Positions 1 through 64,000 of a stretch of 64,000 nucleotides of DNA are shown piece after piece. How positions within the stretch are numbered: the first letter of the stretch is position 1; each line of letters starts with the position of its first letter. The position numbers and the translations under genes are program-made. The notes beneath the pieces were generated by a model, which was given only the letters and a program-made list of their open reading frames with translations, ran no database searches and had not been told where the DNA came from. Origin of the DNA: Marchantia polymorpha subsp. ruderalis (taxonomy: Eukaryota > Streptophyta > Marchantiopsida > Marchantiales > Marchantiaceae); the NCBI GenBank assembly GCA_037833965.1, contig AP031354.1:25150001-25214000 (forward strand). The letters are read 5' to 3'.

Positions 1-66
1 ATTAACTAAAAAATACATTTATATATATAAATCTATCTTTTACAATATATTTTATATATATATTAT

Positions 67-110
67 GTCTGGGACGGGTGACCTCCACTCCGTGGAACTT
101 CCGCAAATCA
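67..110 (+). repeat. 5S rRNA-derived fragment, 3' part only
   Basis: The stretch keeps the region matching the plant 5S C-box (ggacgggtgacctcc; usual form ggatgggtgacctcc) and the family-specific tail ctccgtggaacttccgca, but the front half with the A-box is missing. It probably cannot act as an RNA gene. Other copies: 10894, 21721, 32612, 43440 and 54331. Confidence 0.6.
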
Positions 111-150
111 AACATTAAAATGTTCCTAAAGTCGGGTCAGCAGGTAAAAG

Positions 151-214
151 GTACGATGTCAACAGTATGAGGTACGGAGGGTATGCGACCTTGGCCCCTC
201 GTACTATCCGAGGT
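151..214 (+). repeat. Single diverged copy of the 69-bp repeat
   Basis: Matches the last, variant member of the 69-bp arrays (gcgaccttggcccctcg followed by tactat-cgaggta). It sits 40 bases after a 5S-like 3' fragment, as the full arrays do, so the 5S segment and the 69-bp repeat appear to travel together. Confidence 0.65.
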
Positions 215-597
215 AATAATCTGGCGCTGCCCCTGGCGCATTGGGCGCATTTCTTGGAGTTCGGCAGTCTCCTTGTTCGAATGCGAGGGAGGAAAGGGGG
301 AAAGAGATGTATCCGAAACATAGAAAACCATGAAGTAATAAATAAGTAAACATATAAAAACATAAAGTAATAAATAAAAAAACAAAAGGCAATAAATAAA
401 AACCAGAAAAAAACATAAAGTTATAAATAAAAAACATATTAAAACATAAATTTAAAAATATAAAAATATATAAAAACATAAAGTAAGGAAAAAACATGTC
501 GGAGGATAAAATAATAAATAATTAAACATAGAAAACCATAAAGTAATCAATAAGTAAACATATAAATTCAAAAAGTAATAAATAAAAACTCGACTGA
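215..597. other. AT-rich stretch, no gene seen
   Basis: Dominated by short A-rich direct repeats of the type aaacataaagtaataaataa. No convincing coding sequence: frames crossing it give hydrophobic Phe/Tyr/Leu-rich low-complexity translations. It is partly the reverse complement of the AT-rich DNA at the end of the unit (about 10697-10760), so the two make a loose inverted repeat across each unit junction. The same stretch recurs in every unit. Confidence 0.7.
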
Positions 598-654
598 CGA
601 CTGACGGTCTGACTGCGGACTGACGGGGTCAGTCCGCAGTCAGACCGTCAGTCG
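598..654. repeat. Perfect hairpin, 27-bp arms, 3-base loop
   Basis: Arms 598-624 and 628-654 are exact reverse complements separated by ggg. They consist of actgac/gtcagt words that also occur, less perfectly, before the other element tips (for example about 3366-3380 and 10551-10566). It lies directly outside the left tip of the composite element. Confidence 0.9.
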
Positions 655-656
655 TG

Positions 657-1255
657 TTCATGTCTTTCCTCAGTGACCCTCTATCTTAACCCTTAACCCG
701 CTCGGCACTGCGCGCTCTCGCTCGTCTCGCACTCGCTCCTCCTCTCGACTCGTTCCAGCCTTTCGTGTTTCCGCTCGTCGACCAGCCAGAAGCGCAACAG
801 CATAGCGGTTTTTCCGGGCACGGCGGGCGCAAGGGAAAGGTAAGACGCGCTCATCTTCCAATTTGCTAAAATCCAAGTTCCTGCATTCAATTTTGTGCTG
901 TCCAAGTTCCTGCTGCCTTTGAAAGTCTTGGGTAGTGTCATCTGCTCCATAGCGCGAAGGGACGCCCCACCTGTCCTCCTGACGCTCGTCTCGATCCTGT
1001 GCGGGCGCAAGGGGAGGTAAGACGCTCTCCCTCCTCAATCGACTCGCTTCAGAAATCTTGTTTCAATTTCGTACTGGTTCCAGCTGTGTTCATAGAAGTG
1101 AGCTGTGTTTCTGAAGGGCGAAGGAGGATGAAGCGGTCGAGGGAGGAAGGGTCTTCGGCCTCTGATCAGACCATCAACTTTATCAACAAAGTCAAGAGAC
1201 GATTTTCAGCGGAGGAGCACGTGTACAAGGCGTTTCTGGAGATTTTGAATATGTA
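657..1255 (+). repeat. Left inverted arm of the composite element
   Basis: Starts ttcatgtctttcctcagtgacc, continues with tctatcttaacccttaaccc (degraded telomere-like) and a CpG-rich segment, and ends in the SIN3-like fragment. Its partner is 7742-8343 on the other strand. The arms differ by scattered substitutions, so the duplication is older than the tandem array. Confidence 0.8.
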
Positions 1256-1388
1256 CCGAAAAGGCTTTTCAATTACTTCTTTCGCAGACAGTGCAAACCC
1301 ATTCTCCAATCTACCCGCCCACCTCCTCCAGAAGCGCACCAGCCAGTCTTCTTCTTCTTCTTCTTCTTCTTCTTCCTTGAAGCCCTAG
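1128..1388 (+). pseudogene. SIN3-like N-terminus/PAH-domain fragment (copy A)
   Basis: From ATG 1128 the frame opens with MKRSREE, like the MKR start of plant SIN3-like proteins. A segment resembling a paired amphipathic helix follows, with [23 protein letters not shown] and LNMYRKG. SIN3 proteins are scaffolds for histone deacetylase complexes and PAH domains bind repressors. Only about 45 residues match. After about 1264 homology stops and the frame runs through unrelated sequence and a serine run encoded by a TCT microsatellite to a stop at 1386-1388. A full SIN3 protein has over 1000 residues, so this is a captured fragment. It sits at the inner end of the left inverted arm. Family assignment comes from motif recognition, without alignment. 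Confidence 0.7.
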
Positions 1389-1770
1389 TGCTCTTACCCT
1401 CTAAACCTCCATCCCTGCTGTTGTCCTTCTCTTCAAGTGTTTTCTGCGTTTCTTCGAACAAATTCCTGTCATCAATCAAAGCCATCTCATAGGGATGGTC
1501 TACCGCTTCGATACCAGGTATGCCAGTCTTCTTCTTCTTCTTCTTCTTCTTCATTCTTCCTTGAAGCCCTAGTGCTCTCACCGTCTAAACCTCCATCCCT
1601 ACTGTTGTCCTCAATGACTTGTGAGCCTGCACCTGCTTGTCAACCTACTCCATACTTCTCAGGGGCCAATTTTTTGTCACCAGGAAGAAGAAGAAGAAGA
1701 AGACTGGCATATTCGGTATCGAAGCGGTAGACCATCCCAATGAGATGGCTTTGATTGATGACAGGAATTT
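1345..1770 (-). other. Unknown Lys/acidic coding-like fragment with (TCT)n/(GAA)n, duplicated and inverted
   Basis: A block with a TCT run, cttgaagccctagtgctct and aacctccatccct occurs at about 1347-1425 and again at 1527-1612. The part at 1459-1550 is repeated inverted at 1682-1769 (tggtctaccgcttcgatacc and its complement). Read on the minus strand, 1380-1550 stays open and gives an acidic peptide (VDHPYEMALIDDRNLFEE) between lysine runs. I do not recognise it. It could be a captured exon of a lysine-rich nuclear protein. The inverted part would form a stem of about 85 bp. Confidence 0.4.
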
Positions 1771-2751
1771 GGGAATAGGGTAGCAGGAGCACAGCAGCGG
1801 CAGCAGCAGTAGGCATACCAGCCCTGATGTGATCGAATCATGGCGCATTTTGTTATCTTTTCCTATGACAATCACTCGCATGAGAGATGAAGGAATAAGA
1901 AATGAAATAAAAAAATAAAACCAATGAATCAAATGGATAAAAAACAAACTTGAATAAAAAGACAAAACTAAAGACTCTGAAGAATGATCTGAACAGTTGA
2001 TCTTTGAGCCAATGTTGAGATTATTTTTTTTAATCATAAATGATCATGGATAGATAAATATGACTCTGAAGTATGATCTGAACCGTTGATCTTTGTATCA
2101 ATGTTGGGATTTCTCTTCGATTCTAAATAATCATGGATAGAAACAGAAACATTTAGAATTAAGCAATCAGGTTAGAAATTATAATTTATAATGCACTTTT
2201 TTTTCTATTTTAAAAATGATACTCATGCAATAAATTTGCATCTTTTTGAATAGACTTGGCTATAGAATCCTGCAAGAATTGAGCCCAAGATAATCTGGAG
2301 TTATGAAAATTTGATAACTCTATTCTTGACTGACCGTCAGTCGTTAGTCGAGTTCATATCCTTCCTCAGTGACTCTAATCGATAGAAGAGTGGCCTTAGG
2401 TATTTATTTTTAATATGTTAACTTAATTATTTCTTCATGGATTCAGTTTCTATGTCTTTCTTTCTTTATATCTTCTGTAATCATTTCTTCACGATTTCGA
2501 TTAATTTTTTATGTCACTGTTTCCCTACATTTTCGTAATTATATTTATTTTAATGCAATCATTTCTGTACATTTGACTGATTGAATATTTTCTGAAATTT
2601 TCTCTTTAGATTTTACTTTTTTATTTTTCATGGAATTGTTTTTTAATGTGCTTGTTTCTTTCGGAATATGTGATTATATATTTATTATTTTTTTAATTAT
2701 CTCATGATAATTAAGGAAATAAGATAACAAAACCCCCTGGAACCCTTTCAT

Positions 2752-2876
2752 CGACGTGATGTCCATCACGTCCGGACTGGTGTAACCCAGATCCGATAAG
2801 ACCGCTGCGGTTAAGCGCCCTTGGTTGGGAAGAGGTCTGGGATGGGTGACCTCCACTCCGTGGAACTTCCGCAGAT
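2752..2876 (+). ncRNA. 5S rRNA-derived Pol III-type unit (plus strand)
   Basis: The order of motifs follows plant 5S rRNA: ggtgtaacccagatcc (5S: ataccagc...ggatcc), A-box-like ggttaagcgccc at 2809-2820, and C-box-like gggatgggtgacctcc at 2839-2854. The 3' end differs from 5S (actccgtggaacttccgcag), and the 5' leader gacgtgatgtccatcacgtc is also not 5S. T-runs that could stop Pol III begin at about 2910. This fits a 5S-derived SINE or a 5S-carrying TRIM such as Cassandra LTRs rather than a working 5S gene. Transcription is not shown. Confidence 0.55.
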
Positions 2877-2967
2877 CATAAAGATGAAAAAGTTCCTAAA
2901 CTCCTATATATTTTTTTGTTTTTTTTAATTTTTTTTTAATTTTATAAGAGGGGTCGATTCTATGAAT

Positions 2968-3273
2968 GCGACCGTGGCCACTCGGACCCTCGTACATACG
3001 AGGTACGATGTCAACAGTACGAGGTACGGAGGATATGCGACCGTGGCCCCTCGGACCCTCGTACATACGAGGTACGATGTCAGCAGTACGCGGTACGGAG
3101 GATATGCGACCGTGGCCCCTCGGACCCTCGTACATACGAGGTACGATGTCAGCAGTACGAGGTACGGAGGATATGCGACCGTGGCCCCTCGGACCCTCGT
3201 CCATACGAGGAACGATGTCAGCAGTACGCGGTACGGAGGATATGCGACCTTGGCCCCTCGTACTATACGAGGT
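2968..3273 (+). repeat. 69-bp tandem repeat, four copies plus a partial fifth
   Basis: Units start with gcgaccgtggcc at 2968, 3037, 3106, 3175 and 3244 (spacing exactly 69). Each full unit holds the near-palindrome CCTCGTACATACGAGG followed by tacgatgtcarcagtacg. Because 69 is divisible by three, several frames stay open on both strands; these are repeat translations, not genes. Confidence 0.95.
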
Positions 3274-3410
3274 AAAAATCGTTTTGAATAGACTTGGCTA
3301 TAGAATCCTGCAAGAATTGAGCCCAAGAAAATCTGGAGTTATGAAAATTTGATAACACGATTCTCGACTGACCGTCAGTCGTTAGTCGAGTTCATATCCT
3401 TCCTCAGTGA

Positions 3411-3434
3411 CCCTGAACCCTAAACCCTAAACCC
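3411..3434 (+). repeat. Telomere-like CCCTAAA stretch at an element tip
   Basis: Three near-perfect CCCTAAA units (first one CCCTGAA) followed by cccgctcgccaccgcgcgctc. Other copies: 14238, 25065, 35956, 46784 and 57675. The same motif in the same setting lies at 10596 (+) and 8300-8321 (complement). Confidence 0.85.
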
Positions 3435-3489
3435 GCTCGCCACCGCGCGCTCTCTCTGTGTTGATAATCTCTCTGGAGAAAAAGATGAT

Positions 3490-3944
3490 ATGGACGAGGG
3501 AGACAACATTTTTTATTGCGGTGAGGGAGGGGTCGTTAGGCGCGATGACGGTGTTGTCCTCCCACGAGCTTTTGATCCTCTGTTACTTCGGTGCTGCGAA
3601 CACCGAAGTTACAGAAGATGAAAAGCTAGCGGGAGGAAATCTTGCTTTGAAGAATTCTGCTGAGCTCGGACGATCAGTCCGAGTCGTTCGGAAGCACAAG
3701 GATTCCTTCCTTCGATCCAAATTCTTCTACAGCTATGACGGTATGTATAAAGTGAGAAGATTTTACAGCGAGCGAAAGAAGGGAGTTTGTTAGTCGCAGA
3801 GTTTGTCACATTTTTTAGATTCGATCTTTCGAGTAGGAGAAAGCATGGAAAAAATATGTGTGAAACTGGAAAAAAGCCAGAACTCCCAACTGATGAAACT
3901 ATATGTAATCTCGTCAGATCTAATGTTGTCAAGGACGAAAACAT
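3490..3944 (+). pseudogene. SUVH-type SRA (YDG) domain fragment, frameshifted
   Basis: ATG 3490 opens a frame with MDEGDNIFYCGEGG, like the SUVH stretch ending in YSGQGG. A second frame (2 mod 3) then gives EDEKLAGGNLALKNS, VRVVRKHKD and YSYDGMYKV and stops at 3791-3793. A third gives FVTFFRFDL and GKKPELP, like the domain end (FKFRL...GQPEL). The order is that of the SRA domain of plant SUVH histone H3K9 methyltransferases, which binds methylated cytosine. At least two frame changes, and no pre-SET or SET part, mean it cannot make a SUVH protein; unspliced introns could explain part of the frame change. The sequence from 3945 on is shared with 10401 and is probably element sequence. Confidence 0.7.
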
Positions 3945-4235
3945 TGATGTGAAAACAAACAGAACACAATTCATTTTATTTAGGTTCATTGACGATGTCT
4001 TCATTCAGTGGCCAGTCACGGTCCCTCGATTCTTGACTGACTGGCGACTGACCCCACGGTTTATTCCGTCAGTTGTCAAGATTCTTCACTGAGTGCCGAC
4101 TGAACCCACGGTTTATTCCGTCCGTCGTCAATCACAGTCCCTCGATTCTTGACTGACTGTGAGTCGTCAGTCCAGTTCATATCCTTCGTCAGGATATGGA
4201 CTCCACTTGACGACTGACTGCAGACCGTTCCCCGG
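3945..4235. other. Element spacer rich in actgac words, no gene seen
   Basis: 3945-4060 matches 10401-10515. From 4040 on, gattcttgactgact and ccacggtttattccgtc are repeated several times. Frames through it continue the SUVH reading frame by chance only. Confidence 0.6.
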
Positions 4236-5082
4236 ACGTTTCAAGATTCCTGCCGGGCGCGAGGGGGCATCCCTCGGACGCCTCTAGATTCCTGTCGGGC
4301 GCGAGGAGACGCTCGTTTCACGGTGTCTGGAACCCGGCCGGGCGCAAGGGGGACATCTCGGACGCGTCTAGATTCCTGCGTGGCGCGAGGGGGCATCACT
4401 CGGACGCATCTATATTCCTGTCGAGCGCGAGGGGACGCGCGTTTCACGGTGTCTGGGACCCGGCCGGGCGCAAGGGGGATTTCTCGGACTAGTCTAGATT
4501 CCTGTGGGGCGCGAGGGGGCATCCCTCGGACGCGTCTATATTCCAGTCGGGCGCGAGGGGATCTCTCGGACGGCCTCTACATTCCTGTCGGGCGCGAGGG
4601 GGCATCCCTCGGACGCGTCTATATTCCTGTCGGGCGCGAGGGGATCTCTCGGACGTCCTCTACATTCCTGTCGGGCGCGAAGGGGCATCCCTCGGACGCG
4701 TCTATATTCCTGTCGGGCGCGAGGAGATCTCTCGGACGGCCTCAACATTCCTGTCGGGCGCGAGGGGGCATCCCTCGGACGGCCTCTACATTCCTGTCGG
4801 GCGCGAAGGGGCATCCCTCGGACGCGTCTATATTCCTGTCGGGCGCGAGGGGATCTCTCGGACGGCCTCTACATTCCTGTCGGGCGCGAGGGGGCATCTC
4901 TCGGACGCGTCTATATTCCTGTCGGGCGCGAGGGGATCTCTCGGACGGCCTCTACATTCCTGTCGGGCGCGTAGGGGCATCCCTCGGACGCGTCTATATT
5001 CCTGTCGGGCGCGAGGGGATCTCTCGGACGGCCTCTACATTCCTGTCGGGCGCGAAGGGGCATCCCTCGGACGCGTCTAGAT
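4236..5082 (+). repeat. GC-rich minisatellite, 41/42-bp units
   Basis: About twenty units of attcctgtcgggcgcgaggg followed by either gatctctcggacggcctctac (41 bp) or ggcatccctcggacgcgtctat (42 bp). In the right-hand half the two types alternate, giving an 83-bp dimer. The first part is more diverged and includes two longer units with tttcacggtgtctgg and cccggccgggcgcaag. The long open frames here (271 and 156 codons on plus, 93 and 92 on minus) are repeat translations rich in Arg, Gly and Ser, not genes. Confidence 0.95.
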
Positions 5083-5138
5083 TCTCCAAAAAATACGGAA
5101 AAATGACTCTGACTCGGACTACCTTAGGAGCTTTATGA

Positions 5139-5262
5139 TTTGCGGAAGTTCCACAGAGTGTGGTCACCCATCCCAGACCTATACCGTTCCAAGGGCGCTT
5201 AACCGCGGGGTTCTGATGGGATCTGGCATACCAGCCGTGATGCGATCGGAATCACGTCCATG
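5139..5262 (-). ncRNA. 5S rRNA-derived Pol III-type unit (minus strand)
   Basis: The minus strand reads ggctggtatgccagatccca, tcagaaccccgcggttaagcgccctt and gggatgggtgacc in 5S order, closer to 5S than the plus-strand copy (it keeps gatcccatcagaac). The tail gtggaacttccgcaaatca is the family tail. On the minus strand T5 and T6 runs follow at about 5088-5105, suitable as Pol III stops. Probable 5S-derived retroelement part; transcription is not shown. Confidence 0.55.
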
Positions 5263-5720
5263 AAAGAGTCCCCTGAGATTTTGTTATCTTGTCCTGTGAT
5301 AATTCTTCGTTTGAGAGATAAAAGAATAAAAAATAAAATAAAAGCAAAAAAATAAAAGTTTAAAAAACAATGAGATAGATATATAAACGAATTCCATAAA
5401 AGATTACCAAGGAGATAACAGATAAATACGACTCTGACTCGGAAGTATGATCTGAACCGTTGATCTCTGAACCAATGTTAGGATTTCTTTCTGAATTATT
5501 AGTAATCCTGGATAGAAATAGTTCCCTTTAGAAATTGGCAATCAGATCAGTAATTTTTATTTATGATGTTTTAATTCTTTTTTTCTTAGAAACTGATATT
5601 CCTGCAATAAACTTGCATGAAAATCTCTTTGAATAAACTTCGTTATGGAATTCTGCAAGAATGGAGCCCAAGATAATTTGAAGTTATAAAATTTGAACCT
5701 AGAAAAACAATTGAGAGCGA
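5263..5720. other. AT-rich element body, no gene seen
   Basis: Contains diverged copies of the body found in repeat R: ataattcttcgtttgagagataaaag, tgatctgaaccgttgatctc, ggatagaaatag, and ttctgcaagaatggagcccaag. No open frame with recognisable content. Confidence 0.65.
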
Positions 5721-5785
5721 CACGTGTTCAGTATTCTCGCATTAATGGCACGGGTATTGTAAATCAGGTCTTACGCGTATGAATA
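5721..5785 (+). promoter_or_regulatory. Promoter-like module 1: G-box, weak TATA
   Basis: CACGTG at 5721-5726 and tatgaata at 5778-5785 (TATA motif with one change) precede actgcagctgcacc. It is a diverged duplicate of 6134-6199. No gene follows directly downstream on this strand. Other copies: 16548, 27375, 38266, 49094 and 59985. Confidence 0.35.
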
Positions 5786-6133
5786 CTGCAGCTGCACCTT
5801 CCCTCTCGTCCCTTCGGGGACATCTGAGTCACTGAGGGAAGACATGGACTTGACTGACGACTGGCGAAAGACATCTTTCCTGGATGCCGATCCTTCGGGG
5901 ATCTCCCGGACGGCCTCCATAAACGATTACGGATAGAAACAGTAACATTTAGAAATTACCAATCAGGTTAGAAATTATTGTTTATTAATTATTATTTTCT
6001 ATTTCGAAAATGATATTCATGCAATAAATCTGCATCTTTTTTAATAGACTTGGCTATACAAATTCTGCAAGAATTGAGCCCAAGATAATCTGGAGTTATA
6101 AACATTTGAAACTAGAAAAACATTTGAGAGCGC

Positions 6134-6199
6134 CACGTGTTCCGTATTCTCGCATTAAAGGCATGAGTGTTGTAATCTCAGGTCTTACGCGTATAAATA
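6134..6199 (+). promoter_or_regulatory. Promoter-like module 2: G-box and TATAAATA
   Basis: CACGTG at 6134-6139 and TATAAATA at 6192-6199, about 53 bases apart, then actgcagctgcacctcccctctcg, a pyrimidine-rich stretch as at many plant start sites. Transcription would run into the GA-rich tip of the inner element. It might be a transposon promoter. Other copies: 16961, 27789, 38680, 49508 and 60399. Confidence 0.4.
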
Positions 6200-6237
6200 C
6201 TGCAGCTGCACCTCCCCTCTCGTCTCTTCGGGGACAT

Positions 6238-6309
6238 CCGATCAGCGTCCGTTGGTAGCCGCTGATCGGCCGGGCGCAAGGGGAAGGTGAGTGGCGCGTC
6301 CCCTTGCGC
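6238..6309. repeat. Two adjacent 10-bp-stem hairpins
   Basis: ccgatcagcg (6238-6247) pairs with cgctgatcgg (6260-6269). gcgcaagggg (6274-6283) pairs with ccccttgcgc (6300-6309). They lie just after the TATA-bearing module and before sequence resembling the inverted arms (aggaacttgcaaatcggcacaaaattgaaag). Confidence 0.6.
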
Positions 6310-6410
6310 CCTTGACAGGAACTTGCAAATCGGCACAAAATTGAAAGCAAGAATTGAAGAAGAGAGTATGAGGGGAAGGCGAGCAGCAGCAGCAGGGCCA
6401 GAGAAAGGGG

Positions 6411-6429
6411 GAGAGAGAGAGAGAGAGAG
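6411..6429 (+). repeat. (GA)n microsatellite
   Basis: About nine GA repeats within a purine-rich stretch (6361-6470), with CAG repeats on either side (6382-6395, 6511-6530). The length looks the same in every unit. Confidence 0.85.
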
Positions 6430-7408
6430 GGCGGAGACAGAGAGAACAAGCGAGAGCGAGAGCGCGCAGTGGCGAGCGGCTTTGGGGCTTTAGGTTTAGG
6501 GTAGCAGGAGCACAGCAGCGGCAGCAGCAGGAGGCATACCAGCCCTGATGTGATCGAATCATGGCGCATTTTGTTATCTTTTCCTATGATAATCACTCGC
6601 ATGAGAGATGAAGGAATAAGAAATGAAATAAAAAAATAAAACCAATGGATCAAATGGATAAAATAAAAAACTCGAATAAAAAGACAAAACTAAAGACTCT
6701 GAAGAATGATCTGAACAGTTGATCTTTGAGCCAATGTTGAGATTATTTTTTTTTAATTATAAATGATCATGGATAGATAAATATGACTCTGACTCTTGAC
6801 TCTGAAGTATGATCTGAACCGTTGATCTTTGTATCAATGTTGGGATTTCTCTTCGATTCTAAATAATCATGGATAGAAACAGAAACATTTAGAAATAAGC
6901 AATCGGGTTAGAAATTATTATTTATTATGCACTTTTTTTTCTATTTAAAAATGATACTCATGCAATAAATTTGCATCTTTTTGAATAGGCTTGGCTATAG
7001 AATCCTGCAAGAATTGAGCCCAAGAAAATCTGGAGTTATGAAAATTTGATAACTCGATTCTTGACTGACCGTCAGTCGTTAGTCGAGTTCATATCCTTCC
7101 TCAGTGACTCTAATCGATAGAAGAGTGGCCTTAGGTATTTATTTTTAATATGTTAACTTATTATTTTTTTATGTCACTGTTTCTCTACATTTTCGTAATT
7201 ATATTTATTTTAATGCAATCATTTCTTTACATTTGACTGATTGAATATTTTCTGAAATTTTCTCTTTAGATTTTACTTTTTTATTTTTCATGGAATTTTT
7301 TTTAATGTGCTTGTTTCTTTCGGAATATGTGATTACATATTAATTATTTTCTTAATTATCTCATGATAATTAAGAAAATAATATAACAAAACCCCCCGGG
7401 ACCCTTTC

Positions 7409-7533
7409 ATCGACGTGATGTCCATCACGTCCGGACTGGTGTAACCCAGATCCGATAAGACCGCTGCGATTCTTCCCTTGGCACGGAAGAGGTCTGGGAT
7501 GGGTGACCTCCACTCCGTGGAACTTCCGCAGAT
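7409..7533 (+). repeat. Degenerate 5S-derived segment, A-box lost
   Basis: Same as 2752-2876 except that the A-box-like ggttaagcgccc is replaced by gattcttcccttggc. The C-box-like gggatgggtgacctcc is kept. Loss of the A-box makes Pol III use less likely. Other copies: 18236, 29064, 39955, 50783 and 61674. Confidence 0.6.
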
Positions 7534-7590
7534 CATAAACATGAAAAATTTCCTAAACTCCTTTTCGTTTTTTTTATTTTTTTATTTTTT

Positions 7591-7869
7591 TTAAAATTTT
7601 ATAAGAGGGGTCGATTCTATGAATGCGACCGTGGCCCCTCGGACCCTCGTACATACGAGGTACGATGTCAGCAGTACGAGGTACGGAGGATATGCGACCG
7701 TGGCCCCTCGGACCCTCGTACATACGAGGTAAAATTCAAATTCAATATTCAAAATCTCCAGAAACGCCTTGTACACGTGCTCCTCCGCTGAAAATCGTGT
7801 CTTGACTTTGTTGATAAAGTTGATGGTCTGATCAGAGGCCGAAGACCCTTCCTCCCTTGAACGCTTCAT
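7591..7869 (-). pseudogene. SIN3-like PAH-domain fragment (copy B)
   Basis: Same fragment as 1128-1264 but on the minus strand, start ATG at 7869-7867. It reads [11 protein letters not shown] where copy A has VKRRF; the Thr matches the usual SIN3 PAH form. Homology breaks within FLEILN at about 7742, where the frame enters the 69-bp repeat and runs on to a stop at 7591. It lies at the inner end of the right inverted arm, facing copy A. Confidence 0.7.
7625..7730 (+). repeat. 69-bp tandem repeat, one and a half copies
   Basis: Units begin at 7625 and 7694. The second ends in catacgaggtaaaattc where it meets the SIN3-like fragment. Other copies: 18452, 29280, 40171, 50999 and 61890. Confidence 0.9.
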
Positions 7870-8343
7870 CCTCCTTCGCCCTTCAGAAACACAGCTCACT
7901 TCTATGAACACAGCTGGAACTCAGCACGAAATTGAAACAAGATTTTTGAAGCGAGTCGATTGAGGAGGGAGAGCGTCTTACCTTCCCTTGCGCCCGCACA
8001 GGATCGAGACGAGCGTCAGGAGGACAGGTGGCGCGTCCCTTCGCGCTATGGACCAGATGACACTACCCAAGACTTTCAAAGGCAGCAGGAACTTGGACAG
8101 CACAAAATTGAATGCAGGAACTTGGATTTTAGCAAATTGGAAGGTGAACGCGTCTTACCTTCCCCTCGCGCCCGCCGTGCCAAGAAAAACCGCTATGCTG
8201 TTGCGCTTCTGGCTGGTTGACGAGCGGAAACACGAAAGGCTGGAACGAGACGAGAGGAGGAGCGAGTGCGAGACGAGCGAGAGCGCGCAGTGCCGAGCGG
8301 GTTTAGGGTTTAGGTATAGGGTCACTCAGAAAAGACATGAATT
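7742..8343 (-). repeat. Right inverted arm of the composite element
   Basis: Reverse complement of 657-1255, including the SIN3-like fragment, the segment with aagactttcaaaggcagcag, the cgagcgagagcgcgcagtgccgagcgg motif and the telomere-like tip. Frames of 86 and 121 codons on the plus strand here mirror the 122- and 105-codon minus frames of the left arm and are not recognised as genes. Confidence 0.8.
8300..8321 (-). repeat. Telomere-like TTTAGGG stretch at right tip
   Basis: ggtttagggtttaggtataggg is two and a half TTTAGGG units directly inside the tip gtcactcag. It is the mirror of the left tip at 690-702. Other copies: 19127, 29955, 40846, 51674 and 62565. Confidence 0.8.
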
Positions 8344-9704
8344 CCACCCCTAAAACCCCCAGGGAGAGCGGGAGGCAGGGAGGGAAGACCTGAGCCAGGC
8401 GTGCAAGCCTCCGCTCGCCCAGACCCAGGGGTCAGAGGACTAATTTCAATAAACTCCAATCCATTGCCATCAGGATCGCAACAGAATATTGAGGGCACCA
8501 TGCTGTGCTGGTACGGTATCCCTTCAAAAGAGAAATGAGGGTGTACGTTATAACAAAGCTTGTAGTCTGAACCACATCAAATCGTGTATATATACAACTG
8601 CAAACACATTAGAAAATTCAAGGTCAGCCTAAAATCCCAGTTTGCAACTACTCTATGCTCACCTGCTTTCTCAAGTGTTTGTCGAAGACCTTCAACATTC
8701 TTGCAGTTTAAGCATGCATGTCTGTCGAAACCACCATGCCCAGGCCGACCGTGAACTGGATCAGGGTTGGGAACCTCCATGATATGAATACCCTCAGCTC
8801 CCAAAAGTAACCAAGCTCCTCTATACGGAAGCTCTGGTCTATCTGGACTAGTCATCAAACCTATTGGAATGAATAAAAGATGGTTAGCTATTTGATGAAA
8901 GCGGTTCGTTACTCACAGATTGCTGGAATGCATCCTTCGCTGTATTTCATTTCCTCCTATGTCTAAGACTGACATAACTGTCAAATTAAATGGTACACAT
9001 ACCCAAAAGTCCACAGTAAAAATCCAACGATTTCTCCAGGTTCTCGCAACGAAAGGCGACATGATTCAGCCCTTTGAACTGGACTGCAATACCCAAACGC
9101 ACGTAGAATTACTTCTCAGCCATCCATGCACTAGTTGATTGAATAAGAAGAATGACATTGTTTCATGAATAGTATTCATATTGATGAATCAAATATATCT
9201 GCAAGTTTTTCCATCGATCGAGTTTGGCACCAATCTCTTTCCCTTGATAATATGGAACAAATGAATGAAAACAGACATGATTGTATGTGACTACAATAAA
9301 ATTTACTTACAATTGGTCGACTGTGACAATCTACGAATGAAATTTTGCTGAAAATTTATCTAGAAATGCTGAAAATGATGACAAACTTCACAGGTGTGGA
9401 ATAGAAACGTACATGAAGGAGAAACCGTGAGAGATTTCGAGTGAACATCTGCAGGCTCTTTTGAAGATTTTGTATCTTTGAAGGTTGGAGGTGCTTCCTC
9501 TTCAGTATTTTCCATCGGCAAATTCATGAAGTCTACACTGTTGTCGCGTTGAAATTTCTCCTCGGGTAGAGACACACCATGAACTGCCCCACGGGATCCC
9601 AGGTCATGCTCAGTGGACACAGATCCTTCTTCCGCTCTTCCTTCGTCCTTCAACATGTCCAATTCTTCAAGTTGATGGTTCTCCGCTGCTATGGCAGTTT
9701 TCAT
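8322..9704 (-). CDS. Glyoxalase-like VOC-domain protein, four exons (unit 1)
   Basis: Exons 9704-9413, 9083-9003, 8860-8663 and 8521-8322 join in frame through GT-AG introns of 329, 141 and 141 bases and give 256 residues. An in-frame TAA lies three codons before the ATG. Residues 1-97 are acidic, without clear homology. Residues about 98-218 form a VOC fold like plant lactoylglutathione lyase-like proteins: GLNHVAF, ENLEKSLDFY, LPYRGAWL, HIMEVPNPDP, DRHAC, IFCCDPDGNGLEF. The four metal-ligand positions of glyoxalase I appear kept (His105, Glu153, His172, Glu213). Residues 219-256 translate the adjoining GC-rich arm, so the natural C-terminus seems replaced. The substrate is unknown, and activity in methylglyoxal removal is not shown. 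It may be an expressed gene or an intact captured copy. Confidence 0.75.
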
Positions 9705-9862
9705 GAGTTTTTATGTGACAGTGGAATGAGGTATGAGGTAGCTGATCCCTGCCCCTGCCCCTGGGTCTGGGCGAACGCAGGCTTCCAGGCCTTCCTCACT
9801 TCCTCCCTTCTTCCCTGCCTCCCGCTTGCACGCCTGCTCAGGTCTTCCCTCCCTCCCTCCCT
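8358..9862. mobile_element. Gene-carrying segment between inverted GC-rich arms
   Basis: The minus strand at 8443-8358 (cccctgggtctgggcgagcg, ggcttgcacgcctggctcagg, tcttccctccctgcctcccgc) matches the plus strand at 9739-9862 (cccctgggtctgggcgaacg, gcttgcacgcctgctcagg, tcttccctccctcc), apart from about 50 bases missing in the left arm. The glyoxalase-like gene fills the space between. This resembles Pack-type non-autonomous elements. No target-site duplication could be identified. Other copies: 19185-20689, 30013-31517, 40904-42408, 51732-53236 and 62623 to the window end. Confidence 0.45.
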
Positions 9863-10400
9863 CCCGAGCCCCCTCCTGGCATTTCGCCCCTCTTCCTTAC
9901 GACCGAAATCGAAACACGCCCACTCCGCCTCTCGCTTTTCTCTCCTGCGCCCCTCCTCCCTGCTCCCGGATCGGACCCTCCTCACAAACGACAGCAAAGA
10001 GACAGTGGCAGACGGCGCTTGTAACTCAGGTGACTACTGGAACAGAATGGACGACTGGACCCTGATGCGGCTGAACTGCACCTCACCCCATATATATAGG
10101 TCGTCTATGCTACGTCCTCCGAATGAGGTAGCTGATCCCTGCCCTGCCCCTGGGTCTGGTCGAGCGCAGGCTTCCAGGCCTTTACTCACTTCCTCCCTTC
10201 TTCCCTGCCTCCCGCTTGCACGTCTTCCTTCCCTGACTCCCGCTCCCCCCCCCCCTCCTCACTAAAGGCTCAACACTTTTTGGGGGAACGCGAGGGAGCT
10301 GATCCCTGCCCCTGCCCCCCGCTGCCTCCCGCGCATCGCTCACTTCCTGCCTCCCGCTTGCATGCCTGGCGCAGGTGTTCCCTCCCTGCCTCCCGCTCAA
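9739..10400 (+). repeat. Pyrimidine-rich GC repeats, three direct copies
   Basis: Related copies start with gctgatccctgcc at about 9739, 10128 and 10290, each with cacttcctcc...ctgcctcccgcttgca. A C-run (11, or 10 in units 3 and 5) lies near 10245. Between the first two, 9990-10110 is less repetitive. Long frames crossing it (228 or 240 codons plus, 98 minus) are low-complexity and overlap the glyoxalase-like exon antisense. Other copies: 20566, 31394, 42285 and 53113. Confidence 0.8.
10091..10098 (-). promoter_or_regulatory. TATA-like motif upstream of the glyoxalase-like gene
   Basis: The minus strand reads cctatatatatggggtgagg. It is about 390 bases before the predicted ATG at 9704 and is the only TATA-like word in the GC-rich upstream region. 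A start here would give a long 5' leader through the GC repeats. Other copies: 20918, 31746, 42637 and 53465. Confidence 0.3.
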
Positions 10401-10690
10401 TGATGTGAAAACAAACAGAACACAATTCATTTCATTTTAGCTCATTGACGATGTCTTCATTCAGTGGCCAGTCACGGTCCCACGATTCTTGACTGAATAG
10501 TGACTGACCCCACGGTTTATTTCCCATGAAAATTTGATAACTCGATTCTTGACTGACCGTCAGTCGTTAGTCGAGTTCATATCCTTCCTCAGTGACCCTA
10601 AACCCTAAACCCTAAACCCGCTCGCCACCGCGCGCTCTCCCTGTGTTGATCAGCTCTCTGGAGAAAAAGATGATATGGACGAGGGAGGGG
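10401..10690 (+). repeat. Permuted remnant of the SUVH-element flanks
   Basis: 10401-10515 matches 3945-4060 (3' flank of the SUVH fragment) and 10527-10690 matches about 3341-3510 (5' flank, telomere-like tip and the first bases of the SUVH fragment, to gatatggacgagggag). The order is reversed relative to the inner element, as at a head-to-tail junction. Confidence 0.7.
10596..10619 (+). repeat. Three perfect CCCTAAA-type units
   Basis: The best-kept telomere-like stretch of the unit, followed by cgctcgccaccgcgcgctc. Other copies: 21423, 32250, 43142 and 53969. Three units at an internal site are far too few for a telomere. Confidence 0.9.
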
Positions 10691-10827
10691 TCGAGTTTTT
10701 ATTTATTACTTTATGTTTTTATATGTTTAATTTATATATATTATTATTTATTTCTTTATGGATTTATTGCTGATATGTGTATATACTGATTTCTTTATGG
10801 ATTTCTTTTAATAATATATATAAAAAA
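10691..10827. other. AT-rich unit end, no gene seen
   Basis: gtcgagtttttatttattacttt here is the exact complement of 572-594 of the following unit, giving an inverted repeat across the junction. In units 3 and 5 this region is 64 bases longer (32377-32440 and 54096-54159). The extra bases lie between two copies of attactttatgtttttatat, as expected for a deletion or duplication by short direct repeats. Confidence 0.75.
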
Positions 10828-11424
10828 ATTAACTAAAAAATACATTTATATATATAAATCTATCTTTTACAATATATTTTATATATATATTATGTCTGGG
10901 ACGGGTGACCTCCACTCCGTGGAACTTCCGCAAATCAAACATTAAAATGTTCCTAAAGTCGGGTCAGCAGGTAAAAGGTACGATGTCAACAGTATGAGGT
11001 ACGGAGGGTATGCGACCTTGGCCCCTCGTACTATCCGAGGTAATAATCTGGCGCTGCCCCTGGCGCATTGGGCGCATTTCTTGGAGTTCGGCAGTCTCCT
11101 TGTTCGAATGCGAGGGAGGAAAGGGGGAAAGAGATGTATCCGAAACATAGAAAACCATGAAGTAATAAATAAGTAAACATATAAAAACATAAAGTAATAA
11201 ATAAAAAAACAAAAGGCAATAAATAAAAACCAGAAAAAAACATAAAGTTATAAATAAAAAACATATTAAAACATAAATTTAAAAATATAAAAATATATAA
11301 AAACATAAAGTAAGGAAAAAACATGTCGGAGGATAAAATAATAAATAATTAAACATAGAAAACCATAAAGTAATCAATAAGTAAACATATAAATTCAAAA
11401 AGTAATAAATAAAAACTCGACTGA

Positions 11425-11481
11425 CGACTGACGGTCTGACTGCGGACTGACGGGGTCAGTCCGCAGTCAGACCGTCAGTCG
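11425..11481. repeat. Perfect 27-bp hairpin (unit 2)
   Basis: Identical to 598-654, loop ggg. Confidence 0.9.
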
Positions 11482-11954
11482 TGTTCATGTCTTTCCTCAG
11501 TGACCCTCTATCTTAACCCTTAACCCGCTCGGCACTGCGCGCTCTCGCTCGTCTCGCACTCGCTCCTCCTCTCGACTCGTTCCAGCCTTTCGTGTTTCCG
11601 CTCGTCGACCAGCCAGAAGCGCAACAGCATAGCGGTTTTTCCGGGCACGGCGGGCGCAAGGGAAAGGTAAGACGCGCTCATCTTCCAATTTGCTAAAATC
11701 CAAGTTCCTGCATTCAATTTTGTGCTGTCCAAGTTCCTGCTGCCTTTGAAAGTCTTGGGTAGTGTCATCTGCTCCATAGCGCGAAGGGACGCCCCACCTG
11801 TCCTCCTGACGCTCGTCTCGATCCTGTGCGGGCGCAAGGGGAGGTAAGACGCTCTCCCTCCTCAATCGACTCGCTTCAGAAATCTTGTTTCAATTTCGTA
11901 CTGGTTCCAGCTGTGTTCATAGAAGTGAGCTGTGTTTCTGAAGGGCGAAGGAGG

Positions 11955-12215
11955 ATGAAGCGGTCGAGGGAGGAAGGGTCTTCGGCCTCTGATCAGACCA
12001 TCAACTTTATCAACAAAGTCAAGAGACGATTTTCAGCGGAGGAGCACGTGTACAAGGCGTTTCTGGAGATTTTGAATATGTACCGAAAAGGCTTTTCAAT
12101 TACTTCTTTCGCAGACAGTGCAAACCCATTCTCCAATCTACCCGCCCACCTCCTCCAGAAGCGCACCAGCCAGTCTTCTTCTTCTTCTTCTTCTTCTTCT
12201 TCCTTGAAGCCCTAG
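11955..12215 (+). pseudogene. SIN3-like fragment A (unit 2)
   Basis: Same reading frame and fused serine tail as at 1128-1388; no change noticed. Confidence 0.7.
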
Positions 12216-13578
12216 TGCTCTTACCCTCTAAACCTCCATCCCTGCTGTTGTCCTTCTCTTCAAGTGTTTTCTGCGTTTCTTCGAACAAATTCCTGTCATC
12301 AATCAAAGCCATCTCATAGGGATGGTCTACCGCTTCGATACCAGGTATGCCAGTCTTCTTCTTCTTCTTCTTCTTCTTCATTCTTCCTTGAAGCCCTAGT
12401 GCTCTCACCGTCTAAACCTCCATCCCTACTGTTGTCCTCAATGACTTGTGAGCCTGCACCTGCTTGTCAACCTACTCCATACTTCTCAGGGGCCAATTTT
12501 TTGTCACCAGGAAGAAGAAGAAGAAGAAGACTGGCATATTCGGTATCGAAGCGGTAGACCATCCCAATGAGATGGCTTTGATTGATGACAGGAATTTGGG
12601 AATAGGGTAGCAGGAGCACAGCAGCGGCAGCAGCAGTAGGCATACCAGCCCTGATGTGATCGAATCATGGCGCATTTTGTTATCTTTTCCTATGACAATC
12701 ACTCGCATGAGAGATGAAGGAATAAGAAATGAAATAAAAAAATAAAACCAATGAATCAAATGGATAAAAAACAAACTTGAATAAAAAGACAAAACTAAAG
12801 ACTCTGAAGAATGATCTGAACAGTTGATCTTTGAGCCAATGTTGAGATTATTTTTTTTAATCATAAATGATCATGGATAGATAAATATGACTCTGAAGTA
12901 TGATCTGAACCGTTGATCTTTGTATCAATGTTGGGATTTCTCTTCGATTCTAAATAATCATGGATAGAAACAGAAACATTTAGAATTAAGCAATCAGGTT
13001 AGAAATTATAATTTATAATGCACTTTTTTTTCTATTTTAAAAATGATACTCATGCAATAAATTTGCATCTTTTTGAATAGACTTGGCTATAGAATCCTGC
13101 AAGAATTGAGCCCAAGATAATCTGGAGTTATGAAAATTTGATAACTCTATTCTTGACTGACCGTCAGTCGTTAGTCGAGTTCATATCCTTCCTCAGTGAC
13201 TCTAATCGATAGAAGAGTGGCCTTAGGTATTTATTTTTAATATGTTAACTTAATTATTTCTTCATGGATTCAGTTTCTATGTCTTTCTTTCTTTATATCT
13301 TCTGTAATCATTTCTTCACGATTTCGATTAATTTTTTATGTCACTGTTTCCCTACATTTTCGTAATTATATTTATTTTAATGCAATCATTTCTGTACATT
13401 TGACTGATTGAATATTTTCTGAAATTTTCTCTTTAGATTTTACTTTTTTATTTTTCATGGAATTGTTTTTTAATGTGCTTGTTTCTTTCGGAATATGTGA
13501 TTATATATTTATTATTTTTTTAATTATCTCATGATAATTAAGGAAATAAGATAACAAAACCCCCTGGAACCCTTTCAT

Positions 13579-13703
13579 CGACGTGATGTCCATCACGTCC
13601 GGACTGGTGTAACCCAGATCCGATAAGACCGCTGCGGTTAAGCGCCCTTGGTTGGGAAGAGGTCTGGGATGGGTGACCTCCACTCCGTGGAACTTCCGCA
13701 GAT
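13579..13703 (+). ncRNA. 5S-derived unit, plus strand (unit 2)
   Basis: A-box-like and C-box-like words as at 2752-2876. The following T-tract has an AAA interruption shared with unit 6. Confidence 0.55.
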
Positions 13704-13794
13704 CATAAAGATGAAAAAGTTCCTAAACTCCTATATATTTTTTTGTTTTTTTTAAATTTTTTTTAATTTTATAAGAGGGGTCGATTCTATGAAT

Positions 13795-14100
13795 GCGACC
13801 GTGGCCACTCGGACCCTCGTACATACGAGGTACGATGTCAACAGTACGAGGTACGGAGGATATGCGACCGTGGCCCCTCGGACCCTCGTACATACGAGGT
13901 ACGATGTCAGCAGTACGAGGTACGGAGGATATGCGACCGTGGCCCCTCGGACCCTCGTACATACGAGGTACGATGTCAGCAGTACGAGGTACGGAGGATA
14001 TGCGACCGTGGCCCCTCGGACCCTCGTCCATACGAGGAACGATGTCAGCAGTACGCGGTACGGAGGATATGCGACCTTGGCCCCTCGTACTATACGAGGT
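13795..14100 (+). repeat. 69-bp tandem repeat (unit 2)
   Basis: Four and a half units. The second unit ends cgaggtacgg instead of the cgcggtacgg of units 1, 3, 4 and 5. Confidence 0.95.
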
Positions 14101-14316
14101 AAAAATCGTTTTGAATAGACTTGGCTATAGAATCCTGCAAGAATTGAGCCCAAGAAAATCTGGAGTTATGAAAATTTGATAACACGATTCTCGACTGACC
14201 GTCAGTCGTTAGTCGAGTTCATATCCTTCCTCAGTGACCCTGAACCCTAAACCCTAAACCCGCTCGCCACCGCGCGCTCTCTCTGTGTTGATAATCTCTC
14301 TGGAGAAAAAGATGAT

Positions 14317-14771
14317 ATGGACGAGGGAGACAACATTTTTTATTGCGGTGAGGGAGGGGTCGTTAGGCGCGATGACGGTGTTGTCCTCCCACGAGCTTTT
14401 GATCCTCTGTTACTTCGGTGCTGCGAACACCGAAGTTACAGAAGATGAAAAGCTAGCGGGAGGAAATCTTGCTTTGAAGAATTCTGCTGAGCTCGGACGA
14501 TCAGTCCGAGTCGTTCGGAAGCACAAGGATTCCTTCCTTCGATCCAAATTCTTCTACAGCTATGACGGTATGTATAAAGTGAGAAGATTTTACAGCGAGC
14601 GAAAGAAGGGAGTTTGTTAGTCGCAGAGTTTGTCACATTTTTTAGATTCGATCTTTCGAGTAGGAGAAAGCATGGAAAAAATATGTGTGAAACTGGAAAA
14701 AAGCCAGAACTCCCAACTGATGAAACTATATGTAATCTCGTCAGATCTAATGTTGTCAAGGACGAAAACAT
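14317..14771 (+). pseudogene. SUVH SRA-domain fragment (unit 2)
   Basis: Same frame changes and stop (14618-14620) as in unit 1. Confidence 0.7.
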
Positions 14772-15062
14772 TGATGTGAAAACAAACAGAACACAATTCA
14801 TTTTATTTAGGTTCATTGACGATGTCTTCATTCAGTGGCCAGTCACGGTCCCTCGATTCTTGACTGACTGGCGACTGACCCCACGGTTTATTCCGTCAGT
14901 TGTCAAGATTCTTCACTGAGTGCCGACTGAACCCACGGTTTATTCCGTCCGTCGTCAATCACAGTCCCTCGATTCTTGACTGACTGTGAGTCGTCAGTCC
15001 AGTTCATATCCTTCGTCAGGATATGGACTCCACTTGACGACTGACTGCAGACCGTTCCCCGG

Positions 15063-15909
15063 ACGTTTCAAGATTCCTGCCGGGCGCGAGGGGGCATCCC
15101 TCGGACGCCTCTAGATTCCTGTCGGGCGCGAGGAGACGCTCGTTTCACGGTGTCTGGAACCCGGCCGGGCGCAAGGGGGACATCTCGGACGCGTCTAGAT
15201 TCCTGCGTGGCGCGAGGGGGCATCACTCGGACGCATCTATATTCCTGTCGAGCGCGAGGGGACGCGCGTTTCACGGTGTCTGGGACCCGGCCGGGCGCAA
15301 GGGGGATTTCTCGGACTAGTCTAGATTCCTGTGGGGCGCGAGGGGGCATCCCTCGGACGCGTCTATATTCCAGTCGGGCGCGAGGGGATCTCTCGGACGG
15401 CCTCTACATTCCTGTCGGGCGCGAGGGGGCATCCCTCGGACGCGTCTATATTCCTGTCGGGCGCGAGGGGATCTCTCGGACGTCCTCTACATTCCTGTCG
15501 GGCGCGAAGGGGCATCCCTCGGACGCGTCTATATTCCTGTCGGGCGCGAGGAGATCTCTCGGACGGCCTCAACATTCCTGTCGGGCGCGAGGGGGCATCC
15601 CTCGGACGGCCTCTACATTCCTGTCGGGCGCGAAGGGGCATCCCTCGGACGCGTCTATATTCCTGTCGGGCGCGAGGGGATCTCTCGGACGGCCTCTACA
15701 TTCCTGTCGGGCGCGAGGGGGCATCTCTCGGACGCGTCTATATTCCTGTCGGGCGCGAGGGGATCTCTCGGACGGCCTCTACATTCCTGTCGGGCGCGTA
15801 GGGGCATCCCTCGGACGCGTCTATATTCCTGTCGGGCGCGAGGGGATCTCTCGGACGGCCTCTACATTCCTGTCGGGCGCGAAGGGGCATCCCTCGGACG
15901 CGTCTAGAT
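15063..15909 (+). repeat. 41/42-bp minisatellite (unit 2)
   Basis: Same unit number and order of variants as in unit 1, so the minisatellite has not changed length between macrosatellite copies. Confidence 0.95.
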
Positions 15910-15965
15910 TCTCCAAAAAATACGGAAAAATGACTCTGACTCGGACTACCTTAGGAGCTTTATGA

Positions 15966-16089
15966 TTTGCGGAAGTTCCACAGAGTGTGGTCACCCATCC
16001 CAGACCTATACCGTTCCAAGGGCGCTTAACCGCGGGGTTCTGATGGGATCTGGCATACCAGCCGTGATGCGATCGGAATCACGTCCATG
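15966..16089 (-). ncRNA. 5S-derived unit, minus strand (unit 2)
   Basis: Same as 5139-5262, with the T-runs after its end at about 15915-15932. Confidence 0.55.
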
Positions 16090-18417
16090 AAAGAGTCCCC
16101 TGAGATTTTGTTATCTTGTCCTGTGATAATTCTTCGTTTGAGAGATAAAAGAATAAAAAATAAAATAAAAGCAAAAAAATAAAAGTTTAAAAAACAATGA
16201 GATAGATATATAAACGAATTCCATAAAAGATTACCAAGGAGATAACAGATAAATACGACTCTGACTCGGAAGTATGATCTGAACCGTTGATCTCTGAACC
16301 AATGTTAGGATTTCTTTCTGAATTATTAGTAATCCTGGATAGAAATAGTTCCCTTTAGAAATTGGCAATCAGATCAGTAATTTTTATTTATGATGTTTTA
16401 ATTCTTTTTTTCTTAGAAACTGATATTCCTGCAATAAACTTGCATGAAAATCTCTTTGAATAAACTTCGTTATGGAATTCTGCAAGAATGGAGCCCAAGA
16501 TAATTTGAAGTTATAAAATTTGAACCTAGAAAAACAATTGAGAGCGACACGTGTTCAGTATTCTCGCATTAATGGCACGGGTATTGTAAATCAGGTCTTA
16601 CGCGTATGAATACTGCAGCTGCACCTTCCCTCTCGTCCCTTCGGGGACATCTGAGTCACTGAGGGAAGACATGGACTTGACTGACGACTGGCGAAAGACA
16701 TCTTTCCTGGATGCCGATCCTTCGGGGATCTCCCGGACGGCCTCCATAAACGATTACGGATAGAAACAGTAACATTTAGAAATTACCAATCAGGTTAGAA
16801 ATTATTGTTTATTAATTATTATTTTCTATTTCGAAAATGATATTCATGCAATAAATCTGCATCTTTTTTAATAGACTTGGCTATACAAATTCTGCAAGAA
16901 TTGAGCCCAAGATAATCTGGAGTTATAAACATTTGAAACTAGAAAAACATTTGAGAGCGCCACGTGTTCCGTATTCTCGCATTAAAGGCATGAGTGTTGT
17001 AATCTCAGGTCTTACGCGTATAAATACTGCAGCTGCACCTCCCCTCTCGTCTCTTCGGGGACATCCGATCAGCGTCCGTTGGTAGCCGCTGATCGGCCGG
17101 GCGCAAGGGGAAGGTGAGTGGCGCGTCCCCTTGCGCCCTTGACAGGAACTTGCAAATCGGCACAAAATTGAAAGCAAGAATTGAAGAAGAGAGTATGAGG
17201 GGAAGGCGAGCAGCAGCAGCAGGGCCAGAGAAAGGGGGAGAGAGAGAGAGAGAGAGGGCGGAGACAGAGAGAACAAGCGAGAGCGAGAGCGCGCAGTGGC
17301 GAGCGGCTTTGGGGCTTTAGGTTTAGGGTAGCAGGAGCACAGCAGCGGCAGCAGCAGGAGGCATACCAGCCCTGATGTGATCGAATCATGGCGCATTTTG
17401 TTATCTTTTCCTATGATAATCACTCGCATGAGAGATGAAGGAATAAGAAATGAAATAAAAAAATAAAACCAATGGATCAAATGGATAAAATAAAAAACTC
17501 GAATAAAAAGACAAAACTAAAGACTCTGAAGAATGATCTGAACAGTTGATCTTTGAGCCAATGTTGAGATTATTTTTTTTTAATTATAAATGATCATGGA
17601 TAGATAAATATGACTCTGACTCTTGACTCTGAAGTATGATCTGAACCGTTGATCTTTGTATCAATGTTGGGATTTCTCTTCGATTCTAAATAATCATGGA
17701 TAGAAACAGAAACATTTAGAAATAAGCAATCGGGTTAGAAATTATTATTTATTATGCACTTTTTTTTCTATTTAAAAATGATACTCATGCAATAAATTTG
17801 CATCTTTTTGAATAGGCTTGGCTATAGAATCCTGCAAGAATTGAGCCCAAGAAAATCTGGAGTTATGAAAATTTGATAACTCGATTCTTGACTGACCGTC
17901 AGTCGTTAGTCGAGTTCATATCCTTCCTCAGTGACTCTAATCGATAGAAGAGTGGCCTTAGGTATTTATTTTTAATATGTTAACTTATTATTTTTTTATG
18001 TCACTGTTTCTCTACATTTTCGTAATTATATTTATTTTAATGCAATCATTTCTTTACATTTGACTGATTGAATATTTTCTGAAATTTTCTCTTTAGATTT
18101 TACTTTTTTATTTTTCATGGAATTTTTTTTAATGTGCTTGTTTCTTTCGGAATATGTGATTACATATTAATTATTTTCTTAATTATCTCATGATAATTAA
18201 GAAAATAATATAACAAAACCCCCCGGGACCCTTTCATCGACGTGATGTCCATCACGTCCGGACTGGTGTAACCCAGATCCGATAAGACCGCTGCGATTCT
18301 TCCCTTGGCACGGAAGAGGTCTGGGATGGGTGACCTCCACTCCGTGGAACTTCCGCAGATCATAAACATGAAAAATTTCCTAAACTCCTTTTCGTTTTTT
18401 TTATTTTTTTATTTTTT

Positions 18418-18696
18418 TTAAAATTTTATAAGAGGGGTCGATTCTATGAATGCGACCGTGGCCCCTCGGACCCTCGTACATACGAGGTACGATGTCAGCA
18501 GTACGAGGTACGGAGGATATGCGACCGTGGCCCCTCGGACCCTCGTACATACGAGGTAAAATTCAAATTCAATATTCAAAATCTCCAGAAACGCCTTGTA
18601 CACGTGCTCCTCCGCTGAAAATCGTGTCTTGACTTTGTTGATAAAGTTGATGGTCTGATCAGAGGCCGAAGACCCTTCCTCCCTTGAACGCTTCAT
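18418..18696 (-). pseudogene. SIN3-like fragment B (unit 2)
   Basis: Same as 7591-7869, facing fragment A of the same unit. Confidence 0.7.
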
Positions 18697-19148
18697 CCTC
18701 CTTCGCCCTTCAGAAACACAGCTCACTTCTATGAACACAGCTGGAACTCAGCACGAAATTGAAACAAGATTTTTGAAGCGAGTCGATTGAGGAGGGAGAG
18801 CGTCTTACCTTCCCTTGCGCCCGCACAGGATCGAGACGAGCGTCAGGAGGACAGGTGGCGCGTCCCTTCGCGCTATGGACCAGATGACACTACCCAAGAC
18901 TTTCAAAGGCAGCAGGAACTTGGACAGCACAAAATTGAATGCAGGAACTTGGATTTTAGCAAATTGGAAGGTGAACGCGTCTTACCTTCCCCTCGCGCCC
19001 GCCGTGCCAAGAAAAACCGCTATGCTGTTGCGCTTCTGGCTGGTTGACGAGCGGAAACACGAAAGGCTGGAACGAGACGAGAGGAGGAGCGAGTGCGAGA
19101 CGAGCGAGAGCGCGCAGTGCCGAGCGGGTTTAGGGTTTAGGTATAGGG

Positions 19149-20531
19149 TCACTCAGAAAAGACATGAATTCCACCCCTAAAACCCCCAGGGAGAGCGGGA
19201 GGCAGGGAGGGAAGACCTGAGCCAGGCGTGCAAGCCTCCGCTCGCCCAGACCCAGGGGTCAGAGGACTAATTTCAATAAACTCCAATCCATTGCCATCAG
19301 GATCGCAACAGAATATTGAGGGCACCATGCTGTGCTGGTACGGTATCCCTTCAAAAGAGAAATGAGGGTGTACGTTATAACAAAGCTTGTAGTCTGAACC
19401 ACATCAAATCGTGTATATATACAACTGCAAACACATTAGAAAATTCAAGGTCAGCCTAAAATCCCAGTTTGCAACTACTCTATGCTCACCTGCTTTCTCA
19501 AGTGTTTGTCGAAGACCTTCAACATTCTTGCAGTTTAAGCATGCATGTCTGTCGAAACCACCATGCCCAGGCCGACCGTGAACTGGATCAGGGTTGGGAA
19601 CCTCCATGATATGAATACCCTCAGCTCCCAAAAGTAACCAAGCTCCTCTATACGGAAGCTCTGGTCTATCTGGACTAGTCATCAAACCTATTGGAATGAA
19701 TAAAAGATGGTTAGCTATTTGATGAAAGCGGTTCGTTACTCACAGATTGCTGGAATGCATCCTTCGCTGTATTTCATTTCCTCCTATGTCTAAGACTGAC
19801 ATAACTGTCAAATTAAATGGTACACATACCCAAAAGTCCACAGTAAAAATCCAACGATTTCTCCAGGTTCTCGCAACGAAAGGCGACATGATTCAGCCCT
19901 TTGAACTGGACTGCAATACCCAAACGCACGTAGAATTACTTCTCAGCCATCCATGCACTAGTTGATTGAATAAGAAGAATGACATTGTTTCATGAATAGT
20001 ATTCATATTGATGAATCAAATATATCTGCAAGTTTTTCCATCGATCGAGTTTGGCACCAATCTCTTTCCCTTGATAATATGGAACAAATGAATGAAAACA
20101 GACATGATTGTATGTGACTACAATAAAATTTACTTACAATTGGTCGACTGTGACAATCTACGAATGAAATTTTGCTGAAAATTTATCTAGAAATGCTGAA
20201 AATGATGACAAACTTCACAGGTGTGGAATAGAAACGTACATGAAGGAGAAACCGTGAGAGATTTCGAGTGAACATCTGCAGGCTCTTTTGAAGATTTTGT
20301 ATCTTTGAAGGTTGGAGGTGCTTCCTCTTCAGTATTTTCCATCGGCAAATTCATGAAGTCTACACTGTTGTCGCGTTGAAATTTCTCCTCGGGTAGAGAC
20401 ACACCATGAACTGCCCCACGGGATCCCAGGTCATGCTCAGTGGACACAGATCCTTCTTCCGCTCTTCCTTCGTCCTTCAACATGTCCAATTCTTCAAGTT
20501 GATGGTTCTCCGCTGCTATGGCAGTTTTCAT
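19149..20531 (-). CDS. Glyoxalase-like VOC-domain protein, four exons (unit 2)
   Basis: Exons 20531-20240, 19910-19830, 19687-19490 and 19348-19149. Splice sites, metal-ligand residues and the GC-repeat-derived C-terminus are as in unit 1. I noticed no amino-acid difference from unit 1. Confidence 0.75.
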
Positions 20532-22251
20532 GAGTTTTTATGTGACAGTGGAATGAGGTATGAGGTAGCTGATCCCTGCCCCTGCCCCTGGGTCTGGGCG
20601 AACGCAGGCTTCCAGGCCTTCCTCACTTCCTCCCTTCTTCCCTGCCTCCCGCTTGCACGCCTGCTCAGGTCTTCCCTCCCTCCCTCCCTCCCGAGCCCCC
20701 TCCTGGCATTTCGCCCCTCTTCCTTACGACCGAAATCGAAACACGCCCACTCCGCCTCTCGCTTTTCTCTCCTGCGCCCCTCCTCCCTGCTCCCGGATCG
20801 GACCCTCCTCACAAACGACAGCAAAGAGACAGTGGCAGACGGCGCTTGTAACTCAGGTGACTACTGGAACAGAATGGACGACTGGACCCTGATGCGGCTG
20901 AACTGCACCTCACCCCATATATATAGGTCGTCTATGCTACGTCCTCCGAATGAGGTAGCTGATCCCTGCCCTGCCCCTGGGTCTGGTCGAGCGCAGGCTT
21001 CCAGGCCTTTACTCACTTCCTCCCTTCTTCCCTGCCTCCCGCTTGCACGTCTTCCTTCCCTGACTCCCGCTCCCCCCCCCCCTCCTCACTAAAGGCTCAA
21101 CACTTTTTGGGGGAACGCGAGGGAGCTGATCCCTGCCCCTGCCCCCCGCTGCCTCCCGCGCATCGCTCACTTCCTGCCTCCCGCTTGCATGCCTGGCGCA
21201 GGTGTTCCCTCCCTGCCTCCCGCTCAATGATGTGAAAACAAACAGAACACAATTCATTTCATTTTAGCTCATTGACGATGTCTTCATTCAGTGGCCAGTC
21301 ACGGTCCCACGATTCTTGACTGAATAGTGACTGACCCCACGGTTTATTTCCCATGAAAATTTGATAACTCGATTCTTGACTGACCGTCAGTCGTTAGTCG
21401 AGTTCATATCCTTCCTCAGTGACCCTAAACCCTAAACCCTAAACCCGCTCGCCACCGCGCGCTCTCCCTGTGTTGATCAGCTCTCTGGAGAAAAAGATGA
21501 TATGGACGAGGGAGGGGTCGAGTTTTTATTTATTACTTTATGTTTTTATATGTTTAATTTATATATATTATTATTTATTTCTTTATGGATTTATTGCTGA
21601 TATGTGTATATACTGATTTCTTTATGGATTTCTTTTAATAATATATATAAAAAAATTAACTAAAAAATACATTTATATATATAAATCTATCTTTTACAAT
21701 ATATTTTATATATATATTATGTCTGGGACGGGTGACCTCCACTCCGTGGAACTTCCGCAAATCAAACATTAAAATGTTCCTAAAGTCGGGTCAGCAGGTA
21801 AAAGGTACGATGTCAACAGTATGAGGTACGGAGGGTATGCGACCTTGGCCCCTCGTACTATCCGAGGTAATAATCTGGCGCTGCCCCTGGCGCATTGGGC
21901 GCATTTCTTGGAGTTCGGCAGTCTCCTTGTTCGAATGCGAGGGAGGAAAGGGGGAAAGAGATGTATCCGAAACATAGAAAACCATGAAGTAATAAATAAG
22001 TAAACATATAAAAACATAAAGTAATAAATAAAAAAACAAAAGGCAATAAATAAAAACCAGAAAAAAACATAAAGTTATAAATAAAAAACATATTAAAACA
22101 TAAATTTAAAAATATAAAAATATATAAAAACATAAAGTAAGGAAAAAACATGTCGGAGGATAAAATAATAAATAATTAAACATAGAAAACCATAAAGTAA
22201 TCAATAAGTAAACATATAAATTCAAAAAGTAATAAATAAAAACTCGACTGA

Positions 22252-22308
22252 CGACTGACGGTCTGACTGCGGACTGACGGGGTCAGTCCGCAGTCAGACC
22301 GTCAGTCG
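22252..22308. repeat. Perfect 27-bp hairpin (unit 3)
   Basis: Identical to 598-654. Confidence 0.9.
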
Positions 22309-22781
22309 TGTTCATGTCTTTCCTCAGTGACCCTCTATCTTAACCCTTAACCCGCTCGGCACTGCGCGCTCTCGCTCGTCTCGCACTCGCTCCTCCTCTC
22401 GACTCGTTCCAGCCTTTCGTGTTTCCGCTCGTCGACCAGCCAGAAGCGCAACAGCATAGCGGTTTTTCCGGGCACGGCGGGCGCAAGGGAAAGGTAAGAC
22501 GCGCTCATCTTCCAATTTGCTAAAATCCAAGTTCCTGCATTCAATTTTGTGCTGTCCAAGTTCCTGCTGCCTTTGAAAGTCTTGGGTAGTGTCATCTGCT
22601 CCATAGCGCGAAGGGACGCCCCACCTGTCCTCCTGACGCTCGTCTCGATCCTGTGCGGGCGCAAGGGGAGGTAAGACGCTCTCCCTCCTCAATCGACTCG
22701 CTTCAGAAATCTTGTTTCAATTTCGTACTGGTTCCAGCTGTGTTCATAGAAGTGAGCTGTGTTTCTGAAGGGCGAAGGAGG

Positions 22782-23042
22782 ATGAAGCGGTCGAGGGAGG
22801 AAGGGTCTTCGGCCTCTGATCAGACCATCAACTTTATCAACAAAGTCAAGAGACGATTTTCAGCGGAGGAGCACGTGTACAAGGCGTTTCTGGAGATTTT
22901 GAATATGTACCGAAAAGGCTTTTCAATTACTTCTTTCGCAGACAGTGCAAACCCATTCTCCAATCTACCCGCCCACCTCCTCCAGAAGCGCACCAGCCAG
23001 TCTTCTTCTTCTTCTTCTTCTTCTTCTTCCTTGAAGCCCTAG
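22782..23042 (+). pseudogene. SIN3-like fragment A (unit 3)
   Basis: Unchanged relative to unit 1. Confidence 0.7.
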
Positions 23043-24405
23043 TGCTCTTACCCTCTAAACCTCCATCCCTGCTGTTGTCCTTCTCTTCAAGTGTTTTCTG
23101 CGTTTCTTCGAACAAATTCCTGTCATCAATCAAAGCCATCTCATAGGGATGGTCTACCGCTTCGATACCAGGTATGCCAGTCTTCTTCTTCTTCTTCTTC
23201 TTCTTCATTCTTCCTTGAAGCCCTAGTGCTCTCACCGTCTAAACCTCCATCCCTACTGTTGTCCTCAATGACTTGTGAGCCTGCACCTGCTTGTCAACCT
23301 ACTCCATACTTCTCAGGGGCCAATTTTTTGTCACCAGGAAGAAGAAGAAGAAGAAGACTGGCATATTCGGTATCGAAGCGGTAGACCATCCCAATGAGAT
23401 GGCTTTGATTGATGACAGGAATTTGGGAATAGGGTAGCAGGAGCACAGCAGCGGCAGCAGCAGTAGGCATACCAGCCCTGATGTGATCGAATCATGGCGC
23501 ATTTTGTTATCTTTTCCTATGACAATCACTCGCATGAGAGATGAAGGAATAAGAAATGAAATAAAAAAATAAAACCAATGAATCAAATGGATAAAAAACA
23601 AACTTGAATAAGAAGACAAAACTAAAGACTCTGAAGAATGATCTGAACAGTTGATCTTTGAGCCAATGTTGAGATTATTTTTTTTAATCATAAATGATCA
23701 TGGATAGATAAATATGACTCTGAAGTATGATCTGAACCGTTGATCTTTGTATCAATGTTGGGATTTCTCTTCGATTCTAAATAATCATGGATAGAAACAG
23801 AAACATTTAGAATTAAGCAATCAGGTTAGAAATTATAATTTATTATGCACTTTTTTTTCTATTTTAAAAATGATACTCATGCAATAAATTTGCATCTTTT
23901 TGAATAGACTTGGCTATAGAATCCTGCAAGAATTGAGCCCAAGATAATCTGGAGTTATGAAAATTTGATAACTCGATTCTTGACTGACCGTCAGTCGTTA
24001 GTCGAGTTCATATCCTTCCTCAGTGACTCTAATCGATAGAAGAGTGGCCTTAGGTATTTATTTTTAATATGTTAACTTAGTTATTTCTTCATGGATTCAG
24101 TTTCTATGTCTTTCTTTCTTTATATCTTCTGTAATCATTTCTTCACGATTTCGATTAATTTTTTATGTCACTGTTTCCCTACATTTTCGTAATTATATTT
24201 ATTTTAATGCAATCATTTCTGTACATTTGACTGATTGAATATTTTCTGAAATTTTCTCTTTAGATTTTACTTTTTTATTTTTCATGGAATTGTTTTTTAA
24301 TGTGCTTGTTTCTTTCGGAATATGTGATTATATATTTATTATTTTTTTAATTATCTCATGATAATTAAGGAAATAAGATAACAAAACCCCCTGGAACCCT
24401 TTCAT

Positions 24406-24530
24406 CGACGTGATGTCCATCACGTCCGGACTGGTGTAACCCAGATCCGATAAGACCGCTGCGGTTAAGCGCCCTTGGTTGGGAAGAGGTCTGGGATGGG
24501 TGACCTCCACTCCGTGGAACTTCCGCAGAT
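24406..24530 (+). ncRNA. 5S-derived unit, plus strand (unit 3)
   Basis: A-box-like and C-box-like words kept; T-tract as in unit 1. Confidence 0.55.
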
Positions 24531-24621
24531 CATAAAGATGAAAAAGTTCCTAAACTCCTATATATTTTTTTGTTTTTTTTAATTTTTTTTTAATTTTATA
24601 AGAGGGGTCGATTCTATGAAT

Positions 24622-24927
24622 GCGACCGTGGCCACTCGGACCCTCGTACATACGAGGTACGATGTCAACAGTACGAGGTACGGAGGATATGCGACCGTGG
24701 CCCCTCGGACCCTCGTACATACGAGGTACGATGTCAGCAGTACGCGGTACGGAGGATATGCGACCGTGGCCCCTCGGACCCTCGTACATACGAGGTACGA
24801 TGTCAGCAGTACGAGGTACGGAGGATATGCGACCGTGGCCCCTCGGACCCTCGTCCATACGAGGAACGATGTCAGCAGTACGCGGTACGGAGGATATGCG
24901 ACCTTGGCCCCTCGTACTATACGAGGT
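24622..24927 (+). repeat. 69-bp tandem repeat (unit 3)
   Basis: Four and a half units with the cgcggtacgg variant in the second unit, as in unit 1. Confidence 0.95.
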
Positions 24928-25143
24928 AAAAATCGTTTTGAATAGACTTGGCTATAGAATCCTGCAAGAATTGAGCCCAAGAAAATCTGGAGTTATGAAA
25001 ATTTGATAACACGATTCTCGACTGACCGTCAGTCGTTAGTCGAGTTCATATCCTTCCTCAGTGACCCTGAACCCTAAACCCTAAACCCGCTCGCCACCGC
25101 GCGCTCTCTCTGTGTTGATAATCTCTCTGGAGAAAAAGATGAT

Positions 25144-25598
25144 ATGGACGAGGGAGACAACATTTTTTATTGCGGTGAGGGAGGGGTCGTTAGGCGCGAT
25201 GACGGTGTTGTCCTCCCACGAGCTTTTGATCCTCTGTTACTTCGGTGCTGCGAACACCGAAGTTACAGAAGATGAAAAGCTAGCGGGAGGAAATCTTGCT
25301 TTGAAGAATTCTGCTGAGCTCGGACGATCAGTCCGAGTCGTTCGGAAGCACAAGGATTCCTTCCTTCGATCCAAATTCTTCTACAGCTATGACGGTATGT
25401 ATAAAGTGAGAAGATTTTACAGCGAGCGAAAGAAGGGAGTTTGTTAGTCGCAGAGTTTGTCACATTTTTTAGATTCGATCTTTCGAGTAGGAGAAAGCAT
25501 GGAAAAAATATGTGTGAAACTGGAAAAAAGCCAGAACTCCCAACTGATGAAACTATATGTAATCTCGTCAGATCTAATGTTGTCAAGGACGAAAACAT
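25144..25598 (+). pseudogene. SUVH SRA-domain fragment (unit 3)
   Basis: Same frame changes as in unit 1. Confidence 0.7.
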
Positions 25599-25889
25599 TG
25601 ATGTGAAAACAAACAGAACACAATTCATTTTATTTAGGTTCATTGACGATGTCTTCATTCAGTGGCCAGTCACGGTCCCTCGATTCTTGACTGACTGGCG
25701 ACTGACCCCACGGTTTATTCCGTCAGTTGTCAAGATTCTTCACTGAGTGCCGACTGAACCCACGGTTTATTCCGTCCGTCGTCAATCACAGTCCCTCGAT
25801 TCTTGACTGACTGTGAGTCGTCAGTCCAGTTCATATCCTTCGTCAGGATATGGACTCCACTTGACGACTGACTGCAGACCGTTCCCCGG

Positions 25890-26736
25890 ACGTTTCAAGA
25901 TTCCTGCCGGGCGCGAGGGGGCATCCCTCGGACGCCTCTAGATTCCTGTCGGGCGCGAGGAGACGCTCGTTTCACGGTGTCTGGAACCCGGCCGGGCGCA
26001 AGGGGGACATCTCGGACGCGTCTAGATTCCTGCGTGGCGCGAGGGGGCATCACTCGGACGCATCTATATTCCTGTCGAGCGCGAGGGGACGCGCGTTTCA
26101 CGGTGTCTGGGACCCGGCCGGGCGCAAGGGGGATTTCTCGGACTAGTCTAGATTCCTGTGGGGCGCGAGGGGGCATCCCTCGGACGCGTCTATATTCCAG
26201 TCGGGCGCGAGGGGATCTCTCGGACGGCCTCTACATTCCTGTCGGGCGCGAGGGGGCATCCCTCGGACGCGTCTATATTCCTGTCGGGCGCGAGGGGATC
26301 TCTCGGACGTCCTCTACATTCCTGTCGGGCGCGAAGGGGCATCCCTCGGACGCGTCTATATTCCTGTCGGGCGCGAGGAGATCTCTCGGACGGCCTCAAC
26401 ATTCCTGTCGGGCGCGAGGGGGCATCCCTCGGACGGCCTCTACATTCCTGTCGGGCGCGAAGGGGCATCCCTCGGACGCGTCTATATTCCTGTCGGGCGC
26501 GAGGGGATCTCTCGGACGGCCTCTACATTCCTGTCGGGCGCGAGGGGGCATCTCTCGGACGCGTCTATATTCCTGTCGGGCGCGAGGGGATCTCTCGGAC
26601 GGCCTCTACATTCCTGTCGGGCGCGTAGGGGCATCCCTCGGACGCGTCTATATTCCTGTCGGGCGCGAGGGGATCTCTCGGACGGCCTCTACATTCCTGT
26701 CGGGCGCGAAGGGGCATCCCTCGGACGCGTCTAGAT
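25890..26736 (+). repeat. 41/42-bp minisatellite (unit 3)
   Basis: Same length and variant order as in unit 1. Confidence 0.95.
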
Positions 26737-26792
26737 TCTCCAAAAAATACGGAAAAATGACTCTGACTCGGACTACCTTAGGAGCTTTATGA

Positions 26793-26916
26793 TTTGCGGA
26801 AGTTCCACAGAGTGTGGTCACCCATCCCAGACCTATACCGTTCCAAGGGCGCTTAACCGCGGGGTTCTGATGGGATCTGGCATACCAGCCGTGATGCGAT
26901 CGGAATCACGTCCATG
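26793..26916 (-). ncRNA. 5S-derived unit, minus strand (unit 3)
   Basis: Same as 5139-5262. Confidence 0.55.
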
Positions 26917-29245
26917 AAAGAGTCCCCTGAGATTTTGTTATCTTGTCCTGTGATAATTCTTCGTTTGAGAGATAAAAGAATAAAAAATAAAATAAAAGCA
27001 AAAAAATAAAAGTTTAAAAAACAATGAGATAGATATATAAACGAATTCCATAAAAGATTACCAAGGAGATAACAGATAAATACGACTCTGACTCGGAAGT
27101 ATGATCTGAACCGTTGATCTCTGAACCAATGTTAGGATTTCTTTCTGAATTATTAGTAATCCTGGATAGAAATAGTTCCCTTTAGAAATTGGCAATCAGA
27201 TCAGTAATTTTTATTTATGATGTTTTAATTCTTTTTTTCTTAGAAACTGATATTCCTGCAATAAACTTGCATGAAAATCTCTTTGAATAAACTTCGTTAT
27301 GGAATTCTGCAAGAATGGAGCCCAAGATAATTTGAAGTTATAAAATTTGAACCTAGAAAAACAATTGAGAGCGACACGTGTTCAGTATTCTCGCATTAAT
27401 GGCACGGGTATTGTAATCTCAGGTCTTACGCGTATGAATACTGCAGCTGCACCTTCCCTCTCGTCCCTTCGGGGACATCTGAGTCACTGAGGGAAGACAT
27501 GGACTTGACTGACGACTGGCGAAAGACATCTTTCCTGGATGCCGATCCTTCGGGGATCTCCCGGACGGCCTCCATAAACGATTACGGATAGAAACAGTAA
27601 CATTTAGAAATTACCAATCAGGTTAGAAATTATTGTTTATTAATTATTATTTTCTATTTCGAAAATGATATTCATGCAATAAATCTGCATCTTTTTTAAT
27701 AGACTTGGCTATACAAATTCTGCAAGAATTGAGCCCAAGATAATCTGGAGTTATAAACATTTGAAACTAGAAAAACATTTGAGAGCGCCACGTGTTCCGT
27801 ATTCTCGCATTAAAGGCATGAGTGTTGTAATCTCAGGTCTTACGCGTATAAATACTGCAGCTGCACCTCCCCTCTCGTCTCTTCGGGGACATCCGATCAG
27901 CGTCCGTTGGTAGCCGCTGATCGGCCGGGCGCAAGGGGAAGGTGAGTGGCGCGTCCCCTTGCGCCCTTGACAGGAACTTGCAAATCGGCACAAAATTGAA
28001 AGCAAGAATTGAAGAAGAGAGTATGAGGGGAAGGCGAGCAGCAGCAGCAGGGCCAGAGAAAGGGGGAGAGAGAGAGAGAGAGAGGGCGGAGACAGAGAGA
28101 ACAAGCGAGAGCGAGAGCGCGCAGTGGCGAGCGGCTTTGGGGCTTTAGGTTTAGGGTAGCAGGAGCACAGCAGCGGCAGCAGCAGGAGGCATACCAGCCC
28201 TGATGTGATCGAATCATGGCGCATTTTGTTATCTTTTCCTATGATAATCACTCGCATGAGAGATGAAGGAATAAGAAATGAAATAAAAAAATAAAACCAA
28301 TGGATCAAATGGATAAAATAAAAAACTCGAATAAAAAGACAAAACTAAAGACTCTGAAGAATGATCTGAACAGTTGATCTTTGAGCCAATGTTGAGATTA
28401 TTTTTTTTTAATTATAAATGATCATGGATAGATAAATATGACTCTGACTCTTGACTCTGAAGTATGATCTGAACCGTTGATCTTTGTATCAATGTTGGGA
28501 TTTCTCTTCGATTCTAAATAATCATGGATAGAAACAGAAACATTTAGAAATAAGCAATCGGGTTAGAAATTATTATTTATTATGCACTTTTTTTTCTATT
28601 TAAAAATGATACTCATGCAATAAATTTGCATCTTTTTGAATAGGCTTGGCTATAGAATCCTGCAAGAATTGAGCCCAAGAAAATCTGGAGTTATGAAAAT
28701 TTGATAACTCGATTCTTGACTGACCGTCAGTCGTTAGTCGAGTTCATATCCTTCCTCAGTGACTCTAATCGATAGAAGAGTGGCCTTAGGTATTTATTTT
28801 TAATATGTTAACTTATTATTTTTTTATGTCACTGTTTCTCTACATTTTCGTAATTATATTTATTTTAATGCAATCATTTCTTTACATTTGACTGATTGAA
28901 TATTTTCTGAAATTTTCTCTTTAGATTTTACTTTTTTATTTTTCATGGAATTTTTTTTAATGTGCTTGTTTCTTTCTGAATATGTGATTACATATTAATT
29001 ATTTTCTTAATTATCTCATGATAATTAAGAAAATAATATAACAAAACCCCCCGGGACCCTTTCATCGACGTGATGTCCATCACGTCCGGACTGGTGTAAC
29101 CCAGATCCGATAAGACCGCTGCGATTCTTCCCTTGGCACAGAAGAGGTCTGGGATGGGTGACCTCCACTCCGTGGAACTTCCGCAGATCATAAACATGAA
29201 AAATTTCCTAAACTCCTTTTCGTTTTTTTTATTTTTTTATTTTTT

Positions 29246-29524
29246 TTAAAATTTTATAAGAGGGGTCGATTCTATGAATGCGACCGTGGCCCCTCGGACC
29301 CTCGTACATACGAGGTACGATGTCAGCAGTACGAGGTACGGAGGATATGCGACCGTGGCCCCTCGGACCCTCGTACATACGAGGTAAAATTCAAATTCAA
29401 TATTCAAAATCTCCAGAAACGCCTTGTACACGTGCTCCTCCGCTGAAAATCGTGTCTTGACTTTGTTGATAAAGTTGATGGTCTGATCAGAGGCCGAAGA
29501 CCCTTCCTCCCTTGAACGCTTCAT
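29246..29524 (-). pseudogene. SIN3-like fragment B (unit 3)
   Basis: Same as 7591-7869. The neighbouring arm has a private change (gaaaaaacgc at about 29843). Confidence 0.7.
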
Positions 29525-29976
29525 CCTCCTTCGCCCTTCAGAAACACAGCTCACTTCTATGAACACAGCTGGAACTCAGCACGAAATTGAAACAAGATTT
29601 TTGAAGCGAGTCGATTGAGGAGGGAGAGCGTCTTACCTTCCCTTGCGCCCGCACAGGATCGAGACGAGCGTCAGGAGGACAGGTGGCGCGTCCCTTCGCG
29701 CTATGGACCAGATGACACTACCCAAGACTTTCAAAGGCAGCAGGAACTTGGACAGCACAAAATTGAATGCAGGAACTTGGATTTTAGCAAATTGGAAGGT
29801 GAACGCGTCTTACCTTCCCCTCGCGCCCGCCGTGCCAAGAAAAAACGCTATGCTGTTGCGCTTCTGGCTGGTTGACGAGCGGAAACACGAAAGGCTGGAA
29901 CGAGACGAGAGGAGGAGCGAGTGCGAGACGAGCGAGAGCGCGCAGTGCCGAGCGGGTTTAGGGTTTAGGTATAGGG

Positions 29977-31359
29977 TCACTCAGAAAAGACATGAATTCC
30001 ACCCCTAAAACCCCCAGGGAGAGCGGGAGGCAGGGAGGGAAGACCTGAGCCAGGCGTGCAAGCCTCCGCTCGCCCAGACCCAGGGGTCAGAGGACTAATT
30101 TCAATAAACTCCAATCCATTGCCATCAGGATCGCAACAGAATATTGAGGGCACCATGCTGTGCTGGTACGGTATCCCTTCAAAAGAGAAATGAGGGTGTA
30201 CGTTATAACAAAGCTTGTAGTCTGAACCACATCAAATCGTGTATATATACAACTGCAAACACATTAGAAAATTCAAGGTCAGCCTAAAATCCCAGTTTGC
30301 AACTACTCTATGCTCACCTGCTTTCTCAAGTGTTTGTCGAAGACCTTCAACATTCTTGCAGTTTAAGCATGCATGTCTGTCGAAACCACCATGCCCAGGC
30401 CGACCGTGAACTGGATCAGGGTTGGGAACCTCCATGATATGAATACCCTCAGCTCCCAAAAGTAACCAAGCTCCTCTATACGGAAGCTCTGGTCTATCTG
30501 GACTAGTCATCAAACCTATTGGAATGAATAAAAGATGGTTAGCTATTTGATGAAAGCGGTTCGTTACTCACAGATTGCTGGAATGCATCCTTCGCTGTAT
30601 TTCATTTCCTCCTATGTCTAAGACTGACATAACTGTCAAATTAAATGGTACACATACCCAAAAGTCCACAGTAAAAATCCAACGATTTCTCCAGGTTCTC
30701 GCAACGAAAGGCGACATGATTCAGCCCTTTGAACTGGACTGCAATACCCAAACGCACGTAGAATTACTTCTCAGCCATCCATGCACTAGTTGATTGAATA
30801 AGAAGAATGACATTGTTTCATGAATAGTATTCATATTGATGAATCAAATATATCTGCAAGTTTTTCCATCGATCGAGTTTGGCACCAATCTCTTTCCCTT
30901 GATAATATGGAACAAATGAATGAAAACAGACATGATTGTATGTGACTACAATAAAATTTACTTACAATTGGTCGACTGTGACAATCTACGAATGAAATTT
31001 TGCTGAAAATTTATCTAGAAATGCTGAAAATGATGACAAACTTCACAGGTGTGGAATAGAAACGTACATGAAGGAGAAACCGTGAGAGATTTCGAGTGAA
31101 CATCTGCAGGCTCTTTTGAAGATTTTGTATCTTTGAAGGTTGGAGGTGCTTCCTCTTCAGTATTTTCCATCGGCAAATTCATGAAGTCTACACTGTTGTC
31201 GCGTTGAAATTTCTCCTCGGGTAGAGACACACCATGAACTGCCCCACGGGATCCCAGGTCATGCTCAGTGGACACAGATCCTTCTTCCGCTCTTCCTTCG
31301 TCCTTCAACATGTCCAATTCTTCAAGTTGATGGTTCTCCGCTGCTATGGCAGTTTTCAT
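29977..31359 (-). CDS. Glyoxalase-like VOC-domain protein, four exons (unit 3)
   Basis: Exons 31359-31068, 30738-30658, 30515-30318 and 30176-29977. No amino-acid change noticed relative to unit 1. Confidence 0.75.
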
Positions 31360-33142
31360 GAGTTTTTATGTGACAGTGGAATGAGGTATGAGGTAGCTGA
31401 TCCCTGCCCCTGCCCCTGGGTCTGGGCGAACGCAGGCTTCCAGGCCTTCCTCACTTCCTCCCTTCTTCCCTGCCTCCCGCTTGCACGCCTGCTCAGGTCT
31501 TCCCTCCCTCCCTCCCTCCCGAGCCCCCTCCTGGCATTTCGCCCCTCTTCCTTACGACCGAAATCGAAACACGCCCACTCCGCCTCTCGCTTTTCTCTCC
31601 TGCGCCCCTCCTCCCTGCTCCCGGATCGGACCCTCCTCACAAACGACAGCAAAGAGACAGTGGCAGACGGCGCTTGTAACTCAGGTGACTACTGGAACAG
31701 AATGGACGACTGGACCCTGATGCGGCTGAACTGCACCTCACCCCATATATATAGGTCGTCTATGCTACGTCCTCCGAATGAGGTAGCTGATCCCTGCCCT
31801 GCCCCTGGGTCTGGTCGAGCGCAGGCTTCCAGGCCTTTACTCACTTCCTCCCTTCTTCCCTGCCTCCCGCTTGCACGTCTTCCTTCCCTGACTCCCGCTC
31901 CCCCCCCCCTCCTCACTAAAGGCTCAACACTTTTTGGGGGAACGCGAGGGAGCTGATCCCTGCCCCTGCCCCCCGCTGCCTCCCGCGCATCGCTCACTTC
32001 CTGCCTCCCGCTTGCATGCCTGGCGCAGGTGTTCCCTCCCTGCCTCCCGCTCAATGATGTGAAAACAAACAGAACACAATTCATTTCATTTTAGCTCATT
32101 GACGATGTCTTCATTCAGTGGCCAGTCACGGTCCCACGATTCTTGACTGACTAGTGACTGACCCCACGGTTTATTTCCCATGAAAATTTGATAACTCGAT
32201 TCTTGACTGACCGTCAGTCGTTAGTCGAGTTCATATCCTTCCTCAGTGACCCTAAACCCTAAACCCTAAACCCGCTCGCCACCGCGCGCTCTCCCTGTGT
32301 TGATCAGCTCTCTGGAGAAAAAGATGATATGGACGAGGGAGGGGTCGAGTTTTTATTTATTACTTTATGTTTTTATATATTTTTGTATTATTACTTCATG
32401 CTTTTTATATGTCTACTTATTAATTACTTTATGTTTTTATATGTTTAATTTATATATATTATTATTTATTTCTTTATGGATTTATTGCTGATATGTGTAT
32501 ATACTGATTTCTTTATGGATTTCTTTTAATAATATATATAAAAAAATTAACTAAAAAATACATTTATATATATAAATCTATCTTTTACAATATATTTTAT
32601 ATATATATTATGTCTGGGACGGGTGACCTCCACTCCGTGGAACTTCCGCAAATCAAACATTAAAATGTTCCTAAAGTCGGGTCAGCAGGTAAAAGGTACG
32701 ATGTCAACAGTATGAGGTACGGAGGGTATGCGACCTTGGCCCCTCGTACTATCCGAGGTAATAATCTGGCGCTGCCCCTGGCGCATTGGGCGCATTTCTT
32801 GGAGTTCGGCAGTCTCCTTGTTCGAATGCGAGGGAGGAAAGGGGGAAAGAGATGTATCCGAAACATAGAAAACCATGAAGTAATAAATAAGTAAACATAT
32901 AAAAACATAAAGTAATAAATAAAAAAACAAAAGGCAATAAATAAAAACCAGAAAAAAACATAAAGTTATAAATAAAAAACATATTAAAACATAAATTTAA
33001 AAATATAAAAATATATAAAAACATAAAGTAAGGAAAAAACATGTCGGAGGATAAAATAATAAATAATTAAACATAGAAAACCATAAAGTAATCAATAAGT
33101 AAACATATAAATTCATAAAGTAATAAATAAAAACTCGACTGA

Positions 33143-33199
33143 CGACTGACGGTCTGACTGCGGACTGACGGGGTCAGTCCGCAGTCAGACCGTCAGTCG
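33143..33199. repeat. Perfect 27-bp hairpin (unit 4)
   Basis: Identical to 598-654. Confidence 0.9.
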
Positions 33200-33672
33200 T
33201 GTTCATGTCTTTCCTCAGTGACCCTCTATCTTAACCCTTAACCCGCTCGGCACTGCGCGCTCTCGCTCGTCTCGCACTCGCTCCTCCTCTCGACTCGTTC
33301 CAGCCTTTCGTGTTTCCGCTCGTCGACCAGCCAGAAGCGCAACAGCATAGCGGTTTTTCCGGGCACGGCGGGCGCAAGGGAAAGGTAAGACGCGCTCATC
33401 TTCCAATTTGCTAAAATCCAAGTTCCTGCATTCAATTTTGTGCTGTCCAAGTTCCTGCTGCCTTTGAAAGTCTTGGGTAGTGTCATCTGCTCCATAGCGC
33501 GAAGGGACGCCCCACCTGTCCTCCTGACGCTCGTCTCGATCCTGTGCGGGCGCAAGGGGAGGTAAGACGCTCTCCCTCCTCAATCGACTCGCTTCAGAAA
33601 TCTTGTTTCAATTTCGTACTGGTTCCAGCTGTGTTCATAGAAGTGAGCTGTGTTTCTGAAGGGCGAAGGAGG

Positions 33673-33933
33673 ATGAAGCGGTCGAGGGAGGAAGGGTCTT
33701 CGGCCTCTGATCAGACCATCAACTTTATCAACAAAGTCAAGAGACGATTTTCAGCGGAGGAGCACGTGTACAAGGCGTTTCTGGAGATTTTGAATATGTA
33801 CCGAAAAGGCTTTTCAATTACTTCTTTCGCAGACAGTGCAAACCCATTCTCCAATCTACCCGCCCACCTCCTCCAGAAGCGCACCAGCCAGTCTTCTTCT
33901 TCTTCTTCTTCTTCTTCTTCCTTGAAGCCCTAG
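33673..33933 (+). pseudogene. SIN3-like fragment A (unit 4)
   Basis: Unchanged relative to unit 1. Confidence 0.7.
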
Positions 33934-35296
33934 TGCTCTTACCCTCTAAACCTCCATCCCTGCTGTTGTCCTTCTCTTCAAGTGTTTTCTGCGTTTCTTC
34001 GAACAAATTCCTGTCATCAATCAAAGCCATCTCATAGGGATGGTCTACCGCTTCGATACCAGGTATGCCAGTCTTCTTCTTCTTCTTCTTCTTCTTCATT
34101 CTTCCTTGAAGCCCTAGTGCTCTCACCGTCTAAACCTCCATCCCTACTGTTGTCCTCAATGACTTGTGAGCCTGCACCTGCTTGTCAACCTACTCCATAC
34201 TTCTCAGGGGCCAATTTTTTGTCACCAGGAAGAAGAAGAAGAAGAAGACTGGCATATTCGGTATCGAAGCGGTAGACCATCCCAATGAGATGGCTTTGAT
34301 TGATGACAGGAATTTGGGAATAGGGTAGCAGGAGCACAGCAGCGGCAGCAGCAGTAGGCATACCAGCCCTGATGTGATCGAATCATGGCGCATTTTGTTA
34401 TCTTTTCCTATGACAATCACTCGCATGAGAGATGAAGGAATAAGAAATGAAATAAAAAAATAAAACCAATGAATCAAATGGATAAAAAACAAACTTGAAT
34501 AAAAAGACAAAACTAAAGACTCTGAAGAATGATCTGAACAGTTGATCTTTGAGCCAATGTTGAGATTATTTTTTTTAATCATAAATGATCATGGATAGAT
34601 AAATATGACTCTGAAGTATGATCTGAACCGTTGATCTTTGTATCAATGTTGGGATTTCTCTTCGATTCTAAATAATCATGGATAGAAACAGAAACATTTA
34701 GAATTAAGCAATCAGGTTAGAAATTATAATTTATTATGCACTTTTTTTTCTATTTTAAAAATGATACTCATGCAATAAATTTGCATCTTTTTGAATAGAC
34801 TTGGCTATAGAATCCTGCAAGAATTGAGCCCAAGATAATCTGGAGTTATGAAAATTTGATAACTCGATTCTTGACTGACCGTCAGTCGTTAGTCGAGTTC
34901 ATATCCTTCCTCAGTGACTCTAATCGATAGAAGAGTGGCCTTAGGTATTTATTTTTAATATGTTAACTTAGTTATTTCTTCATGGATTCAGTTTCTATGT
35001 CTTTCTTTCTTTATATCTTCTGTAATCATTTCTTCACGATTTCGATTAATTTTTTATGTCACTGTTTCCCTACATTTTCGTAATTATATTTATTTTAATG
35101 CAATCATTTCTGTACATTTGACTGATTGAATATTTTCTGAAATTTTCTCTTTAGATTTTACTTTTTTATTTTTCATGGAATTGTTTTTTAATGTGCTTGT
35201 TTCTTTCGGAATATGTGATTATATATTTATTATTTTTTTAATTATCTCATGATAATTAAGGAAATAAGATAACAAAACCCCCTGGAACCCTTTCAT

Positions 35297-35421
35297 CGAC
35301 GTGATGTCCATCACGTCCGGACTGGTGTAACCCAGATCCGATAAGACCGCTGCGGTTAAGCGCCCTTGGTTGGGAAGAGGTCTGGGATGGGTGACCTCCA
35401 CTCCGTGGAACTTCCGCAGAT
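35297..35421 (+). ncRNA. 5S-derived unit, plus strand (unit 4)
   Basis: A-box-like and C-box-like words kept. Confidence 0.55.
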
Positions 35422-35512
35422 CATAAAGATGAAAAAGTTCCTAAACTCCTATATATTTTTTTGTTTTTTTTAATTTTTTTTTAATTTTATAAGAGGGGTC
35501 GATTCTATGAAT

Positions 35513-35818
35513 GCGACCGTGGCCACTCGGACCCTCGTACATACGAGGTACGATGTCAACAGTACGAGGTACGGAGGATATGCGACCGTGGCCCCTCGGA
35601 CCCTCGTACATACGAGGTACGATGTCAGCAGTACGCGGTACGGAGGATATGCGACCGTGGCCCCTCGGACCCTCGTACATACGAGGTACGATGTCAGCAG
35701 TACGAGGTACGGAGGATATGCGACCGTGGCCCCTCGGACCCTCGTCCATACGAGGAACGATGTCAGCAGTACGCGGTACGGAGGATATGCGACCTTGGCC
35801 CCTCGTACTATACGAGGT
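35513..35818 (+). repeat. 69-bp tandem repeat (unit 4)
   Basis: Four and a half units, unit-1-type variants. Confidence 0.95.
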
Positions 35819-36034
35819 AAAAATCGTTTTGAATAGACTTGGCTATAGAATCCTGCAAGAATTGAGCCCAAGAAAATCTGGAGTTATGAAAATTTGATAA
35901 CACGATTCTCGACTGACCGTCAGTCGTTAGTCGAGTTCATATCCTTCCTCAGTGACCCTGAACCCTAAACCCTAAACCCGCTCGCCACCGCGCGCTCTCT
36001 CTGTGTTGATAATCTCTCTGGAGAAAAAGATGAT

Positions 36035-36489
36035 ATGGACGAGGGAGACAACATTTTTTATTGCGGTGAGGGAGGGGTCGTTAGGCGCGATGACGGTGTT
36101 GTCCTCCCACGAGCTTTTGATCCTCTGTTACTTCGGTGCTGCGAACACCGAAGTTACAGAAGATGAAAAGCTAGCGGGAGGAAATCTTGCTTTGAAGAAT
36201 TCTGCTGAGCTCGGACGATCAGTCCGAGTCGTTCGGAAGCACAAGGATTCCTTCCTTCGATCCAAATTCTTCTACAGCTATGACGGTATGTATAAAGTGA
36301 GAAGATTTTACAGCGAGCGAAAGAAGGGAGTTTGTTAGTCGCAGAGTTTGTCACATTTTTTAGATTCGATCTTTCGAGTAGGAGAAAGCATGGAAAAAAT
36401 ATGTGTGAAACTGGAAAAAAGCCAGAACTCCCAACTGATGAAACTATATGTAATCTCGTCAGATCTAATGTTGTCAAGGACGAAAACAT
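36035..36489 (+). pseudogene. SUVH SRA-domain fragment (unit 4)
   Basis: Same frame changes as in unit 1. Confidence 0.7.
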
Positions 36490-36780
36490 TGATGTGAAAA
36501 CAAACAGAACACAATTCATTTTATTTAGGTTCATTGACGATGTCTTCATTCAGTGGCCAGTCACGGTCCCTCGATTCTTGACTGACTGGCGACTGACCCC
36601 ACGGTTTATTCCGTCAGTTGTCAAGATTCTTCACTGAGTGCCGACTGAACCCACGGTTTATTCCGTCCGTCGTCAATCACAGTCCCTCGATTCTTGACTG
36701 ACTGTGAGTCGTCAGTCCAGTTCATATCCTTCGTCAGGATATGGACTCCACTTGACGACTGACTGCAGACCGTTCCCCGG

Positions 36781-37627
36781 ACGTTTCAAGATTCCTGCCG
36801 GGCGCGAGGGGGCATCCCTCGGACGCCTCTAGATTCCTGTCGGGCGCGAGGAGACGCTCGTTTCACGGTGTCTGGAACCCGGCCGGGCGCAAGGGGGACA
36901 TCTCGGACGCGTCTAGATTCCTGCGTGGCGCGAGGGGGCATCACTCGGACGCATCTATATTCCTGTCGAGCGCGAGGGGACGCGCGTTTCACGGTGTCTG
37001 GGACCCGGCCGGGCGCAAGGGGGATTTCTCGGACTAGTCTAGATTCCTGTGGGGCGCGAGGGGGCATCCCTCGGACGCGTCTATATTCCAGTCGGGCGCG
37101 AGGGGATCTCTCGGACGGCCTCTACATTCCTGTCGGGCGCGAGGGGGCATCCCTCGGACGCGTCTATATTCCTGTCGGGCGCGAGGGGATCTCTCGGACG
37201 TCCTCTACATTCCTGTCGGGCGCGAAGGGGCATCCCTCGGACGCGTCTATATTCCTGTCGGGCGCGAGGAGATCTCTCGGACGGCCTCAACATTCCTGTC
37301 GGGCGCGAGGGGGCATCCCTCGGACGGCCTCTACATTCCTGTCGGGCGCGAAGGGGCATCCCTCGGACGCGTCTATATTCCTGTCGGGCGCGAGGGGATC
37401 TCTCGGACGGCCTCTACATTCCTGTCGGGCGCGAGGGGGCATCTCTCGGACGCGTCTATATTCCTGTCGGGCGCGAGGGGATCTCTCGGACGGCCTCTAC
37501 ATTCCTGTCGGGCGCGTAGGGGCATCCCTCGGACGCGTCTATATTCCTGTCGGGCGCGAGGGGATCTCTCGGACGGCCTCTACATTCCTGTCGGGCGCGA
37601 AGGGGCATCCCTCGGACGCGTCTAGAT
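36781..37627 (+). repeat. 41/42-bp minisatellite (unit 4)
   Basis: Same length and variant order as in unit 1. Confidence 0.95.
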
Positions 37628-37683
37628 TCTCCAAAAAATACGGAAAAATGACTCTGACTCGGACTACCTTAGGAGCTTTATGA

Positions 37684-37807
37684 TTTGCGGAAGTTCCACA
37701 GAGTGTGGTCACCCATCCCAGACCTATACCGTTCCAAGGGCGCTTAACCGCGGGGTTCTGATGGGATCTGGCATACCAGCCGTGATGCGATCGGAATCAC
37801 GTCCATG
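37684..37807 (-). ncRNA. 5S-derived unit, minus strand (unit 4)
   Basis: Same as 5139-5262. Confidence 0.55.
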
Positions 37808-40136
37808 AAAGAGTCCCCTGAGATTTTGTTATCTTGTCCTGTGATAATTCTTCGTTTGAGAGATAAAAGAATAAAAAATAAAATAAAAGCAAAAAAATAA
37901 AAGTTTAAAAAACAATGAGATAGATATATAAACGAATTCCATAAAAGATTACCAAGGAGATAACAGATAAATACGACTCTGACTCGGAAGTATGATCTGA
38001 ACCGTTGATCTCTGAACCAATGTTAGGATTTCTTTCTGAATTATTAGTAATCCTGGATAGAAATAGTTCCCTTTAGAAATTGGCAATCAGATCAGTAATT
38101 TTTATTTATGATGTTTTAATTCTTTTTTTCTTAGAAACTGATATTCCTGCAATAAACTTGCATGAAAATCTCTTTGAATAAACTTCGTTATGGAATTCTG
38201 CAAGAATGGAGCCCAAGATAATTTGAAGTTATAAAATTTGAACCTAGAAAAACAATTGAGAGCGACACGTGTTCAGTATTCTCGCATTAATGGCACGGGT
38301 ATTGTAATCTCAGGTCTTACGCGTATGAATACTGCAGCTGCACCTTCCCTCTCGTCCCTTCGGGGACATCTGAGTCACTGAGGGAAGACATGGACTTGAC
38401 TGACGACTGGCGAAAGACATCTTTCCTGGATGCCGATCCTTCGGGGATCTCCCGGACGGCCTCCATAAACGATTACGGATAGAAACAGTAACATTTAGAA
38501 ATTACCAATCAGGTTAGAAATTATTGTTTATTAATTATTATTTTCTATTTCGAAAATGATATTCATGCAATAAATCTGCATCTTTTTTAATAGACTTGGC
38601 TATACAAATTCTGCAAGAATTGAGCCCAAGATAATCTGGAGTTATAAACATTTGAAACTAGAAAAACATTTGAGAGCGCCACGTGTTCCGTATTCTCGCA
38701 TTAAAGGCATGAGTGTTGTAATCTCAGGTCTTACGCGTATAAATACTGCAGCTGCACCTCCCCTCTCGTCTCTTCGGGGACATCCGATCAGCGTCCGTTG
38801 GTAGCCGCTGATCGGCCGGGCGCAAGGGGAAGGTGAGTGGCGCGTCCCCTTGCGCCCTTGACAGGAACTTGCAAATCGGCACAAAATTGAAAGCAAGAAT
38901 TGAAGAAGAGAGTATGAGGGGAAGGCGAGCAGCAGCAGCAGGGCCAGAGAAAGGGGGAGAGAGAGAGAGAGAGAGGGCGGAGACAGAGAGAACAAGCGAG
39001 AGCGAGAGCGCGCAGTGGCGAGCGGCTTTGGGGCTTTAGGTTTAGGGTAGCAGGAGCACAGCAGCGGCAGCAGCAGGAGGCATACCAGCCCTGATGTGAT
39101 CGAATCATGGCGCATTTTGTTATCTTTTCCTATGATAATCACTCGCATGAGAGATGAAGGAATAAGAAATGAAATAAAAAAATAAAACCAATGGATCAAA
39201 TGGATAAAATAAAAAACTCGAATAAAAAGACAAAACTAAAGACTCTGAAGAATGATCTGAACAGTTGATCTTTGAGCCAATGTTGAGATTATTTTTTTTT
39301 AATTATAAATGATCATGGATAGATAAATATGACTCTGACTCTTGACTCTGAAGTATGATCTGAACCGTTGATCTTTGTATCAATGTTGGGATTTCTCTTC
39401 GATTCTAAATAATCATGGATAGAAACAGAAACATTTAGAAATAAGCAATCGGGTTAGAAATTATTATTTATTATGCACTTTTTTTTCTATTTAAAAATGA
39501 TACTCATGCAATAAATTTGCATCTTTTTGAATAGGCTTGGCTATAGAATCCTGCAAGAATTGAGCCCAAGAAAATCTGGAGTTATGAAAATTTGATAACT
39601 CGATTCTTGACTGACCGTCAGTCGTTAGTCGAGTTCATATCCTTCCTCAGTGACTCTAATCGATAGAAGAGTGGCCTTAGGTATTTATTTTTAATATGTT
39701 AACTTATTATTTTTTTATGTCACTGTTTCTCTACATTTTCGTAATTATATTTATTTTAATGCAATCATTTCTTTACATTTGACTGATTGAATATTTTCTG
39801 AAATTTTCTCTTTAGATTTTACTTTTTTATTTTTCATGGAATTTTTTTTAATGTGCTTGTTTCTTTCGGAATATGTGATTACATATTAATTATTTTCTTA
39901 ATTATCTCATGATAATTAAGAAAATAATATAACAAAACCCCCCGGGACCCTTTCATCGACGTGATGTCCATCACGTCCGGACTGGTGTAACCCAGATCCG
40001 ATAAGACCGCTGCGATTCTTCCCTTGGCACGGAAGAGGTCTGGGATGGGTGACCTCCACTCCGTGGAACTTCCGCAGATCATAAACATGAAAAATTTCCT
40101 AAACTCCTTTTCGTTTTTTTTATTTTTTTATTTTTT

Positions 40137-40415
40137 TTAAAATTTTATAAGAGGGGTCGATTCTATGAATGCGACCGTGGCCCCTCGGACCCTCGTACAT
40201 ACGAGGTACGATGTCAGCAGTACGAGGTACGGAGGATATGCGACCGTGGCCCCTCGGACCCTCGTACATACGAGGTAAAATTCAAATTCAATATTCAAAA
40301 TCTCCAGAAACGCCTTGTACACGTGCTCCTCCGCTGAAAATCGTGTCTTGACTTTGTTGATAAAGTTGATGGTCTGATCAGAGGCCGAAGACCCTTCCTC
40401 CCTTGAACGCTTCAT
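40137..40415 (-). pseudogene. SIN3-like fragment B (unit 4)
   Basis: Same as 7591-7869. Confidence 0.7.
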
Positions 40416-40867
40416 CCTCCTTCGCCCTTCAGAAACACAGCTCACTTCTATGAACACAGCTGGAACTCAGCACGAAATTGAAACAAGATTTTTGAAGCGA
40501 GTCGATTGAGGAGGGAGAGCGTCTTACCTTCCCTTGCGCCCGCACAGGATCGAGACGAGCGTCAGGAGGACAGGTGGCGCGTCCCTTCGCGCTATGGACC
40601 AGATGACACTACCCAAGACTTTCAAAGGCAGCAGGAACTTGGACAGCACAAAATTGAATGCAGGAACTTGGATTTTAGCAAATTGGAAGGTGAACGCGTC
40701 TTACCTTCCCCTCGCGCCCGCCGTGCCAAGAAAAACCGCTATGCTGTTGCGCTTCTGGCTGGTTGACGAGCGGAAACACGAAAGGCTGGAACGAGACGAG
40801 AGGAGGAGCGAGTGCGAGACGAGCGAGAGCGCGCAGTGCCGAGCGGGTTTAGGGTTTAGGTATAGGG

Positions 40868-42250
40868 TCACTCAGAAAAGACATGAATTCCACCCCTAAA
40901 ACCCCCAGGGAGAGCGGGAGGCAGGGAGGGAAGACCTGAGCCAGGCGTGCAAGCCTCCGCTCGCCCAGACCCAGGGGTCAGAGGACTAATTTCAATAAAC
41001 TCCAATCCATTGCCATCAGGATCGCAACAGAATATTGAGGGCACCATGCTGTGCTGGTACGGTATCCCTTCAAAAGAGAAATGAGGGTGTACGTTATAAC
41101 AAAGCTTGTAGTCTGAACCACATCAAATCGTGTATATATACAACTGCAAACACATTAGAAAATTCAAGGTCAGCCTAAAATCCCAGTTTGCAACTACTCT
41201 ATGCTCACCTGCTTTCTCAAGTGTTTGTCGAAGACCTTCAACATTCTTGCAGTTTAAGCATGCATGTCTGTCGAAACCACCATGCCCAGGCCGACCGTGA
41301 ACTGGATCAGGGTTGGGAACCTCCATGATATGAATACCCTCAGCTCCCAAAAGTAACCAAGGTCCTCTATACGGAAGCTCTGGTCTATCTGGACTAGTCA
41401 TCAAACCTATTGGAATAAATAAAAGATGGTTAGCTATTTGATGAAAGCGGTTCGTTACTCACAGATTGCTGGAATGCATCCTTCGCTGTATTTCATTTCC
41501 TCCTATGTCTAAGACTGACATAACTGTCAAATTAAATGGTACACATACCCAAAAGTCCACAGTAAAAATCCAACGATTTCTCCAGGTTCTCGCAACGAAA
41601 GGCGACATGATTCAGCCCTTTGAACTGGACTGCAATACCCAAACGCACGTAGAATTACTTCTCAGCCATCCATGCACTAGTTGATTGAATAAGAAGAATG
41701 ACATTGTTTCATGAATAGTATTCATATTGATGAATCAAATATATCTGCAAGTTTTTCCATCGATCGAGTTTGGCACCAATCTCTTTCCCTTGATAATATG
41801 GAACAAATGAATGAAAACAGACATGATTGTATGTGACTACAATAAAATTTACTTACAATTGGTCGACTGTGACAATCTACGAATGAAATTTTGCTGAAAA
41901 TTTATCTAGAAATGCTGAAAATGATGACAAACTTCACAGGTGTGGAATAGAAACGTACATGAAGGAGAAACCGTGAGAGATTTCGAGTGAACATCTGCAG
42001 GCTCTTTTGAAGATTTTGTATCTTTGAAGGTTGGAGGTGCTTCCTCTTCAGTATTTTCCATCGGCAAATTCATGAAGTCTACACTGTTGTCGCGTTGAAA
42101 TTTCTCCTCGGGTAGAGACACACCATGAACTGCCCCACGGGATCCCAGGTCATGCTCAGTGGACACAGATCCTTCTTCCGCTCTTCCTTCGTCCTTCAAC
42201 ATGTCCAATTCTTCAAGTTGATGGTTCTCCGCTGCTATGGCAGTTTTCAT
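40868..42250 (-). CDS. Glyoxalase-like VOC-domain protein, four exons, Ala140Pro (unit 4)
   Basis: Exons 42250-41959, 41629-41549, 41406-41209 and 41067-40868. This copy has ggtcctc instead of gctcctc at about 41361, changing LPYRGAWL to LPYRGPWL (Ala140 to Pro). The residue lies next to a conserved strand of the VOC fold, so the change could disturb folding. It is the only amino-acid difference I noticed among the six copies. The second intron also has a single-base change (ggaataaat). Confidence 0.75.
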
Positions 42251-43970
42251 GAGTTTTTATGTGACAGTGGAATGAGGTATGAGGTAGCTGATCCCTGCCC
42301 CTGCCCCTGGGTCTGGGCGAACGCAGGCTTCCAGGCCTTCCTCACTTCCTCCCTTCTTCCCTGCCTCCCGCTTGCACGCCTGCTCAGGTCTTCCCTCCCT
42401 CCCTCCCTCCCGAGCCCCCTCCTGGCATTTCGCCCCTCTTCCTTACGACCGAAATCGAAACACGCCCACTCCGCCTCTCGCTTTTCTCTCCTGCGCCCCT
42501 CCTCCCTGCTCCCGGATCGGACCCTCCTCACAAACGACAGCAAAGAGACAGTGGCAGACGGCGCTTGTAACTCAGGTGACTACTGGAACAGAATGGACGA
42601 CTGGACCCTGATGCGGCTGAACTGCACCTCACCCCATATATATAGGTCGTCTATGCTACGTCCTCCGAATGAGGTAGCTGATCCCTGCCCTGCCCCTGGG
42701 TCTGGTCGAGCGCAGGCTTCCAGGCCTTTACTCACTTCCTCCCTTCTTCCCTGCCTCCCGCTTGCACGTCTTCCTTCCCTGACTCCCGCTCCCCCCCCCC
42801 CTCCTCACTAAAGGCTCAACACTTTTTTGGGGAACGCGAGGGAGCTGATCCCTGCCCCTGCCCCCCGCTGCCTCCCGCGCATCGCTCACTTCCTGCCTCC
42901 CGCTTGCATGCCTGGCGCAGGTGTTCCCTCCCTGCCTCCCGCTCAATGATGTGAAAACAAACAGAACACAATTCATTTCATTTTAGCTCATTGACGATGT
43001 CTTCATTCAGTGGCCAGTCACGGTCCCACGATTCTTGACTGAATAGTGACTGACCCCACGGTTTATTTCCCATGAAAATTTGATAACTCGATTCTTGACT
43101 GACCGTCAGTCGTTAGTCGAGTTCATATCCTTCCTCAGTGACCCTAAACCCTAAACCCTAAACCCGCTCGCCACCGCGCGCTCTCCCTGTGTTGATCAGC
43201 TCTCTGGAGAAAAAGATGATATGGACGAGGGAGGGGTCGAGTTTTTATTTATTACTTTATGTTTTTATATGTTTAATTTATATATATTATTATTTATTTC
43301 TTTATGGATTTATTGCTGATATGTGTATATACTGATTTCTTTATGGATTTCTTTTAATAATATATATAAAAAAATTAACTAAAAAATACATTTATATATA
43401 TAAATCTATCTTTTACAATATATTTTATATATATATTATGTCTGGGACGGGTGACCTCCACTCCGTGGAACTTCCGCAAATCAAACATTAAAATGTTCCT
43501 AAAGTCGGGTCAGCAGGTAAAAGGTACGATGTCAACAGTATGAGGTACGGAGGGTATGCGACCTTGGCCCCTCGTACTATCCGAGGTAATAATCTGGCGC
43601 TGCCCCTGGCGCATTGGGCGCATTTCTTGGAGTTCGGCAGTCTCCTTGTTCGAATGCGAGGGAGGAAAGGGGGAAAGAGATGTATCCGAAACATAGAAAA
43701 CCATGAAGTAATAAATAAGTAAACATATAAAAACATAAAGTAATAAATAAAAAAACAAAAGGCAATAAATAAAAACCAGAAAAAAACATAAAGTTATAAA
43801 TAAAAAACATATTAAAACATAAATTTAAAAATATAAAAATATATAAAAACATAAAGTAAGGAAAAAACATGTCGGAGGATAAAATAATAAATAATTAAAC
43901 ATAGAAAACCATAAAGTAATCAATAAGTAAACATATAAATTCAAAAAGTAATAAATAAAAACTCGACTGA

Positions 43971-44027
43971 CGACTGACGGTCTGACTGCGGACTGACGGG
44001 GTCAGTCCGCAGTCAGACCGTCAGTCG
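43971..44027. repeat. Perfect 27-bp hairpin (unit 5)
   Basis: Identical to 598-654. Confidence 0.9.
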
Positions 44028-44500
44028 TGTTCATGTCTTTCCTCAGTGACCCTCTATCTTAACCCTTAACCCGCTCGGCACTGCGCGCTCTCGCTCGTCT
44101 CGCACTCGCTCCTCCTCTCGACTCGTTCCAGCCTTTCGTGTTTCCGCTCGTCGACCAGCCAGAAGCGCAACAGCATAGCGGTTTTTCCGGGCACGGCGGG
44201 CGCAAGGGAAAGGTAAGACGCGCTCATCTTCCAATTTGCTAAAATCCAAGTTCCTGCATTCAATTTTGTGCTGTCCAAGTTCCTGCTGCCTTTGAAAGTC
44301 TTGGGTAGTGTCATCTGCTCCATAGCGCGAAGGGACGCCCCACCTGTCCTCCTGACGCTCGTCTCGATCCTGTGCGGGCGCAAGGGGAGGTAAGACGCTC
44401 TCCCTCCTCAATCGACTCGCTTCAGAAATCTTGTTTCAATTTCGTACTGGTTCCAGCTGTGTTCATAGAAGTGAGCTGTGTTTCTGAAGGGCGAAGGAGG

Positions 44501-44761
44501 ATGAAGCGGTCGAGGGAGGAAGGGTCTTCGGCCTCTGATCAGACCATCAACTTTATCAACAAAGTCAAGAGACGATTTTCAGCGGAGGAGCACGTGTACA
44601 AGGCGTTTCTGGAGATTTTGAATATGTACCGAAAAGGCTTTTCAATTACTTCTTTCGCAGACAGTGCAAACCCATTCTCCAATCTACCCGCCCACCTCCT
44701 CCAGAAGCGCACCAGCCAGTCTTCTTCTTCTTCTTCTTCTTCTTCTTCCTTGAAGCCCTAG
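44501..44761 (+). pseudogene. SIN3-like fragment A (unit 5)
   Basis: Unchanged relative to unit 1. Confidence 0.7.
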
Positions 44762-46124
44762 TGCTCTTACCCTCTAAACCTCCATCCCTGCTGTTGTCCT
44801 TCTCTTCAAGTGTTTTCTGCGTTTCTTCGAACAAATTCCTGTCATCAATCAAAGCCATCTCATAGGGATGGTCTACCGCTTCGATACCAGGTATGCCAGT
44901 CTTCTTCTTCTTCTTCTTCTTCTTCATTCTTCCTTGAAGCCCTAGTGCTCTCACCGTCTAAACCTCCATCCCTACTGTTGTCCTCAATGACTTGTGAGCC
45001 TGCACCTGCTTGTCAACCTACTCCATACTTCTCAGGGGCCAATTTTTTGTCACCAGGAAGAAGAAGAAGAAGAAGACTGGCATATTCGGTATCGAAGCGG
45101 TAGACCATCCCAATGAGATGGCTTTGATTGATGACAGGAATTTGGGAATAGGGTAGCAGGAGCACAGCAGCGGCAGCAGCAGTAGGCATACCAGCCCTGA
45201 TGTGATCGAATCATGGCGCATTTTGTTATCTTTTCCTATGACAATCACTCGCATGAGAGATGAAGGAATAAGAAATGAAATAAAAAAATAAAACCAATGA
45301 ATCAAATGGATAAAAAACAAACTTGAATAAAAAGACAAAACTAAAGACTCTGAAGAATGATCTGAACAGTTGATCTTTGAGCCAATGTTGAGATTATTTT
45401 TTTTAATCATAAATGATCATGGATAGATAAATATGACTCTGAAGTATGATCTGAACCGTTGATCTTTGTATCAATGTTGGGATTTCTCTTCGATTCTAAA
45501 TAATCATGGATAGAAACAGAAACATTTAGAATTAAGCAATCAGGTTAGAAATTATAATTTATTATGCACTTTTTTTTCTATTTTAAAAATGATACTCATG
45601 CAATAAATTTGCATCTTTTTGAATAGACTTGGCTATAGAATCCTGCAAGAATTGAGCCCAAGATAATCTGGAGTTATGAAAATTTGATAACTCGATTCTT
45701 GACTGACCGTCAGTCGTTAGTCGAGTTCATATCCTTCCTCAGTGACTCTAATCGATAGAAGAGTGGCCTTAGGTATTTATTTTTAATATGTTAACTTAGT
45801 TATTTCTTCATGGATTCAGTTTCTATGTCTTTCTTTCTTTATATCTTCTGTAATCATTTCTTCACGATTTCGATTAATTTTTTATGTCACTGTTTCCCTA
45901 CATTTTCGTAATTATATTTATTTTAATGCAATCATTTCTGTACATTTGACTGATTGAATATTTTCTGAAATTTTCTCTTTAGATTTTACTTTTTTATTTT
46001 TCATGGAATTGTTTTTTAATGTGCTTGTTTCTTTCGGAATATGTGATTATATATTTATTATTTTTTTAATTATCTCATGATAATTAAGGAAATAAGATAA
46101 CAAAACCCCCTGGAACCCTTTCAT

Positions 46125-46249
46125 CGACGTGATGTCCATCACGTCCGGACTGGTGTAACCCAGATCCGATAAGACCGCTGCGGTTAAGCGCCCTTGGTTG
46201 GGAAGAGGTCTGGGATGGGTGACCTCCACTCCGTGGAACTTCCGCAGAT
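46125..46249 (+). ncRNA. 5S-derived unit, plus strand (unit 5)
   Basis: A-box-like and C-box-like words kept. Confidence 0.55.
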
Positions 46250-46340
46250 CATAAAGATGAAAAAGTTCCTAAACTCCTATATATTTTTTTGTTTTTTTTA
46301 ATTTTTTTTTAATTTTATAAGAGGGGTCGATTCTATGAAT

Positions 46341-46646
46341 GCGACCGTGGCCACTCGGACCCTCGTACATACGAGGTACGATGTCAACAGTACGAGGTAC
46401 GGAGGATATGCGACCGTGGCCCCTCGGACCCTCGTACATACGAGGTACGATGTCAGCAGTACGCGGTACGGAGGATATGCGACCGTGGCCCCTCGGACCC
46501 TCGTACATACGAGGTACGATGTCAGCAGTACGAGGTACGGAGGATATGCGACCGTGGCCCCTCGGACCCTCGTCCATACGAGGAACGATGTCAGCAGTAC
46601 GCGGTACGGAGGATATGCGACCTTGGCCCCTCGTACTATACGAGGT
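46341..46646 (+). repeat. 69-bp tandem repeat (unit 5)
   Basis: Four and a half units, unit-1-type variants. Confidence 0.95.
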
Positions 46647-46862
46647 AAAAATCGTTTTGAATAGACTTGGCTATAGAATCCTGCAAGAATTGAGCCCAAG
46701 AAAATCTGGAGTTATGAAAATTTGATAACACGATTCTCGACTGACCGTCAGTCGTTAGTCGAGTTCATATCCTTCCTCAGTGACCCTGAACCCTAAACCC
46801 TAAACCCGCTCGCCACCGCGCGCTCTCTCTGTGTTGATAATCTCTCTGGAGAAAAAGATGAT

Positions 46863-47317
46863 ATGGACGAGGGAGACAACATTTTTTATTGCGGTGAGGG
46901 AGGGGTCGTTAGGCGCGATGACGGTGTTGTCCTCCCACGAGCTTTTGATCCTCTGTTACTTCGGTGCTGCGAACACCGAAGTTACAGAAGATGAAAAGCT
47001 AGCGGGAGGAAATCTTGCTTTGAAGAATTCTGCTGAGCTCGGACGATCAGTCCGAGTCGTTCGGAAGCACAAGGATTCCTTCCTTCGATCCAAATTCTTC
47101 TACAGCTATGACGGTATGTATAAAGTGAGAAGATTTTACAGCGAGCGAAAGAAGGGAGTTTGTTAGTCGCAGAGTTTGTCACATTTTTTAGATTCGATCT
47201 TTCGAGTAGGAGAAAGCATGGAAAAAATATGTGTGAAACTGGAAAAAAGCCAGAACTCCCAACTGATGAAACTATATGTAATCTCGTCAGATCTAATGTT
47301 GTCAAGGACGAAAACAT
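46863..47317 (+). pseudogene. SUVH SRA-domain fragment (unit 5)
   Basis: Same frame changes as in unit 1. Confidence 0.7.
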
Positions 47318-47608
47318 TGATGTGAAAACAAACAGAACACAATTCATTTTATTTAGGTTCATTGACGATGTCTTCATTCAGTGGCCAGTCACGGTCCCTC
47401 GATTCTTGACTGACTGGCGACTGACCCCACGGTTTATTCCGTCAGTTGTCAAGATTCTTCACTGAGTGCCGACTGAACCCACGGTTTATTCCGTCCGTCG
47501 TCAATCACAGTCCCTCGATTCTTGACTGACTGTGAGTCGTCAGTCCAGTTCATATCCTTCGTCAGGATATGGACTCCACTTGACGACTGACTGCAGACCG
47601 TTCCCCGG

Positions 47609-48455
47609 ACGTTTCAAGATTCCTGCCGGGCGCGAGGGGGCATCCCTCGGACGCCTCTAGATTCCTGTCGGGCGCGAGGAGACGCTCGTTTCACGGTGTC
47701 TGGAACCCGGCCGGGCGCAAGGGGGACATCTCGGACGCGTCTAGATTCCTGCGTGGCGCGAGGGGGCATCACTCGGACGCATCTATATTCCTGTCGAGCG
47801 CGAGGGGACGCGCGTTTCACGGTGTCTGGGACCCGGCCGGGCGCAAGGGGGATTTCTCGGACTAGTCTAGATTCCTGTGGGGCGCGAGGGGGCATCCCTC
47901 GGACGCGTCTATATTCCAGTCGGGCGCGAGGGGATCTCTCGGACGGCCTCTACATTCCTGTCGGGCGCGAGGGGGCATCCCTCGGACGCGTCTATATTCC
48001 TGTCGGGCGCGAGGGGATCTCTCGGACGTCCTCTACATTCCTGTCGGGCGCGAAGGGGCATCCCTCGGACGCGTCTATATTCCTGTCGGGCGCGAGGAGA
48101 TCTCTCGGACGGCCTCAACATTCCTGTCGGGCGCGAGGGGGCATCCCTCGGACGGCCTCTACATTCCTGTCGGGCGCGAAGGGGCATCCCTCGGACGCGT
48201 CTATATTCCTGTCGGGCGCGAGGGGATCTCTCGGACGGCCTCTACATTCCTGTCGGGCGCGAGGGGGCATCTCTCGGACGCGTCTATATTCCTGTCGGGC
48301 GCGAGGGGATCTCTCGGACGGCCTCTACATTCCTGTCGGGCGCGTAGGGGCATCCCTCGGACGCGTCTATATTCCTGTCGGGCGCGAGGGGATCTCTCGG
48401 ACGGCCTCTACATTCCTGTCGGGCGCGAAGGGGCATCCCTCGGACGCGTCTAGAT
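47609..48455 (+). repeat. 41/42-bp minisatellite (unit 5)
   Basis: Same length and variant order as in unit 1. Confidence 0.95.
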
Positions 48456-48511
48456 TCTCCAAAAAATACGGAAAAATGACTCTGACTCGGACTACCTTAG
48501 GAGCTTTATGA

Positions 48512-48635
48512 TTTGCGGAAGTTCCACAGAGTGTGGTCACCCATCCCAGACCTATACCGTTCCAAGGGCGCTTAACCGCGGGGTTCTGATGGGATCTGGC
48601 ATACCAGCCGTGATGCGATCGGAATCACGTCCATG
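48512..48635 (-). ncRNA. 5S-derived unit, minus strand (unit 5)
   Basis: Same as 5139-5262. Confidence 0.55.
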
Positions 48636-50964
48636 AAAGAGTCCCCTGAGATTTTGTTATCTTGTCCTGTGATAATTCTTCGTTTGAGAGATAAAAGAAT
48701 AAAAAATAAAATAAAAGCAAAAAAATAAAAGTTTAAAAAACAATGAGATAGATATATAAACGAATTCCATAAAAGATTACCAAGGAGATAACAGATAAAT
48801 ACGACTCTGACTCGGAAGTATGATCTGAACCGTTGATCTCTGAACCAATGTTAGGATTTCTTTCTGAATTATTAGTAATCCTGGATAGAAATAGTTCCCT
48901 TTAGAAATTGGCAATCAGATCAGTAATTTTTATTTATGATGTTTTAATTCTTTTTTTCTTAGAAACTGATATTCCTGCAATAAACTTGCATGAAAATCTC
49001 TTTGAATAAACTTCGTTATGGAATTCTGCAAGAATGGAGCCCAAGATAATTTGAAGTTATAAAATTTGAACCTAGAAAAACAATTGAGAGCGACACGTGT
49101 TCAGTATTCTCGCATTAATGGCACGGGTATTGTAATCTCAGGTCTTACGCGTATGAATACTGCAGCTGCACCTTCCCTCTCGTCCCTTCGGGGACATCTG
49201 AGTCACTGAGGGAAGACATGGACTTGACTGACGACTGGCGAAAGACATCTTTCCTGGATGCCGATCCTTCGGGGATCTCCCGGACGGCCTCCATAAACGA
49301 TTACGGATAGAAACAGTAACATTTAGAAATTACCAATCAGGTTAGAAATTATTGTTTATTAATTATTATTTTCTATTTCGAAAATGATATTCATGCAATA
49401 AATCTGCATCTTTTTTAATAGACTTGGCTATACAAATTCTGCAAGAATTGAGCCCAAGATAATCTGGAGTTATAAACATTTGAAACTAGAAAAACATTTG
49501 AGAGCGCCACGTGTTCCGTATTCTCGCATTAAAGGCATGAGTGTTGTAATCTCAGGTCTTACGCGTATAAATACTGCAGCTGCACCTCCCCTCTCGTCTC
49601 TTCGGGGACATCCGATCAGCGTCCGTTGGTAGCCGCTGATCGGCCGGGCGCAAGGGGAAGGTGAGTGGCGCGTCCCCTTGCGCCCTTGACAGGAACTTGC
49701 AAATCGGCACAAAATTGAAAGCAAGAATTGAAGAAGAGAGTATGAGGGGAAGGCGAGCAGCAGCAGCAGGGCCAGAGAAAGGGGGAGAGAGAGAGAGAGA
49801 GAGGGCGGAGACAGAGAGAACAAGCGAGAGCGAGAGCGCGCAGTGGCGAGCGGCTTTGGGGCTTTAGGTTTAGGGTAGCAGGAGCACAGCAGCGGCAGCA
49901 GCAGGAGGCATACCAGCCCTGATGTGATCGAATCATGGCGCATTTTGTTATCTTTTCCTATGATAATCACTCGCATGAGAGATGAAGGAATAAGAAATGA
50001 AATAAAAAAATAAAACCAATGGATCAAATGGATAAAATAAAAAACTCGAATAAAAAGACAAAACTAAAGACTCTGAAGAATGATCTGAACAGTTGATCTT
50101 TGAGCCAATGTTGAGATTATTTTTTTTTAATTATAAATGATCATGGATAGATAAATATGACTCTGACTCTTGACTCTGAAGTATGATCTGAACCGTTGAT
50201 CTTTGTATCAATGTTGGGATTTCTCTTCGATTCTAAATAATCATGGATAGAAACAGAAACATTTAGAAATAAGCAATCGGGTTAGAAATTATTATTTATT
50301 ATGCACTTTTTTTTCTATTTAAAAATGATACTCATGCAATAAATTTGCATCTTTTTGAATAGGCTTGGCTATAGAATCCTGCAAGAATTGAGCCCAAGAA
50401 AATCTGGAGTTATGAAAATTTGATAACTCGATTCTTGACTGACCGTCAGTCGTTAGTCGAGTTCATATCCTTCCTCAGTGACTCTAATCGATAGAAGAGT
50501 GGCCTTAGGTATTTATTTTTAATATGTTAACTTATTATTTTTTTATGTCACTGTTTCTCTACATTTTCGTAATTATATTTATTTTAATGCAATCATTTCT
50601 TTACATTTGACTGATTGAATATTTTCTGAAATTTTCTCTTTAGATTTTACTTTTTTATTATTCATGGAATTTTTTTTAATGTGCTTGTTTCTTTCTGAAT
50701 ATGTGATTACATATTAATTATTTTCTTAATTATCTCATGATAATTAAGAAAATAATATAACAAAACCCCCCGGGACCCTTTCATCGACGTGATGTCCATC
50801 ACGTCCGGACTGGTGTAACCCAGATCCGATAAGACCGCTGCGATTCTTCCCTTGGCACGGAAGAGGTCTGGGATGGGTGACCTCCACTCCGTGGAACTTC
50901 CGCAGATCATAAACATGAAAAATTTCCTAAACTCCTTTTCGTTTTTTTTATTTTTTTATTTTTT

Positions 50965-51243
50965 TTAAAATTTTATAAGAGGGGTCGATTCTATGAATGC
51001 GACCGTGGCCCCTCGGACCCTCGTACATACGAGGTACGATGTCAGCAGTACGAGGTACGGAGGATATGCGACCGTGGCCCCTCGGACCCTCGTACATACG
51101 AGGTAAAATTCAAATTCAATATTCAAAATCTCCAGAAACGCCTTGTACACGTGCTCCTCCGCTGAAAATCGTGTCTTGACTTTGTTGATAAAGTTGATGG
51201 TCTGATCAGAGGCCGAAGACCCTTCCTCCCTTGAACGCTTCAT
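50965..51243 (-). pseudogene. SIN3-like fragment B (unit 5)
   Basis: Same as 7591-7869. Confidence 0.7.
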
Positions 51244-51695
51244 CCTCCTTCGCCCTTCAGAAACACAGCTCACTTCTATGAACACAGCTGGAACTCAGCA
51301 CGAAATTGAAACAAGATTTTTGAAGCGAGTCGATTGAGGAGGGAGAGCGTCTTACCTTCCCTTGCGCCCGCACAGGATCGAGACGAGCGTCAGGAGGACA
51401 GGTGGCGCGTCCCTTCGCGCTATGGACCAGATGACACTACCCAAGACTTTCAAAGGCAGCAGGAACTTGGACAGCACAAAATTGAATGCAGGAACTTGGA
51501 TTTTAGCAAATTGGAAGGTGAACGCGTCTTACCTTCCCCTCGCGCCCGCCGTGCCAAGAAAAACCGCTATGCTGTTGCGCTTCTGGCTGGTTGACGAGCG
51601 GAAACACGAAAGGCTGGAACGAGACGAGAGGAGGAGCGAGTGCGAGACGAGCGAGAGCGCGCAGTGCCGAGCGGGTTTAGGGTTTAGGTATAGGG

Positions 51696-53078
51696 TCACT
51701 CAGAAAAGACATGAATTCCACCCCTAAAACCCCCAGGGAGAGCGGGAGGCAGGGAGGGAAGACCTGAGCCAGGCGTGCAAGCCTCCGCTCGCCCAGACCC
51801 AGGGGTCAGAGGACTAATTTCAATAAACTCCAATCCATTGCCATCAGGATCGCAACAGAATATTGAGGGCACCATGCTGTGCTGGTACGGTATCCCTTCA
51901 AAAGAGAAATGAGGGTGTACGTTATAACAAAGCTTGTAGTCTGAACCACATCAAATCGTGTATATATACAACTGCAAACACATTAGAAAATTCAAGGTCA
52001 GCCTAAAATCCCAGTTTGCAACTACTCTATGCTCACCTGCTTTCTCAAGTGTTTGTCGAAGACCTTCAACATTCTTGCAGTTTAAGCATGCATGTCTGTC
52101 GAAACCACCATGCCCAGGCCGACCGTGAACTGGATCAGGGTTGGGAACCTCCATGATATGAATACCCTCAGCTCCCAAAAGTAACCAAGCTCCTCTATAC
52201 GGAAGCTCTGGTCTATCTGGACTAGTCATCAAACCTATTGGAATGAATAAAAGATGGTTAGCTATTTGATGAAAGCGGTTCGTTACTCACAGATTGCTGG
52301 AATGCATCCTTCGCTGTATTTCATTTCCTCCTATGTCTAAGACTGACATAACTGTCAAATTAAATGGTACACATACCCAAAAGTCCACAGTAAAAATCCA
52401 ACGATTTCTCCAGGTTCTCGCAACGAAAGGCGACATGATTCAGCCCTTTGAACTGGACTGCAATACCCAAACGCACGTAGAATTACTTCTCAGCCATCCA
52501 TGCACTAGTTGATTGAATAAGAAGAATGACATTGTTTCATGAATACTATTCATATTGATGAATCAAATATATCTGCAAGTTTTTCCATCGATCGAGTTTG
52601 GCACCAATCTCTTTCCCTTGATAATATGGAACAAATGAATGAAAACAGACATGATTGTATGTGACTACAATAAAATTTACTTACAATTGGTCGACTGTGA
52701 CAATCTACGAATGAAATTTTGCTGAAAATTTATCTAGAAATGCTGAAAATGATGACAAACTTCACAGGTGTGGAATAGAAACGTACATGAAGGAGAAACC
52801 GTGAGAGATTTCGAGTGAACATCTGCAGGCTCTTTTGAAGATTTTGTATCTTTGAAGGTTGGAGGTGCTTCCTCTTCAGTATTTTCCATCGGCAAATTCA
52901 TGAAGTCTACACTGTTGTCGCGTTGAAATTTCTCCTCGGGTAGAGACACACCATGAACTGCCCCACGGGATCCCAGGTCATGCTCAGTGGACACAGATCC
53001 TTCTTCCGCTCTTCCTTCGTCCTTCAACATGTCCAATTCTTCAAGTTGATGGTTCTCCGCTGCTATGGCAGTTTTCAT
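51696..53078 (-). CDS. Glyoxalase-like VOC-domain protein, four exons (unit 5)
   Basis: Exons 53078-52787, 52457-52377, 52234-52037 and 51895-51696. No amino-acid change noticed. The first intron has a private change (gaatactattc at about 52546). Confidence 0.75.
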
Positions 53079-54861
53079 GAGTTTTTATGTGACAGTGGAA
53101 TGAGGTATGAGGTAGCTGATCCCTGCCCCTGCCCCTGGGTCTGGGCGAACGCAGGCTTCCAGGCCTTCCTCACTTCCTCCCTTCTTCCCTGCCTCCCGCT
53201 TGCACGCCTGCTCAGGTCTTCCCTCCCTCCCTCCCTCCCGAGCCCCCTCCTGGCATTTCGCCCCTCTTCCTTACGACCGAAATCGAAACACGCCCACTCC
53301 GCCTCTCGCTTTTCTCTCCTGCGCCCCTCCTCCCTGCTCCCGGATCGGACCCTCCTCACAAACGACAGCAAAGAGACAGTGGCAGACGGCGCTTGTAACT
53401 CAGGTGACTACTGGAACAGAATGGACGACTGGACCCTGATGCGGCTGAACTGCACCTCACCCCATATATATAGGTCGTCTATGCTACGTCCTCCGAATGA
53501 GGTAGCTGATCCCTGCCCTGCCCCTGGGTCTGGTCGAGCGCAGGCTTCCAGGCCTTTACTCACTTCCTCCCTTCTTCCCTGCCTCCCGCTTGCACGTCTT
53601 CCTTCCCTGACTCCCGCTCCCCCCCCCCTCCTCACTAAAGGCTCAACACTTTTTGGGGGAACGCGAGGGAGCTGATCCCTGCCCCTGCCCCCCGCTGCCT
53701 CCCGCGCATCGCTCACTTCCTGCCTCCCGCTTGCATGCCTGGCGCAGGTGTTCCCTCCCTGCCTCCCGCTCAATGATGTGAAAACAAACAGAACACAATT
53801 CATTTCATTTTAGCTCATTGACGATGTCTTCATTCAGTGGCCAGTCACGGTCCCACGATTCTTGACTGACTAGTGACTGACCCCACGGTTTATTTCCCAT
53901 GAAAATTTGATAACTCGATTCTTGACTGACCGTCAGTCGTTAGTCGAGTTCATATCCTTCCTCAGTGACCCTAAACCCTAAACCCTAAACCCGCTCGCCA
54001 CCGCGCGCTCTCCCTGTGTTGATCAGCTCTCTGGAGAAAAAGATGATATGGACGAGGGAGGGGTCGAGTTTTTATTTATTACTTTATGTTTTTATATATT
54101 TTTGTATTATTACTTCATGCTTTTTATATGTCTACTTATTAATTACTTTATGTTTTTATATGTTTAATTTATATATATTATTATTTATTTCTTTATGGAT
54201 TTATTGCTGATATGTGTATATACTGATTTCTTTATGGATTTCTTTTAATAATATATATAAAAAAATTAACTAAAAAATACATTTATATATATAAATCTAT
54301 CTTTTACAATATATTTTATATATATATTATGTCTGGGACGGGTGACCTCCACTCCGTGGAACTTCCGCAAATCAAACATTAAAATGTTCCTAAAGTCGGG
54401 TCAGCAGGTAAAAGGTACGATGTCAACAGTATGAGGTACGGAGGGTATGCGACCTTGGCCCCTCGTACTATCCGAGGTAATAATCTGGCGCTGCCCCTGG
54501 CGCATTGGGCGCATTTCTTGGAGTTCGGCAGTCTCCTTGTTCGAATGCGAGGGAGGAAAGGGGGAAAGAGATGTATCCGAAACATAGAAAACCATGAAGT
54601 AATAAATAAGTAAACATATAAAAACATAAAGTAATAAATAAAAAAACAAAAGGCAATAAATAAAAACCAGAAAAAAACATAAAGTTATAAATAAAAAACA
54701 TATTAAAACATAAATTTAAAAATATAAAAATATATAAAAACATAAAGTAAGGAAAAAACATGTCGGAGGATAAAATAATAAATAATTAAACATAGAAAAC
54801 CATAAAGTAATCAATAAGTAAACATATAAATTCATAAAGTAATAAATAAAAACTCGACTGA

Positions 54862-54918
54862 CGACTGACGGTCTGACTGCGGACTGACGGGGTCAGTCCG
54901 CAGTCAGACCGTCAGTCG
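54862..54918. repeat. Perfect 27-bp hairpin (unit 6)
   Basis: Identical to 598-654. Confidence 0.9.
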
Positions 54919-55391
54919 TGTTCATGTCTTTCCTCAGTGACCCTCTATCTTAACCCTTAACCCGCTCGGCACTGCGCGCTCTCGCTCGTCTCGCACTCGC
55001 TCCTCCTCTCGACTCGTTCCAGCCTTTCGTGTTTCCGCTCGTCGACCAGCCAGAAGCGCAACAGCATAGCGGTTTTTCCGGGCACGGCGGGCGCAAGGGA
55101 AAGGTAAGACGCGCTCATCTTCCAATTTGCTAAAATCCAAGTTCCTGCATTCAATTTTGTGCTGTCCAAGTTCCTGCTGCCTTTGAAAGTCTTGGGTAGT
55201 GTCATCTGCTCCATAGCGCGAAGGGACGCCCCACCTGTCCTCCTGACGCTCGTCTCGATCCTGTGCGGGCGCAAGGGGAGGTAAGACGCTCTCCCTCCTC
55301 AATCGACTCGCTTCAGAAATCTTGTTTCAATTTCGTACTGGTTCCAGCTGTGTTCATAGAAGTGAGCTGTGTTTCTGAAGGGCGAAGGAGG

Positions 55392-55652
55392 ATGAAGCGG
55401 TCGAGGGAGGAAGGGTCTTCGGCCTCTGATCAGACCATCAACTTTATCAACAAAGTCAAGAGACGATTTTCAGCGGAGGAGCACGTGTACAAGGCGTTTC
55501 TGGAGATTTTGAATATGTACCGAAAAGGCTTTTCAATTACTTCTTTCGCAGACAGTGCAAACCCATTCTCCAATCTACCCGCCCACCTCCTCCAGAAGCG
55601 CACCAGCCAGTCTTCTTCTTCTTCTTCTTCTTCTTCTTCCTTGAAGCCCTAG
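55392..55652 (+). pseudogene. SIN3-like fragment A (unit 6)
   Basis: Unchanged relative to unit 1. Confidence 0.7.
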
Positions 55653-57015
55653 TGCTCTTACCCTCTAAACCTCCATCCCTGCTGTTGTCCTTCTCTTCAA
55701 GTGTTTTCTGCGTTTCTTCGAACAAATTCCTGTCATCAATCAAAGCCATCTCATAGGGATGGTCTACCGCTTCGATACCAGGTATGCCAGTCTTCTTCTT
55801 CTTCTTCTTCTTCTTCATTCTTCCTTGAAGCCCTAGTGCTCTCACCGTCTAAACCTCCATCCCTACTGTTGTCCTCAATGACTTGTGAGCCTGCACCTGC
55901 TTGTCAACCTACTCCATACTTCTCAGGGGCCAATTTTTTGTCACCAGGAAGAAGAAGAAGAAGAAGACTGGCATATTCGGTATCGAAGCGGTAGACCATC
56001 CCAATGAGATGGCTTTGATTGATGACAGGAATTTGGGAATAGGGTAGCAGGAGCACAGCAGCGGCAGCAGCAGTAGGCATACCAGCCCTGATGTGATCGA
56101 ATCATGGCGCATTTTGTTATCTTTTCCTATGACAATCACTCGCATGAGAGATGAAGGAATAAGAAATGAAATAAAAAAATAAAACCAATGAATCAAATGG
56201 ATAAAAAACAAACTTGAATAAAAAGACAAAACTAAAGACTCTGAAGAATGATCTGAACAGTTGATCTTTGAGCCAATGTTGAGATTATTTTTTTTAATCA
56301 TAAATGATCATGGATAGATAAATATGACTCTGAAGTATGATCTGAACCGTTGATCTTTGTATCAATGTTGGGATTTCTCTTCGATTCTAAATAATCATGG
56401 ATAGAAACAGAAACATTTAGAATTAAGCAATCAGGTTAGAAATTATAATTTATAATGCACTTTTTTTTCTATTTTAAAAATGATACTCATGCAATAAATT
56501 TGCATCTTTTTGAATAGACTTGGCTATAGAATCCTGCAAGAATTGAGCCCAAGATAATCTGGAGTTATGAAAATTTGATAACTCGATTCTTGACTGACCG
56601 TCAGTCGTTAGTCGAGTTCATATCCTTCCTCAGTGACTCTAATCGATAGAAGAGTGGCCTTAGGTATTTATTTTTAATATGTTAACTTAGTTATTTCTTC
56701 ATGGATTCAGTTTCTATGTCTTTCTTTCTTTATATCTTCTGTAATCATTTCTTCACGATTTCGATTAATTTTTTATGTCACTGTTTCCCTACATTTTCGT
56801 AATTATATTTATTTTAATGCAATCATTTCTGTACATTTGACTGATTGAATATTTTCTGAAATTTTCTCTTTAGATTTTACTTTTTTATTTTTCATGGAAT
56901 TGTTTTTTAATGTGCTTGTTTCTTTCGGAATATGTGATTATATATTTATTATTTTTTTAATTATCTCATGATAATTAAGGAAATAAGATAACAAAACCCC
57001 CTGGAACCCTTTCAT

Positions 57016-57140
57016 CGACGTGATGTCCATCACGTCCGGACTGGTGTAACCCAGATCCGATAAGACCGCTGCGGTTAAGCGCCCTTGGTTGGGAAGAGGT
57101 CTGGGATGGGTGACCTCCACTCCGTGGAACTTCCGCAGAT
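57016..57140 (+). ncRNA. 5S-derived unit, plus strand (unit 6)
   Basis: Boxes kept; the T-tract after it has the AAA interruption of unit 2. Confidence 0.55.
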
Positions 57141-57231
57141 CATAAAGATGAAAAAGTTCCTAAACTCCTATATATTTTTTTGTTTTTTTTAAATTTTTTT
57201 TAATTTTATAAGAGGGGTCGATTCTATGAAT

Positions 57232-57537
57232 GCGACCGTGGCCACTCGGACCCTCGTACATACGAGGTACGATGTCAACAGTACGAGGTACGGAGGATAT
57301 GCGACCGTGGCCCCTCGGACCCTCGTACATACGAGGTACGATGTCAGCAGTACGAGGTACGGAGGATATGCGACCGTGGCCCCTCGGACCCTCGTACATA
57401 CGAGGTACGATGTCAGCAGTACGAGGTACGGAGGATATGCGACCGTGGCCCCTCGGACCCTCGTCCATACGAGGAACGATGTCAGCAGTACGCGGTACGG
57501 AGGATATGCGACCTTGGCCCCTCGTACTATACGAGGT
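57232..57537 (+). repeat. 69-bp tandem repeat (unit 6)
   Basis: Four and a half units, with the unit-2-type cgaggtacgg. Confidence 0.95.
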
Positions 57538-57753
57538 AAAAATCGTTTTGAATAGACTTGGCTATAGAATCCTGCAAGAATTGAGCCCAAGAAAATCTGG
57601 AGTTATGAAAATTTGATAACACGATTCTCGACTGACCGTCAGTCGTTAGTCGAGTTCATATCCTTCCTCAGTGACCCTGAACCCTAAACCCTAAACCCGC
57701 TCGCCACCGCGCGCTCTCTCTGTGTTGATAATCTCTCTGGAGAAAAAGATGAT

Positions 57754-58208
57754 ATGGACGAGGGAGACAACATTTTTTATTGCGGTGAGGGAGGGGTCGT
57801 TAGGCGCGATGACGGTGTTGTCCTCCCACGAGCTTTTGATCCTCTGTTACTTCGGTGCTGCGAACACCGAAGTTACAGAAGATGAAAAGCTAGCGGGAGG
57901 AAATCTTGCTTTGAAGAATTCTGCTGAGCTCGGACGATCAGTCCGAGTCGTTCGGAAGCACAAGGATTCCTTCCTTCGATCCAAATTCTTCTACAGCTAT
58001 GACGGTATGTATAAAGTGAGAAGATTTTACAGCGAGCGAAAGAAGGGAGTTTGTTAGTCGCAGAGTTTGTCACATTTTTTAGATTCGATCTTTCGAGTAG
58101 GAGAAAGCATGGAAAAAATATGTGTGAAACTGGAAAAAAGCCAGAACTCCCAACTGATGAAACTATATGTAATCTCGTCAGATCTAATGTTGTCAAGGAC
58201 GAAAACAT
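57754..58208 (+). pseudogene. SUVH SRA-domain fragment (unit 6)
   Basis: Same frame changes as in unit 1. Confidence 0.7.
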
Positions 58209-58499
58209 TGATGTGAAAACAAACAGAACACAATTCATTTTATTTAGGTTCATTGACGATGTCTTCATTCAGTGGCCAGTCACGGTCCCTCGATTCTTGA
58301 CTGACTGGCGACTGACCCCACGGTTTATTCCGTCAGTTGTCAAGATTCTTCACTGAGTGCCGACTGAACCCACGGTTTATTCCGTCCGTCGTCAATCACA
58401 GTCCCTCGATTCTTGACTGACTGTGAGTCGTCAGTCCAGTTCATATCCTTCGTCAGGATATGGACTCCACTTGACGACTGACTGCAGACCGTTCCCCGG

Positions 58500-59346
58500 A
58501 CGTTTCAAGATTCCTGCCGGGCGCGAGGGGGCATCCCTCGGACGCCTCTAGATTCCTGTCGGGCGCGAGGAGACGCTCGTTTCACGGTGTCTGGAACCCG
58601 GCCGGGCGCAAGGGGGACATCTCGGACGCGTCTAGATTCCTGCGTGGCGCGAGGGGGCATCACTCGGACGCATCTATATTCCTGTCGAGCGCGAGGGGAC
58701 GCGCGTTTCACGGTGTCTGGGACCCGGCCGGGCGCAAGGGGGATTTCTCGGACTAGTCTAGATTCCTGTGGGGCGCGAGGGGGCATCCCTCGGACGCGTC
58801 TATATTCCAGTCGGGCGCGAGGGGATCTCTCGGACGGCCTCTACATTCCTGTCGGGCGCGAGGGGGCATCCCTCGGACGCGTCTATATTCCTGTCGGGCG
58901 CGAGGGGATCTCTCGGACGTCCTCTACATTCCTGTCGGGCGCGAAGGGGCATCCCTCGGACGCGTCTATATTCCTGTCGGGCGCGAGGAGATCTCTCGGA
59001 CGGCCTCAACATTCCTGTCGGGCGCGAGGGGGCATCCCTCGGACGGCCTCTACATTCCTGTCGGGCGCGAAGGGGCATCCCTCGGACGCGTCTATATTCC
59101 TGTCGGGCGCGAGGGGATCTCTCGGACGGCCTCTACATTCCTGTCGGGCGCGAGGGGGCATCTCTCGGACGCGTCTATATTCCTGTCGGGCGCGAGGGGA
59201 TCTCTCGGACGGCCTCTACATTCCTGTCGGGCGCGTAGGGGCATCCCTCGGACGCGTCTATATTCCTGTCGGGCGCGAGGGGATCTCTCGGACGGCCTCT
59301 ACATTCCTGTCGGGCGCGAAGGGGCATCCCTCGGACGCGTCTAGAT
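58500..59346 (+). repeat. 41/42-bp minisatellite (unit 6)
   Basis: Same length and variant order as in unit 1. Confidence 0.95.
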
Positions 59347-59402
59347 TCTCCAAAAAATACGGAAAAATGACTCTGACTCGGACTACCTTAGGAGCTTTAT
59401 GA

Positions 59403-59526
59403 TTTGCGGAAGTTCCACAGAGTGTGGTCACCCATCCCAGACCTATACCGTTCCAAGGGCGCTTAACCGCGGGGTTCTGATGGGATCTGGCATACCAGCC
59501 GTGATGCGATCGGAATCACGTCCATG
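59403..59526 (-). ncRNA. 5S-derived unit, minus strand (unit 6)
   Basis: Same as 5139-5262. Confidence 0.55.
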
Positions 59527-61855
59527 AAAGAGTCCCCTGAGATTTTGTTATCTTGTCCTGTGATAATTCTTCGTTTGAGAGATAAAAGAATAAAAAATAA
59601 AATAAAAGCAAAAAAATAAAAGTTTAAAAAACAATGAGATAGATATATAAACGAATTCCATAAAAGATTACCAAGGAGATAACAGATAAATACGACTCTG
59701 ACTCGGAAGTATGATCTGAACCGTTGATCTCTGAACCAATGTTAGGATTTCTTTCTGAATTATTAGTAATCCTGGATAGAAATAGTTCCCTTTAGAAATT
59801 GGCAATCAGATCAGTAATTTTTATTTATGATGTTTTAATTCTTTTTTTCTTAGAAACTGATATTCCTGCAATAAACTTGCATGAAAATCTCTTTGAATAA
59901 ACTTCGTTATGGAATTCTGCAAGAATGGAGCCCAAGATAATTTGAAGTTATAAAATTTGAACCTAGAAAAACAATTGAGAGCGACACGTGTTCAGTATTC
60001 TCGCATTAATGGCACGGGTATTGTAATCTCAGGTCTTACGCGTATGAATACTGCAGCTGCACCTTCCCTCTCGTCCCTTCGGGGACATCTGAGTCACTGA
60101 GGGAAGACATGGACTTGACTGACGACTGGCGAAAGACATCTTTCCTGGATGCCGATCCTTCGGGGATCTCCCGGACGGCCTCCATAAACGATTACGGATA
60201 GAAACAGTAACATTTAGAAATTACCAATCAGGTTAGAAATTATTGTTTATTAATTATTATTTTCTATTTCGAAAATGATATTCATGCAATAAATCTGCAT
60301 CTTTTTTAATAGACTTGGCTATACAAATTCTGCAAGAATTGAGCCCAAGATAATCTGGAGTTATAAACATTTGAAACTAGAAAAACATTTGAGAGCGCCA
60401 CGTGTTCCGTATTCTCGCATTAAAGGCATGAGTGTTGTAATCTCAGGTCTTACGCGTATAAATACTGCAGCTGCACCTCCCCTCTCGTCTCTTCGGGGAC
60501 ATCCGATCAGCGTCCGTTGGTAGCCGCTGATCGGCCGGGCGCAAGGGGAAGGTGAGTGGCGCGTCCCCTTGCGCCCTTGACAGGAACTTGCAAATCGGCA
60601 CAAAATTGAAAGCAAGAATTGAAGAAGAGAGTATGAGGGGAAGGCGAGCAGCAGCAGCAGGGCCAGAGAAAGGGGGAGAGAGAGAGAGAGAGAGGGCGGA
60701 GACAGAGAGAACAAGCGAGAGCGAGAGCGCGCAGTGGCGAGCGGCTTTGGGGCTTTAGGTTTAGGGTAGCAGGAGCACAGCAGCGGCAGCAGCAGGAGGC
60801 ATACCAGCCCTGATGTGATCGAATCATGGCGCATTTTGTTATCTTTTCCTATGATAATCACTCGCATGAGAGATGAAGGAATAAGAAATGAAATAAAAAA
60901 ATAAAACCAATGGATCAAATGGATAAAATAAAAAACTCGAATAAAAAGACAAAACTAAAGACTCTGAAGAATGATCTGAACAGTTGATCTTTGAGCCAAT
61001 GTTGAGATTATTTTTTTTTAATTATAAATGATCATGGATAGATAAATATGACTCTGACTCTTGACTCTGAAGTATGATCTGAACCGTTGATCTTTGTATC
61101 AATGTTGGGATTTCTCTTCGATTCTAAATAATCATGGATAGAAACAGAAACATTTAGAAATAAGCAATCGGGTTAGAAATTATTATTTATTATGCACTTT
61201 TTTTTCTATTTAAAAATGATACTCATGCAATAAATTTGCATCTTTTTGAATAGGCTTGGCTATAGAATCCTGCAAGAATTGAGCCCAAGAAAATCTGGAG
61301 TTATGAAAATTTGATAACTCGATTCTTGACTGACCGTCAGTCGTTAGTCGAGTTCATATCCTTCCTCAGTGACTCTAATCGATAGAAGAGTGGCCTTAGG
61401 TATTTATTTTTAATATGTTAACTTATTATTTTTTTATGTCACTGTTTCTCTACATTTTCGTAATTATATTTATTTTAATGCAATCATTTCTTTACATTTG
61501 ACTGATTGAATATTTTCTGAAATTTTCTCTTTAGATTTTACTTTTTTATTATTCATGGAATTTTTTTTAATGTGCTTGTTTCTTTCTGAATATGTGATTA
61601 CATATTAATTATTTTCTTAATTATCTCATGATAATTAAGAAAATAATATAACAAAACCCCCCGGGACCCTTTCATCGACGTGATGTCCATCACGTCCGGA
61701 CTGGTGTAACCCAGATCCGATAAGACCGCTGCGATTCTTCCCTTGGCACGGAAGAGGTCTGGGATGGGTGACCTCCACTCCGTGGAACTTCCGCAGATCA
61801 TAAACATGAAAAATTTCCTAAACTCCTTTTCGTTTTTTTTATTTTTTTATTTTTT

Positions 61856-62134
61856 TTAAAATTTTATAAGAGGGGTCGATTCTATGAATGCGACCGTGGC
61901 CCCTCGGACCCTCGTACATACGAGGTACGATGTCAGCAGTACGAGGTACGGAGGATATGCGACCGTGGCCCCTCGGACCCTCGTACATACGAGGTAAAAT
62001 TCAAATTCAATATTCAAAATCTCCAGAAACGCCTTGTACACGTGCTCCTCCGCTGAAAATCGTGTCTTGACTTTGTTGATAAAGTTGATGGTCTGATCAG
62101 AGGCCGAAGACCCTTCCTCCCTTGAACGCTTCAT
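61856..62134 (-). pseudogene. SIN3-like fragment B (unit 6)
   Basis: Same as 7591-7869. Confidence 0.7.
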
Positions 62135-62586
62135 CCTCCTTCGCCCTTCAGAAACACAGCTCACTTCTATGAACACAGCTGGAACTCAGCACGAAATTGA
62201 AACAAGATTTTTGAAGCGAGTCGATTGAGGAGGGAGAGCGTCTTACCTTCCCTTGCGCCCGCACAGGATCGAGACGAGCGTCAGGAGGACAGGTGGCGCG
62301 TCCCTTCGCGCTATGGACCAGATGACACTACCCAAGACTTTCAAAGGCAGCAGGAACTTGGACAGCACAAAATTGAATGCAGGAACTTGGATTTTAGCAA
62401 ATTGGAAGGTGAACGCGTCTTACCTTCCCCTCGCGCCCGCCGTGCCAAGAAAAACCGCTATGCTGTTGCGCTTCTGGCTGGTTGACGAGCGGAAACACGA
62501 AAGGCTGGAACGAGACGAGAGGAGGAGCGAGTGCGAGACGAGCGAGAGCGCGCAGTGCCGAGCGGGTTTAGGGTTTAGGTATAGGG

Positions 62587-63969
62587 TCACTCAGAAAAGA
62601 CATGAATTCCACCCCTAAAACCCCCAGGGAGAGCGGGAGGCAGGGAGGGAAGACCTGAGCCAGGCGTGCAAGCCTCCGCTCGCCCAGACCCAGGGGTCAG
62701 AGGACTAATTTCAATAAACTCCAATCCATTGCCATCAGGATCGCAACAGAATATTGAGGGCACCATGCTGTGCTGGTACGGTATCCCTTCAAAAGAGAAA
62801 TGAGGGTGTACGTTATAACAAAGCTTGTAGTCTGAACCACATCAAATCGTGTATATATACAACTGCAAACACATTAGAAAATTCAAGGTCAGCCTAAAAT
62901 CCCAGTTTGCAACTACTCTATGCTCACCTGCTTTCTCAAGTGTTTGTCGAAGACCTTCAACATTCTTGCAGTTTAAGCATGCATGTCTGTCGAAACCACC
63001 ATGCCCAGGCCGACCGTGAACTGGATCAGGGTTGGGAACCTCCATGATATGAATACCCTCAGCTCCCAAAAGTAACCAAGCTCCTCTATACGGAAGCTCT
63101 GGTCTATCTGGACTAGTCATCAAACCTATTGGAATGAATAAAAGATGGTTAGCTATTTGATGAAAGCGGTTCGTTACTCACAGATTGCTGGAATGCATCC
63201 TTCGCTGTATTTCATTTCCTCCTATGTCTAAGACTGACATAACTGTCAAATTAAATGGTACACATACCCAAAAGTCCACAGTAAAAATCCAACGATTTCT
63301 CCAGGTTCTCGCAACGAAAGGCGACATGATTCAGCCCTTTGAACTGGACTGCAATACCCAAACGCACGTAGAATTACTTCTCAGCCATCCATGCACTAGT
63401 TGATTGAATAAGAAGAATGACATTGTTTCATGAATAGTATTCATATTGATGAATCAAATATATCTGCAAGTTTTTCCATCGATCGAGTTTGGCACCAATC
63501 TCTTTCCCTTGATAATATGGAACAAATGAATGAAAACAGACATGATTGTATGTGACTACAATAAAATTTACTTACAATTGGTCGACTGTGACAATCTACG
63601 AATGAAATTTTGCTGAAAATTTATCTAGAAATGCTGAAAATGATGACAAACTTCACAGGTGTGGAATAGAAACGTACATGAAGGAGAAACCGTGAGAGAT
63701 TTCGAGTGAACATCTGCAGGCTCTTTTGAAGATTTTGTATCTTTGAAGGTTGGAGGTGCTTCCTCTTCAGTATTTTCCATCGGCAAATTCATGAAGTCTA
63801 CACTGTTGTCGCGTTGAAATTTCTCCTCGGGTAGAGACACACCATGAACTGCCCCACGGGATCCCAGGTCATGCTCAGTGGACACAGATCCTTCTTCCGC
63901 TCTTCCTTCGTCCTTCAACATGTCCAATTCTTCAAGTTGATGGTTCTCCGCTGCTATGGCAGTTTTCAT
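62587..63969 (-). CDS. Glyoxalase-like VOC-domain protein, four exons (unit 6)
   Basis: Exons 63969-63678, 63348-63268, 63125-62928 and 62786-62587. Coding sequence complete; only its upstream region is cut by the window end. No amino-acid change noticed. Confidence 0.75.
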
Positions 63970-64000
63970 GAGTTTTTATGTGACAGTGGAATGAGGTATG

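Follow-up and report, generated by a model that had tools for sequence, protein, structure and literature searches.

The window, as we call the whole 64,000-base stretch of DNA analysed here, is a homogenised macrosatellite whose repeat unit combines fragments of host genes with repeats. Three gene fragments in the unit could be given a name, and inverted copies occur in both of those related to silencing genes (SIN3-like and SUVH-like) and not in the glyoxalase-like fragment. We judge the repeat to be a further variant of hairpin small-RNA loci built from captured host-gene fragments, an already known kind.

A tandem array of composite units

Head-to-tail copies of one unit fill the window (1-64000, no strand assigned), with unit starts at 1, 10828, 21655, 32546, 43374 and 54265, a spacing of 10,827-10,891 and a repeat period of about 10.83 kb. 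Five units are complete, and the sixth, cut by the window end, is present over 9,736 bases. Compared pairwise over their first 9,735 positions, the units diverge by 0.02-0.10% (2-10 substitutions per ~9,735 positions), as expected of a homogenised array. Minisatellites and further duplicated pieces abound in the unit, including a direct duplicate between the inverted arms described below, in which 1768-3074 (+) corresponds to 6489-7731 (+), adjoining the right arm, with 86.5% identity over 1,322 columns. ACCCTAA motifs also occur in the window and, together with SUVH as best match of one fragment (below), suggest that the host is probably a plant. Exact patterns from the repeat gave zero hits in viral and prokaryotic contig collections, a result of little weight. 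The gene fragments were probably captured from the host's own genes.

The glyoxalase-like fragment (8451-9527, -) shows apparent introns, and its best inverted pair scores 23.8 bits, the level of shuffled sequence. Pfam Glyoxalase matches 9001-9078 (E 3.2e-5); the stretches 8655-8867 and 8451-8522 have no Pfam match alone and were assigned by eye, and the first of these, the middle stretch, finds nothing in PDB at E up to 0.01. A search of PDB with the frame 9570-10262 gave no hits at E up to 0.1. Hits to RsgA_N (E 0.13) and TRAP_alpha (E 0.59) lie under their Pfam cut-offs and were taken as chance.

No Rfam family reaches its gathering score across the 64,000 bases. A ribosomal DNA spacer was rejected as an identity for the repeat, there being no rRNA at gathering score in the window and no tRNA in a scan with the bacterial code; a weak 5S-like relic lies at 5130-5253 (29.7 bits against 38, E 0.0077). 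Directly outside the left arm is a palindrome of a GACTGAC-type motif (597-655, no strand assigned). Two matches of mir-341 to the palindrome at 584-667 have E 3.8e-5 and 2.1e-4 but score 36.9 and 34.3 bits where the gathering score is 90, and they arise because this palindrome is self-complementary. MIR6426 was likewise rejected on a TCT-repeat hairpin (E 0.23 and 0.37; 25.2 and 24.4 bits, the gathering score being 96).

Long inverted arms with a SIN3-like fragment

In the first unit, the left arm (657-1252, +) aligns to the right arm (7745-8341, -) with 574 of 597 columns identical (96.1%; bit score 970), whereas 20 dinucleotide-shuffled versions of the unit had top-scoring inverted repeats of 25.6-37.4 bits. 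Both arms are present in all six units; the left is identical throughout and the right in five, with one listed site differing in the sixth. A SIN3-like coding fragment lies at 1128-1265 (+; 46 codons) and again at 7869-7747 (-; 41 codons), and it therefore faces itself at the arms' inner ends. Of each 597-bp arm, 471 bp precede the SIN3-like ATG, and this part could be either a piece of the SIN3-like gene or foreign to it. The inner ends of the two arms differ from each other.

The initial annotation had reported a SIN3-like start/PAH fragment twice per unit, facing, at the inner ends of ~600-bp arms. This arrangement holds in all six units, and the SIN3 identity stands: the left copy matches SIN3 proteins of solved structure (phmmer against PDB, best E 4.8e-11), its best stretch corresponding to the second PAH of SIN3 in the three alignments shown. 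MKRSREE is what we take to be a SIN3-like N-terminus. The PAH description needs narrowing, in that the fragment as predicted from its sequence holds only half of one PAH. The left copy covers profile positions 1-18 of 45 in Pfam PAH (E 9.5e-5; 22.5 bits, cut-off 21.3), and within a 1,599-residue frame the match falls to 20.5 bits, slightly below that cut-off. The right copy alone (41 aa) has no Pfam match. It differs from the left at one of 41 residues and continues into unrelated sequence; the Thr of SIN3 'KTRF' is kept in the right copy and is Arg in the left. On the left, an open frame of 86 codons plus stop (1128-1388) has its ATG and stop in six of six units and is closed by low-complexity serine.

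A long stem containing host-gene sequence had also been proposed, and the predicted minimum-energy fold of 657-8341 as one RNA (7,685 nt) is in line with it, pairing the arms over 579 bp. In the same predicted fold the SUVH hairpin contributes 32 pairs and an 88-bp repeat 86; both are described below. Nine perfect runs of at least 21 nt between the arms cover 463 of the 597 columns. Like a long inverted-repeat siRNA locus of the Mu killer type, the arms constitute a long near-perfect repeat able to form double-stranded RNA. In plants, siRNAs are a frequent product of long inverted repeats.

A Pack-MULE was considered on account of the long inverted arms and is not favoured. In Pack-MULEs a target-site duplication of ~8-11 bp flanks the terminal inverted repeats; none was found at the arms, where the best 8-11 bp flank match was 5/9 with borders shifted by up to 6 bases, and 280 of 300 random border pairs did as well. 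The six frames of the unit contain no transposase domain at E up to 1, though non-autonomous elements would lack one anyway. Pack-MULEs carry captured gene fragments between long TIRs and are moved by a transposase; in this unit gene fragments are present, one within the arms themselves.

An SRA-domain fragment with an 81-nt hairpin

Each unit also carries an SRA-domain fragment of the SUVH type (3445-3790, +), SUVH being a family of H3K9 methyltransferases. The fragment and its tight hairpin are absent from the initial annotation. It reads in two frames, one weak (3445-3540) and one strong (3590-3781), with a hairpin insert between; the insert can be seen because the SRA match breaks, profile positions 41-69 ending at 3540 and positions 64-132 beginning at 3590 in the other frame. 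The match to Pfam SAD_SRA over positions 64-132 has E 3.2e-14, that over 41-69 is below the cut-off (E 0.028), and the nearest solved structures in PDB are SUVH4/5/6 (E 1.4e-7, 4.8e-7 and 8.1e-6). What interrupts the fragment is a stretch of its own coding sequence, repeated in inverted orientation. A second, direct copy of the fragment's start and upstream sequence (3341-3502) lies at 10526-10687 (+; 96.3% over 162 bp).

The resulting hairpin (3557-3637, no strand assigned) is identical in all six units. Its antisense arm (3557-3593) and its sense arm (3601-3637) match at 32 of 37 positions and differ at five, and the antisense arm reads TEVTEDQKLVGG versus TEVTEDEKLAGG; the facing form is limited to ~37 bases of the SUVH-type fragment. 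SUVH-type SRA sequence forms the sense arm, from which the hairpin appears to derive from a host silencing gene, as in the miR820 type. Predicted folding energies are -48.6 (+) and -55.3 (-) kcal/mol (z -8.84 and -11.57), a stability equalled by none of 200 shuffles. With differences at 23 of 597 columns in the long arms and at 5 of 37 positions in this hairpin, neither is a fresh perfect repeat.

As modelled, the hairpin is MIRNA-like. Plant MIRNAs are recognised by a foldback whose 21-nt duplex has few mismatches, and such a foldback is found at 3557-3637: among one-arm windows of 21-22 nt with at most five unpaired positions, 70 of 86 (+) and 92 of 95 (-) have at most four, the best having three (+) and one (-). 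It has no Rfam match at E up to 0.5 and is not in a curated MIRNA family, membership of which is not required of a young MIRNA. In one model, MIRNA genes are born by inverted duplication.

A third hairpin (1459-1771, no strand assigned) pairs 1459-1546 with 1684-1771 (88 bp, 95.5%) and has an open frame across it. Its frames have no convincing Pfam or PDB match: 1276-1584 (-) was rejected as DUF4609 (Pfam E 0.14; best PDB match E 2.5), 1643-1837 (-) as CBS (E 0.084) or MreC (E 0.14), and 1389-1727 (+) matches nothing in Pfam.

Possible activity of the hairpins and other readings

A transcript of the whole unit, in either direction, would contain the 0.6-kb SIN3-like stem, the 81-nt SUVH hairpin and the 88-bp hairpin, the SIN3-like stem demanding 7,685 nt of unbroken transcript. 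As the likeliest consequence, Dicer-like enzymes would cut these hairpins into small RNAs, which would act first in cis, keeping the array silent, and could in principle act in trans on matching parts of SIN3-like and SUVH-like genes. We infer this course, from transcription through dicing to action in cis and trans, and consider the case for it evenly balanced.

Gene debris in a satellite would explain the anatomy of the unit too. The satellite may simply have trapped gene fragments, without any transcription or dicing of consequence; the arms would then be two opposite insertions of one fragment and the SUVH hairpin a template-switch scar. Several features are consistent with this possible, if somewhat doubtful, account: the arms do not form a single clean inverted duplication, the piece beside the right arm being a direct copy of 1768-3074 and their inner ends differing; many minisatellites and further duplications run through the unit; further inverted pairs (the palindrome at 597-655 and the 5S-like pieces) have no known gene content; and the glyoxalase fragment, also present, has no evident link to silencing. 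Yet each of the two silencing-gene fragments that could be named has a strong inverted copy, and for the glyoxalase fragment no inverted pair exceeds the level of shuffled sequence.

That one unit holds two silencing genes with inverted copies also argues for a bolder proposal, in which each satellite unit would be a multi-target anti-silencing locus. The array would be kept partly since its hairpin small RNAs lower the dose of a SIN3-like HDAC scaffold and an SUVH-like H3K9 methyltransferase, relaxing the silencing of the array and other repeats, much as miR820 does through OsDRM2. We regard such selection as unlikely. In its favour, the copies that are antisense when the + strand is read carry the family residue at a clear difference (Thr in SIN3 'KTRF', Gln in SUVH 'DQ', the latter judged against SUVH4/5/6), and five of the eight differences between facing coding copies are synonymous (P 0.022, 0.035 and 0.054 at transition weights 1, 2 and 4). 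The count of two silencing genes in three fragments is a small sample and post hoc, because only three fragments could be named. The synonymous excess is, however, small, was picked post hoc and fits two donor gene copies equally well; the third-position excess alone gives P 0.088, the antisense hairpin peptide (21 aa) has no PDB match alone at E up to 10, and the titles and abstract openings covered by a literature search describe no satellite or hairpin aimed at SUVH or SIN3 genes. Even so, the second silencing gene and the miR820 precedent (PMC3459959, as far as its accessible text goes) make the anti-silencing idea more plausible, in a role that we infer. Far less probable still is a microprotein, in which the frame 1128-1388 would be translated to a half-PAH product interfering with SIN3 complexes: the frame is open from ATG to stop in every unit, but half a PAH domain would be unlikely to fold, the frame ends in low-complexity serine, and the right copy enters unrelated sequence.

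Among known systems, rice miR820 appears to be the closest. According to the accessible part of PMC3459959, it is a hairpin borne by a CACTA transposon that derives from and targets OsDRM2, a mobile element thus lowering a silencing gene by means of a hairpin that originated in that gene; small RNA, cleavage and co-evolution are reported there. Both cases would join repeated DNA to a hairpin from a silencing-gene fragment, with hairpin copies rising as the element multiplies, but miR820 targets a DNA methyltransferase, whereas here a tandem satellite holds SUVH-type and SIN3-like fragments known from sequence alone. Maize Mu killer is likewise an inverted duplication, and the accessible text of PMC3440606 proposes a hairpin RNA of ~4 kb made by read-through as its siRNA source; Mu killer, however, is transposon sequence that silences a transposon, while the stem here contains host-gene sequence and the locus belongs to a tandem array. 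The 81-nt hairpin, with arms of coding sequence of its putative target, resembles MIRNA genes born by inverted duplication (compare PMC3237417), but lies in a satellite and is known as a predicted fold. Pack-MULEs and gene-capturing Helitrons also place host-gene fragments in repeated DNA, and the accessible portions of papers on them (PMC3310237, PMC11986588, PMC13317346) describe, for Brassica napus Helitrons, siRNA cross-talk that may reach the donor genes. Unlike them, this unit shows no transposase domain and no target-site duplication at its arms, and is tandem in the stretch seen.

If the anti-silencing proposal is true, the array would weaken two layers of the machinery that silences it, more strongly with copy number, giving a simple dose relation between array size and silencing. 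To our knowledge, few cases are known of a genomic parasite countering silencing through small RNAs. The proposal would extend such counter-silencing, as the accessible text on miR820 (PMC3459959) describes it, to satellites, and would hint at how these arrays spread or remain transcribed. Even if inert, the repeat is a clean case of gene fragments made into hairpins within a satellite, a possible birth route of new small-RNA genes.

Facing fragments of two silencing genes

The initial annotation described long inverted arms carrying facing copies of a SIN3-like fragment, and this arrangement is real: positions 657-1252 (+) align with 8341-7745 at 574 of 597 columns, scoring 970 bits (best of 20 shuffles, 37.4 bits). 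Among the six units, the left arm is identical in all and the right in five. The coding fragments occupy the inner ends of the arms, at 1128-1265 (+) on the left and 7869-7747 (-; 41 codons) on the right. As claimed, the left copy resembles SIN3 proteins with solved structures (best E 4.8e-11), and we take MKRSREE to be the start of plant SIN3-like proteins; the attribution to a PAH domain holds only for the first 18 of 45 Pfam positions. A Pfam search with the 41-codon right copy alone returned no match. The long stem anticipated for read-through RNA is borne out by the predicted fold of 657-8341 as one RNA (7,685 nt), which has 579 bp between the arms; the arms share nine mismatch-free stretches of 21 nt or longer, together spanning 463 columns.

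That reading missed a second such fragment, an SRA domain of SUVH type (3445-3790; main part, Pfam E 3.2e-14), and the 81-nt foldback within it (3557-3637). The nearest solved structures are SUVH4 (E 1.4e-7), SUVH5 (4.8e-7) and SUVH6 (8.1e-6), followed by SUVH9 (0.0029), all of which we take to be plant proteins; SUVH4, SUVH5 and SUVH6 are H3K9 methyltransferases. The match is broken, with profile positions 41-69 stopping at 3540 (weak, E 0.028, under the cut-off) and positions 64-132 resuming at 3590 in a different frame. Between these parts, a portion of the fragment's coding sequence is repeated in inverted orientation (3557-3593 versus 3601-3637; 32 of 37 positions matched). The predicted fold of the resulting hairpin reaches -48.6 kcal/mol on the + strand and -55.3 on the - strand (z -8.84 and -11.57), a stability equaled by none of 200 shuffles, and the sequence is unchanged in all six units. 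In predicted shape the hairpin resembles a plant MIRNA precursor, a modeled likeness on which we do not file it as a MIRNA gene. Doubling of this fragment in facing form is limited to about 37 bases; a second copy of its start, at 10526-10687, is in direct orientation.

The tandem array and its other contents

Repeat units starting at 1, 10828, 21655, 32546, 43374 and 54265 fill the 64,000-base window, the sixth ending with it after 9,736 bases. Pairwise comparison of the units over their first ~9,735 positions shows 2 to 10 substitutions. A 64-bp insertion near unit position 10,704 is common to units 3 and 5 and absent from 1, 2 and 4 (unit 6 stops short of this point), which suggests exchange between non-adjacent units of the array. 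No tRNA was found in the window, nor any rRNA at gathering score. A six-frame Pfam search of the unit (E cut-off 1, stop codons written as X) matched SAD_SRA, PAH and Glyoxalase, with no match to a transposase or reverse transcriptase. In long frames, PAH (20.5 bits; cut-off 21.3) and Glyoxalase (19.2; cut-off 20.6) scored just under their cut-offs; searched alone, the fragments clear them (22.5 and 24.8 bits). RsgA_N (E 0.13) and TRAP_alpha (E 0.59), both below their own cut-offs, were taken as chance.

The glyoxalase-like gene fragment (8451-9710, -) shows several apparent exons by eye and may be near complete, with a Pfam match only at 9001-9078. It has no strong inverted copy: its best pair, within itself or against the rest of the unit, scores 23.8 bits, below the shuffled-unit range of 25.6-37.4 bits. 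A third hairpin (1459-1771; 88-bp arms, 95.5%) contains open frames for which gene identification was tried and none obtained. Inverted pairs with no known gene content comprise a palindrome (597-655), 5S-like pieces, and AT-rich and GC-rich repeats. The 5S rRNA-like relics occur in both orientations, at 5130-5253 (-; Rfam 5S E 0.0077, below gathering score) with related pieces at 64-110, 2679-2883 and 7380-7539 (+); two lie within the two copies of a duplicated 1.3-kb block.

Origin of the arms

The block adjoining the right arm (6489-7731) duplicates 1768-3074 in direct orientation (86.5%), and SIN3-like sequence runs some ten bases longer at the left copy than at the right. Because of this direct copy and the unequal ends, the arms did not arise by one clean inverted duplication; two opposite-orientation insertions of one captured fragment are a better fit. 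Telomere-like ACCCTAA motifs mark a sequence of ~50-78 bp found at 646-722, 3380-3457, 6454-6502, 8276-8347 and 10565-10642, so that each arm has it at the outer end and each SUVH-type copy has it as well. It may be the end of a capturing element, beside which the fragments would have arrived. No target-site duplication was found at the arm flanks, where the best match is 5 of 9, a score that 280 of 300 randomly chosen border pairs also reach, and so we dropped the identification of the array as a MULE. The core of a GC-rich minisatellite (4233-5084; 83- and 126-bp periods) looks by eye like short stretches of the arms (GGGCGCAAGGGG, followed by GTAAGA), which suggests a possible common source.

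Small RNAs, debris or selection

The sequence, gene identities and predicted folds are the observed parts of the mechanism that we propose as most likely, and we infer capture, transcription, dicing and targets. A plant host is likewise probable, given SUVH as the top match and the ACCCTAA motif. Transcripts running through the unit would form double-stranded RNA, which would be diced into small RNAs acting in cis on the array. Its main rival, that the unit is inert debris, strikes us as possible but rather unlikely. The boldest reading, selected anti-silencing, is more doubtful still. A point in its favor is that, among the three nameable fragments, strong inverted copies are present for both silencing genes and absent for the glyoxalase-like one; however, this contrast covers just three fragments, and the 88-bp hairpin, as a fourth, is beyond classing.

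Differences between the facing copies bear on the same question. They number 3 in 123 coding bases for the SIN3-like pair and 5 in 36 for the SUVH hairpin. Synonymous changes make up five of the eight (chance P 0.022, 0.035 and 0.054 at transition weights 1, 2 and 4; third-position test alone, P 0.088), in a test of tiny numbers chosen after the data were seen. Two of the three amino-acid differences are clear: the copy antisense on the + strand has the family Thr of 'KTRF' (three SIN3 alignments) and, in the hairpin, the family Gln of 'DQ' (versus SUVH4/5/6). The third, Val versus Ala, leans likewise, with Val in SUVH5 and other residues in SUVH4 and SUVH6. Searched alone, the 21-residue antisense peptide of the hairpin hit nothing in the PDB (E up to 10). 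If the array is transcribed from the + strand, such differences would be expected of guide-bearing copies under selection; a pair of donor genes that diverged while their proteins were constrained would equally leave them.

Precedents exist for parts of the small-RNA mechanism. Rice miR820 lies within CACTA transposons, has a foldback resembling OsDRM2 and lowers OsDRM2, and in some species the elements bearing it have increased in number (PMC3459959). For Mu killer, a locus formed by partial inverted duplication, a hairpin RNA made by read-through is proposed (PMC3440606), and for gene-capturing Helitrons of Brassica napus, possible siRNA cross-talk onto donor genes is described (PMC11986588). 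The words miR820, DRM2 and satellite are absent from the text of a 2026 review on gene capture by plant transposons (PMC13317346). A search of titles and the beginnings of abstracts, lying outside most subscription literature, returned no satellite of this kind. On paper, judged from its sequence and predicted folds, the array would work like miR820 and Mu killer. It differs from both in its homogenized satellite setting and its pair of putative targets, the SIN3-like and SUVH-like genes, which small RNAs from the unit may also reach in trans.
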